DNA from: Adhaeribacter swui
Lineage (GTDB): Bacteria > Bacteroidota > Bacteroidia > Cytophagales > Hymenobacteraceae
Reading direction: 5' to 3'
NCBI RefSeq assembly: GCF_014217805.1
Contig: NZ_CP055156.1
Location: 1,866,585-1,930,584, forward strand
DNA length: 64,000 nucleotides
This document shows positions 1 through 64,000 of the stretch, piece after piece (the first letter of the stretch is position 1; each line of letters opens with the position of its first letter). A program made the translations under genes and the position numbers. The notes beneath the pieces are model-generated. The model did no database searches and had not been told where the DNA came from. It saw only the letters and a program-made list of their open reading frames with translations.

Positions 1-42
1 TGCTTGTCCCTGACTATTTCCACTATCTTTTGTTGCCATCAT
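1..42 (-). CDS. 5' end of an unidentified gene, cut by the window edge
   Basis: Reading leftwards on the minus strand, two consecutive in-frame ATG codons (42-40 and 39-37) open a frame MMATKDSGNSQGQA that stays open to base 1. Only 14 codons are visible, so no family can be named. The hydrophilic Ser/Gly/Gln start resembles small cytosolic stress proteins, but that is a guess. It has the same orientation as the next genes to the right. Confidence 0.35.
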   Translation of the reverse strand, partial: MMATKDSGNSQGQA

Positions 43-276
43 TCTATCGTTTACTGTTTAAAAACTCTAGCCATGCGTTTGCATGTTTTAAAGTTTACGC
101 GTTTACCGTCTTACAAGTTGAGTTAAGCGTATCGGAAATAAACTTTTGAACCTTTTAAATATAGGAGTATTGGTAAATTTTTAAAATTTAAAAGGTACCC
201 ACTATAATTTATATGCTATATAACTCCGGCCGGCAAGCCTGATATTATCAATTTTATGAATTACCTGCTTACAAAC

Positions 277-308
277 AAAAAAGCACTATGTTGCCACAGT
301 GCTTTTTT
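277..308 (-). terminator. Intrinsic terminator of the 78-aa gene
   Basis: Eleven bases at 277-287 (AAAAAAGCACT) are perfectly complementary to 298-308 (AGTGCTTTTTT), with a 10-nt loop. On the minus strand the hairpin ends in a run of U and lies 21 nt after the stop of the gene at 330-566. Confidence 0.8.
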
Positions 309-329
309 GTAATAGTTACCATTTATTTA

Positions 330-566
330 TTACCCGTAAGCGGGTTTATCAATATTTGGTTTGTTTGTGTTGCGGTTTGGATGACTGCCCGGTGTAGTAG
401 GAATATCTGGTTCGCCGTTGTCGTCGGTGTATTTTTCCCCTAATTCATCCATGGCCTTCAATGAACTTTCCGCATTAATATCTTTCATGCCTCCTACACC
501 TTCACCAGCCGGATCGCCCATTGGTCTTTTAGACTGCTTACTGGTATTATTACTTTTATACGGCAT
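330..566 (-). CDS. Small hydrophilic hypothetical protein, 78 aa
   Basis: I do not recognise a family. The 78-aa product is hydrophilic, rich in Asn, Pro, Gly and Asp, with no signal peptide or membrane segment. A consensus Shine-Dalgarno AAGGAGG (plus-strand CCTCCTT at 572-578) lies 5 nt before the ATG, which is unusual in this window where most genes have none, and supports the start. A strong terminator follows. Together with the next genes (acidic protein, SDR stress dehydrogenase) it may belong to a general-stress group, but this is inference from context only. Confidence 0.65.
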   Translation of the reverse strand: MPYKSNNTSKQSKRPMGDPAGEGVGGMKDINAESSLKAMDELGEKYTDDNGEPDIPTTPGSHPNRNTNKPNIDKPAYG

Positions 567-763
567 AATTACCTCCTTCTTTAAAATGAATGATACTTTC
601 TTTTAATTTAATTTTCAAGATCGCTCAACAGCAATTAATACTATTACGCCAGCAAATCCCATATATACCCCTGACAACGCCAGTAATCCATACAGGTATG
701 CTTAAGTTACTGCCCGCGCTTGTTGAGTTGCAATAGGTTTATAGTAAATGTAGCCGCAAGCTA

Positions 764-1267
764 CTAGAAGCGATCTTCGTCGTCGTCGATGTCTTCGTCA
801 TCGTCTAAGTCCAGATCATCTACGTCATCATCAAAATCGTCGTCCAAGTCTGAATCAAAATCATCATCTGGTATTTCGCTGATATCTACATCGTCATCGT
901 CGAAATCATCGTCGGTATCTACATCGTCAAAATCTTCATCGTCTTCGTCCTCGTCCAGAGCCACAATAGAAGATCCGGAGTTTAATTGCTCGCCAATTTG
1001 CAAACCATCATAATGGGCATTGGGGTCTTCGGAATCTTCGTTCATCGATAAAGCAGTATCTCCGTTTGGAGAGTCGGTGCCGTAACCATTACGGCCATCG
1101 CGGTCGCCGAACCCACCCCGGGCGTGCTCATTCTTTGGTGGATCAGCGTTCGGGATTATGTGCCCGGCATTCATTTCTTCAAAATCGGTATCGGAATCTA
1201 AAACTCTAACCTTCCCGGCCCGATTGGTCGTTTCTTCGCTCATAACTTTATACATTACAGTTGCCAT
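764..1267 (-). CDS. Hypothetical protein with a long Asp/Glu-rich C-terminal tail, 167 aa
   Basis: No family recognised. Residues 1-103 are polar with a Gly/Asn/Asp-rich centre. Residues 104-167 are about two thirds Asp or Glu (44 of 64), with hydrophobic residues every few positions and no Lys and only one Arg. No signal peptide or membrane segment is visible. Such tails can bind divalent cations or basic proteins, or simply raise solubility; nothing here decides between these. It lies between the small stress-like gene and the SDR gene, all on the minus strand. The start could also be Met5 or Met9. The Ser-rich frame on the opposite strand is a mirror of the Asp codons. Confidence 0.65.
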   Translation of the reverse strand: MATVMYKVMSEETTNRAGKVRVLDSDTDFEEMNAGHIIPNADPPKNEHARGGFGDRDGRNGYGTDSPNGDTALSMNEDSEDPNAHYDGLQIGEQLNSGSSIVALDEDEDDEDFDDVDTDDDFDDDDVDISEIPDDDFDSDLDDDFDDDVDDLDLDDDEDIDDDEDRF

Positions 1268-1357
1268 TTTTTAAATTTTATTTTAGTTTTTACAATTAGA
1301 AAATACCTTTTACTAAATGCCTTCTTTTACTGTTTTTTACAAGAGTAGGTTTAAAAA

Positions 1358-2215
1358 TTAACCCGCAACTACTTCGCCGCCGTTTACATGTATTATTTGG
1401 CCGGTAATGTACGAGCCATCTTCCGAAGCCAGAAAAACGTAAGCGGGTGCCACTTCGGAGGGTTGCCCCGCCCGGCCCAGAGGTACATCGGAGCCAAAAT
1501 CAGCCACATTTTCTAACGTAGCCGGTATTAGCGGCGTCCAGATGGGGCCTGGCGCTACGGCATTTACCCGGATTCCTTTTTCGGCCAGGTTCTGCGACAG
1601 CGAACGGGTAAAAGTTGTAATGGCGCCTTTGGTAGCCGAATAATCTATTAAATGGCTGCTGCCCCGGAAAGACGTAACCGACGTGGTATTTATAATACTA
1701 TCGCCTTTTTGCAGGTGCGGCAAAGCTGCTTGTGCCACATAAAAATAAGCAAAAATATTAGTCCGGAAAGTAGCTTCTAACTGCTCCTGGCTAATGCTTT
1801 CCAACTCTTTTTGTTCGTGTTGCTCGGCCGCATTGTTAACTACAATGTTTATTTTTCCGCCAAACTCATCCACGGCTTGCTGCACCGCATTTTTACAAAA
1901 ACCTTCTTCGCGCAAGTCGCCCTGAATAAGCAAACATTTACGGCCTTCGGCTTCTATTAAGCGTTTGGTTTCGCGGGCATCTTCGTTTTCGTCGAGGTAT
2001 ACAATGGCAATATCAGCGCCTTCGCGGGCAAAATGCACCGCCACGGCGCGCCCAATGCCACTATCGCCCCCTGTAATAAAAGCCACTTTACCGGCTAGTT
2101 TATCGCTTCCTTTATAATTATCCCGGATAATTTCGGGCTTGGGAGTCATTTTATATTCATCGCCGGGTTGGTCAGCCTGGTGCTGATCTGGCTGCGACGT
2201 AGGTTTATTTTCCAT
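1358..2215 (-). CDS. SDR family oxidoreductase (general-stress / YghA type)
   Basis: NAD(P)-dependent short-chain dehydrogenase of 285 aa, the extended-N-terminus type of E. coli YghA and Bacillus general stress protein 39. Visible landmarks are the Rossmann glycine motif TGGDSGIGR at residues 48-56, NNAA at 127-130, catalytic Ser179 and YSATK with Tyr192 and Lys196, then the PGPIWTPL segment typical of this branch. The first 40 residues are a polar Gln/Asp/Pro-rich extension, also normal for the group. The substrate is unknown; aldehyde or ketone reduction is expected. No Shine-Dalgarno is seen. Its company of small stress-like genes suggests a stress role. Confidence 0.9.
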   Translation of the reverse strand: MENKPTSQPDQHQADQPGDEYKMTPKPEIIRDNYKGSDKLAGKVAFITGGDSGIGRAVAVHFAREGADIAIVYLDENEDARETKRLIEAEGRKCLLIQGDLREEGFCKNAVQQAVDEFGGKINIVVNNAAEQHEQKELESISQEQLEATFRTNIFAYFYVAQAALPHLQKGDSIINTTSVTSFRGSSHLIDYSATKGAITTFTRSLSQNLAEKGIRVNAVAPGPIWTPLIPATLENVADFGSDVPLGRAGQPSEVAPAYVFLASEDGSYITGQIIHVNGGEVVAG

Positions 2216-2523
2216 AGTTTAAAAGTTAATATTCGCACGAGAGCCATTCTATACGAAAGGCATTTATTGCAGTTCTACAAATTTCCATTCGATTGCTATT
2301 ATTTAAGTTAAAAAATTAAAAACTCGTAATCTAAAGGAGAATAGTACTATATTTTTGAACCTGAATAATTAAAGGGTAGGCTGTACTAGCTAACGTGGGA
2401 ACAAAATAGCTCTGTATATAAATAATAATCTGAAGTTTACAGGTTAGGCTACGCAACTGCTACGGTAACGGCCTGGGCTACATTAATTTGTATTGTATCT
2501 AAATTTTTTAAAAAATTACCCTT
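2216..2523. other. AT-rich gap between divergent SDR and pterin dehydratase genes
   Basis: About 308 bases separate the two divergently read genes. It must hold both promoters, but I could not find a convincing -33/-7 pair. No repeat, RNA gene or credible small frame was seen. Confidence 0.5.
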
Positions 2524-2772
2524 ATGTGGACAGAAACAGACAACCGGTTGAAGAAAACTTTCCGGTTCCCGGATTTTAAAACGGCATTCGCATTTATGAC
2601 CCAAGTAGCCGCGCTCGCCGAGGAAATGGATCACCATCCGGACTGGCGGAATGTGTATAATGTAGTCTATTTTGAGTTATATACCTTTGATGCCGGCAAT
2701 ACCGTTACTAACCGCGATCGCAAATTAGCGCAGCGCATTGATGAACTGGCGGGTACGTATGCCAGTAATTAA
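2524..2772 (+). CDS. Pterin-4a-carbinolamine dehydratase-like protein with a substituted active-site His
   Basis: The 82-aa product matches the family that dehydrates 4a-hydroxytetrahydrobiopterin, or acts as a related pterin or regulatory protein: EEMDHHPDW (residues 33-41, His37-His38-Pro39), then NVYNVV and DAGNTVTNRD. The family normally reads T-H-D-A-G here; this one reads T-F-D-A-G, with Phe55 encoded by TTT, so the third catalytic His is missing. Length and fold signature are otherwise normal. No phenylalanine hydroxylase gene is nearby. Activity is therefore doubtful; a moonlighting or molybdopterin-related role is possible. Confidence 0.85.
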   Translation: MWTETDNRLKKTFRFPDFKTAFAFMTQVAALAEEMDHHPDWRNVYNVVYFELYTFDAGNTVTNRDRKLAQRIDELAGTYASN

Positions 2773-2939
2773 TAATATTAAAAAATTTGCATGGCAGCGG
2801 CTGACTAGCATTTTGAGTAAGGCATGGAAGTAAATCCGCGCCTTAGTGATATAAAACAACTTCAGTAAGAAACTAAAGCATCAATCGCCGCTATGCGCAC
2901 AAGAATTAAATTTTTAGATCATAGTAAGCTTTCCCCCCT

Positions 2940-4040
2940 TTATTTTGGAAAACCGCTGGTATCTAAGCGGGGAATAATTTTTAATGCATTTTTGTAATAC
3001 AACTTTTTCAATACCTCGTCCGGCAGGTTTAAACCATACATTTTCCAGAAAGCGTGGCGTTTGCGGTAATAGTCGAAGTACTCGTCGTCGGTTTCGAGTA
3101 CCCGGAAGTAGGTGTAGTATTCGGTGGGAGCGTAAATATCTTTCCCAAATAACACCCGGTCCTGGTATTTAATAAACCACTCGCGGGCAAAGTGCGGCTG
3201 GCGGCCTATTTCCGCGAGTACGGCACCAATCTCGGTGTACACATTTGGTAACTTATCTAATAACTTACCCAGTCTGGCTAAATCGCCGCCGAGCCAGCCA
3301 AGGTGGGCATTAATAAATATGGTTTTAGGATTGTTCGCAAACAAATTGTGCTGCTCCTGCATTACTTGCTCCCACCCAGGATATTCGCTGCTGGGACGGG
3401 CGCGGTTTGGAAATTGTTTCAACTCCAACCAGCGCTCGTTGTTTTTATCGATCGGGTCGAAGAAAGAACGCGGCTCGCCGGTATGAATAAGTACAGGAAT
3501 TTTTAGTTCGGCACACTTTTGCCAGATAGGATTGAGCCGTGGATCGTCGGTTGGGATTCTTTTGCCGTTTTTATCTTTCACGGTCAAGCCCAGATTTTTA
3601 AAAATTTTCAATCCTTGAGCGCCGTTTTTCACGTCTTGTTCTAATTGGGCAGCGGCTTTCCGGCCAAAATCCGGATCATCAATTTTATCAAAATCTACGT
3701 TCGCAAATACTACAAACCGGTTGGGATAATTGCCTTTTAAATTAGCGACTCCGCTTTTAAGCGTAGCACCGCTACCGCCGCTTAAATTAACCATAGTACG
3801 CATGTTTAAAGCATCCATCTCTTGCACTATTTTGGCCATAGCCTCTTTGCTCATATTGGAGTTTTGGTGACTGTGCACATCAATAAACGGGTACTTGGCT
3901 TTGGTTACCGGGTGCTCGGGTACCACCAGCGTAGATTTAGGCTCGTATTCTTCAAAGCTCATTTCCTGCGCTTGAACACTTAAGCAGAATGGAGAAACAA
4001 TGCTTCCCAGAAACAGAAGTATTAGTTTGTTGCGGATCAT
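2940..4040 (-). CDS. Exported amidohydrolase-family protein (amidohydrolase 2 type)
   Basis: This 366-aa protein has a signal peptide (residues 1-24, cleavage after VQA) and a TIM-barrel amidohydrolase domain. Metal-binding DVHSH is at 54-58 on strand 1, a later INAHLGWLGGD gives the metal His of strand 6, and a late Asp is in LFGKDIYAP. These fit the amidohydrolase-related (PF04909) group of hydrolases and decarboxylases. The substrate cannot be told. It acts in the periplasm or at the cell surface. It is transcribed alone; the next gene on the same strand upstream is rpmA, almost 800 bases away across a repeat-rich gap. Confidence 0.82.
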   Translation of the reverse strand: MIRNKLILLFLGSIVSPFCLSVQAQEMSFEEYEPKSTLVVPEHPVTKAKYPFIDVHSHQNSNMSKEAMAKIVQEMDALNMRTMVNLSGGSGATLKSGVANLKGNYPNRFVVFANVDFDKIDDPDFGRKAAAQLEQDVKNGAQGLKIFKNLGLTVKDKNGKRIPTDDPRLNPIWQKCAELKIPVLIHTGEPRSFFDPIDKNNERWLELKQFPNRARPSSEYPGWEQVMQEQHNLFANNPKTIFINAHLGWLGGDLARLGKLLDKLPNVYTEIGAVLAEIGRQPHFAREWFIKYQDRVLFGKDIYAPTEYYTYFRVLETDDEYFDYYRKRHAFWKMYGLNLPDEVLKKLYYKNALKIIPRLDTSGFPK

Positions 4041-4157
4041 AGGGTGAGTGGTGGAGTGTGGTTTAAAGATAAGAAAGAGTTATTAATTTTTTGACCTTCT
4101 GTTTCTGAACTTACATTGCAAAGTCTCACTAAAGTAACTACTTTCTATCAGCTTGGT

Positions 4158-4290
4158 GGCCTCATGGCCGGCGGGCCCCGTTTTTGCTTTTCGGGCGGTT
4201 TAGCGAATCTTTCCTCGCTCCGCTGCGGAATGTGGCTCCGCCACACCGAATCGCTAAAAGGCCCTCAAAACAAAAACTGGTATTGTTCTC
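4158..4290 (+). repeat. Dispersed repeat, copy A
   Basis: Begins with GGCCTCATGGCCGGC, followed by a CGTTTTTGCTTTTCGGGCGG stretch, and ends with AAAGGCCCTC and AACTGGTAT. The same blocks occur in the same order in the reverse complement of 45702-45847, and the end part in the reverse complement of 4510-4610. Inside is a GC-rich imperfect hairpin around 4215-4250. The open frame across it is not a plausible gene. Confidence 0.6.
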
Positions 4291-4372
4291 TTCTTAAGAT
4301 ATCTGCTTCGTAGTTTTATGTATGATGCAAGGTAAATTATTTAGTGGTTTAAATAGAAGTCAACCACCCCTG

Positions 4373-4394
4373 CCCCTCCTTATCTAAGGAGGGG
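4373..4394. repeat. Palindrome CCCCTCCTTA-TC-TAAGGAGGGG
   Basis: Perfect 10-bp inverted repeat with a 2-nt centre. There is no U-tract after it. A related Pyr/Pur hairpin lies 240 bases downstream. The pair resembles the small intergenic CCCCTCC/GGAGGGG elements scattered in many Bacteroidota genomes (recollection, not checked). Confidence 0.6.
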
Positions 4395-4509
4395 AGCTTT
4401 AAATTATTTGCTTTATTAGCTCTACTTTGAGTGAGTAAAATCTTTGATATTCAAGAGAAGATTATATGCGTTTTGCAACTACTTTGAATTGAAATTTCTT
4501 TCAACTAGG

Positions 4510-4610
4510 AAAAGCAGTAGCTAAAAGCAACAGACACCAGTTTGGCTCTAGAGCGCCTTGTAGGCTTCCGGTGCCGAGGAACGAGGCATTCCACATCACA
4601 GCAAGGAAAG
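4510..4610 (-). repeat. Dispersed repeat, copy B
   Basis: The plus strand carries AGCAGTAGCTAA, then ACCAGTTTGGCTCTAGAG and GCCTT. The same blocks, nearly base for base, recur at 45703-45756 in the same orientation. It corresponds to the 3' half of the family; the 5' GCCTCATGGCCGGC block of copies A and C is missing or diverged. Confidence 0.6.
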
Positions 4611-4633
4611 AAATAAAAAAGTAGTAGCCACAT

Positions 4634-4674
4634 CTCCTCCCCTGTTTTTAGGGGAGGTGCCGCAGGCGGAGGGG
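4634..4674. repeat. GC-rich hairpin element CCTCCCCT...AGGGGAGG
   Basis: CCTCCCCT at 4636-4643 pairs with AGGGGAGG at 4650-4657, followed by GCCGCAGGCGGAGGGG, which offers a competing pairing. It is not near a gene end and has no U-tract, so a terminator is unlikely. Confidence 0.5.
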
Positions 4675-4778
4675 TAAATAAGGCCACTATGCTATTAGAA
4701 AGTAACTGCTTTAATGAGACCTTGCTAAACAAACTCAAATGCAAAAGAACCTACGGAAACAGAATTAGCTAAAACGAA

Positions 4779-4804
4779 AAAAGGCTACCCTAAGGCAGCC
4801 TTTT
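4779..4804 (-). terminator. Terminator of rplU-rpmA
   Basis: AAAAGGCT (4779-4786) pairs with AGCCTTTT (4797-4804). On the minus strand the hairpin is followed by a U-rich run and lies 22 nt after the rpmA stop. Confidence 0.75.
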
Positions 4805-4826
4805 CTAAAATCAAAATTTTTAAAAA

Positions 4827-5111
4827 TTACTCAGCAACTTCAGCAGCTACAGGAGCATCTACCGGAAGAACCGATACGAAAGAACGGTCTTTGCGGCCTT
4901 TTTTAAATTGTACAATACCATCGGTTAAGGCAAATAAGGTATGGTCTTTACCAATACCTACGTTGGTGCCTGGATGGTGCGCGGTACCGCGCTGACGCAC
5001 GATAATGTTACCAGCGGTGATAGTCTGGCCTCCGTAAATTTTTACACCCAGTCGTTTGCTATGCGACTCGCGACCGTTGTTCGACGAGCCGGCTCCTTTT
5101 TTGTGTGCCAT
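4827..5111 (-). CDS. rpmA: 50S ribosomal protein L27
   Basis: The 94-aa protein starts [10 protein letters not shown], the classic L27 N-terminus that reaches the peptidyl-transferase centre, followed by [10 protein letters not shown] and the [11 protein letters not shown] and [17 protein letters not shown] blocks. There is no N-terminal extension of the Firmicutes type that would need cleavage. An Ala/Val/Glu-rich tail ends the protein. It follows rplU by 77 bases on the same strand in the conserved L21-L27 order, and a terminator follows. Confidence 0.97.
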
Positions 5112-5188
5112 TTTCTTCTATACTTTTAATTCGGGAACCCGAAAATTTTACTAAATTAATTTACTTGTAAAATACCTGCTCTTACTAA

Positions 5189-5497
5189 TTAAGCAATGCT
5201 TTCGATTAATACTTTCGTATAATCCTGGCGGTGACCATTTTTCTTTTTGTAACCTTTACGGCGTTTTTTCTTGAAGATAATAACTTTATCTCCTTTAACA
5301 TGGCCAAGTATTTTACCGGTAACTTTAATGTTTTCCACAAACGGCGCACCTACGTTAATAGTGCCGTTGTCTTCGGTTAATAATACATTGGCGAACTCTA
5401 CGGCGTCACCCTCATTGCCGGAAAGCTTGTTGGTATAGACGAATTTACCGCCTTCTACCTTGGTCTGACGACCTGCGATATCAACTATTGCGTACAT
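5189..5497 (-). CDS. rplU: 50S ribosomal protein L21
   Basis: I start at the ATG at 5497, giving MYAIVDIAGRQTKV and 102 aa, the normal L21 length. The frame extends 12 codons further upstream, but those residues are not L21-like, and the promoter found at 5531-5562 puts transcription start close to 5524, leaving a leader of about 27 nt. C-terminal landmarks are KKKRRKGYKKKNGHRQDYT, the rRNA-binding segment. It binds 23S rRNA early in assembly and forms an operon with rpmA. No Shine-Dalgarno is present. Confidence 0.96.
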   Translation of the reverse strand: MYAIVDIAGRQTKVEGGKFVYTNKLSGNEGDAVEFANVLLTEDNGTINVGAPFVENIKVTGKILGHVKGDKVIIFKKKRRKGYKKKNGHRQDYTKVLIESIA

Positions 5498-5530
5498 GAA
5501 GCTTACTTTTGTGGTTTTATAATTAGGGGG

Positions 5531-5562
5531 CAAAGGTAGTATTTGTTATGGTAATTACCAAA
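5531..5562 (-). promoter_or_regulatory. Bacteroidota-type promoter of rplU (TTTG-N20-TACCTTTG)
   Basis: On the minus strand TTTG (5562-5559) is followed after 20 nt by TACCTTTG (5538-5531), matching the -33 TTTG / -7 TAnnTTTG consensus of the phylum. The predicted start of transcription is near 5524, 27 nt before the rplU ATG. Confidence 0.7.
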
Positions 5563-5759
5563 TATGCGCTATTTTAATTTATTTAATAAATTTCCTATTT
5601 ACTTATCTCATTTACAAAACGTTAACTAGTTTTTTGCTTGTCTTAAAAAACTTACTGTGCATAAATTGGTTTATTTATACACATTCTAAGTGTGAACATC
5701 TGTGGAGAAATAGTGGAGAAATAAATGATTTTATAAGGAATATCCGCAGGGTTCTTCCG

Positions 5760-5767
5760 TATATTTG
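5760..5767 (+). promoter_or_regulatory. Possible -7 box TATATTTG upstream of nrdB
   Basis: The octamer fits TAnnTTTG but no TTTG or TTG was found 17-23 nt upstream. It lies 108 nt before the nrdB ATG. The gap 5498-5875 (378 bases) is shared with rplU on the other strand and shows nothing else I could name, including no clear NrdR box. Confidence 0.35.
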
Positions 5768-5875
5768 AATCAGATTCACCTGTAGAAAGGCCCAGCGGAA
5801 AGTACAAACCGGTTATCCCGCTGGTTATCAACGTGATCTAATAATACCTATTTCGTTTACCTTTAATTAGTATCT

Positions 5876-6835
5876 ATGGAGCCCATATTGCAAGAGAACC
5901 CGAATAGATTCGTTCTATTCCCAATTCAGAACGACGCCGTTTGGCAAATGTACAAGAAAGCCGAAGCCAGCTTCTGGACGGCCGAAGAGATTGATTTATC
6001 GGCGGATATTAAAGACTGGGAGCGTCTGAATGATGGCGAACGGCACTTTATTTCGCACGTTTTAGCCTTCTTTGCGGCCTCCGATGGTATCGTGAACGAA
6101 AACCTGGCTATTAATTTCATGCAGGAAGTGCAAATGCCCGAAGCCCGCTGTTTTTATGGTTTCCAGATTATGATGGAAAACATACACTCCGAAACGTATT
6201 CCTTATTGATTGACACCTATATTAAAGATCCGGCCGAGAAAGACCGCTTGTTTAATGCGCTCGAAACGGTAGACTGCGTAAAGAAAAAAGGCGAGTGGGC
6301 CTTGCGCTGGATTAATTCCGAGAACTTTACCGAGCGCTTAATCGCGTTTGCCGCCGTAGAAGGTATCTTTTTCTCCGGCTCATTCTGCTCTATCTTCTGG
6401 CTCAAAAAACGAGGCCTGATGCCGGGCTTAACGTTTTCGAATGAGTTGATTTCCCGTGACGAAGGACTCCACTGTGATTTTGCCTGCTTGTTGTACTCGA
6501 TGTTGGAAAACCCGCTGCCCGAAGAACGCGTACATACCATCATTCGCGATGCGGTTGCCATTGAGCAAGAATTTGTAACCGACGCACTACCCGTAGACTT
6601 AATCGGAATGAACGCCAAACTCATGAGCCAATACATCGAATTTGTAGCCGACCGGTTACTCGTGGCCCTGGGTTGTTCTAAAATTTATAATTCTACCAAT
6701 CCTTTCGATTTCATGGAAATGATTTCGCTGCAGGGTAAAACTAATTTCTTCGAAAAACGCGTGGGCGAATACCAGAAGGCGGGCGTGATGAGCGACCGCA
6801 CGGATAACGTGTTCTCGCTCGACGAAGATTTTTAA
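5876..6835 (+). CDS. nrdB: Class I ribonucleotide reductase, beta (radical) subunit
   Basis: The 319-aa R2 protein houses the di-iron cofactor that starts deoxyribonucleotide synthesis. It is of the eukaryote-like R2 branch: ARCFYGFQ at 90-97, then the first ExxH pair as Glu101-His104 with the radical Tyr at Tyr108 in [10 protein letters not shown], an early Asp ligand near residue 40, and the second metal set in EGIFFSG and RDEGLHCD. The C-terminal tail [10 protein letters not shown] is the type of acidic peptide that docks on the alpha subunit. nrdA follows after 196 bases on the same strand. All ligands are present, so it should be active. Confidence 0.96.
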
Positions 6836-7031
6836 TCCAGAAACAACGAATGAGGCCAACGGAAAAAATAGCGAATCACTTTCCAAAAAATTCCGGCCTC
6901 TTCGTCTCCCTAAAATTTCAGAAATATATCTTTAAAACCTCGCCTGAAGGGGCTTTGGCAATCAGGCTGTTATCTATTACCGGGCGTTCTGCGCTCGGCC
7001 GGATTCCCTTAACCTATATTTTTACAAAACT

Positions 7032-9410
7032 ATGTTAGTTATAAAAAGAGACGGCCGGCGTGAGTCCGTCAAGTTTGACAAAATTACGGCCCGAATAGAG
7101 AAGCTCTGCTACGGCCTGAACATGATTTACGTGTCGCCGATTGAAGTGGCTAAAAAGGTAATCGACGGGATTTACGATGGGGTAACCACCGTAGAACTCG
7201 ATAACCTGGCCGCCGAAATCTCGGCTTCCATGACTACCAAGCACCCGGACTACGCTATTCTGGCGGCCCGGATTGCCATTTCGAACTTGCATAAGGTTAC
7301 GGCTAAGTCGTTCAGCAGCACCATGAAGCGGCTGTATACTTACGAAGATCCGAAAACCGGCGAAAATGCCTCGTTGCTGGCAAAAGACGTGTACGAAATT
7401 ATCCGGAAAAATGCCGCTCTATTGGACTCCAGCATTATCTACGACCGCGATTACAACTACGATTATTTCGGTTACAAAACCCTGGAGCGTTCGTATTTGC
7501 TGCGCCTGGATGGCAAAGTAGTGGAGCGGCCGCAGCACATGCTCATGCGGGTAGCTATCGGTATCCACAAAAACGACATTGATTCGGCCATCGAGACTTA
7601 TAATTTAATGTCGGAGAAATGGTTTACCCACGCTACGCCTACCCTGTTTAATGCCGGTACGCCTAAGCCGCAATTATCGAGCTGCTTCTTGCTTACCATG
7701 AAAGAAGACAGCATTCCGGGCATTTACGATACCCTGAAAAGCTGCGCCATGATTTCGCAGAGCGCTGGTGGTATTGGCTTAAGCGCGCACAACATCCGGG
7801 CTACAGGTTCTTATATTAAAGGCACTAACGGTACTTCTAACGGTTTGGTACCTATGTTAAAGGTGTTTAACGATACGGCCCGTTACGTAGACCAGGGCGG
7901 TGGCAAGCGCAAAGGAGCGTTCGCGATTTACCTGGAGCCCTGGCACGCCGATGTTTTTGAATTCCTGGATTTGCGTAAGAACCACGGGAAAGAAGAAATG
8001 CGCGCCCGCGATTTATTCTACGCCCTCTGGATTCCGGATTTGTTTATGAAACGTGTGGAAAGCAACGGCGACTGGAGTTTGTTCTGCCCGAACGAAGCTC
8101 CTGGTTTACCGGATTGCTACGGCAAAGAGTTTGAACGCTTGTACGAAAAATACGAGAAAGAAGGCCGCGCCCGCAAAACCATTAAAGCGCAGGAGTTGTG
8201 GTTTGCCATTCTGGAAAGCCAAACCGAAACCGGTACGCCGTACATGCTCTTTAAAGACCACGCTAACAACAAATCGAACCAGCAGAACTTAGGTACTATT
8301 AAGTCTAGTAACTTATGTACCGAAATTATTGAGTACACTGCTCCGGACGAGATTGCGGTATGTAACCTGGCTTCGTTGGCGTTGCCGCGTTTTGTAACCG
8401 GCGAAGGTGAAATTAAGCAGTTTGATCACCAGAAACTGTATGAGGTAACTTACCACGTAACCAAAAACCTGAACAAGGTAATTGATATTAACTACTACCC
8501 CGTAGAAGAAGCCCGGAACTCTAACCTGCGCCACCGGCCCATTGGTTTAGGTATTCAGGGCTTAGCCGATACGTTTATTGCGCTGCGCATGCCGTTCGAA
8601 AGCGAAGAAGCCGCCCGCTTAAACAAAGATATTTTCGAAACTATTTACTTTGCGGCCATGACGGCTTCGAAAGATTTGGCGAAGAAAGATGGCCCGTACT
8701 CTACTTTCGAAGGTTCGCCTATTTCCCGCGGTATCTTCCAGTTCGATATGTGGGACGTTACCCCCGAGTCGGGCCGTTGGGATTGGGAAGCTTTGCGCAA
8801 CGAAGTAGTAGAACACGGGGTGCGTAACTCCTTGTTAGTAGCGCCAATGCCAACCGCCTCTACTGCGCAGATTTTAGGTAATAACGAAAGCTTTGAGCCG
8901 TATACCTCTAATATATATGTACGGCGCGTACTAAGCGGTGAGTTTATGGTGGTAAACAAACACCTGCTGAAAGACCTGATTAAACTCGGTATCTGGAACG
9001 ACAGCATGAAAAACCAGATTATCGCGGCCAACGGTTCTATCCAGAATATCCCGAACATTCCGCAGAACATTAAAGACCTGTACAAAACCGTTTGGGAAAT
9101 TAAGCAGAAAACCATTATTGACCTGAGCGCTGACCGTGGAGCGTACATCTGCCAAAGCCAAAGCCTGAACCTGCACGTACAGAACCCGAACTTCGGTAAA
9201 CTGACTTCGATGCACTTCCACGCGTGGAAACGCGGCCTGAAAACCGGTATGTATTACCTGCGTACCAAAGCCGCCGCCGACGCGATCAAGTTCACGGTAG
9301 AAAAACAAGCCGCTGAAACCCTGGAACCCATGAACGTTTCAGACCAAAACCGCAGCGACATGGCCTGCTCCCTGGATAACCCAGACGCATGCGAGGCATG
9401 TGGTAGCTAA
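7032..9410 (+). CDS. nrdA: Class I ribonucleotide reductase, alpha (catalytic) subunit
   Basis: The 792-aa R1 protein reduces ribonucleoside diphosphates. An ATP-cone starts the chain ([18 protein letters not shown]), so dATP feedback control is expected. The catalytic barrel shows [34 protein letters not shown], the NLCTEI segment and [19 protein letters not shown]. The C-terminus ends CEACGS, the redox-active Cys pair re-reduced by thioredoxin or glutaredoxin. Codon use and GC match the neighbourhood, in contrast to the next gene. A terminator follows 14 nt after the stop. Confidence 0.97.
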
Positions 9411-9424
9411 GAATTTTAATTTCT

Positions 9425-9460
9425 AAAAAAAGAGAGGCTAATAAATTGGCCTCTTTTTTT
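9425..9460 (+). terminator. Terminator of nrdA
   Basis: AAAAAAAGAG(AG)GGC pairs with GCCTCTTTTTTT ending at 9460, with a 2-nt bulge and a loop of about 10 nt, starting 14 nt after the nrdA stop. It should isolate the reverse transcriptase gene from nrd transcription. Confidence 0.8.
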
Positions 9461-9525
9461 AGTGCTTATTCTAGAAGAATTAATTAATTCATATAATATT
9501 ATATACTGCATTATCAGAGGCTTAC

Positions 9526-11691
9526 ATGAAAGATTTAGATAAAGCATTCGCAATTGAAAATCTAAGCAGAAGTTGGAGATGGTTGAATTCAAGCGCAAAG
9601 CTGGATTACAAAAACTACTTTAGACATCACTATAATGCTTATGCAGTTTCTTCTAAAGAGAATTTAGAAAGTCTTCGTAAGAGATTAAAACAAAATATAT
9701 ATACCCCATCCCCACCAGTAAAGATATATTTACCCAAAAAGAGTGGAATATTACGTCCTTTTACGATTTTAACAATAGAAGACCAAATTGTTTATCAGTC
9801 GTTTGTAAATGTAATAGCTGAAAAACTTTATTCTGTAGCGGGTAAAAATTATGATTTATTAAATTTTGGAAACCAATATGCAGGAAGTAAATCAAGGTTT
9901 TTCTTAAAAGATTGGAAAAAAGGTTACAAAGGGTTTAACAGTAGTATAGAAACAGCTTTTAATGCAGGTTTTACAACAACAGCTACCTTTGATTTAACTG
10001 CTTTTTATGATTCCATAGATCACAAAGTCTTACGACAGCTTCTTCAACGACTAGGTATTTCTAACGACTTTAATGACAGATTAATAAGTTGTCTTGAAAA
10101 ATGGACCTGCCATAATCATTATTCCTGTAAAGATCAAAAAAATGAAGTCATATATCATGGACATGGTATACCACAGGGACCTATGGCATCAGGAATATTA
10201 GCAGAAGTGGTAATGACTCACATTGATGAAGGATTTAAAAAACTAAAACCTACAATTAAGTATCTAAGATATGTAGATGATATTAGATTAATGGCTTTGG
10301 ATGAGTATGGCATAAGGAGTTCTCTTTTAAAACTTGATTTATTAAGCAAAGAAATTGGTTTGTTTCCCCAATCGAGTAAAATTAACATTCATAAAATAAT
10401 AGATTTAGCTCAAGAATTAAAATCTATAAGCTTAGACCCAGAAATTAAAGATACCGACAAGTTAATTGAACCAGATGACGCTTTAGAAAAAATTGATATT
10501 ATAATAAGGAGAGATAAAAATGTAAATAATGAGACAGCATTGAAGTTTATTATAGGTTTAGCTATTCCAAGCATTAAACTTGATAACCGTTTAATCAAGC
10601 TTCTAGATTCACATTCGCATCTTTATAAAACCATATTAAGGTATTTTGAAAGAAGAACAAAGCTTTCAAAATTGATCTCGAAGAAATTAGTAGAAAAGTT
10701 AAAGACAGATAATATATACGAGGAAGTAACAGCAAAATACCTTGTATGCTTATCGTCTAATATTCATGAAAAACATATCAATGAAGTAATTGATTACTGC
10801 TTAAATAAATTCAAGAATATTGAAGATGTAACTTCTCCTAATTTACAAGCCGCAATTATAAGTTGGATATTAAAAGGATTTCATTTTAGATTTTATGACT
10901 TACAAATATTCTTAAAAGATTCTTCAGAGTGGGTAATACAATCTATAATGCATTTAATTAGCGAGAAAGATTATGGCCTACCATCATATGAGCTGCTGAT
11001 TAACTCTTTTTTAGAAAGAAGGGATAATGATACTGCTTTGAATGCAGCCTATTTATGTATAGTAAAAAATTTAAATATTCAAGCTAATAATGCAGAAATT
11101 AATGATTTAGCCCAAATAGCATTATTTAATTTAGGTAAATTAAAAGATAGACCTTTTCGTAAGAGCACAATACCAGAAAGTTTAAAATATTTGTTTGGAG
11201 ATGTTTTTAATAATTTAGATTGGAATAAATTTTTAGGAAAGCATAAGTTGAAAGCCGAAACGCAAATCTATATTTGTAAGATGTATTCTCAAACTGATGC
11301 GACAGCCTTTGTAAATCAGTTAGATGTCTTCAATGATCTTCTTCTTGACTCATTATACTTAAGAGATAATACAATAGGCAAATATAATTTGGGTAAGATT
11401 GGTTCTATAAAAAACTCAGTTAAATTAAAAGCTGCATACCCAAATTTTGCTTTAGCTATAAATTTAATTCATGAACTAAGATTAAAGAGTGAGTTGTCCC
11501 ACTCTTATACATCTGCAAATGGAAAAAGAACTAAAAGGATTTCTTTCACTGAGCTGAGTAGGATAAGAAAGAAATTAATTGCTGGTTACTCGGAATACAT
11601 AGACAAAGCAAGTTCAATTTTATTAGTTTCTCTTGCAATAAAGGGTGAGCAAAGTAAATCTCATGGCGCGAGCGTCCTCGCTCGTGTCTAA
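9526..11691 (+). CDS. AbiA-like antiphage reverse transcriptase (RT, helical repeats, C-terminal HEPN motif)
   Basis: 721 aa in three parts. Residues 70-300 are a reverse transcriptase: FDLTAFYDSIDH (catalytic Asp156), HGIPQGPMASG (212-222) and YVDD (249-252, Asp251/Asp252), so all catalytic carboxylates are kept. Residues 330-630 are almost all amphipathic helices, like the HEAT-type repeats of class 1 Abi/DRT enzymes. Residues 640-695 carry Arg652-x6-His659 followed by a Lys/Arg-rich block, matching the R-x4-6-H motif of the HEPN domain at the end of AbiA. Family knowledge: such enzymes stop phage growth. Base composition is far more AT-rich than its neighbours, suggesting transfer. The last residues (SHGASVLARV) are encoded by the REP element. 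No msr/msd RNA or intron RNA is evident, so a retron or group II intron is unlikely. Confidence 0.8.
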   Translation: MKDLDKAFAIENLSRSWRWLNSSAKLDYKNYFRHHYNAYAVSSKENLESLRKRLKQNIYTPSPPVKIYLPKKSGILRPFTILTIEDQIVYQSFVNVIAEKLYSVAGKNYDLLNFGNQYAGSKSRFFLKDWKKGYKGFNSSIETAFNAGFTTTATFDLTAFYDSIDHKVLRQLLQRLGISNDFNDRLISCLEKWTCHNHYSCKDQKNEVIYHGHGIPQGPMASGILAEVVMTHIDEGFKKLKPTIKYLRYVDDIRLMALDEYGIRSSLLKLDLLSKEIGLFPQSSKINIHKIIDLAQELKSISLDPEIKDTDKLIEPDDALEKIDIIIRRDKNVNNETALKFIIGLAIPSIKLDNRLIKLLDSHSHLYKTILRYFERRTKLSKLISKKLVEKLKTDNIYEEVTAKYLVCLSSNIHEKHINEVIDYCLNKFKNIEDVTSPNLQAAIISWILKGFHFRFYDLQIFLKDSSEWVIQSIMHLISEKDYGLPSYELLINSFLERRDNDTALNAAYLCIVKNLNIQANNAEINDLAQIALFNLGKLKDRPFRKSTIPESLKYLFGDVFNNLDWNKFLGKHKLKAETQIYICKMYSQTDATAFVNQLDVFNDLLLDSLYLRDNTIGKYNLGKIGSIKNSVKLKAAYPNFALAINLIHELRLKSELSHSYTSANGKRTKRISFTELSRIRKKLIAGYSEYIDKASSILLVSLAIKGEQSKSHGASVLARV

Positions 11692-11810
11692 CTATTTGGG
11701 AGGCCTCTGGCCGGGCGAACCGATATACCTTTCCTAAAAGCAAATCAGCAACAAGTTCCTACCGGCCAGAGGCCGGACGATGGGCATCACGAGCGTGGAC
11801 GCTCGCGATA
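11663..11810. repeat. REP/BIME-like nested inverted repeat
   Basis: Outer arms: CGAGCG-TCCT-CGCTCG (11669-11684) and CGAGCG-TGGA-CGCTCG (11790-11805), each a small hairpin, and one the reverse complement of the other over about 19 bases with one change. Inner arms: GGCCTCTGGCCGG (11702-11714) and its exact complement CCGGCCAGAGGCC (11762-11774). This is the architecture of paired REP sequences mobilised by REP-associated tyrosine transposases, and such a gene starts 92 bases downstream. The left arm overlaps the end of the RT gene and provides its stop codon. Confidence 0.75.
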
Positions 11811-11901
11811 TTTTTAAATTTTTTAAATTTTTGCTTTTAGCTATCTAATTCTTGCTGCTAAAATTTGCCACCACCTGGCTTAAACCCGTATAAGCCGGAA
11901 T

Positions 11902-12432
11902 ATGTCGCGGGCATATAAAACGTACGAAGGCGGGCTGTTTTTTGTAACGCTTACTGTAGTAGGCTGGATAGATGTGTTTACCCGAAGCGCGTACTGCGAT
12001 ACTTTGGTGAAAAATTTAAAATTTTGCCAGGAACAGAAAGGCTTACAGCTTTATGCTTATTGCATCATGAGCAGCCATGTACACCTTATTGCTGCTGCCG
12101 AAACCGGTACCCTCAGCGATATTCTCCGCGATTTTAAAAGCTATACCGCTAAACAACTATTGCAACTCATTCAGGATAATCCGCAGGAAAGCCGACGAGA
12201 GTGGTTGCTGTACTTGTTCCGGCATTTTGCCCGTAAAAATAATTACAACATCGAGTTCCAGTTCTGGCAGCACCACAACCATCCTATTGATTTAAATACA
12301 AACGAACTCATCGGGCAGAAACTCCATTACATTCACCAGAATCCGGTACAAGCGGGTATCGTAACCAACGAGCAAAGTTTTGTTTATAGCAGCGCTAATC
12401 CACTAAGTCCGTTGCAAATGCAGGTAATTTAA
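11902..12432 (+). CDS. REP-associated tyrosine transposase (RAYT, Y1/HUH family)
   Basis: This 176-aa protein has the layout of RAYT single-strand transposases: an FFVTLTVVGWIDVFTR opening, the HUH metal motif His59-Val-His61 in MSSHVHLI, the DFKSYTAKQ helix, and the signature KLHYIHQNPVQAGIV near the C-terminus, then YSSA. Family members cut and join REP hairpins. The REP pair sits immediately upstream, so this is likely its substrate. The end after YSSA is short and lacks the usual GGxGLL segment, so the extreme C-terminus may be worn. Codon use is like the host chromosome rather than the AT-rich RT gene. Confidence 0.85.
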   Translation: MSRAYKTYEGGLFFVTLTVVGWIDVFTRSAYCDTLVKNLKFCQEQKGLQLYAYCIMSSHVHLIAAAETGTLSDILRDFKSYTAKQLLQLIQDNPQESRREWLLYLFRHFARKNNYNIEFQFWQHHNHPIDLNTNELIGQKLHYIHQNPVQAGIVTNEQSFVYSSANPLSPLQMQVI

Positions 12433-12692
12433 AAAGCAGGGCGTTTGTTTTTTTGCTGTTTTGGTATTATCAGGATGTTTAAGGATGGATCAAAACTTAT
12501 TTAGCGAATATCAGTTTATTTTAATTGCAGATAAGCGCTTCATTTAAAATGGATGGCCAAGCTATTCAATTTTCGGCAACTTTTACCAAAACCTGATTTT
12601 TGCTTCAAAAGCAGGTTGTTCCGGGTATTTATTTTAAAAATTTAACTGACCAATAGTACATCTCCACTTATTAAAGATAAGTACCACTTTAA

Positions 12693-12986
12693 TTACTTCT
12701 TTTGCTTTACGTAAGCGGTAAAGTAGGTTACCAGGTTAGTTTTGGCCGTGTTAAACAAATTTACTTTTTCTTCGTGAATTAATTCCTGTTCAATTAAAGG
12801 GCGGATTTGCGTTTCAATTACTTTCTTTATTTTATCGAGGTGCTCTTTTTTTTCCTCGCCGCCGTGCAGGTATACCATCAGGTAAGCTCGGTTGGCTAAA
12901 CTAAAAAAGTCGTAGATACTATCATCCGAAAAAGTTAGCTGGCGCAACTTTTCCAGAACAGGAGCACTTAAGTTATTTAAACTCAT
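12693..12986 (-). CDS. Hypothetical helical protein, 97 aa
   Basis: No family recognised. The 97-aa product is mostly charged amphipathic helix with no signal peptide or Cys, and ends in a Lys-rich tail. A central YDFFSLANRAYLMVYLHGGEEKK stretch, split here as YDFFSLANRA and YLMVYLHGG, is the only distinctive part. It stands alone on the minus strand next to the Hsp20 gene. Coding is supported by reasonable composition and codon use only. Confidence 0.6.
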   Translation of the reverse strand: MSLNNLSAPVLEKLRQLTFSDDSIYDFFSLANRAYLMVYLHGGEEKKEHLDKIKKVIETQIRPLIEQELIHEEKVNLFNTAKTNLVTYFTAYVKQKK

Positions 12987-13182
12987 ACAAGAGATACTTT
13001 AAGCAAGATGTAAAAGTAAAGGTATTTACATACGCAGGTATTTCATAGGCTGGCAATATAAAATTAGCTAAATAATTGATTGACGCTGTAATTAAAGGCA
13101 ATTTTTTAAAAAAATAACTTTTTAGTAACAGGTGCCTTAGAAATTAAACCCCTTTCAGGTTTAGGGGCAAATGCACTATAAC

Positions 13183-13204
13183 AAAAAAGGCGGGTTGCCC
13201 CGCC
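13183..13204 (-). terminator. Terminator of the Hsp20 gene
   Basis: GGCGGG (13189-13194) pairs with CCCGCC (13199-13204). On the minus strand the hairpin runs into six U (13188-13183). It lies 9 nt after the stop. Confidence 0.8.
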
Positions 13205-13212
13205 TCTTGTTA

Positions 13213-13668
13213 TTAATGAATCTCAATTTGTTTAGCCGGTTTTACTTTGGCTTCTTCTGTTTTAGGAACAGAAATATAAAGGATACCATCGCTGTATTTA
13301 GCAGAGATTTCTTCGCCCTTTACTAACCTTTCAGGCAGGCTGAAGCTACGGCTAAAGGACTGGTAGTTGAACTCTCGGCGGGCAAAGTTACCCCTTTCAT
13401 CTTTCTCTTCGTGTCGGCTTTCTTTTTGGGCCGAGATTACCAGCAGGTTATTATCTAACTCTACTTTAAAATCTTCTTTGCTCATACCCGGAGCAGCTAC
13501 TTCCAGCTCGTAAGTATCATTGGTTTCTTTAATGTTAACGGCTGGCACCGAAACACTGCTGGAGTTATGAGTTAATGGCCAGTTAAACCAATCCCTGGTT
13601 AACATGTCGTCGAAAAAAGAAGGGATGGCCGGAAAAAAACTGCGATCATTTTTCATTAAAGTTCCCAT
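13213..13668 (-). CDS. Small heat-shock protein, Hsp20/alpha-crystallin family
   Basis: ATP-independent holdase of 151 aa. The alpha-crystallin domain spans about 42-140: VPAVNIKETNDTYELEVAAPG opens it (shown as VPAVNIKE and YELEVAAPG), with NNLLVISAQK, RREFNYQSFSRSFSLP and the signature DGILYISVPK. The C-terminal I-x-I anchor is present as IEI. A consensus Shine-Dalgarno AAGGAGG (plus CCTCCTT, 13677-13683) sits 8 nt before the ATG, rare in this window and consistent with strong induced translation. No CIRCE element was found. Confidence 0.95.
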   Translation of the reverse strand: MGTLMKNDRSFFPAIPSFFDDMLTRDWFNWPLTHNSSSVSVPAVNIKETNDTYELEVAAPGMSKEDFKVELDNNLLVISAQKESRHEEKDERGNFARREFNYQSFSRSFSLPERLVKGEEISAKYSDGILYISVPKTEEAKVKPAKQIEIH

Positions 13669-13869
13669 AATTAAATCCTCCTTAAAATTTAACTTGTTGA
13701 GATTAAACCTTTAAATAAAAAACTTAACTAGCTTATAACAAATGCTTTGCCAAACCCATTTTCTGAAAAACTGGCAGATTTGCCGGCATAAATTCCTGCC
13801 AGATTCTGAAAAAATTGCAGCGTACACAGAGCCATAAATAGGTTATAAACCCGTGCCTGCGGCCGAACC

Positions 13870-14265
13870 TTACTTTTTCGGGATTTGGTTACAAGGGCCT
13901 TCGTAGCGAAGAAAAAAGTTGATCCATACTGCCCGCGATAACCGGAACATAACCGGAAGCAAACCAATTACAATTACCGCAATGGTGCCCATTACCATAC
14001 CCAGCGTAACTTCTTTTACCAAAAGGCTTAGTATAAATAACACCGCCAGAAATATACCGGTACTAAAAGCAAAACTCACGTACATGGCCCCGTAATAAAA
14101 ACCAGGTTCCGGTTCAAAGCTTTGGCCGCAGCAAGGGCATTGCGGGTACATGTCGGCAAAGCGGCTACTGTATAAAGTACCCGGCGGAAACATATTGCCT
14201 TCGCGGCACCGGGGGCATTTGGCACTAAGAACAGTATATAATAACGATGGTTTCTGGTTGCTCAT
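13870..14265 (-). CDS. DUF983 family membrane protein
   Basis: The 131-aa protein begins with a zinc-ribbon-like part (CPRC at 17-20 and CPCC at 43-46) followed by two long hydrophobic segments (about 62-82 and 86-108). The PEPGFYYGAMYVS block between them is typical of DUF983. Function is unknown; an inner-membrane location is expected. It lies alone between the Hsp20 and YwbE genes on the same strand, but about 200 bases from each. Confidence 0.85.
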   Translation of the reverse strand: MSNQKPSLLYTVLSAKCPRCREGNMFPPGTLYSSRFADMYPQCPCCGQSFEPEPGFYYGAMYVSFAFSTGIFLAVLFILSLLVKEVTLGMVMGTIAVIVIGLLPVMFRLSRAVWINFFLRYEGPCNQIPKK

Positions 14266-14495
14266 ACGTTAGGTCTTCAGGTAGGTATACTCCTTTTAAA
14301 GGATAAAAGTATACCCAAAATTTATTTTTCTGCTAAATAGTAATCTTAAACTTACCTTATATTAAGGTAAAAGCCTGATACTTTAGCTTAAAAAGTTTGT
14401 TTAACGTAACCGGGTTGCCGTTATCAGGCAAATAAACAGGTAAAAACCGCTTTTCTTCATTCGAGCAAAAGCCCGTAACCAGGAATATCAAAATA

Positions 14496-14690
14496 TTATT
14501 CGATAATATCTACTACCCGGCCTACCTGGCCATCTTCCAGGCGCACTTTTATTCCGCGGGAGTGGTACGCCGCACTGGTAAGCAAATCTTTTACGATGCC
14601 CTGGGTCTGTTTGCCGCTGCGTTGATCTTTTTTTAAAATAATGGCTACTTCTAAGCCCGGGTAAATATCAGCTCGGTTTGTTCCTTTCAT
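14496..14690 (-). CDS. YwbE family protein
   Basis: This 64-aa protein matches the short YwbE (DUF2196) family: an N-terminal YPGLEVAIILKKDQR, the QTQGIVKDLLT segment and the closing GIKVRLEDGQVGRVVDI. The pattern suggests a small SH3- or KOW-like barrel. Function is unknown. Length is normal. Confidence 0.88.
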   Translation of the reverse strand: MKGTNRADIYPGLEVAIILKKDQRSGKQTQGIVKDLLTSAAYHSRGIKVRLEDGQVGRVVDIIE

Positions 14691-15442
14691 TTTTTTAAAT
14701 TTTTTCTTTTTTCGTGCGCATGGTTGGTGCCCATCAGCTCTGTTTTGTTAAGCAAAAGGCAAATATGCTTTTTTTGTTTTATCAAAAATTGCTAAATTAT
14801 TTATTTTATTGATAATCAATTAGTAATGTTGGCTGCTTTTTAATTATTTTCGTTATAATTTTGTACAAAAAGCTAAATGCCTTTGTTCTTAAGTTTAATA
14901 GTTGGGGCATCGGGTAAACTTGTTTTTAGGGCGCTGTTTAACTAGAAATCATTTAACTGCTTTGAGTAATCCAATCTGGTATTTGCCGGCTTACTGCAAA
15001 GAATAACACTGCCCTGTATTGTTGTTTTTCTCCCGTACTGAAAATTCGGCCAGGTTTTTGGTAATACCTTTTAAATTTTCTATTTAAACTTGAAATTTTA
15101 ATTAGAATTAGCAATAAAAACACGTGTTAGTAGTTAAGCAGGATAGTGAATGAAAGATATAAAATGCTTTATTTATAACAATAGGCCTTTAAAATATCCA
15201 AATTTATCAACTTTTAACCTAATAACACGTACTTAGCTAATCCAACTGTAAGAAACCATTTACCAATTTAACAGCAGCCGGAACCCATTTATTTCGTTTG
15301 AATCTGTAAAATAAAAGGTATAAATGATAAATATCAGTTTTTAGTTAAGATAATATATTTAGTTTTGTATATATTTGTTATAAAGTAGATTATTGTTAGA
15401 AAATTCTGGCAGGTACTTTATATCCCGAAGTTTAATGTTCTA
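14691..15442. other. 752-base AT-rich gap between divergent genes
   Basis: I found no credible gene, repeat or structured RNA. The octamer TATATTTG at 15370-15377, 66 nt before the dehydrogenase start, fits a -7 box, but no clear -33 partner is present. Confidence 0.5.
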
Positions 15443-16933
15443 ATGAGAGTTAAATTACGCCAAGTTCTTGCAATTACCGCTTTCTTAATCGTGTCAGGAT
15501 TAGTTACTTCCTGTACACAGCAAAAGCAAAAATTGAGAGAGCTCCGGTTAGCCATAAAACACCTGCTGGAAGACGTAAAGGATCTATCGCACGTACGCCT
15601 GGCAAGTGCCGTAAACGAAGAAGTTGCCTTCGACCGAATTGAATTACAAAATACCAAGGGCCATCATACCAGTGTTACCATGGGGCCGGATGGGAAATTA
15701 TATGCTTGTACGGTAGATGGTAAAATAAAGCGGTTTATAATAAAACCAGATGGTACCCTTATGGATCCGGAAATCATTTACTCCTTGCAAGATGCGGGGG
15801 GTAAACGGACACCACGGTTAGCTATTGGTTTAGCTTTTGATCCGGCTGCCACAGCAACCAATTTAATTGCCTGGGTGAGCCACAGTTCGTTCATGTTCTC
15901 CGATGGACCCGATTGGGATGGCAAATTAACCCGCTTATCGGGCGCTAATTTAGAAGAAGTACAAGACGTACTCGTTAATTTACCCCGTTCGGCCAAAGAC
16001 CATTTAACCAACAGCATTGCTTTTGGCCCAGATAAAGCTTTATACTTTTGCCAGGGCAGTAATACCGCCATGGGGGCGCCGGATAGTACCTGGGCTAACC
16101 GCCAGGAGCATGTATTATCGGCCGCTATTTTGCGCCTGGATGTAAAAAAAATAAAATCTTTGGAGTTGCCCCTGGATGTAAAAACAGCGGATGGTGGCAC
16201 TTATGACCCCATGGCGCCGGAGGCTCCGTTAACCATTTATGCTTCGGGTATCCGGAATGCCTACGATTTGGTTTGGCACAGCAACGGCGAGTTGTATGTT
16301 ACTACCAATGGTTCGGGAGCTGGTGGCAATACCCCTGCCTCGGTAGAAGGCACCCGCCGCCCGGATGGTAGCGTTTATAAAGGTCAAAAAATACCGGCTA
16401 TCCGCAATGTGGCCGAAGCCCAAAACGATTATTTATTACGGGTAGAAAAAGGGGGCTATTACGGGCATCCTAACCCTAGTCGGGGCGAGTACGTGTTAAA
16501 TGGCGGAAACCCTACGGTAAATACCGATCCGGCCCAGTTTAATCAATATCCGGTGGGTATCCAGCCCGACCCTAATTACCGGGGTTTTGCTTTTGAGTTT
16601 CCGATGCATCACTCCCCAAACGGTATTATTGAATACCGCGGAGGCGCTTTTAAAGGCCAATTAAAAGGTAAGTTGTTAGTAGTTAGGTTAATGGAAAACC
16701 GCGATATTATTGTGTTGGACCCCAGTGGAAAGAACAACACCATTAACCGCGAAACACCCGGCAGAGCCATTCCTGGTTTTTCAGACTTTTTACTGCCCTT
16801 AGACTTAACCGAAGATTTAAATACAGGTAATATTTACGTATCGGAGTACGGCGGCGACGGGCAAATTACCTTGCTAAAACCGCTCTCTAAAGAGCCCGCT
16901 CCTATTTTAAGTTTTAATAGTATTTTCCGGTAA
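15443..16933 (+). CDS. Glucose/sorbosone dehydrogenase-like beta-propeller lipoprotein
   Basis: 496 aa. A lipoprotein signal ends in LVTSC at about residue 24, so it should be anchored in the periplasm or outer membrane. The rest is a six-bladed propeller of the GSDH / PQQ-sugar dehydrogenase type, with SVTMGPDGKLYACTVDGKI and later SIAFGPDKALYFCQG, GIRNAYDLVWHSNGELYVTTNG and GGYYGHPNP landmarks. Family members oxidise sugars with PQQ, but many lipoproteins of this group have no known substrate and I cannot confirm the PQQ residues. It stands alone on its strand before a ferredoxin reductase. Confidence 0.82.
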   Translation: MRVKLRQVLAITAFLIVSGLVTSCTQQKQKLRELRLAIKHLLEDVKDLSHVRLASAVNEEVAFDRIELQNTKGHHTSVTMGPDGKLYACTVDGKIKRFIIKPDGTLMDPEIIYSLQDAGGKRTPRLAIGLAFDPAATATNLIAWVSHSSFMFSDGPDWDGKLTRLSGANLEEVQDVLVNLPRSAKDHLTNSIAFGPDKALYFCQGSNTAMGAPDSTWANRQEHVLSAAILRLDVKKIKSLELPLDVKTADGGTYDPMAPEAPLTIYASGIRNAYDLVWHSNGELYVTTNGSGAGGNTPASVEGTRRPDGSVYKGQKIPAIRNVAEAQNDYLLRVEKGGYYGHPNPSRGEYVLNGGNPTVNTDPAQFNQYPVGIQPDPNYRGFAFEFPMHHSPNGIIEYRGGAFKGQLKGKLLVVRLMENRDIIVLDPSGKNNTINRETPGRAIPGFSDFLLPLDLTEDLNTGNIYVSEYGGDGQITLLKPLSKEPAPILSFNSIFR

Positions 16934-17137
16934 GTAAATTTTTAAAGTCTGGGTTTTACTTCTGCCCGGGCATGGCGCTACCTTCTCCTGGCTTCCAGCT
17001 TTGTAAATAACCCCGGCAAAATTCCGGTTCCTTGGTATAAAAAACCGGCCAAATCCAGAATTTATCGTTTAAAGATTATTCTATTTGCGGCAGTTAAAAG
17101 CTTTAACGGTTTTAATTGCGTAAGAGAAAGAATTACG

Positions 17138-18199
17138 ATGAATGGGTTATCAAAAGCAATGAATTCTTTATACAAAATACTTACGGTTTCGGCAGTACAA
17201 CAAGAAGCAGAGGATGTAAAAACAATACGTTTTGCAGAAGATTCAGAAAATAAAATTGAATACCAGGCAGGGCAATACTTAACGCTGGTGCGGCAAACCC
17301 ATGCCGGTGAAATCCGGCGCTCGTATTCCATTACCTCTTCTCCGGAATTACAGGAGCCTTTAACCATTGGCGTTAAGCGCATCCAGAATGGGCTTTTTTC
17401 CCGGCAATTAGTAGATTATGCCCAACCCGGCGACCAGATATACACCATTGGGGCAGCCGGCTTATTTACTTTACCTGCGGATATTACAGCTTATCAACAT
17501 CTTTTATTTTGCGCAGCCGGCAGTGGCATCACTCCTATTTACTCGTTGCTTAAAACAGCTTTATACGCGCACCCGCATGTAACTATAACGTTACTGTACA
17601 GCAACCACGCGCCGGAAAAAACAATTTTTAAAAAAAACTTAGAATTGCTGGCGCAACAGTTCGCAGGGCGGTTGCAGATTGAATTTTTATTTAGTAATAA
17701 TGCCAATTTAAGCCGCGCCCGCTTACACAAAGCTTTGTTGCATGCTTTTTTGGGGCAGCACGTAACCGCAAAGCCCGAGCAGGTACTTTGTTACATTTGT
17801 GGCCCGTTAAATTACATGCGCATGTGTACCTACGCGCTTCGCGAGGCCCATATTCCCGCTGCTAATATCCGGAAAGAAAATTTTAGCACCGATAAGCCCG
17901 TAGTCCGTAACTTACCTCCGGATACAGAAGAGCACGAAATAGTAATTCGTTACCGACAGCAAGAATACTACTTAAAGGTGCAATACCCTAAAACCATTCT
18001 GCAAGCGGCAAAAGAAGCTAATTTGTTACTGCCATATAGCTGCGAAGCCGGCCGATGCGGAAACTGCGTTGCGCAATGTACCCAAGGCCAGGTTTGGTTA
18101 TCGTATAACGAGGTGCTCACAGACAAAGATTTAGCGCAGGGCTTAACCCTTACCTGTGTAGGGCATCCGGTAAAAGGCGATGTGCACCTGCGCATTTAA
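17138..18199 (+). CDS. Ferredoxin-NAD(P)H reductase with C-terminal 2Fe-2S domain (PaaE/HmpX-like)
   Basis: 353 aa. An FAD domain comes first (RSYSITSSPE at 61-70, the R-x-Y-S flavin motif), then an NAD(P)-binding domain (FCAAGSGITPIYSLL; CYICGPLNYM) and a plant-type ferredoxin domain with Cys302-x4-Cys307-x2-Cys310 and Cys340. It moves electrons from NAD(P)H through FAD to the iron-sulfur centre for an oxygenase, desaturase or similar partner. No partner oxygenase is adjacent. Met8 is an alternative start that would fit the family length equally well. Confidence 0.9.
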   Translation: MNGLSKAMNSLYKILTVSAVQQEAEDVKTIRFAEDSENKIEYQAGQYLTLVRQTHAGEIRRSYSITSSPELQEPLTIGVKRIQNGLFSRQLVDYAQPGDQIYTIGAAGLFTLPADITAYQHLLFCAAGSGITPIYSLLKTALYAHPHVTITLLYSNHAPEKTIFKKNLELLAQQFAGRLQIEFLFSNNANLSRARLHKALLHAFLGQHVTAKPEQVLCYICGPLNYMRMCTYALREAHIPAANIRKENFSTDKPVVRNLPPDTEEHEIVIRYRQQEYYLKVQYPKTILQAAKEANLLLPYSCEAGRCGNCVAQCTQGQVWLSYNEVLTDKDLAQGLTLTCVGHPVKGDVHLRI

Positions 18200-18243
18200 T
18201 TTATTTTGTTAAAAAAGCGGTGGCAAACGCAAAAATTTAAAAA

Positions 18244-18588
18244 TTAAGGCCGTTTACCTGGTTTAATGGTGGTGGCGCTTTTAGGTTTATTCAGCGTTAA
18301 TTGTGCTTGCGGCGCAGGCGTTACCGCAGCAATTGGGTTTTCTGCTTTCTTGGTGCTGCCGGGAGTAACGTTTGCCTGGCTCAACCAATCCGTCATATTT
18401 TCGGTTACCAGTATGGCTCCTTTAATGGCGGTTACCTTTACCTGCGTTTTTAAATAACTATTCACCTCCTCCGAATAACCCTGCGCTTCACTGGATAAGG
18501 CACATGCGGTATTCAGGATTAGTATTATGATGAATGTAGCCCATCTCTTACTACCAGCAAAGAAAATGGGCAGAGTGGCTCGTTTCAT
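18244..18588 (-). CDS. Exported hypothetical protein, 114 aa
   Basis: An N-terminal positively charged stretch followed by ATFIIILILNTACALSSEAQ gives a likely Sec signal cut near AQG (about residue 37). The rest is a Thr/Pro/Lys-rich low-complexity chain ending KPGKRP. No family is recognised. A well-formed promoter (18651-18680) lies just upstream, which strengthens the call that this is a real gene. Confidence 0.65.
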   Translation of the reverse strand: MKRATLPIFFAGSKRWATFIIILILNTACALSSEAQGYSEEVNSYLKTQVKVTAIKGAILVTENMTDWLSQANVTPGSTKKAENPIAAVTPAPQAQLTLNKPKSATTIKPGKRP

Positions 18589-18650
18589 AGTTCCGGTTGT
18601 TTATAAATAATGCATTTGTTGGTAGGTAACACTCGTTGCGACTACCGGTA

Positions 18651-18680
18651 CAAAGATAAACATAGTATTATGTATTGCAA
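18651..18680 (-). promoter_or_regulatory. Promoter TTG-N19-TATCTTTG
   Basis: On the minus strand TTG (18680-18678) is followed by TATCTTTG (18658-18651) after 19 nt. The predicted start near 18644 leaves about 56 nt of leader before the 114-aa gene. Confidence 0.55.
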
Positions 18681-18720
18681 GGTACTATGTAAATAAATTT
18701 TTTTAGAAATTGAGATAACA

Positions 18721-18751
18721 AAAACGGCTACCTGATCTGGGTAGCCGTTTT
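18721..18751 (-). terminator. Terminator of msrA
   Basis: AAAACGGCTACC (18721-18732) is perfectly complementary to GGTAGCCGTTTT (18740-18751), 24 nt after the msrA stop. U-tracts exist on both strands, so it may act both ways. Confidence 0.85.
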
Positions 18752-18774
18752 TGTTATTCTGGTTCTTATACGTA

Positions 18775-19470
18775 TTATTTCGCGCTAGCTTTTAAAGCCG
18801 TAGTTTTTAATTTATCCCGAAACTGCTTCTCAAACTTGTGCACTTTAGGGGCCGTTACCGACTGAACGTAAGGGTTCTCCGGGTTATGTTCGTAATAATC
18901 CTGGTGGTAATCTTCAGCCGGATAAAACATTTTGTAAGCCTGGATTTGAGTTACAATCGGGTTGCGGAAAGCCTTCTTCGCTTCCAGTTCTTTTACATAA
19001 GCCAAAGCTTGTTGTTTTTGCTCTTCGTTGTGGTAAAAAATAGCCGAGCGGTATTGCTTACCAATGTCGGGACCCTGGCGGTTTAACGTAGTAGGATCGT
19101 GGGTAACGAAAAATACTTCTAGTAACTCGGGGTAAGTAACCTGCTTGGGATCGTAGTAAATTTGAATAGACTCTGCGTGACCCGTTTCGCCGGCACCTAC
19201 TTGCTCGTAAGTTGGGTTTTTCTCAGGGCCGCCACTATAACCGGATATTACCCGGTCTACGCCCCGCAAACGTTCAAAAACAGCTTCGGTGCACCAAAAA
19301 CAGCCACCCGCAAAAGTAGCCAGTTCAAAGCCCCGGGCTTTTACTTCAGCCGCAGAAAGTGGAGGCAACGGAGGCGTGGTTATTGGTTTGGTTTTAGCCT
19401 CGGTGCAGGATTGCAGGGCTATCAGTAATACTGCAAATAAATTAACAAACATTCGATTCATATCAGGCAT
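18775..19470 (-). CDS. msrA: Peptide-methionine (S)-S-oxide reductase, exported lipoprotein form
   Basis: The 231-aa protein repairs oxidised methionine. The catalytic motif GCFWC follows an N-terminal lipoprotein signal (LLIALQSC, Cys at about 22), so this copy works in the cell envelope rather than the cytosol. Other landmarks are GYSGG, TGHAE, FFVTHDPTTLNRQGPDIGKQYRSAIF (as FFVTHDPTT and QGPDIGKQYRS) and EDYHQDYYEHNP. There is no fused MsrB domain. The start may be any of Met1, Met4 or Met7; all give the same lipobox. Confidence 0.95.
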   Translation of the reverse strand: MPDMNRMFVNLFAVLLIALQSCTEAKTKPITTPPLPPLSAAEVKARGFELATFAGGCFWCTEAVFERLRGVDRVISGYSGGPEKNPTYEQVGAGETGHAESIQIYYDPKQVTYPELLEVFFVTHDPTTLNRQGPDIGKQYRSAIFYHNEEQKQQALAYVKELEAKKAFRNPIVTQIQAYKMFYPAEDYHQDYYEHNPENPYVQSVTAPKVHKFEKQFRDKLKTTALKASAK

Positions 19471-19876
19471 ACATTAAAACAGGTACAATTACACAAAATG
19501 GTAAGCTTTATAAACACAACAAACAAAAGGTACGTCTTGGTTTAGCGCTTTGCATTATTCTACGGATGTGTAAATTTTTACTTCAATAATTATACCTACG
19601 AATATATTACTGCTTTGGCTTTAAAGATAAATTTTTAAAAATATTTCTGTAGAAGAGGATGGTAAGGCGTACAATTTAGCGTTTCTACCCCGCTGCTTTC
19701 CCCGCCAGGCTGGATAATAATCAGGATATATATAGATTCGGTCATTATGTCGCTGTAGAATTAAAATAGAAGCCATTATGTCTGGAATTGGCTATTTAAA
19801 TGAACGGTAAGGCTACTTAAACCGCGTGGTACGGCGTTTGTATAAATCCAAGGGTAACATTACCTAGGAGATAGAG
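19471..19876. other. 406-base gap between msrA and the Hsp20-like gene
   Basis: AT-rich with no gene, repeat or RNA that I can support. It holds the promoters of the two divergent genes. Confidence 0.45.
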
Positions 19877-20266
19877 ATGAAGCTAATTAAAAATAAAGAG
19901 TTTTTACAGCAAATTGCCCACCAGATTGATGTATTAAATACCTTGGGTGGGGGTATTGCTTTGCCCCAGGTAAAAGTAGATAAACTCGAGAAAGGGGCTA
20001 TTATCCGGGTTTTTATTCCTTCAGTAAGTCCGGAAGCTTTTCATATAGCATTAAACCAAAATCAATTAACCGTTATGGCGGCTCACCGTTTCGATGAAGA
20101 ATCTGAAACTGCTATGCCATTATTTAGCCAGCAGTTTACGCTGCCGCCGCAAATAGATTTATCGCGTATTGATGCGGTATTCGAAAATCACGAATTGCAG
20201 GTGCGTTTGCCTTACCACACATCAGTTTATAAAACCCGTAACATAGATATCGATATTAAAGATTAA
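19877..20266 (+). CDS. Divergent Hsp20-like protein, 129 aa
   Basis: The second half has the order of an alpha-crystallin domain: VFIPSVSPEAFHIALNQNQL (about 50-69), TVMAAH, FTLPPQIDLSRIDAVFENHEL and QVRLP. The usual G-x-L-x(4)-P-K signature is reduced to HELQVRLPYHT, and the C-terminal I-x-I anchor is IDIDI. The first 40 residues are a helical segment. It is probably a small chaperone whose function may have shifted. An AGGAG ribosome-binding site lies about 7 nt before the ATG, as for the other Hsp20 gene. Confidence 0.75.
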   Translation: MKLIKNKEFLQQIAHQIDVLNTLGGGIALPQVKVDKLEKGAIIRVFIPSVSPEAFHIALNQNQLTVMAAHRFDEESETAMPLFSQQFTLPPQIDLSRIDAVFENHELQVRLPYHTSVYKTRNIDIDIKD

Positions 20267-20274
20267 GCCGCCAG

Positions 20275-20333
20275 GAGCCGCTAAAACGAAAAAAGGATGC
20301 CCGCAAAGCATCCTTTTTTCGTTTTAGCGGCTC
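20275..20333. terminator. Long perfect terminator hairpin, 26-bp stem
   Basis: Bases 20275-20300 are the exact reverse complement of 20308-20333, with a 7-nt loop. The stem contains A and T runs on both arms, so it should stop transcription from the Hsp20-like gene and could stop opposing reads. Confidence 0.85.
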
Positions 20334-20450
20334 TTCTTCATAAATAAAGGCTAGCTGCCGCGATAAATGAACCCAAGAACAATTATAAAAATGTTTAAAT
20401 CGCTTATCTTGCCCAGATACGCTAGCTCCTTGGAGGTGCGTTTAATTAGC

Positions 20451-21212
20451 ATGAAAAAGTACTTTCTTCTTCTCTTCTTGGGTTTGCTTGTTTGGAATAC
20501 CTACGGACAAACAGGTACTACTAACTTGCAGGAGCCCGGTTTGTTTGTTGGTTTAAATAATGGCCAGCGCATATACGCCCGCAAACTGCAGGTAAAGTCG
20601 CCGGTTTTCAAGAAAAGTTTTATTTTAATAGACGACTCGGCGCAGTACGACCTGGCTGGAGTGCAGTACTTTCAGGACCAGCAAGGTTTTTATACCCGCG
20701 TGAGCAACAGCAAACGCTCTGATTTTGCCAAGCGTGTGTCGGTGGGCAAAATTTCTAAATTTTATACTTCTAAAACGTCGTACGATAATTATTACCCGGG
20801 CATGTACGGGCCTTATGGTTATGGAGGATATGGTTATGGCATGCCATCTACCCGCCGGGTGTATTATTTCTCTAAAGATGGCGGGCCGCTGGCCGATTTA
20901 AATTACCAGAACTTGAGAGGTGCCCTTTCGGAGAACGCTGGTAGCATAGAGGTGCTCGAGAAATACCGCCGGGGTAAGCGCTTGCAAACAGGTTTAACAG
21001 TACTGGGCTCGGGCGTGTTTGTTTACGGGTTGGTGAATTCAATCAGAAATACGGGGCCAAGCGTAGTAAATCGGGCTGATCCAACTCTGTACCTGGGTTT
21101 AGGTTTGGCCGCGATTCCGTGGCTAATGAATTTGTTTCAAAAGGATCACTTGAACGAAGCCATTGAACTTTATAATTACGATCTGGCCCAAGAACCGCCC
21201 GGACAACGGTAA
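20451..21212 (+). CDS. Exported hypothetical protein, 253 aa
   Basis: I place the start at the ATG at 20451 (MKKYFLLLFLGLLVWNTYGQ), which opens a clean Sec signal and has GGAGG about 13 nt upstream, rather than the longer frame from 20367. The mature part has a beta-rich first half, a Tyr/Gly-rich stretch (YYPGMYGPYGYGGYGYG) near residue 120, and one hydrophobic segment near 200-220. No family recognised. It may be an envelope protein, but no function can be assigned. Confidence 0.75.
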   Translation: MKKYFLLLFLGLLVWNTYGQTGTTNLQEPGLFVGLNNGQRIYARKLQVKSPVFKKSFILIDDSAQYDLAGVQYFQDQQGFYTRVSNSKRSDFAKRVSVGKISKFYTSKTSYDNYYPGMYGPYGYGGYGYGMPSTRRVYYFSKDGGPLADLNYQNLRGALSENAGSIEVLEKYRRGKRLQTGLTVLGSGVFVYGLVNSIRNTGPSVVNRADPTLYLGLGLAAIPWLMNLFQKDHLNEAIELYNYDLAQEPPGQR

Positions 21213-21375
21213 TTTAGTTCTTAAAATAAACCGGGTTAGTTAAATTCAGATTTTAATAAAATAAACCTGGTACATAGAGCTTCGCTTAAATATTAAAATT
21301 TTAAAAAATTAAGTAAGAAAGAGCGGGTACGGGCAAGCGATTTTAAATTTTTAGGTATCTACTTAAATATACAAC

Positions 21376-21810
21376 ATGGACGAATTTATGAAAATGGCGA
21401 TTGCCGAGGCGCAGCAAGGTTTAGCGGAAGGTGGTATTCCCATTGGTTCGGTTTTAGTTAAAAATGGCAAGTTGGTAGCGCGCGGCCATAACAAGCGGGT
21501 GCAGGAAAATAACCCCATTCTGCACGGCGAAATGGATTGCTTAAATAACGCCGGCCGCATCGGCAGCTATCGCGATACTGTTATTTACTCTACTTTAATG
21601 CCTTGTTACATGTGCGCAGGTACCATTGTGCAGTTTAAAATTCCGAAAGTAGTGGTGGGCGAGTCGCAGACTTTTAGTGGTGCCCGGGCTTTTCTGGAAT
21701 CGCACGGCGTAGAAGTAGTAGACCTCAATTTGCCGGAATGTGTGGCCATGATGCAGCAATTTATTCAGGCCAAGCCCGAAATCTGGAACGAAGATATTAT
21801 GGAACTTTAG
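21376..21810 (+). CDS. Cytosine deaminase of the yeast (FCY1) type / nucleoside deaminase
   Basis: This 144-aa zinc deaminase has HGE at 50-52 and the PCYMC motif at 76-80 (zinc ligands His50, Cys77, Cys80; proton shuttle Glu52). Its ending KPEIWNEDI (Trp137, Asp140) and the segment TIVQFKIPKVVVGE resemble Saccharomyces Fcy1, where the C-terminal Trp and Asp close over cytosine, rather than TadA. Likely role: cytosine to uracil salvage in the cytosol. The next gene starts 8 nt after the stop, suggesting one transcript. Guanine deaminase or TadA-like activity is less likely. Confidence 0.82.
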   Translation: MDEFMKMAIAEAQQGLAEGGIPIGSVLVKNGKLVARGHNKRVQENNPILHGEMDCLNNAGRIGSYRDTVIYSTLMPCYMCAGTIVQFKIPKVVVGESQTFSGARAFLESHGVEVVDLNLPECVAMMQQFIQAKPEIWNEDIMEL

Positions 21811-21818
21811 TGGGTAGT

Positions 21819-22220
21819 ATGCTTTTTTTTAAATTCCGTAGTTGGTTTTTCGCTCTGGTTATTGCTTGCCTATTTAGTAGTTGTGTCCGTAATGCTACTT
21901 CCTGGAAAGGCTACACCGAACAGGGCAATGCATCTTACTACGCCGATAAGTTTCAGGGTAAAAAAATGGCGAACGGCCAACCTTACCGCAAAGGCAAGTT
22001 AACCGCCGCACATAAAAAACTGCCGCTGGGTACCCGGGTAAAAGTTACGAATCCCAAAAACCACCGGTCGGTAAAAGTTAAAATTACCGACCGGGGACCG
22101 CATACCCGCGGCCGCATTTTGGATTTATCGCGGGCTGCCGCCGGCAGGTTAGGCATTATTCAGGCTGGCGTGGCACCGGTAAAATTAAAAGTACTTAAGC
22201 CAAAGAAGAGCTCTTCGTAA
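21819..22220 (+). CDS. RlpA-like double-psi beta-barrel lipoprotein
   Basis: The start at 21819 gives MLFFKFRSWFFALVIACLFSSC, a clear lipoprotein signal with the lipid Cys near residue 22; the longer frame overlaps the deaminase and is not credible. The 133-aa protein then shows the RlpA core: GNASYYADKFQGKKMANGQPY, ltaAHKKLPLGTRVKVTN, KVKITDRGPHTRGRILDLSRAAA. This fold binds or cleaves peptidoglycan glycans denuded of peptide. There is no SPOR domain, so it is a short envelope version. It lies 8 nt behind the deaminase gene. Confidence 0.9.
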   Translation: MLFFKFRSWFFALVIACLFSSCVRNATSWKGYTEQGNASYYADKFQGKKMANGQPYRKGKLTAAHKKLPLGTRVKVTNPKNHRSVKVKITDRGPHTRGRILDLSRAAAGRLGIIQAGVAPVKLKVLKPKKSSS

Positions 22221-22464
22221 GGGTAAGCGAAAAGAGAAATTTTTAAAAAAATGTACGTAAGCTCAGAAATAGGCACTTAAAATTACAATCTTAATAATAC
22301 GTTTTAACAAGAGGTGTACGAAGCTTTAAATGGGTTTTTACCAACCGTAGTGGGGCCGGCTCAGATAGTAGCGCTGGGGTAGTGATAATTCGGAACCGCT
22401 ACAGAAAATCTAGCGGAGGAGCAAGGAATCAAAACTTCTTAATATATTTATAGTTCAGAAGTTT

Positions 22465-25400
22465 ATGCGTATGAAGCAATTTTTAACTCTCTTCAGCAAA
22501 CTGCTTATTGGTTGTCTTTCTGTTTTTTCTGTTGCCCAGGCGCAAATCGCGAGGCCATCGGCGATGCCGGCCCGAATGAATAACCAGCCCGTTGGGGATA
22601 AGAGTCTTCAATTTATCCAAAACAAAAACCAGTGGCCCGCCTCCGTACGCTTTGCTGCCGATTTACCCGATGGCCGCCTTTTTCTGCAAGATGCAAGTTT
22701 TATTTATACCTTTCTCGATGGCTCCCAGTTACCTAATCACCACAGCGACCGCCCTGTTCCCGTACGGACTGCAGCGCTTCCGATGAAGGTGAAAGGGCAC
22801 GCTTATAAGGTTACTTTTTTAAATGCTACAAAAAATACGGTTAAAGTAAGTGGTGCTGATTTGCGGCCCGGCCTCCGGAACTATTACCTGGGTAACGATC
22901 CGCGCAAATGGGCTTCTGGGGTGAAAAGTTACGGTGAGGTAAAGTACCAGAATTTATACAATGGAGTGGCCATGCGTCTTTATCAGAAAGAAGCTCATTT
23001 AAAGTACGAATTCCTGCTTCAGCCCAATACCAATCCCAATCAAATTAAATTACATTACGATGGAGCTGCAGTAGCCCTGCTGGCCAACGGCGATTTACGA
23101 ATTACTACTTCGGTTACTACCGTAATTGAGCGCAAGCCGGTTGCTTTTCAAACCATTAACGGCCAGTTGCGCGAAGTGCCATGCCGGTTTAAATTAACGG
23201 GCAAAGTGCTTTCGTTTGATTTCCCGGCGGGCTATGCTCCTAATGTACCTTTGCTTATCGATCCGGAATTAATTTTTTCGTCGTTTAGTGGTTCTATTGC
23301 CGATAATTGGGGATTTACGGCTACGTACGATAACGAGGGTAATATGTATTCCGGAGGCGCTACCACGGCGGTCGGGTTTCCGGCCACAATCGGTGCTTAC
23401 GACATAGATTGGAATGGCTCCGCGGATGTGGACCTGGGGGTTAACGGGGGCTGGGACATTGCCATTTTAAAATATAACCCAACCGCTAGCGGACCAGCTT
23501 CGTTGGTGTATGCTACGTATTTAGGCGGTAGTCGCGCCGATCTGCCCAGTAGTTTGGTGGTAAATAGTAAAAATGAACTCATGGTGCTGGGTACCACCAG
23601 CTCCGGGGATTATCCGGTAACGGATGGTGCCGTAAACCCTAACTTCAAAGGCGACTTAACCACAGTTAATGGCAATCGGGTGGCCACTTATCCCCTACCG
23701 GGCATTGGTTTTGGTTTAGGGTCCGATTTGATAATTAGTCGGCTCAGTCCCGATGGATCAGCGCTATTGGCCTCCACGTTTATGGGCGGTTCGCGGAACG
23801 AAGGCTTGCTAGATCAGGAATCGCCTTTGACGCACAATTACGGCGACCAGTTCCGGAGCGATATTATTACGGATGCTGCAGATAATGTGTACGTAGTTTC
23901 TTCCACCGCTTCCAGCGATTTTCCGGTTAAGAACGGCTTTCAAAGTCAGGCTGGTGGTGGCGAATCAGATGCTGTTATATTTAAATTAAATGCTAACCTG
24001 AGTAACTTAGAGTGGAGTTCGTATTTGGGCGGCCCCGGTACCGATGCGGGTTATTCCATTCAATTGGATGCGGCGACTAATTCCGTTTTCATCTGCGGGG
24101 GTACCAATAGTCCTACTTTACCCGGGGTTGCCGGCGCTTACCGTCCCGTTTACCTGGGAGGTGCGGCCGATGGCTTTGTAGCTAAAATCAGTAACGATGG
24201 GCAAACGCTGCAACGGGTTTCGTATTTGGGTACCAGCAGTTTTGATCAAGCGTATTTTGTGCAACTAGATGGAACCGGTAATGTGTATTTGCTGGGCCAA
24301 ACCCGGGGTAATTATCCGGTTACCCGAGGCGTATATTCCGTGGCAAATGGCCGCCAGTTCATTCAGAAGCTAAACAACAACTTAACCGCTAGTATTTTTT
24401 CCACGGTATTCGGCAGTAATGATAACCCGGTAGTAACCAATATATCCCCCACCGCTTTTCTGGTCGACGATTGCAACCGCATTTACGTGTGCGGCTGGGG
24501 CGGCGACGTTAATACCCGGCCTCCTTACTCCAATGGCACTACCAATGGCCTGCCGGTTACCGCAAATGCGCACCAAGCAACCACCGATGGACAAGATTTT
24601 TACCTGATGTTATTATCCAGCGATGCTTCGGCTTTAGAATACGCTACTTTTTTTGGCGGTACCGGAAACCGGGGAGAACACGTAGATGGCGGTACCAGCC
24701 GGTTTGATAAACGAGGATTTGTGTACCAAGCTGTATGCGGGGGCTGCGGAGCCACTTCTTTATTCCCGACAACGCCTAATGCCTGGTCATCTACTAACCG
24801 GTCGGAAAACTGCAATAATGCTGCTTTTAAATTTGATTTTAACATTGTAACCGCCCGCGCTGGCGATAATGAATCGGTGTGCGCGACCGCCGAGCCCATT
24901 CAGCTCACCGGGTTCTCGCCGGCGGGTGGTATCTGGTCCGGGCCCGGGGTAACTCCGGATGGCGTGTTTACTCCCAGCCCCGATTTAATCGGGGTGCAAA
25001 TTATAAATTATACCGTGGCTAATGGCAGTTGCGTAAGTACCGGAACCAAAACCATTACTGTAGAAGGCGGACCGGAAGTTACTTTTACTACTTTACCTCC
25101 ATCTATCTGTTTACCAAATGGACCGATTCCGTTAACGGGCAGTTTACCGGGAGGTATTTTTTCCGGCCCTGGAATAGTCGGCAACGTATTTGATCCAACC
25201 GTAGCGGGCGTAGGAACCCATACGATTATCTATACTTTACCAAATGCTACCGGCTGTAATTCCATTAGTAAACAACAAGTAGTGGTAAACCAAACCCCAG
25301 CGGTAGTTGCGGGACCCGACGAACGGTTTTGCTCCGGCTCCTCCCCTATTCAGTTAACGGGTTTTTCGCCAGCGGGTGGCACCTGGTCGGGCACGGGCGT

Positions 25401-26253
25401 AAGTCCAAGTGGGCTCTTTACCCCTACCGCCGATATGACCGGTACCTACACGCTTACCTATACCGTGGTTAATAATAATTGCTCCGCTTCTGCTACTAAA
25501 ATGATCACCATAAATTCTGCCATTCAGTTTGTGCAAAGCCCTGATATGGTAGTGTGCGCCGATGCCGCGCCTTTCCGGATTACGGATGCAGTACCACCGG
25601 GCGGTACTTGGTCGGGCAATGGGGTTACCCCGGATGGCTTGTTTACGCCGGGGCCTCAGGTAGTTGGTACTAACGTGCTTACTTATTCGGTAACTCTGGG
25701 CGAATGCCGGGGTAGCAGCACCAAAATTATTACGGTAGACCCACTGCCCAAAATAGCGGCCAGCGCAGAGCCTACCGAATGCGGTTCTGCTACGGAACTA
25801 CGCGGGTACGCTCCTTTCACGGCTAAATTTTTAAATGCTACTACCGGTGCTACAGGTTATCTCTGGGATTTTGGCGATGGTACCACTTCCACCGAAGCTG
25901 TGCCCAGTCATGAGTACACCCAAGACGGGAATTTTGAAGTAAAGCTTACCGTGTTTTTTGGCGGTAACTGCGAAATGACCAGCTTGATAACGAGGGTAAT
26001 TACCGATAAAAAGCAATTGATTCCGAATGTTTTTACACCCAATGGCGATGGTAAAAACGATACTTTTGTACCGGGTGTTACCTGCCTGCCCACCGATTTA
26101 AAGGTATTTAACCGTTGGGGACAGTTGGTTTATAACCAAAAGAATTACCAGAATACCTGGGATGGTAAAGATTTGCCCGAAGGTATTTATTTTTACCATT
26201 TAACTAATAGCAAAGGCAATAATTGGAAAGGCTGGGTAGAAATTGTGCGCTAA
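22465..26253 (+). CDS. Giant surface protein with SBBP-type repeats, Ig-like/PKD modules and CHU_C sorting domain
   Basis: 1262 aa. A signal peptide ends near residue 27. QFIQNKNQWP opens the DUF7948-type N-terminal module. Residues about 270-800 are beta-propeller-like repeats built on YLGGS/TDAGYSI and GDYPVT units (SBBP type). Four Ig-like modules follow (about 810-1100), three with G-x-W-S-G-x-G-V-x-P-x-G and one with GGIFSGPG. A PKD domain holds LWDFGDGTTS. The last 75 residues are a CHU_C domain (NVFTPNGDGKND, FNRWGQLVY, WDGKDLPEGIYFY), the type B signal for type IX secretion. It should be secreted and attached or released at the surface. Adhesion or gliding-related roles are inferred. 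Confidence 0.9.
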   Translation: MRMKQFLTLFSKLLIGCLSVFSVAQAQIARPSAMPARMNNQPVGDKSLQFIQNKNQWPASVRFAADLPDGRLFLQDASFIYTFLDGSQLPNHHSDRPVPVRTAALPMKVKGHAYKVTFLNATKNTVKVSGADLRPGLRNYYLGNDPRKWASGVKSYGEVKYQNLYNGVAMRLYQKEAHLKYEFLLQPNTNPNQIKLHYDGAAVALLANGDLRITTSVTTVIERKPVAFQTINGQLREVPCRFKLTGKVLSFDFPAGYAPNVPLLIDPELIFSSFSGSIADNWGFTATYDNEGNMYSGGATTAVGFPATIGAYDIDWNGSADVDLGVNGGWDIAILKYNPTASGPASLVYATYLGGSRADLPSSLVVNSKNELMVLGTTSSGDYPVTDGAVNPNFKGDLTTVNGNRVATYPLPGIGFGLGSDLIISRLSPDGSALLASTFMGGSRNEGLLDQESPLTHNYGDQFRSDIITDAADNVYVVSSTASSDFPVKNGFQSQAGGGESDAVIFKLNANLSNLEWSSYLGGPGTDAGYSIQLDAATNSVFICGGTNSPTLPGVAGAYRPVYLGGAADGFVAKISNDGQTLQRVSYLGTSSFDQAYFVQLDGTGNVYLLGQTRGNYPVTRGVYSVANGRQFIQKLNNNLTASIFSTVFGSNDNPVVTNISPTAFLVDDCNRIYVCGWGGDVNTRPPYSNGTTNGLPVTANAHQATTDGQDFYLMLLSSDASALEYATFFGGTGNRGEHVDGGTSRFDKRGFVYQAVCGGCGATSLFPTTPNAWSSTNRSENCNNAAFKFDFNIVTARAGDNESVCATAEPIQLTGFSPAGGIWSGPGVTPDGVFTPSPDLIGVQIINYTVANGSCVSTGTKTITVEGGPEVTFTTLPPSICLPNGPIPLTGSLPGGIFSGPGIVGNVFDPTVAGVGTHTIIYTLPNATGCNSISKQQVVVNQTPAVVAGPDERFCSGSSPIQLTGFSPAGGTWSGTGVSPSGLFTPTADMTGTYTLTYTVVNNNCSASATKMITINSAIQFVQSPDMVVCADAAPFRITDAVPPGGTWSGNGVTPDGLFTPGPQVVGTNVLTYSVTLGECRGSSTKIITVDPLPKIAASAEPTECGSATELRGYAPFTAKFLNATTGATGYLWDFGDGTTSTEAVPSHEYTQDGNFEVKLTVFFGGNCEMTSLITRVITDKKQLIPNVFTPNGDGKNDTFVPGVTCLPTDLKVFNRWGQLVYNQKNYQNTWDGKDLPEGIYFYHLTNSKGNNWKGWVEIVR

Positions 26254-26423
26254 TTAAACGACCAGACAACTTCTAATTAACTCCATGGAAACGGACTATT
26301 GACTAGGGGTTTTCAGGAGGTCTACCCAAAATTTTTAAAAATTTTACTTTTTAAAGCGGCTTAAGCAAAGCTTAAAGATTATCTACTGGTAAAAGGATGC
26401 TAGGGCTTTCTATAGCTTACCAA

Positions 26424-27206
26424 CTACAGCCAATCGGTGAGTAAAGAAAGCAGCACGCCCGCCAGGGTAGCTATTAGCTTGCGCCGGTTAAAATGGTGTT
26501 CGGGGCTGGTTTCGAACAGGATGGTAGTAGAAATGTGCAGGAAGTTACCGGCTACTAAACCGGTTAAAACCACGTATAAATTACCGGTTTGCACCTGGTC
26601 GTGCAATATGTAATTACTGAACCACAAGCCTAATGGAGAGGCAATGGCAAAAAAGCCCAGGTAAAAAAAGGCTTTTTTAAAATTTTGTAACCGCGATACC
26701 AAAATAGACATCAAAGCAAAAGCCGCCGGGATGTGATGAATGGCAATGCCCGCCAGAATCCGGTAAAAGTTACCGGCACCGGCGTGATGGTGGTGCCCCG
26801 AAACCTGGTGTTCGCCATTTATTAAAATGCTACCTTCCAGGAACGAGTGAACCATCAGGGAAAACAAAAGCAGGTACGGAATGGCATCGGTTTGCTTTTC
26901 GTGGTGGTGCATGTGCCCGTGCTCAATGCCCTGCGAAAATATTTCCAGGATAAGTTGCAGAAAGAACCCCGCCAGAATGTAATAACCAACGGCATGCGGA
27001 TCCGGGGCTTCTACCAATACGTCCGGCAGTACGTGAATAACCGTTAAGGTAAATAAATACGCTCCGCTAAAAGCCAGTATTAACTTCAGCCATTTTTGGT
27101 TATGCTGCGGAAAAAAGCGCACCAGGGCACCCGAAAACATAACCGTTAGAAATAAAACAATACTGGCTAAAAGCATACGGAACGATGCGTTATTTTTTAA
27201 GAACAA
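26424..27206 (-). CDS. ZIP family divalent metal transporter
   Basis: The 260-aa inner-membrane protein has about eight hydrophobic segments and a His-rich loop (HGHMHHHEKQ, then HHHHAG) between helices 3 and 5, typical of ZIP zinc/iron importers. Transmembrane helices 4 and 5 carry HSFLEGS and HHIPAAFA, the metal-path His and Glu. Met11 (MLLASIVLF, 27176) is an equally plausible start. The gene overlaps the methyltransferase end by 17 bases if the first Met is used, and both are probably one transcript. Confidence 0.88.
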   Translation of the reverse strand: MFLKNNASFRMLLASIVLFLTVMFSGALVRFFPQHNQKWLKLILAFSGAYLFTLTVIHVLPDVLVEAPDPHAVGYYILAGFFLQLILEIFSQGIEHGHMHHHEKQTDAIPYLLLFSLMVHSFLEGSILINGEHQVSGHHHHAGAGNFYRILAGIAIHHIPAAFALMSILVSRLQNFKKAFFYLGFFAIASPLGLWFSNYILHDQVQTGNLYVVLTGLVAGNFLHISTTILFETSPEHHFNRRKLIATLAGVLLSLLTDWL

Positions 27207-27927
27207 AAATTAACCGCTCGCTGGTATCTGGGTTATAAGGCTCCAGATCATACGAACCAAATACATTTACCAGGCGCAAACTCGTCATCCGGAAATATTC
27301 CATAAACTGATCGTAGGTAAGCGCCCGTACTTTCTCATAAAAAGTATGCTCCTGCCCTTGGTCGGTTACCGAAATGGTTTTTACAATAAAACCTTTCTCT
27401 ACCTTCTCAGAAATACGGAATAAAATACCATCGATTACTTTTTCTTCGCTACTGCTTAGGTGCTGAATAGCGTAATTGGTATTCATGAAATCGATAACCA
27501 GTTTGCCGCCGGGTTTAATGGCCGACACCGTAGAGCGCAATGCCACTACATTTTCGGTTTCGCTACCAAAGTAACCGAAACGGGTAAATAAATTTAAAAT
27601 TAAATCGTAGTAAGCGGTCCGGAAAATGTCCCGCATGTCGTGCTGGTAAAAATGTAATTGCTCGTTTTCCAAGGGTTTGGCGCGGGCAATATTTTTTTCT
27701 GAAAAATCAAGGCCGGTAACGGTATATCCTTTTTGATTAAGGTAAACGGCGTGTTGTCCGTTGCCGCAACCCATCTCTAAAAGCTGGTAAGTGAGCTTGG
27801 TATTTAAATGAGCAATTAATTTGTCAATAAAGGCGTGGGCTTCCTGAACATCTTGGTTCCGGTACAAAATATGGTAATACGGTGAGTTAAACCAGGTACT
27901 GAACCACTCTTCCTCTTGCTGGTACAT
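27190..27927 (-). CDS. Class I SAM-dependent methyltransferase
   Basis: I start at the ATG at 27927 (MYQQEEEWFSTWFNSPYYH, 245 aa); the frame extends upstream, but a promoter-like pair at 27950-27977 would start transcription near 27943. The motif I LLEMGCGNGQHAVYL binds SAM, followed by GYTVTGLDFSEKNI (motif II Asp) and LILNLFTRFGYF. The acceptor is unknown; the N-terminal WFNSPYYHILYRNQD block is common in a Bacteroidota group of methyltransferases. It is followed by the ZIP transporter in overlapping frames. Confidence 0.88.
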   Translation of the reverse strand: MYQQEEEWFSTWFNSPYYHILYRNQDVQEAHAFIDKLIAHLNTKLTYQLLEMGCGNGQHAVYLNQKGYTVTGLDFSEKNIARAKPLENEQLHFYQHDMRDIFRTAYYDLILNLFTRFGYFGSETENVVALRSTVSAIKPGGKLVIDFMNTNYAIQHLSSSEEKVIDGILFRISEKVEKGFIVKTISVTDQGQEHTFYEKVRALTYDQFMEYFRMTSLRLVNVFGSYDLEPYNPDTSERLIFVLKK

Positions 27928-27949
27928 GGGTGTTTTTATTAAGTGGCCG

Positions 27950-27977
27950 CAAAGGTAAGAGTTATTTATGAAACAAA
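27950..27977 (-). promoter_or_regulatory. Promoter candidate TTTG-N16-TACCTTTG
   Basis: On the minus strand TTTG (27977-27974) precedes TACCTTTG (27957-27950). The 16-nt spacer is slightly short. It lies 23 nt before the chosen methyltransferase start and supports that start. Confidence 0.5.
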
Positions 27978-28134
27978 GCCAGAGAAAACTATTTAAAGCA
28001 GAATAGCTGGGGTAAAATAGCAAAAACCGGGTCTTGGGCCTTTTAGAAATATGAATTTTTAAAAATTTTATTTTCCGGAGAACCCTATAGCATTTTCATA
28101 AATTTAATTTACCGCGTTCAGCATACAACAAAGC

Positions 28135-28165
28135 AAAAAGGCCGGTAAGTTTAAACTTACCGGCC
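28135..28165 (-). terminator. Terminator after the metal-binding lipoprotein gene
   Basis: Bases 28140-28165 form a perfect palindrome (GGCCGGTAAGTTT and its complement). On the minus strand it runs into five U, 26 nt after the stop. Confidence 0.8.
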
Positions 28166-28190
28166 TGTGGTTCGCTAGTATAAAATTTAT

Positions 28191-28478
28191 TTACAAAGCG
28201 GTTGAATCGGATGCAGTGCCTTTAAAATCCGGGTTTTTAACCAGGTCCATGCTGCAAACCGGACATTTGCCGGGCTCATGGCTGGCGCTGCCTTCGCATT
28301 TCATGGGGCAAATATAGGCAAACTGCGCCGTGCTGGCAGAATCGGCAGCCGTGCTCGGCGTACTTGTTTCGGCAGCTTCGGTTGCAGTTGTATTTTCTTC
28401 GGTAGCAGGTTTATTGCAGGCGCTTAAATAACCACTGCTCACCAGCGCCAGGCCTAAAGCTATTTTTTTAAAATTCAT
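28191..28478 (-). CDS. Heavy-metal-binding-domain lipoprotein, 95 aa
   Basis: A lipoprotein signal (GYLSAC, lipid Cys near residue 21) is followed by a Thr/Ala/Glu-rich linker and then YICPMKCEG...HEPGKCPVCSMDLVK, the short Cys/Met/His motif of the heavy-metal-binding domain found in copper efflux proteins (CusB-type and P-type ATPases). It should sit in the envelope and bind copper or similar metals. It is close to, and on the same strand as, a second small lipoprotein gene upstream. The ZIP transporter is about 1 kb further on. Confidence 0.85.
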   Translation of the reverse strand: MNFKKIALGLALVSSGYLSACNKPATEENTTATEAAETSTPSTAADSASTAQFAYICPMKCEGSASHEPGKCPVCSMDLVKNPDFKGTASDSTAL

Positions 28479-28534
28479 TTTATATAAAAAAGTAAGTTAG
28501 CCAGTTAAACAGCACGGGTAAATAGTTGCACCAA

Positions 28535-28834
28535 CTATTCGTGGTTTTCTACGGAACTGCTTTGGTTAGTTTTTGTAGCGTCTTTTACCTGTTCTTTAGA
28601 ATCATCGAGCGCCTTGTTTGCGTGCTCATCGTGGTTCAGGTTTACATCTTGCCGCGCATTGTCGTGACCGCTATTATCTTTGGTATTATCCAGATTAGAC
28701 GAGTTGCGGGTACCGGCTGGCACGTAATCTACGGAAACTTTCTTGTCTGGACGTAAATCAGAAGGCTCGCTACTGCAGGCTACCATAAAGGCGGTGCCCA
28801 GAACCAAGGCTAAGGTAAAGGCTTTTGTAGTCAT
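28535..28834 (-). CDS. Small hypothetical lipoprotein, 99 aa
   Basis: The signal ends LGTAFMVAC (lipid Cys about residue 20), then a strongly hydrophilic Asn/Asp/Lys/Glu-rich chain without predicted structure. No family recognised. It lies 56 bases upstream of the metal-binding lipoprotein on the same strand, so the two may be cotranscribed. Confidence 0.65.
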   Translation of the reverse strand: MTTKAFTLALVLGTAFMVACSSEPSDLRPDKKVSVDYVPAGTRNSSNLDNTKDNSGHDNARQDVNLNHDEHANKALDDSKEQVKDATKTNQSSSVENHE

Positions 28835-28951
28835 TTATTTATTATCGATTAATTCTAACGGGTTTATAAATCTGTAAAAACGATAACTTTTAAAAAATAG
28901 ATACTAAAACGTTTTATTTATTTGCTTTAAGGCCAAGCTATAGCTCCGGAG

Positions 28952-29425
28952 TTAAGCAATTAAATTTTTACGTTTCAGGTAGGCATCCATCATTTTTAAA
29001 TCATTGGGATTATTAAAAATCCGGAAAGGCAAATGAATAAACTGCGCCTTAGATAGCGATAATAAATACGCATCCTTGGTTTTCTTGGCTGTTTTAATCA
29101 TTTCCCAGTTTACGGGCATGCCTTGCTTTTCGTTTATTTTCATTAAAATTTGGCGGCCATCAATCTCGTACGCCATTTTCTCGAATATAATTTTGTTTTG
29201 CTCTAATTGCGTAACGCCAGTAAACTGTACTGCCCAGAATAACAAATAAAGCACTACAATTAAAATAGCCCCAGAAATAAACCACCACGAAGGCCAGATA
29301 AAGGCCAGGCAAGCTAAAGCAATCGGGCCAAAAATGAACCACCATTGTTTTCGCAGTAGTTCCAGCATAGCCATTTTAATGTACGTACTTGTTTCCAGCT
29401 TGTACTTTTTGGTTTTAATAATCAC
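28952..29425 (-). CDS. YcxB-like membrane protein
   Basis: 157 aa with two membrane segments (about 30-46 and 50-70) rich in Trp and Ile, followed by a soluble domain with GVTQLEQNKIIFEK, NWEMIKTAKKTKDAYLL and LSKAQFIHLPFRIF. This order matches YcxB-type C-terminal domains of unknown role. Inner-membrane location is expected. There is no close partner gene. Confidence 0.7.
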   Translation of the reverse strand: MIIKTKKYKLETSTYIKMAMLELLRKQWWFIFGPIALACLAFIWPSWWFISGAILIVVLYLLFWAVQFTGVTQLEQNKIIFEKMAYEIDGRQILMKINEKQGMPVNWEMIKTAKKTKDAYLLSLSKAQFIHLPFRIFNNPNDLKMMDAYLKRKNLIA

Positions 29426-29589
29426 GGAAATAAATTAGAAATTATGAATTAGAAATTAGGGACTGTAAAACAGATGCGCTACAATCGGGTACAAAAGTAG
29501 GTAAAAATTTGCCTTGTAAAAAAAGCAGGCATATATTTTTACCGGTTCTGAACCAGATTTAACAACTTAATTTCTAATACAAACAAGTT

Positions 29590-30450
29590 TTATTTGCGTG
29601 CTTTTAAGCTCAGGTCCAGGCTGCGGATAGAATGTGTAAGGGCTCCCACCGAAATATAATCTACCCCGGTAGCAGCAATGGCGGCAATGGTTTCATCGGT
29701 GATGCCCCCCGACGCTTCGGTGGGGAAACGGCCATTTATGAGTTGCACGGCTTCGCGTAACTGGTCTGGGTTCATGTTGTCGAGCATAATGCGATCTATC
29801 CCGCCGGTATCCAGCACTTGCTGTACTTCCGATAAGTTGCGGGTTTCCACTACAATTCTTAACTGCCGGTTGGTGCGTTGTAAATAGTCGTGGGTAGCCG
29901 CAATGGCTTGTTTAATGCCCCCAGCATAATCTACGTGATTATCTTTTAAAATAATCATATCAAACAAGCCGTAACGGTGGTTTACGCCCCCTCCTATTAA
30001 TACTGCCCATTTCTCCATCATTCTAAAGTTAGGCGTGGTTTTGCGGGTATCCAGTAAGCGGGCGTTGGTGCCGGCAATTAGTTGGTTTAGCCGGTGAGTA
30101 TACGTGGCAATGCCGCTCATGCGCTGCATGCAATTTAAAACTAGCCTTTCTGCGGTTAAAATAGACTGGGCTTTACCGGCTACGTGAAACGCAATATCGC
30201 CTGGTTTTACGGGTGTGCCATCCGTTAAAAATACTTCTAAAGTAAGGCTTGCATCTACTACCCGGATTATTTCCTGGGCTAGTTCTACTCCGGCCAGAAT
30301 GCCGGTGCCTTTTACGAGCAGCTTGGCTTCGTTTTTGGCGCTATCCGGAATAGATGCCAGCGAAGAATGGTCGCCGTCGCCGATGTCTTCAGCTAAAGCT
30401 TGCTTTATAAAATGCTGTAAACTTTCGTCGGGTATATAGGGTGGTCTCAC
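29590..30450 (-). CDS. nadC: Nicotinate-nucleotide pyrophosphorylase (carboxylating)
   Basis: 286 aa. It converts quinolinate and PRPP to nicotinate mononucleotide in NAD synthesis. Landmarks: EDIGDGDHSS near the N-terminus, LVLNCMQRMSGIAT, DTRKTTPNFRMMEKWAV with the substrate-binding Arg/Lys, GGGVNHRYGLFDMIILKDNH, and the C-terminal EASGGITDETI and DYISVGALTHS. Length is normal. nadA and nadB are not in the window. It is probably transcribed alone. Confidence 0.95.
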   Translation of the reverse strand: MRPPYIPDESLQHFIKQALAEDIGDGDHSSLASIPDSAKNEAKLLVKGTGILAGVELAQEIIRVVDASLTLEVFLTDGTPVKPGDIAFHVAGKAQSILTAERLVLNCMQRMSGIATYTHRLNQLIAGTNARLLDTRKTTPNFRMMEKWAVLIGGGVNHRYGLFDMIILKDNHVDYAGGIKQAIAATHDYLQRTNRQLRIVVETRNLSEVQQVLDTGGIDRIMLDNMNPDQLREAVQLINGRFPTEASGGITDETIAAIAATGVDYISVGALTHSIRSLDLSLKARK

Positions 30451-30617
30451 GGGCTAATTCTTAAATGCAGGTGGCAAGTTATACGTTACAAATGGCAAGT
30501 TGCCGATTTATAATTACCTGAACTAACAAAACGACGAAATCATGATGCAGGTTTTTTAATCCGCCTCCATTAAAAATTTAAAAAAAGTAATTGATCAACT
30601 TAAAACTTCAGAAAATA

Positions 30618-30648
30618 AAAAGCGCGACTTTGAACAAAGCCGCGCTTT
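30618..30648 (-). terminator. Terminator of the DUF4783 gene
   Basis: AAAGCGCG plus CTTTG pairs with CAAAG plus CGCGCTTT across one mismatched pair. On the minus strand U residues follow. It lies about 50 nt after the stop. Confidence 0.7.
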
Positions 30649-30699
30649 CTGGTATCTAGAAAAGTGAAATTTTAAAAAAAGTAGTTATATACCCATGCT

Positions 30700-31107
30700 T
30701 TACTCTTTAGTAAACTCAATTGTATCAATCAGGTTTTCGCCTTTAAATTGCTTAATGTACACCATTACGCGGTAAGAGCCACCGTTGTACTTATATTTCA
30801 TAATCTCGTAAGTTAATCCCTGGTCCGAGGCGCCGCTGTGTAGTTTTTCTAAACCAGTTGGAGCTTGTTTACTAAAAAAATCGCGAAGAACAAATTCGGC
30901 TTGGGTTTGGCTGTAAGTAGATTTGTTACCATCTATTCCTACTTCTACGGACGTATTAAAATATTGGGCTAAATCTCGCGAATTACCTCCACTTAGTGCT
31001 GCCCGAATGCCGCTCAGCACATCGTCCTGCGCGTATGTTTGGCCAGTAAACACCAAAGAGGTAGCTACCAGCGCCAGCATCGTCAGGACTAATTTAATTT
31101 TTTTCAT
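30700..31107 (-). CDS. DUF4783 family exported protein
   Basis: The start at 31107 gives MKKIKLVLTMLALVATSLVF, a clean signal peptide cut near YAQ (135 aa in all); the longer frame adds 12 unlikely residues. The mature part (DVLSGIRAALSGGNSRDLAQYFN, shown as DVLSGIRAAL and DLAQYFN; TYSQTQAEFVLRDFF; YNGGSYRVMVYIK) matches the NTF2-like DUF4783 proteins of Bacteroidota. Function is unknown. It is divergent from gpmI. Confidence 0.85.
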   Translation of the reverse strand: MKKIKLVLTMLALVATSLVFTGQTYAQDDVLSGIRAALSGGNSRDLAQYFNTSVEVGIDGNKSTYSQTQAEFVLRDFFSKQAPTGLEKLHSGASDQGLTYEIMKYKYNGGSYRVMVYIKQFKGENLIDTIEFTKE

Positions 31108-31233
31108 AAGTATGATAAAGTAATCAACCGACTCACCCACCAAAATTGTGCCAAGGTGCGTCTTAATATTATTATATTCTTAGGATTTGGGAGCGACAAG
31201 TTAATAAAAATTATAGATTTTACGCCAGAATAT

Positions 31234-31241
31234 TATATTTG
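31234..31241 (+). promoter_or_regulatory. -7 box TATATTTG very close to gpmI start
   Basis: The octamer lies only 4 nt before the gpmI ATG at 31246. If used, the mRNA would start at or next to the initiation codon, i.e. be leaderless or nearly so. No TTG was seen 17-23 nt upstream, so confidence is low. Confidence 0.4.
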
Positions 31242-31245
31242 CAGC

Positions 31246-32766
31246 ATGAATAAAAAAGTTATTTTAATCATTCTGGATGGGTGGGGTATTTCTACCAATC
31301 CGGTTGTTTCGGCTGTAGATCAGGCGAATACCCCGTTTGTAGACTCGCTTTACCAGCGTTTTCCGCACGCTAAATTAGAAGCATCCGGCGAAGCCGTAGG
31401 CTTACCCGAAGGGCAGATGGGAAATTCAGAAGTTGGCCACATGAATATTGGTGCCGGCCGGGTAGTGTATCAGGATTTAGTTAAAATAAATGTTTCTATC
31501 CGCGAGCACGAACTAGAAAAGATGCCGGTACTGGCCGATGCTTTAGATTACGCCGTAAATCAAAATAAAAAAGTGCATTTTATGGGCCTGGTATCTGATG
31601 GTGGGGTACACTCGCATCTGGATCATTTAAAAGCCCTTTGCAGTATTGCTGCCGACAAAGGTTTAAAACACGTATTTGTGCATGCTTTTACCGATGGGCG
31701 CGACACTGACCCGAAAGGCGGCGTAGGTTACCTGGAAGACCTGGAAAACCACATGCACCAAACTACCGGGGAGTTAGCTTCTGTAGTGGGCCGTTATTAC
31801 GCCATGGACCGCGATAACCGCTGGGAACGGGTAAAAGAAGCCTACGACTTAATGGTACACGGTATTGGCCAGGCTACTACTAATCCCATTCAATCGTTGC
31901 GCGATTCTTACTTGGCCGGCGTAACCGACGAATTTGTGAAGCCGATTGTAAAAATAGATACAGGCGGTAAACCAGTGGCGTTAATAGAAGAAGGAGATGT
32001 GGTATTGTGTTTTAACTTCCGTACGGACCGGGGCCGCGAAATTACGCAAGCCTTAACCCAGCGCGATTTTCATGAGCAGAATATGCACAAGCTTAACTTG
32101 TATTATTTAACCCTCACCAACTACGACGACAGCTTTGTGGGCGTAAAGCCAATTTTTGATAAAGATAATTTAAATAACACACTGGGCGAAGTAGTAGCTA
32201 ACGCAGGTAAAACTCAAATTAGAATTGCCGAAACAGAGAAATACCCGCACGTTACGTTTTTCTTTTCGGGAGGGCGTGAAGCCGTTTTTACCGGCGAAAA
32301 ACGTTTAATGGCAGCCTCACCCAAAGTAGCTACTTACGATTTAAAGCCCGAAATGAGTGCCTTTGAACTGCGCGATCTTATTGTGCCGGAGCTACGCGAT
32401 AAAACTGCCGATTTTATTTGTTTAAACTTTGCTAACCCCGACATGGTAGGCCACACCGGCGTGTTTGAAGCCGCGGTAAAAGCCGTAGAAACCGTGGACC
32501 AATGCGCCGAAGCTGTAGTAACTACTGCTTTAGCAAGCGATTACGCCTGTATTATTATTGCCGACCACGGTAACGCCGAAATGATGGTAAATCCGGATGG
32601 TACTCCCAATACAGCGCATACTACCAACTTAGTACCTTTTATTCTGGCTTCTAACGATTACCAGGGAACTTTGCAGAACGGTAAATTAGGCGATTTAGCC
32701 CCAACCATTTTGCAATTAATGGGTATACCTCAACCACCCGACATGACGGGACATTCGTTATTATAG
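31246..32766 (+). CDS. gpmI: 2,3-bisphosphoglycerate-independent phosphoglycerate mutase
   Basis: The start at 31246 yields MNKKVILIILDGWGIS, the standard N-terminus with the first metal Asp, and 506 aa, the family length; the open frame 30 codons further upstream is not conserved-looking. Other landmarks: GNSEVGHMNIGAGRVVYQD with the phosphorylated Ser, HSHLDHL, DGRDTDP, FNFRTDRGRE, NFANPDMVGHTG and IADHGNAE with the second metal site. It interconverts 3- and 2-phosphoglycerate in glycolysis. A lipoprotein gene follows 18 bases later. Confidence 0.96.
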   Translation: MNKKVILIILDGWGISTNPVVSAVDQANTPFVDSLYQRFPHAKLEASGEAVGLPEGQMGNSEVGHMNIGAGRVVYQDLVKINVSIREHELEKMPVLADALDYAVNQNKKVHFMGLVSDGGVHSHLDHLKALCSIAADKGLKHVFVHAFTDGRDTDPKGGVGYLEDLENHMHQTTGELASVVGRYYAMDRDNRWERVKEAYDLMVHGIGQATTNPIQSLRDSYLAGVTDEFVKPIVKIDTGGKPVALIEEGDVVLCFNFRTDRGREITQALTQRDFHEQNMHKLNLYYLTLTNYDDSFVGVKPIFDKDNLNNTLGEVVANAGKTQIRIAETEKYPHVTFFFSGGREAVFTGEKRLMAASPKVATYDLKPEMSAFELRDLIVPELRDKTADFICLNFANPDMVGHTGVFEAAVKAVETVDQCAEAVVTTALASDYACIIIADHGNAEMMVNPDGTPNTAHTTNLVPFILASNDYQGTLQNGKLGDLAPTILQLMGIPQPPDMTGHSLL

Positions 32767-32784
32767 CCGGCTTAAAATTTTATT

Positions 32785-33381
32785 TTGAAGTATTTTTTTA
32801 AAATTTTCCTGATTTTAAACCTTATCTGGGGGAGCAGTTGCCAAAACGAACCGGTAGAACCGGATCTGAAGGCAACTGCTGCTCCGGCATATTTTAATTT
32901 AAGCGCCTTTATTTCGGAGCAAGCTGAGCTGCTGCAAGCCAGTCAGGTAAAAGTAAAAAAGACCATAACCGCCCTACCCGACTCGCCCGAAACTAAGGTG
33001 TTGCAAAATATAAATTGGGAACAGGAGCTGGAAACTTTTACCCAAGCCGATATTAATAAACCCGCCCTACGGGCCGCTTACGATGTAACCACCAGTCCTA
33101 CCACCAATGGTCAAACTAAAACCATTTACCGCCAACGAGCAGGTTACCGCGACACCCCGGTCGAATATTTAGAAGTAATTACATCTGCGGATAAGCAGGT
33201 TGTAGCGGTTACGGGCCGGCACCGGGAAAACAATTATCTGGTAAAATCCGGAAAAAATTTTTCGTTGAGGTGCGCACCGGTTAATGGTAAAAACCGCATT
33301 GTAGCATACCGAATAAGCGGTACTCAAAAAACCATTTTCTTTGATCCGTTGCAGTATACCGTACAAGGAGATATTCAATAA
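32785..33381 (+). CDS. Hypothetical lipoprotein, 198 aa, TTG start
   Basis: Translation from the TTG at 32785 gives MKYFFKIFLILNLIWGSSCQN, a clear lipoprotein signal with the lipid Cys at 19; there is no ATG to replace it. The remaining 180 residues are a beta-rich chain (TKTIYRQRAGYRDTPVEYLEV, shown as TIYRQRAGY and PVEYLEV) without a known family. It lies 18 nt after gpmI, so cotranscription is likely, though a functional link is not evident. Confidence 0.75.
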   Translation: MKYFFKIFLILNLIWGSSCQNEPVEPDLKATAAPAYFNLSAFISEQAELLQASQVKVKKTITALPDSPETKVLQNINWEQELETFTQADINKPALRAAYDVTTSPTTNGQTKTIYRQRAGYRDTPVEYLEVITSADKQVVAVTGRHRENNYLVKSGKNFSLRCAPVNGKNRIVAYRISGTQKTIFFDPLQYTVQGDIQ

Positions 33382-33504
33382 ATTAGACTAATTTTTAAAA
33401 AATTAGCATCAAAATTTATCCGGGTTTATAAGTATTATTGGTTAATCTGTCTTTTTGCCTTAAAATTTATATTCAGCCGCTTAAACTTTTTTAATTGGCC
33501 GGGC

Positions 33505-33537
33505 TTGTTATTATCTCAAAATAATTTACTACTTTCG
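33505..33537 (+). promoter_or_regulatory. Promoter candidate TTG-N22-TACTTTCG
   Basis: TTG at 33505-33507 and TACTTTCG at 33530-33537 match the phylum's -33/-7 pattern, with C for T at one position. The start of transcription would be near 33544, about 48 nt before the sugar transporter ATG. Confidence 0.45.
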
Positions 33538-33591
33538 GCAGGCACGTAGGTGCTTTAGTATCATCAAACAACATTTTCTTTAAAAAAACTC

Positions 33592-34887
33592 ATGACCAAC
33601 AGTTCGGTATCTCGCGAGCCCGTTACCAGTCCGGCTACAACCAATGCCAGTTACATGCGCTCTATCATTATTATAGGCACCTTATTTTTTATTTTCGGTT
33701 TTGTTACCTGGTTAAACTCGGTTTTAATTCCTTACCTGAAAATAGCTTGCGAGCTTAATAACTTTGAATCGTACTTAGTGGCATTTGCTTTTTACATATC
33801 ATATCTGGTGATGGCCATTCCGTCGGCGTGGGTGCTAAAAGCCACTGGATTTAAAAAAGGCATGTCGGTGGGCTTACTTATTATGGCGGTAGGTTGTTTA
33901 ATTTTTATTCCGGCTGCTACTTCGCGTACGTACATTTTATTCTTACTGGGCTTGTTTGTGCAAGGTACCGGTTTAGCTATTCTGCAAACGGCCTCTAACC
34001 CATATATCACCATTCTGGGGCCGCGGGAAAGTGGCGCCAAACGCATTAGCATTATGGGTATTTGTAATAAAGTGGCCGGCGCTATTGCTCCTATTATTCT
34101 GGGTAGCATTGTGTTATCCGAAGCCGATACTCTGGTAACCCGTTTAAATGGCATGGATGCCGTTCAGAAAGCAGCAGAACTGAATGAGCTAGCTTCCCGG
34201 GTAATTATGCCCTATATTATCATGACCGCTATTTTGTTGGTATTAGCCGTACTTATTTACTTTTCCGGCTTACCCGAAATTGATACCGATCAGGAAGATG
34301 AAACCGTAGCGGTAGCCAATACCAACAAAACCAGCATTCTGCAATTCCCGCATTTAATTATGGGTACCTTGGCTATGTTCTTGTACGTTGGGGTTGAAGT
34401 AATGGCGGGTGATACCGTTATTAGTTATGCGCACAACGCACAAGGTATTTCTTTAGATACCGCTAAATTCTTTACATCCTGCACCTTGGTGGCCATGATT
34501 GTGGGCTACGTTATTGGTATTTTAACTATCCCGAAATACATTAAACAAGAAAAAGCCTTGCAGATATCTGCTATTCTGGGGGTTATTTTGTCGGTAGTAG
34601 CTATTTTAACCGACGGGTACGTTTCAGTGCTTTGCGTTTCTTTGTTAGGTTTAGCAAACGCTTTGGTATTCCCGGCTATCTGGCCATTGGCTATTGCGGA
34701 TTTAGGCCGGTTTACCAAAATTGGTTCGTCGTTCCTGATTATGGCGCTGGCTGGGGGTGCGTTAATTCCGCTGGCTTATGGGCGCCTGGCCGATGTGCTT
34801 AACCTGCAACAAGCTTATTGGATTATGGTACCTTGTTATTTATTTATCTGGTATTATGCCGCTATTGGCCACAAAGCCCGCGCGTAA
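33592..34887 (+). CDS. Sugar MFS transporter, FucP/GluP (fucose permease) family
   Basis: 431 aa with 12 hydrophobic segments. FFIFGFVTWLNSVLIPYLK near the N-terminus (about residue 30), the FVQGTGLAILQTASNPYI segment in helix 4 (about 125-145) and the helix-7 block YVGVEVMAGDTVISY identify the fucose/glucose/galactose:H+ symporters. The exact sugar cannot be told; in Bacteroidota most such genes serve glucose, galactose or fucose. It stands alone, with a terminator after it. Confidence 0.9.
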   Translation: MTNSSVSREPVTSPATTNASYMRSIIIIGTLFFIFGFVTWLNSVLIPYLKIACELNNFESYLVAFAFYISYLVMAIPSAWVLKATGFKKGMSVGLLIMAVGCLIFIPAATSRTYILFLLGLFVQGTGLAILQTASNPYITILGPRESGAKRISIMGICNKVAGAIAPIILGSIVLSEADTLVTRLNGMDAVQKAAELNELASRVIMPYIIMTAILLVLAVLIYFSGLPEIDTDQEDETVAVANTNKTSILQFPHLIMGTLAMFLYVGVEVMAGDTVISYAHNAQGISLDTAKFFTSCTLVAMIVGYVIGILTIPKYIKQEKALQISAILGVILSVVAILTDGYVSVLCVSLLGLANALVFPAIWPLAIADLGRFTKIGSSFLIMALAGGALIPLAYGRLADVLNLQQAYWIMVPCYLFIWYYAAIGHKARA

Positions 34888-34908
34888 ATACAGATTTTTA
34901 AAAATTTT

Positions 34909-34936
34909 AAAAGCCTGGCCTTGTGCCGGGCTTTTT
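34909..34936 (+). terminator. Terminator of the MFS transporter gene
   Basis: AAAAGCCTGGC pairs with GCCGGGCTTTT (one mismatch) with a short loop and a run of T, 21 nt after the stop. Confidence 0.8.
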
Positions 34937-35087
34937 CATGATAGGGGATATCGTAAATTAAAGTATTTTTAAAAATCAAATACTAAAAACAAAACGTAAC
35001 AGTTACCGATTACAGAACTAAGGCTCCTGGTATCTCTAAGCTGGTTTATGTTGCTTGGTAAATTCTTCTTCTTTTAAATAATAGTGC

Positions 35088-36593
35088 ATGCAGTTGCGGG
35101 CAAATAAATTTCTCGTTTTTATTATCAGCTTCTTTCTTATTAATAATGCCGCTTTAGCGCAGCAAACTGCTCCGTCCCGGCGTTGTGCTACCAACCAAGT
35201 AACACAACAACTCGCGCAACGCTTGCCGGGTATAGCTGCCCAACAGCAAAGAGCAAAGCGCCAGGCCCAGGTGTTTCAGCAGCAAAAAAAGTTAGCCCGC
35301 TTGCAGCAACCAGTTATTGTGGTGCCGGTGGTGTTTCATGTAGTGTACCGTACTAGCCGCGAAAATATATCTACGGAGCAAATATTATCGCAATTAGACG
35401 TATTAAATACCGATTATCGTCGTATGAACGCGGATTCTGCTAAAACTTTGCCTCAATTTAAAAACCGGGCCGCTGATACGCGCATCCAGTTTTGCTTAGC
35501 CACCCGCGACCCCAACGGACAGCCAACTACAGGTATAACCCGCAAAAGAACTACCGCCACCAGTTTCGACCTGGATGATGCCGTGAAGTTTTCCAGCTAC
35601 TCCGGCCAGGATGCCTGGGATGCGGAACGTTACTTAAATATTTGGGTGTGTAATTTGTCCGGCGAAACCCTGGGCTACTCGCAATACCCCGGTGGGCCCA
35701 CCGAAACCGACGGCGTTGTGCTGGATTATACCACCATTGGGCAACCACCCGTAAACCCGTTTGCCTCTAATTATAATCTGGGCCGTACCGGCACCCACGA
35801 AATAGGCCATTGGCTGGGACTGCAACATATTTGGGGCGATATTGATGACGGAAGCTGCAGCGACTCCGACGATATTGCCGATACCCCAAATCAGGACAAG
35901 GCTTCTTCCGGTTGCCCTACCGGCACCGTAGTTTCTTGTAATAATAGTTTGCAAGGCGGCAATATGTATCAAAACTTTATGGACTACACCGACGACGCCT
36001 GTATGAATTTATTTACCCAGGGGCAGGCAGAATATATGCAAAGCATTTTAAATACGGTCCGGCAGGATATATTAACTACTGCCGTAGTGTGTGCCGTACC
36101 TTTAACAGCCGACTTTGTAGTGTCTGATACTATTATTGTGGCGGGTACCACCGTGCAGTTTAACGATGCCAGCGTGGGGGTAAAAGCCAATCAGTGGAGC
36201 TGGACTTTTGAAGGAGCCAGTACCGCTACTTCAAGTCAGCAAAACCCGGTGGTGCGGTACGATCAGCCGGGTACCTACACGGTGTCGCTTACGGCCAGCT
36301 TTAACTCTGTTTCGGATGCAGTTACTAAAACACAATACATTCGGGTAACTGGTACCGAAGCCATTATTTACCCTAATCCCGCACCCGATAAATTAAATAT
36401 TGAAGTGCCCGCCAATAAAGAACTGCAGCGAATTGAGCTAATAAACAGCGTGGGGCAGGTAATACTTACGCGGCAAGCTACGGCTAACTTTATAACTATT
36501 AACTTACCGGCTATGGCGAATGGCTTATACACTTGCCGTTTGTGGTACAAAGATGGCCGCACTGACGTTAAAAAAGTAGTAATTGCCCGGTAG
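35088..36593 (+). CDS. Secreted M43 (pappalysin-like) zinc metalloprotease with PKD and T9SS-type sorting domain
   Basis: 501 aa. Signal peptide to about residue 24 (ALAQQ). The protease domain (about 80-320) has GTHEIGHWLGLQHIWGD, the extended HExxHxxGxxH zinc site near residues 236-250, and YQNFMDYTDDACMNLFTQGQ with the Met-turn. A PKD-like domain follows (about 340-420). The last 75 residues (IIYPNPAPDKLNIEVP, GLYTCRLWY, KKVVIAR) are a type A C-terminal sorting domain, so the enzyme should leave the cell through the type IX system. Likely substrate is extracellular protein. Confidence 0.93.
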   Translation: MQLRANKFLVFIISFFLINNAALAQQTAPSRRCATNQVTQQLAQRLPGIAAQQQRAKRQAQVFQQQKKLARLQQPVIVVPVVFHVVYRTSRENISTEQILSQLDVLNTDYRRMNADSAKTLPQFKNRAADTRIQFCLATRDPNGQPTTGITRKRTTATSFDLDDAVKFSSYSGQDAWDAERYLNIWVCNLSGETLGYSQYPGGPTETDGVVLDYTTIGQPPVNPFASNYNLGRTGTHEIGHWLGLQHIWGDIDDGSCSDSDDIADTPNQDKASSGCPTGTVVSCNNSLQGGNMYQNFMDYTDDACMNLFTQGQAEYMQSILNTVRQDILTTAVVCAVPLTADFVVSDTIIVAGTTVQFNDASVGVKANQWSWTFEGASTATSSQQNPVVRYDQPGTYTVSLTASFNSVSDAVTKTQYIRVTGTEAIIYPNPAPDKLNIEVPANKELQRIELINSVGQVILTRQATANFITINLPAMANGLYTCRLWYKDGRTDVKKVVIAR

Positions 36594-36776
36594 CTGATTT
36601 TATTTTAAAGGACTGGTAAATCTAAAAATTTAAAAATTTAGAATTATAGGCGCCTTATTTTAAAACTTAACGGAACAATCTGGCAATAAAAATGTTATTT
36701 GCTTGCATAACTTGCAAAATTTAGGTGGTTTTTTAAAAAAATACATCTAAGCTGCTGAAAGTTCGTAACATACTTA

Positions 36777-36784
36777 TATATTTA
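36777..36784 (+). promoter_or_regulatory. Possible -7 box TATATTTA before the cysteine leader
   Basis: It fits TAnnTTTG in seven of eight positions and is 17 nt before the first leader ATG. No convincing -33 box was found. A start near 36791 would suit a leader-peptide transcript. Confidence 0.35.
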
Positions 36785-36801
36785 CGGCACCAAATAAGAA
36801 T

Positions 36802-36891
36802 ATGAAAACAAACGCTTTTTCTTCGGCTCAATTTCAGATACCTGCGGCATGCTGTGGTTTCTGTTGTATGGCTATGGCGGGAAAGGCTTAA
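36802..36891 (+). CDS. Cys-rich leader peptide 1 (29 aa), upstream of sulfite reductase
   Basis: ATG to TAA, 29 codons, peptide MKTNAFSSAQFQIPAACCGF followed by CCMAMAGKA. Four Cys codons (17, 18, 21, 22 at 36850-36867) stand in a CCGFCC cluster. A strong terminator hairpin begins 22 nt after the stop. The segment AAAGGC (36882-36887), starting 15 nt after the last Cys codon, can pair with GCCTTT inside the left arm of that hairpin. This is the layout of an amino-acid attenuator: a ribosome waiting for Cys-tRNA leaves the segment free and prevents the hairpin. The leader role is inferred; only the coding frame and pairing are seen. Confidence 0.7.
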   Translation: MKTNAFSSAQFQIPAACCGFCCMAMAGKA

Positions 36892-36912
36892 TTGTAAGTT
36901 TATATAATTATC

Positions 36913-36948
36913 AAAAAGGCCTTTTCTGCTACCAGGAAAGGCCTTTTT
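36913..36948 (+). terminator. Attenuator hairpin 1
   Basis: AAAAAGGCCTTT (36913-36924) is perfectly complementary to AAAGGCCTTTTT (36937-36948), with a 12-nt loop and T run. It lies between the two leader peptides. Confidence 0.8.
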
Positions 36949-36985
36949 AATTCTGTACTAATTCTATTAAAACGATATAGATAAT

Positions 36986-37054
36986 ATGTTATATGTAGCC
37001 GCTTCTTGTTGTTGTATGTGTTGTTTTGCCCCGCTAACAGATTGGCCGGTATAA
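36986..37054 (+). CDS. Cys-rich leader peptide 2 (22 aa), upstream of sulfite reductase
   Basis: ATG to TAA, 22 codons: MLYVAASCCCMCCFAPLTDW then PV. Five Cys codons (8-10, 12, 13 at 37007-37024). The segment AGATTGGCC (37039-37047), starting 15 nt after the last Cys codon, can pair at seven of nine positions with GGCCTTTCT of the next terminator's left arm. The spacing is identical to that of leader 1 although the peptides are otherwise unrelated. The role as attenuator is inferred. Confidence 0.7.
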   Translation: MLYVAASCCCMCCFAPLTDWPV

Positions 37055-37090
37055 ACTATTACATTCTGCGGAGTTATTAGTTTTGCGTTG

Positions 37091-37120
37091 GGCCTTTCTT
37101 CGGTAAGAGAAGGCCTTTTT
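37091..37120 (+). terminator. Attenuator hairpin 2, just before sulfite reductase
   Basis: GGCCTTTCTT (37091-37100) pairs with AAGAGAAGGCC (37105-37115), one bulge, tetraloop CGGT, then five T (37116-37120). The sulfite reductase ATG is 34 nt further on, so read-through past this hairpin is needed for expression. Confidence 0.8.
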
Positions 37121-37154
37121 AATTTAGAAAAAATAAAAAATTTAAAAATAGAAC

Positions 37155-39287
37155 ATGTTAAGTTTTCGGACCGAATTTGAAAATCCGTTGGTTTCAAAAG
37201 AAATTATTGAACTCGACAAAAAAATACGCCAGTTCCGGGGTGGCCAAATTCCCGACGAAAAATTCCGGAGTCTGCGTTTAACCCGCGGTATTTACGGCCA
37301 GCGCCAGCCTGGCGTGCAAATGGTGCGCATTAAGTTGCCATTTGGCCGTTTAACGGTAAAGCAATTACTCACCATTTCTGATGTATCGGATGAGTACGCC
37401 AGCAAAAACCTGCACTTAACCACCCGCCAGGATATTCAGATTCACTTTGTAAGCCTGGACCGCACGCCGGAACTATGGGCCAAACTAGCCGAAGATGATA
37501 TTACCTTACGCGAAGCTTGCGGGAACACGGTACGTAACGTAACTGCTTCGTTTGATGCGGGTATTAACCCTGAAGAACCGTTTGATGTTTCACCGTACGC
37601 TTACGAAACCTTCCGGTACTTTTTACGCAATCCTATTTGCCAGGACATGGGCCGGAAATTTAAAATTGCGTTCTCAGCCAGCGAAGCCGATACCGCCATG
37701 GCCTACATGCACGATATTGGTTTTGTGCCGAAAGTAAAAATAGAAAACGGCGAAGAAATCCGGGGTTTCCGGGTAGTAATGGGCGGGGGGTTAGGCGCGC
37801 AACCCATGCTGGCTAAGTTAGGTTACGAGTTTCTGCCCGAAGACCAGGTAATTCCGTTAATCGAAGCTGTTTTACGGGTATTCGACCGCCACGGCGAACG
37901 CGTTAGTCGCAACAAAGCCCGTTTAAAATATCTGATCGCTAAGATTGGTTTTGAAGCCTTCATGGACTTAGTGGCCATAGAACGCACCGCTATTAAGAGC
38001 AAGACCTATACCATCGACCGCAACAGCGTGCCACAACCCGAGCCAGCGCCTGCGCGCGAGATTCCGGCCGTTGAAATTTTAAACCAGAACCATTACGAGG
38101 CCTGGTTAAAAACTAACGTTACCGAGCAAAAGCAAAAAGGATTCTACTCTGTAAAAGCCCGCGTGTTAATGGGCGATATTAAAACTGCCGAAGCGCGTAA
38201 ACTGGCTGCTTTGGTACAGGATTTTGCCGCCGACGATATTCGGGTAACCGCTAACCAGGGCTTGCTGTTTAAATACATTCGTCCCGAAGCTTTACCTTAC
38301 TTTTTCCAGGAACTGAATAAATTAGGTTTAGCCAAACCGGGTTTCGATAGCACCGCCGATATTACAACCTGCCCCGGCACCGACACCTGTAACTTAGGTA
38401 TTACCAACAGCATGGGTATTGCCGAAGTGCTGGAAGACATGATTAAAGAAGAGTTCCCGGATTTAATCTATAACCACGACATTAAAATTAAAATTAGTGG
38501 TTGCATGAACTCCTGCGGGCAGCATGGTTTGGCCAATATTGGTTTCCACGGCAGTTCTATTAAACACGGTAACGCCGTAGTACCAGCTTTACAGGTAATG
38601 TTGGGTGGTGGTACTCTGGGCAACGGCGAAGGCCGGGTAGCCGACCGGGTAATTAAAGTGCCTACCAAGCGCGGTCCGCATATCTTACGCTTTTTATTCA
38701 ACGACTTTGAAGCTAACGCTCAGGACGGCGAATATTTCAACTCGTACTACGACCGCCAGGGCAAAAACTACTTCTACCAGTTATTAAAGCCACTGGCCGA
38801 TTTAAGCACCATGGCTCCCGATGATTACAAAGACTGGGGCCACGTAGAAGAATACGCTACTGCCATTGGGGTAGGAGAGTGCGCCGGCGTTATGATTGAC
38901 CTAGTAGCAACTTTGTTGTTTGAGGTAGAAGAAAAACTGGAGTGGGCAATAGAAGCTTTAAAAAATGGTCAATACGCCGATTCTATTTACCATAGTTACA
39001 GCATATTTGTGGGTACTGCCAAAGCTTTGTTATTAAGCAAAGGCGTGTCCTGCAACACACAAATTGGTATTATCAACGATTTTAATACCCACTTTGTAGC
39101 CGATGGTACTTTTACTTTCGCGCCGGATTTTAAAACCCACGTGCTGCAAATCAATCAAAATGAACCTACTCAGGAGTTTGCCCTGCAGTATTTAACCGAA
39201 GCCGAAACCTTCTTGGCGGCCGCTAAAACCTACCGCGGCGACGAAGTAAAACGGCCCGAAGTATTGGCAGATTTGCTAAACGCTTAA
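37155..39287 (+). CDS. Ferredoxin/NADPH-type sulfite (or nitrite) reductase with a C-terminal HEPN-like domain
   Basis: 710 aa. Residues 1-555 hold two ferrodoxin-like/siroheme halves; the Fe4S4-siroheme ligands are Cys406, Cys412, Cys450 and Cys454 (C-x5-C and C-x3-C). RQDIQIHF and NTVRNVT are substrate-side landmarks. Residues about 595-665 (WAIEALKNGQYADSIYHSYS, then TAKALLLSKG and INDFNTHF) resemble a HEPN helical domain without the catalytic R-x4-6-H. Likely reaction: sulfite to sulfide; the adjacent siroheme, exporter and sulfhydrylase genes favour sulfite over nitrite. Transcription probably depends on passing the two Cys leader attenuators upstream. The role of the extra domain is unknown; it may bind a partner or nucleotide. 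Confidence 0.9.
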   Translation: MLSFRTEFENPLVSKEIIELDKKIRQFRGGQIPDEKFRSLRLTRGIYGQRQPGVQMVRIKLPFGRLTVKQLLTISDVSDEYASKNLHLTTRQDIQIHFVSLDRTPELWAKLAEDDITLREACGNTVRNVTASFDAGINPEEPFDVSPYAYETFRYFLRNPICQDMGRKFKIAFSASEADTAMAYMHDIGFVPKVKIENGEEIRGFRVVMGGGLGAQPMLAKLGYEFLPEDQVIPLIEAVLRVFDRHGERVSRNKARLKYLIAKIGFEAFMDLVAIERTAIKSKTYTIDRNSVPQPEPAPAREIPAVEILNQNHYEAWLKTNVTEQKQKGFYSVKARVLMGDIKTAEARKLAALVQDFAADDIRVTANQGLLFKYIRPEALPYFFQELNKLGLAKPGFDSTADITTCPGTDTCNLGITNSMGIAEVLEDMIKEEFPDLIYNHDIKIKISGCMNSCGQHGLANIGFHGSSIKHGNAVVPALQVMLGGGTLGNGEGRVADRVIKVPTKRGPHILRFLFNDFEANAQDGEYFNSYYDRQGKNYFYQLLKPLADLSTMAPDDYKDWGHVEEYATAIGVGECAGVMIDLVATLLFEVEEKLEWAIEALKNGQYADSIYHSYSIFVGTAKALLLSKGVSCNTQIGIINDFNTHFVADGTFTFAPDFKTHVLQINQNEPTQEFALQYLTEAETFLAAAKTYRGDEVKRPEVLADLLNA

Positions 39288-39337
39288 TTCTTTATTCTGC
39301 ACGACAGATTTTTTAAAAATTTGGTATTTATAACCAG

Positions 39338-39399
39338 GCAGAAGTTGCTTTTTTATACTTGATAAACAATCAATTATAAAGGTGACTTCTGCATTTTTT
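39338..39399 (+). terminator. Weak hairpin with T run between sulfite reductase and the siroheme/TauE gene
   Basis: GCAGAAGT (39338-39345) pairs with ACTTCTGC (39385-39392), followed by six T. The loop is long (39 nt), so a plain terminator is uncertain; partial termination or regulation is possible. Confidence 0.45.
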
Positions 39400-39510
39400 G
39401 TTTTAAAGTCGTTATTTAGTCTACAGAATCAGTTTATTTTGCAACAGTTCAGATTTTAAAGCCAGCCGGTGAAAATCTGTTTTATTTAATACATATATTA
39501 TTAAAATTCT

Positions 39511-41058
39511 GTGTTAACTGAACCTAAAACTCTTACCGCCACTAACCAGGAGAACTATTTATTTCCGGTTTTCCTGAAGTTGCACGAACTGCATACTTTA
39601 ATAGTAGGTGGTGGCTTGGTGGGAGAAGAAAAAATTACGGCGGTGCTGCGCAATAGTCCGGAAGCCCGGGTAACGCTGGTAGCCACTCAAATTTTGCCTC
39701 AAATCCGGGAATTCGTCGCATCTTACCCGCAAGTTACTTTAATCGAAAGACCTTACGCCGCTACCGACCTGGAAGAGAAAGACCTGGTTATTGTGGCTAC
39801 CGATGATAAAGCCTTAAACCGGCAAATAAAACAACAGGCCAAAGCCCAAAAGTTACTCGCCAACGTAGCCGATACGCCGGATGAATGCGATTTTTACCTG
39901 AGTTCTATCGTCCAGAAAGGAAATTTAAAAATTGCTATTTCTACCAACGGCAAATCGCCCACGGTGGCCAAACGGGTAAAAGAAGTTTTAAACGACACAT
40001 TTCCGAACGAACTGGAAGCCGTACTGGATAACCTGCAGCAAATTCGGAACAGTTTAAAGGGCGACTTTGCCGAAAAAGTAAAACAACTAAATACCATAAC
40101 CGCAGTACTGGTGGATAAACCAGTTACTCCTACTATCACTGAAGCGCCTAAACCGGCGCCGGTGCCTTTGGTGCAACACATTAAACATTCCTGGCGGTAT
40201 CGGGTAATTATTGCCTTTTCTTGTTTAGGTCTGATGATTTCCGGACACTTGCTGTTCAGCTTTTTACCGCTGGATACCATTGGTGGCTACGCTTTGCAAT
40301 TAGCCGACGATATTGATTCTCAGATTCTGTGGTTTATGCTGGCGGGTTTTGTGGCGCAAATGATTGATGGGGCTCTGGGTATGGCTTACGGGGTAAGCGC
40401 CAGCACCTTCTTGCTCACGGTGGGTATTCCGCCGGCGGTGGCCAGCGCCAGCGTACACGCTTCCGAAATATTTACTAGTGGCGTTTCGGGTTTAATGCAC
40501 CTGCGTTTCAGGAACGTAAATAGCAAATTATTTAAAAATTTACTCTTGCCCGGCGTTTTAGGCGCTATTCTGGGAGCTTACATTCTTTCTTCTGCCGAAG
40601 ATTACTTATACATCATTAAGCCGCTGGTGGCTTGTTACACTTTGTTTCTGGGGGGCGTGATCATTAAAAAAGCGATAAAGAAAACTACCAAACGTAAACC
40701 GGTTCGCAAACTAGGCATTCTCGCTACCTTTGGCGGTTTCCTTGATTCGGTGGGTGGTGGTGGCTGGGGGCCAATTGTATCTTCGTCACTTATTGCTAGT
40801 GGCCGCAGCCCTTTGTACACCATTGGCTCCGTAAACTTGGCGGAGTTCTTTGTATCGTTGGCGAGTTCTATCACTTTTATTACGCTGCTGGGCTTTAATC
40901 ACTGGCAGGTAGTAGCCGGTTTAGTGCTGGGTGGGGTAGTAGCTGCTCCTATAGCCGCGGTACTGGCGCGTAAACTTCCCATAAAAGCCATGATGATTTT
41001 AGTAGGATTAATCGTGATTCTGGTAAGTTTGCGCAACATCATAACCATGATTTTTTAA
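39511..41058 (+). CDS. Fusion: siroheme synthase (precorrin-2 dehydrogenase/ferrochelatase) + TauE/SafE sulfite exporter
   Basis: 515 aa from a GTG start. Residues 20-205 are the CysG-N/Met8p enzyme: VGGGLVGEEK (NAD motif, 32-41), NVADTPDECDFYLSS (118-132) with the catalytic Asp, and STNGKSPTVAKRV. It would make siroheme from precorrin-2. A Pro-rich linker (203-222) leads to a membrane part (about 230-515) with eight segments and the TauE/SafE motifs DGALGMAYG and GGFLDSVGGGGWGP. Family knowledge: such proteins export sulfite or sulfoacetate. The fusion ties cofactor supply for sulfite reductase to anion transport. The same frame runs uninterrupted, so it is not two genes. Upstream gene: sulfite reductase. 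Confidence 0.9.
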   Translation: MLTEPKTLTATNQENYLFPVFLKLHELHTLIVGGGLVGEEKITAVLRNSPEARVTLVATQILPQIREFVASYPQVTLIERPYAATDLEEKDLVIVATDDKALNRQIKQQAKAQKLLANVADTPDECDFYLSSIVQKGNLKIAISTNGKSPTVAKRVKEVLNDTFPNELEAVLDNLQQIRNSLKGDFAEKVKQLNTITAVLVDKPVTPTITEAPKPAPVPLVQHIKHSWRYRVIIAFSCLGLMISGHLLFSFLPLDTIGGYALQLADDIDSQILWFMLAGFVAQMIDGALGMAYGVSASTFLLTVGIPPAVASASVHASEIFTSGVSGLMHLRFRNVNSKLFKNLLLPGVLGAILGAYILSSAEDYLYIIKPLVACYTLFLGGVIIKKAIKKTTKRKPVRKLGILATFGGFLDSVGGGGWGPIVSSSLIASGRSPLYTIGSVNLAEFFVSLASSITFITLLGFNHWQVVAGLVLGGVVAAPIAAVLARKLPIKAMMILVGLIVILVSLRNIITMIF

Positions 41059-41195
41059 AATTTAGTATATCCGGTATTAGTTAATCAACAACCATTTTGG
41101 TAGAACTTAAAATTGCTTATAGCCGGAAACTGATTAGCTGCGTAGCCAACAAGTTCCGCACTGAATGACTATATTTTTATTTAGGCACTTCTAAT

Positions 41196-41316
41196 AACTT
41201 GAAACTTGCAACTTGTAACCTGCAACTAATTTAATAACCTTTCAACTTTCCAACTTTTTAACTTTTTAACTTTTCAACCCATAACTTGCAACCTGCAACT
41301 TGTAACCTGTAACCCG
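41196..41316. repeat. Degenerate tandem oligonucleotide repeats (AACTTGCAACCTGTAAC type)
   Basis: Imperfect copies of ACTTGCAACTTGTAACCTGCAAC, a second run of AACTTTTTAACTTTTCAAC, and again AACTTGCAACCTGCAACTTGTAACC lie just before the metZ start. Low-complexity; it is not a CRISPR array and carries no conserved spacer pattern. Confidence 0.6.
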
Positions 41317-41326
41317 ATTCAAACCC

Positions 41327-42499
41327 GTGAAAGATAAAGAAACCCAAGTAATCCGCACTTACCCGAAACGCAGCGAGTTCCGCGAGCATTCTACGCCGTT
41401 GTATCTTACGTCCAGTTTCACTTTTGAAACCGCGGAGCAAGGCCGGGCTTTGTTTGCCGACGAAGTAGAAGGCAACATTTATTCCCGGTTCTCTAACCCC
41501 AATACCAGCGAATTTATCGAGAAAGTGTGCGTGATGGAAGGCGCCGAAGATGGCTTTGCTTTTGCCACAGGTATGTCAGCGGTGTTTTCCGGTTTTGGCG
41601 CTTTGTTGCAATCCGGCGATCATATTCTGGCTTCGCGGTCGGTATTTGGTTCTACGCACCAGTTGTTAACCAAAGTATTACCCAAATGGGGCATTACCGC
41701 TACCTACGCCGATGCCGATCGCCCCGAAGAATGGGAGGCTTTGATTCAACCGAACACTAAGCTCATTTACATCGAAACGCCTTCTAATCCGCAGTTAGAG
41801 TTAATCGACCTGGAGTGGCTCGGGAATTTAAAAAAGAAGCATAATTTAATTTTAAGCGTCGATAACTGCTTTGCTACTCCTTACCTGCAAACGCCCATTT
41901 CATACGGGGCCGATTTGGTAATTCATTCAGCTACCAAGTTTATGGATGGCCAGGGCCGGGTTTTAGGTGGTATCATCGTGGGTCGGCAGGATTTAATCGA
42001 CGAAATCCGGTTTTTTGCGCGCCACACCGGGCCGGCCTTATCGCCGTTCAATGCCTGGGTTTTAAGCAAAAGCCTCGAAACCTTACCCGTGCGCATGGAC
42101 CGGCACTGCGATAATGCTTTAGCCTTAGCGCAACACCTGGATCAGCACGCGGAACTGGAAAGTGTTTTATATCCGTTTTTACCGTCGCACCCGCAGTACG
42201 AACTGGCCAAAAAACAAATGAAACAAGGCGGTGGCATTGTAACATTTGTGGTAAAAGGCGGTTACGCCCGCGCGCACAAATTTATGGATGCCTTAAAAAT
42301 AGCTTCTAAAACCGCTAACCTCGGCGATTCTCGCACTACCATTACGCACCCGGCTTCTACGACGCATTCTAAGCTAACCGATGCCGAACGGGAGGCCGTT
42401 GGTATATCCGCGGGTCTGATCCGGATTTCGGTAGGCCTGGAAAACGTCAATGATTTAATTGCCGATATCGACCAGGCTTTGGCTGCTACGCAAGCATGA
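41327..42499 (+). CDS. metZ: O-succinylhomoserine sulfhydrylase / trans-sulfuration PLP enzyme
   Basis: 390 aa from a GTG start. PLP-dependent fold-type I enzyme: TSSFTFETAEQGRALFA and YSRFSNPNTSEF (N-terminal), IETPSNPQLELIDL, SVDNCFATPYLQ and the cofactor Lys in HSATKFMDGQGRVLGG. It combines sulfide with O-succinyl- or O-acetylhomoserine to homocysteine, the natural next step after sulfite reduction. Cystathionine gamma-synthase or -lyase is possible by family, but the MetZ type is favoured by the neighbours. phzF follows with a 4-base ATGA overlap. Confidence 0.85.
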   Translation: MKDKETQVIRTYPKRSEFREHSTPLYLTSSFTFETAEQGRALFADEVEGNIYSRFSNPNTSEFIEKVCVMEGAEDGFAFATGMSAVFSGFGALLQSGDHILASRSVFGSTHQLLTKVLPKWGITATYADADRPEEWEALIQPNTKLIYIETPSNPQLELIDLEWLGNLKKKHNLILSVDNCFATPYLQTPISYGADLVIHSATKFMDGQGRVLGGIIVGRQDLIDEIRFFARHTGPALSPFNAWVLSKSLETLPVRMDRHCDNALALAQHLDQHAELESVLYPFLPSHPQYELAKKQMKQGGGIVTFVVKGGYARAHKFMDALKIASKTANLGDSRTTITHPASTTHSKLTDAEREAVGISAGLIRISVGLENVNDLIADIDQALAATQA

Positions 42500-43401
42500 A
42501 AAAAGCACTTTATTACCTGGTAGATGTTTTTACAGATAGCGCTTTTGGCGGCAATCAGTTAGCGGTATTTCCGAACGGAGAGGAAGTGCCGGAGCATCTC
42601 ATGCAGCAAATTGCGAAAGAGCTAAACCTTTCGGAAACTACGTTTGTGTTACCGCCAGTTAACCCGCAGAACGATATTAAACTGCGCATCTTCACGCCGG
42701 CTCAGGAACTGCCCATGGCCGGGCATCCTACTATTGGTACGGCCTACGTGTTGCTGCAACAAAAATTGCTTGCTGCGGAAGACCGTAACCAGTTAATTTT
42801 CGAAGAGGGTGTAGGGGATATAGCCGTAGCTTTTGAAAAATCTGGCGAAGTTCTGGGGCAGATTACCATGACGCAGCCTTTGCCAAAGTTCGGCCAAACC
42901 GTTACGGACATCCAAGTTCTGGCGGATTTGCTTTCGCTGAGCCCGGATGATATTTTGTCAGAGCCTGCCGCCCAGGTAGTATCATGCGGGGTACCTTACC
43001 TGTACGTACCTCTAAAGAACCTGGCCGCGGTAAAAAAAGCCCGTTTACGCAGCGATGTGTTAGAAAACCAACTAAGCCACGTTGGGAGCCAAAGTGTGTT
43101 CTTGTTTGCTATGGAAACCGAAGATCCGGCTAATACCGTGCATGGCCGCATGTTTGCCCCCGCATTTGGAATTGTTGAAGACCCAGCAACGGGTAGTGCC
43201 TGTGGCCCATTAGGCTGTTATTTAGTGCAACATAAGTTAGTACTGGAGCAACCCATTGCGCATATTATCTGCGAACAAGGTTATGAAATGGAACGACCAA
43301 GTTTGTTATACTTAACTATTGAGCAAGAAAATAATAGCATTACCCAAGTAAAAGTAGGTGGGACGAGCGTACTGGTAGGTGAGGGATACTTTTATTTGTA
43401 A
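42496..43401 (+). CDS. PhzF family isomerase/epimerase-like protein
   Basis: 301 aa. N-terminal VDVFTDSAFGGNQLAVF with the DAFGGNQ-like motif, LSETTFVLPP with the catalytic Glu, PAQELPMAGHPTIGTAYVL, and in the second half VEDPATGSACGPLGCYL. This is the double-hairpin PhzF fold (diaminopimelate-epimerase-like). The substrate is unknown; phenazine synthesis is not implied. The ATG overlaps the metZ stop (ATGA), so the two are translationally coupled. A terminator follows. Confidence 0.9.
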   Translation: MKKALYYLVDVFTDSAFGGNQLAVFPNGEEVPEHLMQQIAKELNLSETTFVLPPVNPQNDIKLRIFTPAQELPMAGHPTIGTAYVLLQQKLLAAEDRNQLIFEEGVGDIAVAFEKSGEVLGQITMTQPLPKFGQTVTDIQVLADLLSLSPDDILSEPAAQVVSCGVPYLYVPLKNLAAVKKARLRSDVLENQLSHVGSQSVFLFAMETEDPANTVHGRMFAPAFGIVEDPATGSACGPLGCYLVQHKLVLEQPIAHIICEQGYEMERPSLLYLTIEQENNSITQVKVGGTSVLVGEGYFYL

Positions 43402-43432
43402 ATTTTAAATTTTTATAATTTTAAAATTTTAT

Positions 43433-43466
43433 AAAAAAGGCAGCTAAGGAGTTAGTTGCCTTTTTT
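43433..43466. terminator. Terminator between convergent phzF and the DUF3365 gene
   Basis: AAAAAAGGCAGCTAA (43433-43447) pairs with TTAGTTGCCTTTTTT (to 43466) with a GGAG loop and one G-T pair. U tracts on both strands suit two convergent genes. Confidence 0.85.
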
Positions 43467-43497
43467 ATTTAAAGAGCTATTCTACTATAGTACCTAT

Positions 43498-44250
43498 TTA
43501 CTTCTTCACAGAATCCTGCTTGCCGAAGAGCGCTTGTGCGATGCGTGATCTTTTTCTTTTCTGCGTAAGGCTCTCCAGAATGCCTTTGCTTTTAAACCGT
43601 ACGTACCACATCCCGGCCCAATCCCCCGTTTGGTAACCAGCGTGCGTGGAAGCAAAATCTTTTGGTAATAATTTTTGCTCTTCCGGCGAAAGCGTTTTTC
43701 CGGGTTGGCCGTGGCATTGCAAGCACAAGGGGTTGGCCATAAAAATGGGTTTGGTATACAAAAGTTCGGTAGTGCCCACCCGGATTACCTGAGGTTTTAA
43801 AGGTTGTTTTTGCTTCTGAAAAGCTTGGTATTGTTGCAACTGCTCTTGTAGCAACAAACTGGCGGGGTCGGTAGCAGCATTTGGCCAGGTTTTGCCCGTA
43901 CGGCCCACCTGTGCCTGGTATTTTTTAGCCATTTGGTTTACTGCGGAGTCCTGCATCTTTTGGCGGTATTGCAGGGCTTGTTCAAAGTTACCTGAGTCGA
44001 GTTTATTTTTTAAAAATTGCAGCATTTGCTGGTCCGCCTTTCGCAAAATACTATCGCCTACCCGGTGGGTTTCCTGTATAATCATAGGGCCGGTAATGCG
44101 TTTAACCTGGTGGCGTTCTACTTCAGCGGCCATTTCTTTGCCGTTTGGTAGCTTCTTCGGCTCGCAACCACCAATAAGTATTAAACTGCCCAATTGTAAA
44201 AAGAACGATATTACAAGTAACAGTTTCCGGGGAAGAGAACAAATCAGCAT
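43498..44250 (-). CDS. DUF3365 (Tll0287-like) lipoprotein with a c-type heme motif
   Basis: I start at the ATG at 44250 (MLICSLPRKLLLVISFF), which opens a lipoprotein signal with Cys near residue 29 in LILIGGC, giving 250 aa; the longer frame adds 20 residues of unlikely type. The middle is a charged helical stretch (NKLDSGNFEQALQYRQKM). Near residue 175 is NPLCLQCHGQ, a CxxCH heme-binding site, then a segment resembling the Tll0287/DUF3365 sensor domain. It should be a periplasmic heme sensor or electron carrier. Confidence 0.82.
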   Translation of the reverse strand: MLICSLPRKLLLVISFFLQLGSLILIGGCEPKKLPNGKEMAAEVERHQVKRITGPMIIQETHRVGDSILRKADQQMLQFLKNKLDSGNFEQALQYRQKMQDSAVNQMAKKYQAQVGRTGKTWPNAATDPASLLLQEQLQQYQAFQKQKQPLKPQVIRVGTTELLYTKPIFMANPLCLQCHGQPGKTLSPEEQKLLPKDFASTHAGYQTGDWAGMWYVRFKSKGILESLTQKRKRSRIAQALFGKQDSVKK

Positions 44251-44338
44251 AAAAATGGGTTTTATAGAGGTAATACTTACCGGCTGATAAAAGCGTTTAA
44301 ATAAGAACAAATATCTGCGTTAGGTAAAAGATAAACAA

Positions 44339-44368
44339 CAAAAATAGCGTACTCGCTGTTCTGGGCAA
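44339..44368 (-). promoter_or_regulatory. Promoter candidate TTG-N19-TATTTTTG
   Basis: On the minus strand TTG (44368-44366) and TATTTTTG (44346-44339) are 19 nt apart. It would start about 80 nt before the DUF3365 ATG at 44250. Confidence 0.45.
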
Positions 44369-44439
44369 TTTACTTAAACCCATCACCATCAACCGGTAAA
44401 TTTTATTAACTTTGCGTTTTAATATAGATAGTTGCAGCC

Positions 44440-45510
44440 ATGTTAGATAAGTTAGAGGCCATTAAAGAGCGTTTTGACGAAGTAAATCTGCTTTTACAAC
44501 AGCCCGAAAGTATGAGCGATATGAAAAAGTACAAGTCGCTTAATAAAGAATACAAAGACCTCGAAAAAATTGTTATTGAATACAGAAAATACCAAAACCT
44601 GCTCGGCAATATCGAAAATGCCAAGCAAGTAATTGCTACCGAAAAAGACGAAGAATTCCGGGAAATGGCCAAGGAAGAGCTCGACGAGCTGTATCCGCAG
44701 GTAGACGAGATGGAAGCCTTAATTAAAGATTTGCTTATCCCGAAAGACCCGAACGACAGTAAAGATATTATCATTGAAATCCGGGCGGGTGCCGGGGGCG
44801 ACGAAGCATCTATTTTTGCCGGCGACTTGCACCGCATGTATTCCCGCTTTGCCGAAAAACAAGGCTGGCGCATGGAGTTAATCGATGCCCAGGAAGGTAC
44901 TTCGGGTGGTTACAAAGAGATTATCAGCAGCATTTCCGGCGAAGACGTGTACGGTAAAATGAAGTACGAGTCGGGCGTGCACCGCGTGCAACGCGTACCC
45001 GCTACTGAAACGCAAGGCCGTATTCATACGTCGGTGGCCAGCGTGGTGGTACTACCGGAAGTTGAAGAATTTGACATTGAGTTGGACATGAACGATATCC
45101 GGAAAGACTTGTTCTGTGCCTCCGGACCAGGTGGTCAGTCGGTAAACACTACCTACTCCGCAGTTCGTTTAACGCACTTACCTACCGGTATTATGGCACA
45201 GTGCCAGGACCAGAAATCGCAGTTGAAGAACTATGATAAAGCGTTAAAAGTATTGCGTTCCCGGATTTACGAAGTAGAGCTCGCCAAGAAAAATGAAGAA
45301 ATGGGAGCCCAGCGCAAAAGCATGGTAGGCGGCGGCGACCGTTCCGATAAAATCCGGACGTATAACTACCCGCAAGGCCGGGTAACGGATCACCGTATTG
45401 GTTATACCGTGTACAACCTGCCCAACGTAATGGACGGCCAGATTGACGACTTTATCGAAGAACTACGCATAGCCGAAAACGCCGAACGCTTGAAAGAAGG
45501 GGTAGCTTAA
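44440..45510 (+). CDS. prfA: Peptide chain release factor 1
   Basis: 356 aa. It reads UAA and UAG. The tripeptide PAT in [14 protein letters not shown] is the stop-codon reader of RF1 (SPF would mark RF2), and [13 protein letters not shown] holds the catalytic GGQ. The N-terminal helices and [16 protein letters not shown] are normal. No programmed frameshift (that is an RF2 trait). The octamer TAACTTTG at 44407-44414 fits a -7 box 25 nt before the ATG; no clear -33 partner. A 13-bp terminator follows. Confidence 0.97.
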
Positions 45511-45544
45511 GGGTTGCAGGTTGCAAATTGATAAAAATTTAAAA

Positions 45545-45580
45545 ACGAAAGTAGCGGGCAGTAATGTCCGCTACTTTCGT
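45545..45580. terminator. Terminator of prfA
   Basis: ACGAAAGTAGCGG (45545-45557) is perfectly complementary to CCGCTACTTTCGT (45568-45580), with a 10-nt loop and TTTTA following, 34 nt after the stop. Confidence 0.85.
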
Positions 45581-45701
45581 TTTATAAAAGTAGTTAAACT
45601 TTAAAAATTTGCTCTTGGCGTGTACTTTTGCTTACCATAAGCTTATTTTATTCTGCAATTAACGTAACATAATTTGCTCTATAGGTTACTAGGATGAACG
45701 A

Positions 45702-45847
45702 TAAGCAGTAGCTAAGTGTAAAGATACCAGTTTGGCTCTAGAGGGCCTTCTAAGGTTCTGGTTCTGCGCAGCAGAATTCCGACGATAGGAGGAAAGGAAG
45801 CTTAGACCAGCCCGAAAGAGCCAAACGAGGCCTGCCGGCCATGAGGC
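45702..45847 (-). repeat. Dispersed repeat, copy C
   Basis: Plus strand begins AAGCAGTAGCTAA and ACCAGTTTGGCTCTAGAGGG, then after about 85 bases GGCCTGCCGGCCATGAGGC. It contains both halves of the family and so links copies A (4158-4290) and B (4510-4610). It fills most of the 471-base gap between prfA and the next gene (45511-45981); apart from this and the terminator I see nothing there. Confidence 0.6.
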
Positions 45848-45981
45848 AAACTCAGCCGTTTCAAATACGATAGAACCTGAGTCTGGAGGCTTGAAAAGGC
45901 TCCAAAAAACAAACAGCAGCAAATCGAATCCATTATCAAATAAGGAAAGTCATCAAAAATCCCAGGTTATTTAATACAGCA

Positions 45982-47463
45982 GTGTTATTTCAAAAAACAA
46001 TACAAACTTTTAAAACTAAAACATCCGGGAGATTACTGGTACTTTGCTTTTTCATCAGTTGGACATTATACAGCTTAACCGCTTGCGAACCCAAAGAAGA
46101 TATTATTACTACCGATCCGGCTGCGAAGCTGGAGTTTTCTACCGATTCTGTTAAGTTTGATACCGTTTTTGTCAATACCAGCAGCGCGAGCCGGGCTGTT
46201 TGGGTATATAACCGCCAGAACAAAGCCGTAAAAATTAGTGAAATAAAGCTTGCTCAAGGCAATAACGCTTATCAGTTAACCATTGATGGGCAGGAAACCA
46301 ATCACGCCAGCAATGTGCTGGTACGCGGCCGCGATAGCTTGTTGGTGTTAGTCAAAGCAAAAATACCAACAACTACCGATACCACAGCCTTTATTCTGAC
46401 AGATGCCATTACTTTTTTAACGAATGCTAATCGCCAGCAAATACCGGTAGTCAGTTACGGGCAAAATGCCTACTTCCATACCAAAGCCGAAATTACAACA
46501 AATGCTATTTGGAAAGCCGATAAGCCCCACGTAGTAAATAACTTTGTCCGGGTAAAAACGGGTGTAAAGCTAGCTATTGAAAAAGGCGCGAAAATTTATT
46601 TTGGCAAAGATGCCGCTTTATTTATTCACGGGAGTTTGCAGGTAAATGGTACCCACAACCAGCGGGTCGCTTTTAAAGGAATCCGGCGGGAGCTTTTTTA
46701 CGCCAGTGTTCCGGGGCAATGGCAGGGCATTAAGTTTGAAGCTACCAGCCAGAATAACAGCATTCACTTTGCCGATATTAAAAATGCAACCTATGGCCTG
46801 TGGGCCGCTAACCCAGACCGCGATGAAACAGATTATGATCTGGAAATAAACCAAACGGTTATTCAAAACATGTTCGAAACCGGTATCCGGAGCCACGGGG
46901 CCGATGTGCGGGCGATAAATTCGTTAATAACCAATTGCGGCCAAAGCGCTGTGTTGGGTTTAGGTGGCGGTAATTACCAGTTTATTTATTGCACGCTTGC
47001 CAATTACACGGTAGGCTTCCGGCCCGAAACGCTTACAATGCATTTCTCGGACCGGTTAAAAGAAGCCGATCAACCTAATCAAGATTACCGCGTTAAACTA
47101 CTCGTGCAAAATTCCATTATCTGGTCGGGTAAACGATCTAACTCCACCTTTCCGGATCAAATCCGGATTAACAATGAGGCGGGTACAACGCCCCAGTTAG
47201 AACTGCGGAATTCGGTACTGCAAACTGTTACTTTGGCGGAGCATCCCGCCTTTAATTGTTGTAGTAATTTATTAAACATCGACCCCAAATTTAAAGCACC
47301 CACAGGTAGGCTAGAGGTAGATACGCCGGATTTCCGGCTAGATACTTTATCGCCGGTTAGTAATAAGGCCATGGCGCTGCCCGAAATAACTAAAGACCTG
47401 GATAATATAAATCGCCACGCAACCACGCCCGATCCGGGCGCTTACGAACGTACAAAGGAATGA
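45982..47463 (+). CDS. Lipoprotein with parallel beta-helix, DUF1573/Ig-like N-terminus
   Basis: 493 aa from a GTG start. The signal ends SLTAC (lipid Cys near residue 35). Residues 50-165 look like an Ig/MSP-like domain (LEFSTDSVKFDTVFVNTSSA, split here as LEFSTDSVKF and TVFVNTSS). From residue 190 on, short strands with repeated N-G-x-x and I-x-x-A/S spacing form a right-handed beta-helix. It ends in a DPGAYERTKE-type segment seen in such repeats (choice-of-anchor type). No enzyme residues stand out. It is probably an outer-surface protein. yjbQ overlaps its stop by four bases. Confidence 0.8.
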   Translation: MLFQKTIQTFKTKTSGRLLVLCFFISWTLYSLTACEPKEDIITTDPAAKLEFSTDSVKFDTVFVNTSSASRAVWVYNRQNKAVKISEIKLAQGNNAYQLTIDGQETNHASNVLVRGRDSLLVLVKAKIPTTTDTTAFILTDAITFLTNANRQQIPVVSYGQNAYFHTKAEITTNAIWKADKPHVVNNFVRVKTGVKLAIEKGAKIYFGKDAALFIHGSLQVNGTHNQRVAFKGIRRELFYASVPGQWQGIKFEATSQNNSIHFADIKNATYGLWAANPDRDETDYDLEINQTVIQNMFETGIRSHGADVRAINSLITNCGQSAVLGLGGGNYQFIYCTLANYTVGFRPETLTMHFSDRLKEADQPNQDYRVKLLVQNSIIWSGKRSNSTFPDQIRINNEAGTTPQLELRNSVLQTVTLAEHPAFNCCSNLLNIDPKFKAPTGRLEVDTPDFRLDTLSPVSNKAMALPEITKDLDNINRHATTPDPGAYERTKE

Positions 47464-47882
47464 AATGGTATCAGAAAAGTATTCGCTTGCCCGCGCTTAA
47501 ACGCGGTTATCATTTAATTACGGATTTGCTCACCGCCGAATTACCCGAACTAGAAGGCATAAAAGTTGGTTTGGCGCACATATTTATTAAACATACTTCG
47601 GCCAGCTTAACCATTAACGAAAACGCTGATTTCACGGTACGGCAGGATTTTGAAAGCCATTTTAACAAGATGGTACCCGAAAATGCGCCGTATTACCGCC
47701 ACACCCTCGAAGGTCCCGACGATATGCCCGCGCACATCAAAGCTTCGTTGCTGGGTAGTTCCGTTTCGATACCCATTACCGATGGGGCGTTTAATTTAGG
47801 AACCTGGCAAGGCATTTACCTGGGTGAGCACCGCGACCACGCTACCCGTCGGTGGTTGGTAGTTACCCTGCAAGGCGAGTAA
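47460..47882 (+). CDS. YjbQ / secondary thiamine-phosphate synthase family
   Basis: 140 aa of the UPF0047 type: GLAHIFIKHTSASLTINENAD (as GLAHIFIKHTSASL), the DFESHFNKMVP segment, HTLEGPDDMPAHIKASLLG and the closing GTWQGIYLGEHRDH. Family members carry weak thiamine-phosphate synthase activity in E. coli, but the true job is unknown. It overlaps the lipoprotein stop (ATGA) so is cotranscribed. It is convergent with chrA. Confidence 0.93.
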   Translation: MKWYQKSIRLPALKRGYHLITDLLTAELPELEGIKVGLAHIFIKHTSASLTINENADFTVRQDFESHFNKMVPENAPYYRHTLEGPDDMPAHIKASLLGSSVSIPITDGAFNLGTWQGIYLGEHRDHATRRWLVVTLQGE

Positions 47883-47911
47883 AAATTTAAAATTTTAAAA
47901 ATTTTAAATTT

Positions 47912-49159
47912 TCAAAATAAAAGGCCGGTTAATAAACCCGTTAAGATAATGTAAGGTGGGGGGACTTCAGTCCAGAGCAGAAGGCAGAAGGTGCCCACTA
48001 CAATAGCAATGTTTGCCAGATTCGTGTCAATGGGATGGTACAGCAAAATGGCGGCTGCGGCTACCATGCCCGAACTCACGGCGTTAATTCCTTCCAGTGA
48101 AGCTTTAATTACCCGGTACTTGCGGAGTTCGCCCCAAAACCGGATTACAAAAAAGATCAGGAAAGTACCGGGTAAAAATATACCCACTGTACCGATAAAT
48201 GAACCTAATAGCTGCCCGCCAATGCCGTAATCGCGCATGGCTAAAGCCCCCAGGTACGAACAAAAGGCAAACACCGGCCCGGGTAAAGCCTGCACCATCG
48301 CAAAACCCGATAAAAATTCTTCGGAAGTTAAGTATTGCTTAAATTCTACAAATTGCGAGTACATTAACGGAATGAGTACTTGTCCGCCGCCAAAAATTAA
48401 ACTGCCATTCCGGTAAAAGTTTTCAAACAGCTTAAAACCGCGTAATTGGGTAGTGCCCCCTAGTACTGCTGCCGCTATAAATACCGCCGTGTATAAAATA
48501 AAATTGCTCCAGTTAATGCGTATTTTCTTATCCGGCTCAATGGGTTGTGCCTTATACCGCAAGGCCGTAATGGCGCCGCCAGCTATCAAAAGTATCGGGT
48601 AAACCCAAGGCATGTTAAAAAAATAAGAAATGTTAGCCGAAATCACCATCATGCCAATGCCGGTTTTGGTATTTACTACCTTGGAGCTAATGCGGTAAGC
48701 CGCAAACGATACAAAGCCCACCGCCATCGGTAATATAAACCGCGTAAATCGTAGCGAAATGTTATTAGCCTGCAAATACGACATGGTTAACCCCATCAAG
48801 GTCATGATAAGGGTAGCTGGCGCAATCCAGACGAGGAGGGTAAGATAAGCTAAATTAGGGCCACCCATGCGAAAGCCAATAGCTGTAATGGTTTGGGTAG
48901 ATGTTGGCCCGGGTAGAATCTGGCAAAGGGCATTTAACTCAATCAGCTCGGCTTCGGTAAGATAGCGGCGTTTTTCCACGAGAATTTTAAACATCATGGA
49001 AATGTGTGCCTGTGGCCCCCCGAAAGCAGTAAGCGCCAACCAAAGTACATCTTTCAGAAAAATGTAGTTTCTGGGGCTTAAAACTTTTTGACCTTTGGAC
49101 CACGGCTGAGAGTCCACTGGTTTAGGATCTTTTATTAGTCCATGGTCCACAGGCAACAA
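47912..49159 (-). CDS. chrA: Chromate transporter, ChrA (CHR) family
   Basis: 415 aa, two homologous halves with about 11 membrane segments. The CHR motif AFGGPQAHISMM (about 41-55) and QILPGPTSTQT appear in half one; FGGGQVLIPLM and AMVQALPGPVFAF in half two. It exports chromate or sulfate by the family's proton-coupled mechanism. There is no ATG near the start: TTG at 49159 (or GTG at 49150) must be used. The first 25 residues are encoded by DNA similar to the neighbouring low-complexity repeats. Confidence 0.9.
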   Translation of the reverse strand: MLPVDHGLIKDPKPVDSQPWSKGQKVLSPRNYIFLKDVLWLALTAFGGPQAHISMMFKILVEKRRYLTEAELIELNALCQILPGPTSTQTITAIGFRMGGPNLAYLTLLVWIAPATLIMTLMGLTMSYLQANNISLRFTRFILPMAVGFVSFAAYRISSKVVNTKTGIGMMVISANISYFFNMPWVYPILLIAGGAITALRYKAQPIEPDKKIRINWSNFILYTAVFIAAAVLGGTTQLRGFKLFENFYRNGSLIFGGGQVLIPLMYSQFVEFKQYLTSEEFLSGFAMVQALPGPVFAFCSYLGALAMRDYGIGGQLLGSFIGTVGIFLPGTFLIFFVIRFWGELRKYRVIKASLEGINAVSSGMVAAAAILLYHPIDTNLANIAIVVGTFCLLLWTEVPPPYIILTGLLTGLLF

Positions 49160-49164
49160 AATTA

Positions 49165-49391
49165 TAATTAGTTAATAGCTGATAGTCGATAGTCCACAGG
49201 CTATAGTCGATAGTCGACAGATCATAGTTCACGATTAAAAAACATTTTAGCTGGTAGAATAAACTGGGAAAAATAAATCAAGTGGTTTAAATAAACAGCG
49301 CTTTTACACATGCAACTAAATCTACCAACTATACGCTATAATCTGCCGACTAAGGACGACCAACTATCGACTATAGTCTGTGGTCTGTGGA
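49165..49391. repeat. Low-complexity TAGTCGATAGTC / GTGGACTAT repeats
   Basis: Imperfect copies of GATAGTCGATAGTCC, CTATAGTCGATAGTCGACAG and the inverse ACTATCGACTATAGTCTGTGG flank a 100-base centre. The two clusters are inverted relative to each other. They also extend into the chrA start (GTGGACCATGGAC, GTGGACTCTCAGC). Similar in style to the repeats at 41196-41316 but different in sequence. Confidence 0.6.
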
Positions 49392-50375
49392 CTATTTCTT
49401 CAATAAACCCAGTTCTATCAAACGTTCTGTTAAAAACTCACCGGCTGTAGTATCGGGGTAAGCTTTGGGGTTTTCGGCGTCGATGCAACCATCCAGGCAA
49501 GTAAGGTCCATTTCGGGGCGTGGGTGCATGAAAAACGGAATTGAATAGCGGGAGGTATGCATGAGTTCGCGCGGCGGATTGACTACCCGATGAATGGTAG
49601 ATTTTAATTTGTTATTGGTGTGCCGCGACAGCATATCGCCAACATTTACCACAATTTGCTCGGGCAAAGCCGTAATCGGAATCCATTTGCCGTCGCGCCG
49701 CAACACTTGTAACCCATCGGCGCTGGCACCCATTAATAAAGTAATTAAGTTAATATCGCCGTGTTCGGCGGCCCGTACGGCATCGGCCGGCACGCTGTCC
49801 GGATTTTCAATTGGGAAATAATGGATGGCCCGTAAAATGCTGTTGCCGTGGTGTACGCGGGCATCAAAGTAATCTTCGCTTAAGCCCAGGTACAATGCAA
49901 TGGCGCGCAGCATGTGGGTTCCGGCTTGTTCTAAGGCACGGTAAGCGACCAAAGTCATTTCTTTAAATTCCGGTACTTCGTCGGGCCAGATGTTAGCCGG
50001 ATAATTTTCGGCTTCTAATTCGGCGGCCGGTAAATCCTGGCCCACGTGGTAAAATTCTTTTAAATCGCCGGTGTTGCGGCCTTTGGCGTGTTCTTTCCCT
50101 TTGCCCACATAGCCACGCTGGCCTGCTAAAGTGGGGTTTTCGTATTTTTGTTTTACATCGTCGGGCAAGCTGAAAAACTTTTGCACCGCCGCGTATAATT
50201 GTTTCGAAAGCTCCTCGCTTAAGCCATGGTTACGGATAGCCACAAAGCCAATACTTTGAAATGCCTCCCCCAGGTCCTGTACAAATTGCTGTTTACGCTC
50301 CGGGCTACCGGAAGTAAAATCAGCTAAGTCTAACGACGGAATCTTATCAACTAATTTCTCGGTTATAGTATCCAT
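49392..50375 (-). CDS. 2-oxoglutarate/Fe(II)-dependent dioxygenase (isopenicillin N synthase-like)
   Basis: 327 aa. The N-terminal DIOX_N region (SIGFVAIRNHGLSEELSKQL) is followed by the jelly-roll core with HGDINLITLL (Fe ligands His and Asp), the distal His in STIHRVVNP and the 2OG-binding R-x-S in SRYSIPFF. Also LYLGLSEDYF. Members hydroxylate small molecules, for instance amino acids or gibberellin-like compounds; the substrate here is unknown. It is alone on its strand, and the gap before chrA is repetitive. Confidence 0.9.
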   Translation of the reverse strand: MDTITEKLVDKIPSLDLADFTSGSPERKQQFVQDLGEAFQSIGFVAIRNHGLSEELSKQLYAAVQKFFSLPDDVKQKYENPTLAGQRGYVGKGKEHAKGRNTGDLKEFYHVGQDLPAAELEAENYPANIWPDEVPEFKEMTLVAYRALEQAGTHMLRAIALYLGLSEDYFDARVHHGNSILRAIHYFPIENPDSVPADAVRAAEHGDINLITLLMGASADGLQVLRRDGKWIPITALPEQIVVNVGDMLSRHTNNKLKSTIHRVVNPPRELMHTSRYSIPFFMHPRPEMDLTCLDGCIDAENPKAYPDTTAGEFLTERLIELGLLKK

Positions 50376-50592
50376 ATTTTATAATCTGTAAAAGATAAAA
50401 ATTTAAAAAATTGGCCGAACTCATCTGGGTAAACTCTCCTGGTAATAGCCCGCCAACTGTTAGCAAAAATACGCAATAAAACTCTTTCGGTAAACGCTAT
50501 TGGTAAATCTACTTTACTAATGGCGGAAGTTTTTATTGCAGTGCCGTTGCCTGAATTTTAAAAAATCAGAACTTCTATTAGGCTTAAAAACA

Positions 50593-50640
50593 AAATAGCT
50601 TTTAGCAAGGATAGTTAGGTATCTTTACTAAAAGCTATTT
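50593..50640 (-). terminator. Terminator after the SOD gene
   Basis: AAATAGCTTTTAG (50593-50605) is perfectly complementary to CTAAAAGCTATTT (50628-50640). On the minus strand a U-rich stretch follows, 20 nt after the stop. Confidence 0.75.
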
Positions 50641-50659
50641 CTAAAATTTTTAAAAATAA

Positions 50660-51361
50660 TTATTTCTGCAGGGCAGCAACGTAGTTTTTCTCGGCGTTGG
50701 CCCAGTTAATTACGTTCCAGAAAGCCGCGATGTAATCGGGCCGGCGGTTTTGGTATTTTAAATAATAGGCGTGTTCCCACACATCCAAACCAATTACGGG
50801 CTTGCCTTTTTTCTCGGCAACATCCATTAAAGGGTTATCTTGGTTAGGGGTAGAAGTAACAGCCAGCTTACCCGAAGGCTCCACAATTAACCAGGCCCAG
50901 CCCGAACCAAAGCGGGTAGTAGCCGCCTGGTTAAAGGTTTCCTTAAATTTATCCATGCCGCCTAAATCGCTTTGGATGGCAGCCGCCAGTTTGCCGGTTG
51001 GTTTACCACCTTGCGCCGATAAGATATTCCAGAAGAAAGTATGGTTCCAGTGGCCGCCGCCGTTATTGCGTACCGCTACCGGGTGTTTGCTGATATCTTT
51101 TAAAATATCTTCCAGTTTCATGTTGGCCAAGGCAGTGCCCGTTACCGCTTTATTTAAATTAGTAACATAGGCCTGGTGGTGCTTGGTATAATGGATTTCC
51201 ATGGTTTGCTTATCGATGTGCGGCTCCAGCGCATTAAACTCGTAAGGCAACTTAGGAAGCGTAAAAGTATCGGCTACGGGCTTAGCCAGTAAGTTTAAGG
51301 GCTTTACCAACCCTGCTATTCCGAGCAGTGCCGCCGATTTAAGAAAAGTTCTTTTATCCAT
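50660..51361 (-). CDS. Exported Fe/Mn superoxide dismutase
   Basis: 233 aa, longer than the usual 200 because of an N-terminal targeting segment ([20 protein letters not shown]) that looks like a Tat signal with K-R in place of R-R. Then [16 protein letters not shown] opens the mature enzyme. Metal ligands: His57 in HYTKHHQAY, His in [10 protein letters not shown], and Asp/His in [18 protein letters not shown]. It removes superoxide outside the cytosol. Whether Fe or Mn is preferred cannot be told from sequence; the HWNHTFFW context is common to both. Confidence 0.94.
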
Positions 51362-51613
51362 AACAGGTTTATTTTAATTTAATGAGTACAAAACGATGAA
51401 CCACGGGCAAAAGTATAAACTTTAACGGGAGGTTGTTTGCCTTAAGCCCCCCGGAGTTTTAGAAAATGCAAGCTTACGCCACTTGTTAAACTACCCTGAT
51501 TACGTACTTCCGTTAGCCAGGTTAATAAACGGAAAGTAAGAAAAAAGGAAACTTATTTTAAAATAAATTAAATTTTATCTAAGCTGTTTCGCATTTAATT
51601 AGTTTTTGGCAAG

Positions 51614-51650
51614 CTCCCGGCTGGTGATAATAACACCATCAGCCAGGAGT
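51614..51650. terminator. Hairpin with T run in the SOD-DUF4302 gap
   Basis: CTCC and GGCTGGTG pair with CACCATCAGCC and GGAG (one mismatch, one bulge), followed on the plus strand by six T. The genes on both sides read on the minus strand, so it probably ends the SusCD transcript despite the T run pointing the other way. The rest of the 355-base gap 51362-51716 shows nothing. Confidence 0.5.
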
Positions 51651-51716
51651 TTTTTACTTTATAATAAATGGCGCAACAGCTTAAATTTTAAAAACAGAAG
51701 ACCTGATTGGCTATTG

Positions 51717-53051
51717 TTATTGTAACGTTTCTAAAGTACCGGTAAAATAAAATTCTGGGCTTTCCAGGCTTTTTATCTGGCCCAAAGTGCCTTCGGTAGG
51801 GTCCCGGAAATAATCCAGGGTAAAGCTTTCGGTATTTAAATGGTTTAAGATAGGGGCCATATCCGGCGCAATGGCCTGCCCGTTGCCATTGGGTGCTTGC
51901 GCAGTAAATTTATAAACACCAGCGGCCGTTTTAGTGTACGTATAAGGATAAATCGCAAAGTATTGAACATTATTCTGGTATATCACCACGTATAATTGCA
52001 TGGACCGGCTTTGCGGATTAAATAAAAATAACATATAGTCCAGCTGTAACCCATAGTTACCGTTTAGCAAAGCGGCGGCAATCTGTTGCTGGGCACTGGT
52101 AAAATCCGGCGACCAGCCAGGCAATGCTTGCGGCGGCACGGCTACCGTATTAAAAGTAGCTCCCACAAAGTTATGCAAAGGAATAATGGCGGTTGGTGAT
52201 GATTGCACCACTACCCGGGTGCCATTAATGTCGGCGTAATATACTTGCTGCTCGCTGTCCCATAAAAGTTCGGTAATAGCGGTGTTGTTTAAAACCAAAG
52301 GCGGGTCGAATAGTAAGCCGCGGAGGGTATACGTAAACGTGGTAGAAATTATTTGCACATTGCCGTTCTCCAGCGAAACCAACGAGAAGGTTCGGTTGGT
52401 GGGGTTAATATCTACTTGCAGTTTGTTGCCATTGGCAGCTGGCAGAAAAAGAAAAGGATTGGCTTTGGAGTAAGCCGTAGTTTCGTCGATAATGGTTTTA
52501 AGTTTGCCCGCCGTATACGCGTTAAATTCTTCCTGGGTGGCTTGTACCAGTAGCATTTTGCTTTGCTGCATATTGCCGGTTAAGCGAATAGTTGCGGCAT
52601 TTACCGAGTCGAGGGTAAACTCAAAATCCGAAAACATGCCTTGGCCCACCGTACCTTCCTGCCCGTTTAAATTAAATAACACCTCCGGATCAGGGTCGGC
52701 CAGAAGATGCAGGGGCGAGTAAGTATCAAAAATTAAGGCGGGTTGTTGCATGGCTTTTAAGCGGTAAGAACTTTCGGTAGGTGCGCCCGCCGAACTGGAG
52801 CTTACGTCCGCTGACATACTTACCCGGTCGTTTTCGCTAAATTTTAAAAAAAAGCTGTATTTGCGGTTTTCGCCGGTAGTAAGCGTAGCTTTCCAGCCGT
52901 AAGGCGCTCCCGTTAACTGGGTTTTATAATCAGCCAGGGCTTTGGCTAAGCGCTCATCCGGACGTTGGCCGGGAGCTGGGTCGTTTTCGTCTTTCTGGCA
53001 GGCCGATAGCAGGGTAAGCAGCAATAAGCCCAAAAGGTATATTTTCTTCAT
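51717..53051 (-). CDS. DUF4302 lipoprotein of the SusCD cassette
   Basis: 444 aa. Lipoprotein signal LLTLLSAC (Cys at 18), then a long beta-rich chain matching DUF4302 as I recall it: LAKALADYKTQLTGAPYGWK, SFFLKFSENDRVSM, SSYRLKAMQQPALIFDTYSPLH (split as SSYRLKAM and PALIFDTYSPLH). It is the last gene of a four-gene operon running susC, susD, metallohydrolase, DUF4302. A surface substrate-binding or processing role is inferred from position only. 48 bases separate it from the metallohydrolase gene. Confidence 0.8.
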   Translation of the reverse strand: MKKIYLLGLLLLTLLSACQKDENDPAPGQRPDERLAKALADYKTQLTGAPYGWKATLTTGENRKYSFFLKFSENDRVSMSADVSSSSAGAPTESSYRLKAMQQPALIFDTYSPLHLLADPDPEVLFNLNGQEGTVGQGMFSDFEFTLDSVNAATIRLTGNMQQSKMLLVQATQEEFNAYTAGKLKTIIDETTAYSKANPFLFLPAANGNKLQVDINPTNRTFSLVSLENGNVQIISTTFTYTLRGLLFDPPLVLNNTAITELLWDSEQQVYYADINGTRVVVQSSPTAIIPLHNFVGATFNTVAVPPQALPGWSPDFTSAQQQIAAALLNGNYGLQLDYMLFLFNPQSRSMQLYVVIYQNNVQYFAIYPYTYTKTAAGVYKFTAQAPNGNGQAIAPDMAPILNHLNTESFTLDYFRDPTEGTLGQIKSLESPEFYFTGTLETLQ

Positions 53052-53099
53052 GTAGATGTAGCAGTTACCGCACCGGGGCGCGGTAAAGTGATTTAATAT

Positions 53100-53984
53100 T
53101 TATAAAGAATTAATCGCATTTTCGGCATTGGCCTGTAAGGTATAAAAATCGATATTCCAGGCTTCTTTAAAATAACGCACGATTATTTGCTCTTTTTGCC
53201 GTAAAGCCGCTTGCGCCGTAGTATTCGGGATTGTTTTGCTAGGGTCAGCCGGATCACGTACCACAATACCATTAACCAGGGTATTAAAATTAGTACGGCC
53301 TTCTATCAGCATAATCGAAATCATTTCCACGAAATCATCATCCGGGTTACTGCGGGCGTATTCGGTAATGAACCCCCGGGAGCGCGCATCGGCTAAACTA
53401 AAATCGTTCCAGCTGGCTGTGTAGCTGGTCGTAATCCGTTTAAATTCTTCGGGGTACAAAATGTTCTGGTGCAGAATATGGCCAAACTCATGATGAATGG
53501 TATGGAGCATTTCTTTTACCACGGGCTTGTTGGTCTTTTCAAAATAATTAATCAAGTACAATACTATCTTGCGACCACCTTCAGCGGTACCCAGGGTTAT
53601 GGTGCCGTTGGTATTATACTCGGGGCTACCTACCAGCACAAATTGTTTGGGCGATAACCGTTTTATAAAGTTAGGGCCGGCTGCTTGCTCGTAAGGAGTA
53701 ATCCAGGTTTTTTTAATGGTTTCCATTACCGGGGTAATTTTATCTTCCTGGGGCGGTACCAACGTTTTATTCAGGGCAAGCTCGTAGCGGTCGAAGCGAT
53801 ATTTTACTTCAATGTTATAAGGCGTTACAAAGTTGTCGAGCAGCCAGCTGTCCAGGGGGCCTTTGGTCCAGGTTTCCCCGCCTAATCCGGTTAGTACCGT
53901 ATCCGGATCATCATCTTCGGAGCAGGCCGATAAAAAGGGGAGAGCGAAGAAAAATAGAAAAATTTTAAAAAAATGCGTTTTCAT
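53100..53984 (-). CDS. Substrate import-associated zinc metallohydrolase lipoprotein
   Basis: 294 aa. A lipoprotein signal (FLSAC, Cys about 21) is followed by a zincin-like domain with HTIHHEFGHILHQ (HExxH) near residues 161-173 and a downstream DDFVEMISIMLIEG helix with the third ligand. This is the type that accompanies particular SusC/SusD pairs in Bacteroidota and is thought to hydrolyse the imported substrate at the cell surface; the substrate is unknown. It lies 27 bases after susD and 48 before the DUF4302 gene, in one operon. Confidence 0.87.
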   Translation of the reverse strand: MKTHFFKIFLFFFALPFLSACSEDDDPDTVLTGLGGETWTKGPLDSWLLDNFVTPYNIEVKYRFDRYELALNKTLVPPQEDKITPVMETIKKTWITPYEQAAGPNFIKRLSPKQFVLVGSPEYNTNGTITLGTAEGGRKIVLYLINYFEKTNKPVVKEMLHTIHHEFGHILHQNILYPEEFKRITTSYTASWNDFSLADARSRGFITEYARSNPDDDFVEMISIMLIEGRTNFNTLVNGIVVRDPADPSKTIPNTTAQAALRQKEQIIVRYFKEAWNIDFYTLQANAENAINSL

Positions 53985-54011
53985 ACTATCTCGTTAATAA
54001 GTATTTTTTCT

Positions 54012-55472
54012 TTAGCGGGGATTTCGTTCTACGCCGGCCAGGGTAACTTCCTGGGGCAATTGGAGCAACCGGCGCGGATCTTCCGGACTTAGCTGGAATG
54101 GCTGCCTATCGATAGTATAATGCGTTACCGGAATCCGGTGTCTTAAAATATCGAACCAGCGCATTCCTTGCTGCACAAACTCGGCGGCTTTAAAATCCAG
54201 AATGGTATAGAGCATGCCTAGCCGTACGTTAGAACCCGTGCCGTAATAATTGGCAAGTTTAGCATTGCTGATATTGTGCGTGCTCCGGTTATAATCTGCA
54301 ATGCGGGTACTGGCGTATAAATTTAAATCGGCGCGGGTAGCTTCTACGTTACCCAAAAACAGATTTGCTTCGGCACGATTAAATAATACTTCTTCGGCGG
54401 TAAACAACGGGAAAATAGTGTATGGCACCCCCGTAGTGGCATTTAAATCGGTACGGACAAAATGCTCCCGGAATTTAAGAATCAGCCAGTTATCGGCGCC
54501 TTGCGTGTACAAGGGGTAAACCCAGGTATCGCCGGTTACATTGGGTTGCCGGAATAATTGGTTAACCAGGTTAGTAGATAACCCGTAACGGTACCGCGCA
54601 TTGTTCCGGGCCCAGTTAGATGGGGTTTCTACTAATAGCAGATTGGCATTTTCGGTGGCTTGCGTGTATATAGCCAGCCCCTCGTTAGCGGTTAAATTAC
54701 TGTAAACATTTACCCAGGGCCGCAAATTATCGCCAATATTCCCGCCCGGAAATACCTGGTTGGCATGCTCAACTACTTTCTGGTAATCTTGTTTAAATAA
54801 GTAAAAACGGGTGGCAAAGGCGTGAGCGGCGGCGGTGTTAAAGTGGTATTTGGGAACCCGGTAAGCGGTATTAACTATTAAGGGTAAGCCTTCGGTTAAG
54901 TCTTTTTCTATTTGCTCGTACACGTAGGCTACGGTTTTGCGCTCGTACTTGCCCAAAACTACTTTTTCCGGAGCCGTTACGTACGGAATACCGGGGTCTG
55001 AAGCTGCCGTGGCCGGATCGTAAACTTTGGAATAAAGGGTTACTAACATAAAATGGGCATAAGCCCGGGCCACTAAGGCTTCACCTTTTTGAGCGCTGTA
55101 ATCATTCGGGTTGGGGGCGTTGGCAATGGTTTCCAGGGCGTGGTTGGCCGCCGCAATAGCGGCGTAGCTAGCATTCCAGTAGTTATCAGCAGAACCTTGC
55201 GCCTTGCTCTCCACATCACGGAAAAAGTAAGGGTCGCGGTTAACATCTTCCGTTACAACAGAATTAATGCCTTTATCTTCCGCCAGGTCCGACATGGCTT
55301 CTGTAAAAGTAGCGTAATCGGCCTGGGGGTAAGCCGTCACCAATAATTCACTTACTTTTTCTACGGTATTTAATTGCGTACGCTGGTCTACAGCCTGTTC
55401 CAGGTAATCATCCTGGCAAGCCGAAAGCGCCACCATACTTCCTATTAAGGTATATTTAAATATATTCTTCAT
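54012..55472 (-). CDS. SusD/RagB family nutrient-binding lipoprotein
   Basis: 486 aa. Lipoprotein signal GSMVALSAC (Cys 19). The TPR-rich SusD fold shows in ADNYWNASYAAIAAANHAL and LVARAYAHFMLVTLYSKVYD, with the C-terminal GMRWFDILRHRIPV segment that contacts the transporter. It is the lid that captures the substrate over SusC. It lies 115 bases behind susC. Chain length and landmarks are normal for the starch-unrelated SusD group; the ligand is unknown, perhaps a peptide given the adjacent metallohydrolase. Confidence 0.93.
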   Translation of the reverse strand: MKNIFKYTLIGSMVALSACQDDYLEQAVDQRTQLNTVEKVSELLVTAYPQADYATFTEAMSDLAEDKGINSVVTEDVNRDPYFFRDVESKAQGSADNYWNASYAAIAAANHALETIANAPNPNDYSAQKGEALVARAYAHFMLVTLYSKVYDPATAASDPGIPYVTAPEKVVLGKYERKTVAYVYEQIEKDLTEGLPLIVNTAYRVPKYHFNTAAAHAFATRFYLFKQDYQKVVEHANQVFPGGNIGDNLRPWVNVYSNLTANEGLAIYTQATENANLLLVETPSNWARNNARYRYGLSTNLVNQLFRQPNVTGDTWVYPLYTQGADNWLILKFREHFVRTDLNATTGVPYTIFPLFTAEEVLFNRAEANLFLGNVEATRADLNLYASTRIADYNRSTHNISNAKLANYYGTGSNVRLGMLYTILDFKAAEFVQQGMRWFDILRHRIPVTHYTIDRQPFQLSPEDPRRLLQLPQEVTLAGVERNPR

Positions 55473-55587
55473 TTTAAATTTTTAAAAATTGGCGCGTTGT
55501 CCGTAAATCATTCCTGCTGCGTTTAAAAGAGGAGATTTTTTAAAAAATTAATTTATCAACTTTTTAAATTTCCAATCTTTCAACTAA

Positions 55588-58500
55588 TCAAAACCCGGCT
55601 TTCAGCGATAAAGTAAACTGGCGCGGAATAGGAGTAGCTACTCCGCCGGCGCCAAAGAATTCCGGATCCTGGCCATTTAATTTTTTATCGGCGTAAATCA
55701 GCCAGATATTGTTGGCTACCAAACTCAGCGAAACCATATTAAATCCAATGCCACTTAAACGGGCTGCCGGTAAGTTATAAGTAAGAGTGGCTTGTTTCAG
55801 GCGTACAAAATCGCCATCGGCTACGCGGGCAGTAGAGTAGTTGTAATTGTTATAAGGGTAACCCGTTAACTGCGATTCTTCGATGCGATCTAAAATAGAT
55901 GGAATCGTGGTTGTATTCTCGTCGCCGGGCAAAGTCCAGCGGTTTAAGAACTCCTTGGGCATCGCATCCAAATCCGTATAGCTCGATTTAAAGGCGGGGT
56001 TCAGGCGGATTACATTGCCGGCGCTGTACGTAACCAAAGCAGATAAAGAGAAATTTTTATAGCGGAACGAATTAAACCAGCCACCCGTAACAATCGGATC
56101 GACGGAGCCTTCGTACTTTAAGTGCTGTATTTTGTCGCTTTGCAGGTATACGTCGCCACTTTTTTCGCCGTCTTCGTTGATAAAGACAGGGGAGCCATTT
56201 TGCGGGTCGAGGCCCTGAAAATCGATGGAAAACAAGCCCCTATACGGATAACCTTGCAGTGCGCCCCCATTCGGGCCCACCAACGACCAAATATCCGGGT
56301 CGTTTCTTAACTCCGTAATTTTGCCTTTGTTGTAAGCCCCGGTAAGCTGCGTCCGGAAACCATAATCTTTTTCGTTTATAAGGTTGCTGCTCAAAGTTAA
56401 TTCCAAGCCTTTAGATTCCATATCGGCGTAGTTGGCTACTTTATATTCTTCGCCGCCAATGCCCGAAGTCCGGATGCTGCCAATCAGGTCAAACCCATTG
56501 CGTTTATAAGCATCTATGGTTAATGACAACTTCTCGTTAAACAAGCCAATGTCCATCCCCACATTGGTTTCGTATTGCTTTTCCCAGGTAAGTTCGGAGT
56601 TTTCGAGGTACTGAATGCCAATCGCCGATTCTACTTCGGATAAATAAGGCCGCCGGGTACTGATATTATTTAAAACTAAGCTGGAGTTGGTGGCATTACC
56701 CATGCTGGCGGTTAGGCCGTAGGTAGCACGCAAGGTTAAACGGTTAACTTTATCTAAGAAAGACTGCATAAAAGGCTCGGTATCTACATTCCAGGAGCCG
56801 CTCACGTTCCAGGTAGGCAGCCAGCGGGCGGTGCGCGCCTGGCCCAGCAAATTAGAACCATCGTAACGCACGGTGCCATTTAAGTTGTATTTGCCCCGGA
56901 ATGAGTAAGCACCATTGGCCATAAAGGCCAGAAAACGCTCGTACCGCATGGTCATGCCGTAGTAATTAAAATTACCTTCTATATTTTGTTTAATTAAGCG
57001 GTAATCTACGTAGGGTACGCCGCCTTTATCGTACTGGTAGCCATAGCCGTTAAAAGTTTTATTCTGCCGGTCGGTGTAGCGCAACTCCTGTGAGGTAAAC
57101 AGCCGCACCGTATGGATTTCGTTAAAAGTTTTGTCCCACTCTAACTGGTTCCGGAAGTTGTAATTAACCAGGTTATCGTCGTTGGTGTTGTAAAAGCCAC
57201 CGTACGGTAAAACCACCACCGGTTCTGCTTCGGGGTTATCCGGGTCGCGGTACAAAAATTTATTTCGGCCCCGAATAGTAGCATCACCGGCTGCGCGGTA
57301 AGCGTTGGCCATATTGGAGTTTTCGCGCACTTTATGTTCCTGGCCGGTTCTGGCGTAGCGCAAAGCCCCTAAAAAGCTGTATTTCAAATTAGGCAGGATT
57401 TTATAAGAAAATTCGCCTTGCAGCTTTAAGTCCAGTAAAGAAATATCGAGGGTATTATTTTCGAGCTCGTCCAGGATATTAAAAGGGGCAAAGTTGCGGC
57501 GGAAATACTCCCGGTTGCCATTAGCATCGTAGGCCCGCAGCGTACGGCTGGTGTTCAGGGCGTAGCTGTACGGATTAATATCAAAATCGCGGTCAAACTG
57601 GCCGCTTACCGGGTTGCTCACCCGGCCAATAGTGCCCGGTGCCTGTTGGTCGCGGATAGAGCCTTGCGTGATTAAGCCAAACGAAATCTTATCCGACACA
57701 TTAAAATTTGCCCGCACGTTACCGGTAAAACGTTTTACCTGGTCGGCTACGGTCCAGCCGTTGTCTTGTAAATAACTGGTAGATATATAAAACTGCGATT
57801 TTTCGGTACCCGAAGATACGCTTAAGGAATGCTCCTGCATAAACGAATTGCGGAACAAAATATCAAACCAATCGGTATTGGCGCGGGCATAGGGCTCTAA
57901 GAAAGCAGCTCTCGCCTCCGGCGTATTTTGTAAACCAAACTGGCCCGTTGCCGGATCGAACCGGTTTATTTCGTCGTACATTTTAGTAAATACGCCCCCA
58001 TCTTGCCGCCGCGAAGCGTCCGAATGGTTTAGCCAGCCTTTGCGCTCCAGCTCCGTGTACACCGACATTTGATCGGCGGAGTTCATAATGTTAAAATTAT
58101 TGTAGGTGGGCTTTAAGTAAGTAGTAAAATTGCCGGTATACGACACAATGGGTTTGCCAATTTTTCCTTTTTTGGTGGTAATAACAATTACGCCGTTCAT
58201 GGCGCGGGCGCCGTACAAAGCCGTAGCCGAGGCATCTTTTAAAATCTGAAAACTTTCAATGTCGTTGGGGTTAAGGCCCGCTACCGAAGAACCCACCAAC
58301 GTAGACGGGTCGCCGGTAGATAATTGCTCGTTCGACACGTTTACGATATCTTCCAAGGGAATGCCATCTACTACCCACAGCGGTTTGTTTTCGCCAGTAA
58401 TAGATGTAGCGCCTCGTACGCGTATTTTAGGTGCAGCACCAAAGGTACCCGACACGTTCTGCACCGATACCCCGGCTACCCGGCCTTCCAGCATGCGGCT

Positions 58501-58980
58501 CACGTCGTTTACGCCTTCACGCTTCGAGTCATCGGCTTTGAGCAAGGCCGCTGAGCCGGTAAATAGCTTGCGATCGATGGTTTGGTAACCCGTAACTACT
58601 ACCTCGTTTAAGGTACTAATATCTTCGACTAAGGTAACGTTAAAGGTGCTTTTGCCCGCAACCGGTATTTCCTGGCTTTTATAACCAACCATCGAAAATA
58701 CCAGCACCGCAGCGTTGTCTTTCACTGTTAATCTAAAATCGCCGTTGGCATCGGTAGTGGTGCCGTTGTTGGTACCGCGTTCTACTACGGTTATACCGGC
58801 GCCGTTTTCGGTACCTTGCGCGCTTTGTACTTTTACGGTACCACTAACCGGAACTTCCCAAACCGTTTCTATTCGTTCGCGGGATGCCGCTGCGGCTGGT
58901 AAAGTTGAATAACTTAAAGCACTTAGAATGAATAAAAAAGAAAGTCGTCGTGCCTTTTTTGAGTAATTATTTTGATGCAT
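55588..58980 (-). CDS. SusC/RagA TonB-dependent outer-membrane receptor
   Basis: 1130 aa from the ATG at 58980; the frame upstream starts at a TTG and is not needed. A signal peptide (to about 32) is followed by a carboxypeptidase-regulatory-like domain (PVSGTVKV to FNVTLVED), a TonB box region (NEVVVTGY), a plug with KIRVRGATSI and WVVDGIPLED, and the SusC signature ALYGARAMNGVIVITTKKG. The barrel ends in a Phe. It imports the substrate caught by SusD. It is the first gene of a four-gene operon; no sigma/anti-sigma pair is near. Confidence 0.95.
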   Translation of the reverse strand: MHQNNYSKKARRLSFLFILSALSYSTLPAAAASRERIETVWEVPVSGTVKVQSAQGTENGAGITVVERGTNNGTTTDANGDFRLTVKDNAAVLVFSMVGYKSQEIPVAGKSTFNVTLVEDISTLNEVVVTGYQTIDRKLFTGSAALLKADDSKREGVNDVSRMLEGRVAGVSVQNVSGTFGAAPKIRVRGATSITGENKPLWVVDGIPLEDIVNVSNEQLSTGDPSTLVGSSVAGLNPNDIESFQILKDASATALYGARAMNGVIVITTKKGKIGKPIVSYTGNFTTYLKPTYNNFNIMNSADQMSVYTELERKGWLNHSDASRRQDGGVFTKMYDEINRFDPATGQFGLQNTPEARAAFLEPYARANTDWFDILFRNSFMQEHSLSVSSGTEKSQFYISTSYLQDNGWTVADQVKRFTGNVRANFNVSDKISFGLITQGSIRDQQAPGTIGRVSNPVSGQFDRDFDINPYSYALNTSRTLRAYDANGNREYFRRNFAPFNILDELENNTLDISLLDLKLQGEFSYKILPNLKYSFLGALRYARTGQEHKVRENSNMANAYRAAGDATIRGRNKFLYRDPDNPEAEPVVVLPYGGFYNTNDDNLVNYNFRNQLEWDKTFNEIHTVRLFTSQELRYTDRQNKTFNGYGYQYDKGGVPYVDYRLIKQNIEGNFNYYGMTMRYERFLAFMANGAYSFRGKYNLNGTVRYDGSNLLGQARTARWLPTWNVSGSWNVDTEPFMQSFLDKVNRLTLRATYGLTASMGNATNSSLVLNNISTRRPYLSEVESAIGIQYLENSELTWEKQYETNVGMDIGLFNEKLSLTIDAYKRNGFDLIGSIRTSGIGGEEYKVANYADMESKGLELTLSSNLINEKDYGFRTQLTGAYNKGKITELRNDPDIWSLVGPNGGALQGYPYRGLFSIDFQGLDPQNGSPVFINEDGEKSGDVYLQSDKIQHLKYEGSVDPIVTGGWFNSFRYKNFSLSALVTYSAGNVIRLNPAFKSSYTDLDAMPKEFLNRWTLPGDENTTTIPSILDRIEESQLTGYPYNNYNYSTARVADGDFVRLKQATLTYNLPAARLSGIGFNMVSLSLVANNIWLIYADKKLNGQDPEFFGAGGVATPIPRQFTLSLKAGF

Positions 58981-59455
58981 ATAAACCAATTTTGGTAAAC
59001 AAAAAGTAGTGGTTTCTCTTCAGTTCCTAATAGCGTCTTTACAAATTATAATTTACAGAATTAAAGTAGATTTCTAAGCATGCCGGTACGCTATATTTTG
59101 GGCTAATAAACGCCGCGTAAAGCAGAGAAGCAAAATATAGTAAAAAGGGGAGAAGACGTATAATCAAACCGGAATAATTATAGAATACTTACTAAATACG
59201 CGTAGTGAGTTTAAATATTGTAGAAAATTAAGAACACAAACAGCTTTTTTCTTGAGGTACGCTAAAATTAAATATGGCGGTTTTCCGGTGAAGCAGAAAT
59301 TTAAAAATTAATCTTTACGGCTCTATTATAAATGCTTAATTACATGTGTGGGCTACAGGTAAACTTTACTTAAATTTTCGTTTAGATATTTAGAAAATTT
59401 CTGAATCATTTGTAAAAATAGCATTGCTTTGAGATTATTTCGCCAAGGTACTAAA
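58981..59455. other. 475-base gap upstream of susC
   Basis: AT-rich region with the susC promoter presumably inside. I found no clear -33/-7 pair, no repeat and no credible small gene. Confidence 0.45.
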
Positions 59456-60106
59456 TCAAATAACCGCGTAAAGCGCCGTAAAAAACAAGAACTGCAACAG
59501 AAAAACAAAAGGCGCTAAAGTGTTATTTTTTAAAAAATCTGATTTCTGAAAGTACCCTTGCAGTAATAATGCTACCCCAAACCAACCCGTAAAATTAGAT
59601 ACAGGGATTTCGCCGGATTGCCACGACCAGAAATCCAGTGCCACCGCAACGGGTTCGATAAAATAATCCAGGGCAACCATTAAGAAAGCGGCCAATATAG
59701 ACCTAAGCCACCACGGAAGTTGGGGTAAATAATTTACTAAATGGCCCGAAGTATAAACCAACATCAACCAGTTTAAACCAATAATAACCGGCACCCGAAA
59801 TAGCTGCCAGCCCAACGATGCGCCGTACGAATAATGCCCGAAAAGCAAAGCCGTATGAATGCCAATAACTTCGGCAAAAAAGCCCACCAGAAATACCACC
59901 AGGGCAAATAGCCCAAACGGCCGGGAATAATCGCGGTGAAAAAAGAATAAAATAGAATTGGTGAGCAGCAGATTAAATGGTACTAATTTTAAAAAATAAG
60001 ATTGGTAGGCACTGTAAATTAAACCGTAAAAACCAACGGCATAAAATATCAGGAGAATAACAATGGCCAATATTTCTTTTTTATGGGTTGGAGTAGTCGC
60101 GTTCAA
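59456..60106 (-). CDS. cruF: Carotenoid biosynthesis protein, CruF-like hydratase
   Basis: 216 aa with seven hydrophobic segments. FFAEVIGIHTALLFGHYSYG and GWQLFRVPVIIGLNWLM and the late ALDYFIEPVAVALDFWSW match CruF, the carotenoid 1,2-hydratase. Family knowledge: it adds water across the psi end of gamma-carotene or a related compound. The gene lies 147 bases downstream of a CrtD-like desaturase on the same strand, which makes the next step (3,4-desaturation of the hydroxycarotenoid). Inner-membrane location is expected. Confidence 0.85.
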   Translation of the reverse strand: MNATTPTHKKEILAIVILLIFYAVGFYGLIYSAYQSYFLKLVPFNLLLTNSILFFFHRDYSRPFGLFALVVFLVGFFAEVIGIHTALLFGHYSYGASLGWQLFRVPVIIGLNWLMLVYTSGHLVNYLPQLPWWLRSILAAFLMVALDYFIEPVAVALDFWSWQSGEIPVSNFTGWFGVALLLQGYFQKSDFLKNNTLAPFVFLLQFLFFTALYAVI

Positions 60107-60253
60107 GTGCTGGTCTAAATTTTTAAAATTTTAAAATTTTGGGAGAAGCTAATTCGATAGACCTGATATCCAGGATTCTATTTTAAATACATGGCTGTTC
60201 TATTATGGATGTAAAAAAAATCTACTATCTAATAGCTAAATACTTTTGTTTCT

Positions 60254-61729
60254 TTATGTACCGGGTTGGGGCACCAAGCTGCTCACAATCTTCGCCGACA
60301 ATAAACTCAACGGAATGCCGCCGCCCGGATGCACGCTGCCCCCGCAGAAAAACAATCCTTTTACTTTACTTGAAAAATTGGGGTGCCGCAGAAAGGCGGC
60401 TAACCGGTTATTAGAGCTGCTACCATATAAAGCACCCGCAAACGAAGACGTGTCGGCTTCGATGCCCACCGGGTCCCAGGCTTGCTCGCAGGTAATGTAG
60501 GCGTTTAAGTCGGTGTGCAGCGCTTGGCTTAGTTTCCGGATAACTGTTTCACGTGTAACCTCAACTAAATCAACCCAATTCTGGCCGCTGTTGTGCGGCA
60601 CGTTTACCATTACAAACCAGTTCTCGCTGGCTTCCGGTGCGTCTTCCGGCGAAAATTTAGACGTAATATTCACGTAAACCGTAGGGTCGGGGCTAATGGT
60701 TTTGTGCTGAAAGATATGCTCGAACTCCTTTTTATAATCTTTACTAAAAAATATATTGTGCAGGTGCAACTCCGGAAACTCGCGGTTAATGCCCCAGTAA
60801 AAAATTAAAGCTGAGCTGGAACGCGGTTGCTGTAAGGTTTTTTCGGGTGCTTTTAACTGCGGCAACAACTTCCGGTAAGTGGGTACTACGTCCATGTTAC
60901 TCACTACCACCTCGGCAGGCACTATGGCTTGTTGGGCGGTGCGTACGCCAATTACCTGGTTGCTTTGGATTAAAATTTCTTCTACTTTTTCGTGGTACCT
61001 AAAAACTACACCCAACTCCGTAGCCAGTTTTACTAAACTCTGCGCAATGGCGTAAATGCCGCCTTCAGGGTAAAAAGCGCCTAAATTATGCTCCAGGTGC
61101 GGAATTAAATTAAGCGTAGCCGGCGCCTGGTAGGGATCGGAGCCGTTGTAGGTAGCAAAACGGTCGAGGAGTTGCACCAAACGTTTATCTTTAAACTGTT
61201 TGGCATTGGCAGCGTGCATGGTGGTGGTTAAACCCAATTCCGGCAAAACCGGAATGGTTTTTAAAACATCCGCGCTGAAATAAGTAGATAGTTGGTGTAA
61301 CGATTTATGCAGAAACGTATCGGCCGTGGCATCGTACATCCGGGCACTTTTGGCCAGGTAAGCTGTTACTTTTTCCTTCGGAATTTTAAATTTTTGCTCT
61401 ACTTCCCGGGCAAACTTTTCGGGTTCGCGGTAAGCGGTTAAACGGGTACCATCGGCAAAGAAATACTGCGTAATAATATCTAAGCGCTGATAACGAAAAT
61501 AGTCCTGCGGGTTGCGACCAGCTAAAGTAAATAGCTCATCTACCAGGTGGGGCATGGTAAACAACGAAGGCCCTTTATCGAAGCGGTAACCATTCAGGGT
61601 AAACTGAGTCATTTTGCCCCCAAAGGTAGCGTTGGCTTCCAGCACCGTTACGGCGTATCCTTGCACAGCCAGCCGAATGCTTGCCGCAATGCCGCCAATA
61701 CCAGCCCCAATAACTACCGCCTGATTCAT
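60254..61729 (-). CDS. crtD: Hydroxycarotenoid 3,4-desaturase / phytoene-desaturase family (CrtD-like)
   Basis: 491 aa FAD enzyme. GAGIGGIAASIRLAVQGYAV gives the dinucleotide motif at 8-27, then VLEANATFGGKM, FDKGPSLFTMP and the C-terminal FCGGSVHPGGGIPLSLLSAK block of the CrtI/CrtD superfamily. The CruF neighbour points to CrtD, i.e. 3,4-desaturation of a 1-hydroxycarotenoid as in saproxanthin-, flexixanthin- or deoxyflexixanthin-type pigments; CrtI (phytoene desaturase) cannot be excluded by sequence alone. No crtB or crtI is in the window. Confidence 0.87.
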   Translation of the reverse strand: MNQAVVIGAGIGGIAASIRLAVQGYAVTVLEANATFGGKMTQFTLNGYRFDKGPSLFTMPHLVDELFTLAGRNPQDYFRYQRLDIITQYFFADGTRLTAYREPEKFAREVEQKFKIPKEKVTAYLAKSARMYDATADTFLHKSLHQLSTYFSADVLKTIPVLPELGLTTTMHAANAKQFKDKRLVQLLDRFATYNGSDPYQAPATLNLIPHLEHNLGAFYPEGGIYAIAQSLVKLATELGVVFRYHEKVEEILIQSNQVIGVRTAQQAIVPAEVVVSNMDVVPTYRKLLPQLKAPEKTLQQPRSSSALIFYWGINREFPELHLHNIFFSKDYKKEFEHIFQHKTISPDPTVYVNITSKFSPEDAPEASENWFVMVNVPHNSGQNWVDLVEVTRETVIRKLSQALHTDLNAYITCEQAWDPVGIEADTSSFAGALYGSSSNNRLAAFLRHPNFSSKVKGLFFCGGSVHPGGGIPLSLLSAKIVSSLVPQPGT

Positions 61730-61861
61730 GTGTTTTCCGGTGATCTAGTTTTACACTCCCGACATTTAACTCTTTCTACCCCGAAATGTTTTCGCTAGTT
61801 TTTAGCCTCTATCCGGATATTGCGAGTAAATTAGCTACGTAAAAAGTAAAAACCACAATCA

Positions 61862-62152
61862 ATGACTTTTTCTGAATTTAAAACTTCACTGGCCCAAAAT
61901 ACTCCACCCACCCAACTAAGCCCGGAACTCCAAGCTTTGTGGTACGACGGCAAAGGCGACTGGCACCAATCGCACGAAATAGCCCAGGAAAAAAACACGC
62001 CTAATTACTGCTGGATTCACGCGTATTTGCACCGCAAAGAAGGCGATCAATGGAACGCCAACTACTGGTATCAACGCGCCGGTCGTAAAATGCCCAAAGC
62101 TACCTTGGAGCAAGAATGGGAGAGTATCGTGCAGGAGTTATTACAAGCTTAA
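61862..62152 (+). CDS. Conserved hypothetical protein, 96 aa
   Basis: The product is rich in Trp, His and Tyr: LSPELQALWYDGKGDWHQSH, NYCWIHAYLHRKEGDQWNAN and YWYQRAGRKMP. The short helical units look like one or two TPR-type hairpins. No function is known to me. It is divergent from crtD (132 bases) and is followed by a long hairpin at 62169. Confidence 0.75.
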   Translation: MTFSEFKTSLAQNTPPTQLSPELQALWYDGKGDWHQSHEIAQEKNTPNYCWIHAYLHRKEGDQWNANYWYQRAGRKMPKATLEQEWESIVQELLQA

Positions 62153-62168
62153 TCACCGGAGAATTTAC

Positions 62169-62222
62169 AAGATGTGCTTCCATCAGCTAAATTTTTAAAT
62201 TTAACTGATGGAAGCACATCTT
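62169..62222. repeat. 18-bp perfect inverted repeat without T tract
   Basis: AAGATGTGCTTCCATCAG (62169-62186) and its exact complement (62205-62222), with an inner TAAATTT/AAATTTA pairing. It lies 17 nt after the 96-aa gene. Without a terminal T run a terminator is doubtful; a small mobile element or other structured RNA is possible. Confidence 0.7.
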
Positions 62223-62721
62223 GCTATGTGTAGAGTGCTCTAACTGGCGCAAGTCTTAGGGGAGCGGGGTTTGTGCCTTACAAACAAAGGCCAATGTCCG
62301 GACTGGCGAAACTTTACAGTTGGTGGGTACGCGCTTATGCCCCAGCTTTAGAAATTTTTAAAAAATACGATTTCCAGTCCGAACCAACTGAAGCAATCCG
62401 CTTTTTAAATCCGCATTATCTTATCCGTCAGTCGGCAGGCTGAGCTATGTTCTTGGTGCATCAGTAACGTTGCGCTTCATACTGGCGCTGGTTGGGTGTG
62501 CGGGTCTGAATTCCCACCTTTTTTCTGCTGCCTGATAAAAGGCCAGAATATGCTTTTAAATAGGTCTAATCTTACCGGAAAGCCTTGGTTTTTAGACTGT
62601 TTGACCTGTTACAAAACTGAACAAAAAGTTGTATCAAAAGCGGACGCTTTTCTCCGGAATCACCTGATTGTGGTGGGCAACTCGCTGTAAGTCATATTGT
62701 TGTAAATGTGGCATTTTTCTT
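62223..62721. other. About 500-base non-coding stretch
   Basis: No gene is supported. The 64-residue frame at 62496-62690 has no protein-like character. Phrases such as ACTGGCG recur three times (near 62240, 62301, 62482), perhaps the worn remains of a repeat. Confidence 0.45.
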
Positions 62722-62829
62722 ATGAAAACTATAACCGAAAGAGGCACCCTGGAGGTTATGCTGGTAAATTGGGATAACAGCCTTTACGGGTACTGCCAAA
62801 CAAGAGTGGCCATTCTAAAAATCAATTAG
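62722..62829 (+). CDS. Possible small ORF, 35 aa, before the ABC permease
   Basis: ATG to TAG, MKTITERGTLEVMLVNWD then NSLYGYCQTRVAILKIN. It ends 6 nt before the permease start, as a short upstream gene would. No Shine-Dalgarno and no known family. It may be chance. Confidence 0.25.
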   Translation: MKTITERGTLEVMLVNWDNSLYGYCQTRVAILKIN

Positions 62830-62835
62830 AGCAAT

Positions 62836-64000
62836 ATGTTAAAAAATTATCTAAAAATCGCGTTACGCAATTTGTTGCGCCACAAAGGATATTCCTTTAT
62901 TAACATTGCCGGTTTAGCGGTGGGTATTGCCTGTTGCACGTTTATTTTATTGTTTGTGCAAGACGAGCTTTCTTTCGAGAAAATTCACAACAAAGCCGAA
63001 AACATCTACCGGCTCACGATTACTGTGGATAATAGCGGTACCATCGAAAAAGCCGCTATAACTTCGCCTGCCATTGCGCCGCAACTCAAACAAGACTACC
63101 CGGAAGTAAAGCAATTTGTCCGTTTCCTGAGTACCGGTAATCAGGCTCTGATTCGCTACAACGATAAGGCGCTGTACGAAACCAATGGCTATTTTGTAGA
63201 TTCTACGGTGTTTCAAATATTCGATTATCCCTTAATTGCCGGTAACCCCAGAACTGCTTTAAACGAACCCAACTCCATTGTACTGAGCCAGGAACTTGCC
63301 AAAAAGTATTTCGGTGCCGAAGACCCGATGGGTAAAATTATAGAACTGGAAACCCAATCGGCTAACACTTTAAAAGTAACCGGTATTCTGGCCGAAATAC
63401 CTCGTACTACCCAGGTGCGTCCGGATTTTCTGGTGCCTATACGTTTGGTAGGCAGCGGCTTTTTAAGCCAATGGTACGCTTATGGGTTTGCCTCTTATAT
63501 TCTGGTAAACGATCATTTTAATGCCGCTGCTTTTGAACAAAAATTGCCCGCTTTTACTAAAAAATACCAACCCAACCAACCCGGTAATCCGCCCCCACCA
63601 TCGCTGCACATTCAGCCTTTATTGGATGTACACTTAAATGCGGAGTACGGGGGGCAAATAGCCCCGGTAAGCGATATAAAGAATGTGTATTTGTTCTCGG
63701 CATTAGCGCTGTTTATTATTTTACTGGCCTGCATTAACTTCATGAACCTGGCTACGGCTCGTTCGCAGAACCGCTCCAAAGAAGTAGGCGTGCGGAAAGT
63801 AGTGGGCGCTACCAGAGGGCAATTAATCCGGCAGTTTTTAAGCGAATCGCTGATTATTTCGGGTTTTGCGCTGGTGTTAGCCATTGCGATGGTGTACCTG
63901 GCGATACCTTTATTTAATCAGTTATCCGGCAAATTTATTACGATCAATTTCTGCGCAAACGGCGGTTTATGGCTGGGTTTAATTGGCCTAACATTTTTCG
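62836..64000 (+). CDS. ABC transporter permease, MacB/FtsX type, cut by the window edge
   Basis: The frame from the ATG at 62836 stays open to base 64000 (388 codons). MLKNYLKIALRNLLRHKGYS, then INIAGLAVGIACC and ILLFVQDELSFE form the N-terminal helix and MacB periplasmic-core entry. The periplasmic domain follows (SPAIAPQLKQDYPEV, SIVLSQELAKKYFG, DPMGKIIEL), and at about 305-350 the FtsX membrane segment (ALFIILLACINFMNLATARS) with RSKEVGVRKVVGATRGQLIRQFL. Bacteroidota have many copies of this 800-aa two-FtsX family. They couple ATP hydrolysis to periplasmic work such as macrolide, lipoprotein or peptide export; the substrate is unknown. The end is missing. Confidence 0.9.
   Translation, partial: MLKNYLKIALRNLLRHKGYSFINIAGLAVGIACCTFILLFVQDELSFEKIHNKAENIYRLTITVDNSGTIEKAAITSPAIAPQLKQDYPEVKQFVRFLSTGNQALIRYNDKALYETNGYFVDSTVFQIFDYPLIAGNPRTALNEPNSIVLSQELAKKYFGAEDPMGKIIELETQSANTLKVTGILAEIPRTTQVRPDFLVPIRLVGSGFLSQWYAYGFASYILVNDHFNAAAFEQKLPAFTKKYQPNQPGNPPPPSLHIQPLLDVHLNAEYGGQIAPVSDIKNVYLFSALALFIILLACINFMNLATARSQNRSKEVGVRKVVGATRGQLIRQFLSESLIISGFALVLAIAMVYLAIPLFNQLSGKFITINFCANGGLWLGLIGLTFF

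Follow-up and report, generated by a model that had tools for sequence, protein, structure and literature searches.

Two short open reading frames crowded with Cys codons, each followed by a hairpin with a T-rich tail, lie between the end of an M43 peptidase gene (36593) and the start of an NIR_SIR-family reductase gene (37155) in Adhaeribacter swui. This arrangement raises the question of whether reductase expression follows the supply of cysteine, and what a second copy of the same device would add. The positions given here are those of the window, the whole 64,000-nt stretch of DNA that was analyzed (Table 1). Judged from the sequence, the locus probably carries, ahead of the reductase gene, a series of two transcription attenuators that are ribosome-mediated and respond to cysteine.

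Table 1. Features of the leader region and the neighboring sulfur genes, in window coordinates.
Feature	Position	Strand	Basis or remark
Candidate promoter -7-like element, TATATTTAC	36777..36785	+	By eye; 5/6 specified bases of TAnnTTTG
Leader peptide 1, 29 codons, MKTNAFSSAQFQIPAACCGFCCMAMAGKA, 4 Cys	36802..36891	+	Counterpart in 8/8 genus genomes
Cys codons of leader 1 (CC 36850-36855, CC 36862-36867)	36850..36867	+	Position by codon count
Predicted antiterminator 5' strand, module 1, partner 36917-36931	36875..36889	+	-22.7 kcal/mol, z -5.5, p 0.002; 15 bp including G-U pairs
Intrinsic terminator 1, 16 bp stem and U tail	36913..36948	+	Folding
Leader peptide 2, 22 codons, MLYVAASCCCMCCFAPLTDWPV, 5 Cys	36986..37054	+	Counterpart in 7/8 genus genomes
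Cys codons of leader 2 (CCC 37007-37015, CC 37019-37024)	37007..37024	+	Position by codon count
Candidate antiterminator 5' strand, module 2, AGATTGGCC, partners 37091-37094 and 37097-37099	37039..37047	+	-12.8 kcal/mol, z -1.0, p 0.166; weak pairing
Intrinsic terminator 2; its U tail ends at 37120	37090..37116	+	38 nt 5' of the reductase start
NIR_SIR-family (sulfite) reductase gene, putatively regulated; 710 aa	37155..39287	+	NIR_SIR domains
Sulfur gene downstream of the reductase: siroheme-synthase N-domain joined to a TauE exporter domain	39511..41058	+	Domain matches; possibly on the reductase transcript

Leader frames and hairpins in the window

The earlier note on this DNA was confirmed as to the positions of the two frames and the two hairpins, the number of Cys codons in each frame and the start of the reductase gene. 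The locus thus carries the hallmarks of attenuation, namely clustered codons for the amino acid of the downstream pathway and a terminator between leader and gene. Terminator 1 folds exactly at its tabulated position with -21.9 kcal/mol (z -5.5; equaled by 0/200 shuffles) and terminator 2 with -12.1 kcal/mol (z -2.2; 6/200), and neither hairpin was listed by a simple consensus terminator scan of the window. TAnnTTTG is the -7 consensus of Bacteroidetes promoters. Inspection by eye of 15 leaders, each the first or the only one before its gene, showed an element resembling this consensus shortly 5' of every one.

The earlier note had proposed that in each module a segment able to pair with the left arm of the terminator, and so to exclude the hairpin, begins exactly 15 nt after the last Cys codon. 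The exclusive pairing was borne out strongly for module 1 (-22.7 kcal/mol, p 0.002), but in module 2 of the window it is weak (p 0.166), and the module 2 region folds no better than its shuffles (z -0.74, 40/200). As for the spacing, both segments that had been pointed out do begin at the 15th nucleotide, but the pairing segment of module 1 is longer and begins at the 8th. Across the 26 modules of the genus described below, the duplex span, counted with one flanking unpaired base, begins anywhere from 0 to 15 nt after the last Cys codon; "exactly 15 nt" is therefore not a rule.

No NCBIfam equivalog cut-off was reached by the reductase; it is called a sulfite reductase on the strength of its family, the siroheme/TauE neighbor and the Cys leaders. 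No Rfam family reached its gathering score in the window, SAM-I and T-box riboswitches included; the two highest sub-threshold bit scores belonged to Thr_leader (on the other strand) and Bacteroid-trp.

Conservation in Adhaeribacter and a second sulfur operon

A Cys leader with a terminator precedes the reductase gene in all eight genus genomes, and two such modules are present in 7/8, the exception being A. aquaticus, which has only one within the 620 nt examined. The expectation set out beforehand, that relatives should keep the Cys clusters and hairpins at this place, agrees with these counts. The N-termini of the peptides vary among the genomes, and the Cys clusters are kept as ACCGFCC or ACCGICC, CCMCC, CCCMCC and MCCCC. 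Across the genus leaders the Cys codons come first, the pairing segment next and the terminator last, and the Cys cluster and terminator 2 are retained in all seven genomes that have module 2.

The same design stands at a second operon of the window's genome (G000), which comprises genes for PALP (cysteine synthase-like), JAB, ThiF-rhodanese and PAPS reductase. Two Cys leaders with terminators lie before the PALP gene (L143, 7286-7381, with three Cys codons, and 7461-7547), and the genome thus holds at least four Cys leader modules. The same tandem pair occurs at the PALP operon of G003, G004 and G005, and a family search with the cysteine synthase-like protein gave matches of >90% identity only in G000 and these three genomes. 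In G001, G002 and G006 there is a single Cys leader with its terminator, which precedes a gene for rhodanese or ThiF-rhodanese next to cysH. No second-operon Cys leader was seen in the incomplete contigs of G007. The CCxCC codon pattern occurs at 44 places in the window's genome. Thirty of these were examined, and only two, both at sulfur operons, combine a short Cys ORF and a terminator; these counts come from the scan of this genome, with genus-wide and looser own-genome scans left uncounted.

The genus set therefore consists of 26 modules (reductase leader 1, eight; reductase leader 2, seven; second operon, four, four and three), each of which has a hairpin followed by a T-rich tail, although L001 and L003 have interrupted tails in their SIR2 modules. 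Pairing between the post-Cys segment and the terminator left arm was compared with dinucleotide shuffles, the terminator cores being set by rule or by hand for the cysM-A, cysH and A. aquaticus modules. It reached p<0.05 in 20/26 modules with a mean z of -3.6; the modules are related by descent, and their p values are not independent. L144 (p 0.080) and module 1 of L031 (p 0.056) fell short of this threshold. The three sister sequences of the window's module 2 gave p values of 0.14-0.33, and its counterparts in L001, L003 and L031 are strong antiterminators (-17.7 to -22.6, p 0.002). Averaged by group, pairing was strongest with the group's own terminators in six of the seven groups, the seventh being a near tie, with means of -17.6 for cognate pairings vs -13.8 for other groups. 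At the level of single modules, only 8/26 found no better-pairing arm in another group, and cognate specificity is therefore to be read as a tendency.

Both alternative folds envisaged in the earlier note were recovered by RNAalifold from the eight module 1 sequences. When these were cut before the right arm, the antiterminator was predicted with 11 pairs, two of them with double changes; the terminator region gave the terminator with 16 pairs, six with double changes. The covariation terms were small (-1.4 and -0.01 for the antiterminator and terminator runs, respectively). We also modeled occlusion by hiding the RNA under and behind the ribosome from pairing. The left arm was sequestered on average at 0.83 with a ribosome stalled at the first Cys codon and at 0.74 with one stalled at the last. 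Once the ribosome had reached the stop codon the average was 0.28, a value that is partly a product of how the model is built. Under a strict definition (>0.5 when stalled at the last Cys codon, <0.3 at the stop), 11/26 modules switched, or 13/26 with the stall at the first Cys codon. Module 2 of the window moved only from 0.62 to 0.44. The predicted first attenuator is well supported by these analyses, and the putative second one draws its support from a conserved Cys cluster, from the presence of a terminator and from counterparts that are stronger.

Leaders in other genera

Beyond Adhaeribacter, the element proved common yet not general. A Cys-cluster ORF followed by an intrinsic terminator was present in 29/97 reductase upstream regions in all and missing from 68, compared with 0/97 on the opposite strand and 5/970 shuffles. 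Two composites in one region were found in 8/97, seven of them Adhaeribacter, compared with 0/97 on the opposite strand and 0/970 shuffles. These control counts rule out chance occurrence. The 97 regions comprise 80 named loci minus L051 and L078, which have too little upstream sequence, plus the family loci (7/22 dropped as identical to named loci) and G000, G003, G004 and G005.

Terminators are present in each of 15 modules that come from Chitinophaga, Rhodocytophaga, Anseongella, Chryseolinea, and unclassified Chitinophagaceae and relatives. These modules were drawn from 19 inspected loci picked for having a Cys ORF, with L014, L022, L030 and L037 omitted as close to tested ones; L032, L035, L048 and L066, which also have three Cys in eight codons, lie outside this inspection. 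Antiterminator pairing reached p<0.05 in 9/15 modules and was not significant in 6/15, and a module's own arm ranked first among the 15 in six cases. Examples of the pairs are GGAGGC with GCCTCC and TGCGG..AAGC with GCTTCCGCA. The other-genus leaders thus combine other sequences with matching antiterminators; the design is met repeatedly under changed sequences, but it is not universal.

A variant was observed in Pontibacter- and Botryobacter-type family loci, where a poly-Cys leader is present in 22/22. A SAM-I riboswitch (Rfam) directly precedes this leader in all 20 family loci scanned, as well as in 7/7 named Pontibacter-type loci, which overlap with the 22. Consistent intrinsic terminators were not found in the Pontibacter-type leaders, the composite occurring in 2/22. 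This suggests a different mechanism, perhaps a Rho-dependent one such as the relevant passage of a study of Actinobacteria proposes (PMC1262725).

Proposed mechanism, alternatives and known systems

Transcription would start just 5' of leader 1. With ample Cys-tRNA, a ribosome translating the leader would reach the stop codon and hide the post-Cys segment, and terminator 1 would form. With scarce Cys-tRNA, the ribosome would stall within the Cys cluster, leaving 36875-36889 to pair with the left arm of the terminator. The polymerase would then go on into leader 2, and the choice between termination and readthrough would be made once more before the reductase gene, provided that the weak module 2 antiterminator functions. 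Since reductase expression would need two successive stalls, leakage would multiply, and the response to Cys-tRNA would be steeper than with one attenuator. On this scheme, serial attenuators most likely multiply their effects.

The small-protein explanation takes the Cys-rich peptides as functional products that bind metals or act in redox, with ordinary gene-end terminators behind them. CC and CCC motifs do bind metals in some proteins. The N-termini vary, however, while the Cys codons, the stop position and the antiterminator pairing mostly persist; no Pfam or NCBIfam family matches the leader peptides; and the ORF with terminator, as far as the 30 examined pattern loci show, stands only before sulfur operons. 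The antiterminator complementarity would also be left unexplained, and we regard this explanation as very improbable. An action of the Cys leaders on translation or through Rho, as has been suggested for the mycobacterial poly-Cys ORFs, with terminators of minor importance, appears improbable too. It draws on the poly-Cys leaders without conserved terminators described in the relevant part of a report on Actinobacteria (PMC1262725) and on the rarity of the terminator composite in the Pontibacter-type leaders (2/22), but in Adhaeribacter every one of the 26 modules has the T-tailed hairpin, and 20 have a significant antiterminator.

It is also conceivable, though unlikely, that only module 1 is regulated, with module 2 being a leftover Cys leader whose weak or constitutive terminator sets a basal level. 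The figures for the window's module 2 (p 0.166, z -0.74, occlusion from 0.62 to 0.44) are compatible with such a role, and A. aquaticus manages with one module. The retention of Cys cluster and terminator in 7/7 genomes with module 2, the strong counterparts in L001, L003 and L031, and the preference of the SIR2a leader group for its own terminator arms argue instead for regulation at both modules.

For the two-attenuator reading, a wider generalization has about an even chance of being correct: that a cysteine attenuation regulon operates at sulfate-assimilation operons of Bacteroidota, in which some lineages stack two same-amino-acid attenuators (here two operons with four attenuators) into a multiplicative, ultrasensitive gate, and Pontibacter and Botryobacter nest SAM-I with a poly-Cys leader into a gate for SAM and Cys-tRNA. 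RNA-level control of cysteine synthesis is indicated in several Bacteroidota genera, and none of the literature matches examined describes such control. The locus would offer a natural test of two same-signal attenuators in series against one, with tighter repression and a steeper response expected, and species with one leader, two leaders, or a riboswitch plus a poly-Cys leader of the same gene provide ready comparisons.

Transcription attenuation by leader peptides of the trp/his type is the classical system. It shares with the present locus a short ORF with codons for the pathway amino acid and an antiterminator competing with a U-tailed terminator; here, in contrast, the amino acid is cysteine, two complete same-amino-acid attenuators stand in series, and the host is a member of the Bacteroidota. 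Polycysteine short ORFs of mycobacteria are reportedly leaderless, to go by the title of Canestrari 2020. These ORFs likewise place runs of Cys codons before sulfur genes and are cysteine-responsive, and the passage seen in one source terms them translation attenuation (PMC13236596). For the poly-Cys leaders of Actinobacteria, the corresponding passage of another gives no conserved terminators and suggests Rho dependence (PMC1262725), whereas T-tailed hairpins accompany 26/26 modules of the present genus.

The uORFC-8-2 motif, compared by its description in part of the source, is a predicted Cys attenuator before cysS in Rhodobacterales with proposed Cys-tRNA sensing (PMC8632094). Tandem Cys codons and a U run after a terminator-like stem are shared features; uORFC-8-2 itself belongs to Alphaproteobacteria and has one attenuator, two conserved Cys codons and another structure, and the downstream gene here is NIR_SIR rather than cysS. 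Bacteroid-trp RNA (RF01692) is described in the relevant passage as an amino-acid leader RNA of Bacteroidetes for tryptophan (PMC2864571), and the window does not match it (24 bits, E 3.1, vs a cut-off of 49 bits). The mgtCBR leader mRNA of Salmonella contains two leader ORFs, but according to the passage concerned these respond to two different signals, ATP and proline, and the hairpins are unlike intrinsic terminators (PMC3641672). A study of F. psychrophilum reports leader-peptide attenuation before amino-acid operons, in a passage that does not name cysteine (PMC9723704). Among the matches listed from the open-access literature, neither a described Cys attenuator nor a same-amino-acid tandem attenuator in Bacteroidota was found. 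Leader-peptide attenuation itself is thus known, and it is the serial arrangement of same-amino-acid attenuators in Bacteroidota that is absent from those matches.

Hairpin within the second leader module

In the clade of the window, module 2 (the second Cys leader with its terminator before the reductase gene) has a small hairpin (AAACTA...TAGTTT) between the two strands of its antiterminator. Its inner pairs, compared by eye, vary from species to species in this clade. The hairpin may aid in bringing the two strands together.

Neighboring sulfur genes

The protein encoded after the reductase gene combines two domains in a single chain, and it was aligned over nearly its full length in five of the 10 relatives compared (L001–L004 and L006). 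Four others (L011, L013, L036, and L045) had only a short ORF lacking the exporter part, and no match was found in L067. At L143, the second sulfur locus of the window's genome, the Cys-ORF scan listed no Cys leader before the CysN-like, CysD-like, APS kinase, and CysQ-like genes.

Features of the reductase region and related loci
Feature	Locus	Position	Strand	Remark
Small hairpin	window	37053-37083
Siroheme-synthase N-terminal domain + TauE/SafE exporter fusion	window	39511-41058	+
SAM-I riboswitch	L002 (A. aquaticus)	6945-7045		immediately 5' of O-succinylhomoserine sulfhydrylase homologue
CysN-like GTPase, PAPS_reduct-family (CysD-like) protein, APS kinase genes	L143	3043-6176		divergent from inositol-phosphatase (CysQ-like) gene

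SAM-I riboswitches in related genomes

The gene behind the A. aquaticus SAM-I riboswitch is a homologue of the O-succinylhomoserine sulfhydrylase gene in the window, where an Rfam scan detected no SAM-I riboswitch in the equivalent gap (41059-41326). In Pontibacter and Botryobacter (L004, L006–L010, L012, and L209–L230), a SAM-I riboswitch lies upstream of the reductase gene, immediately 5' of a poly-Cys leader ORF ending in CCCCCC*, CCCCCCSC*, or similar. Many of these loci also carry a second Cys-rich ORF closer to the reductase gene, frequently ending in GMRAC*.
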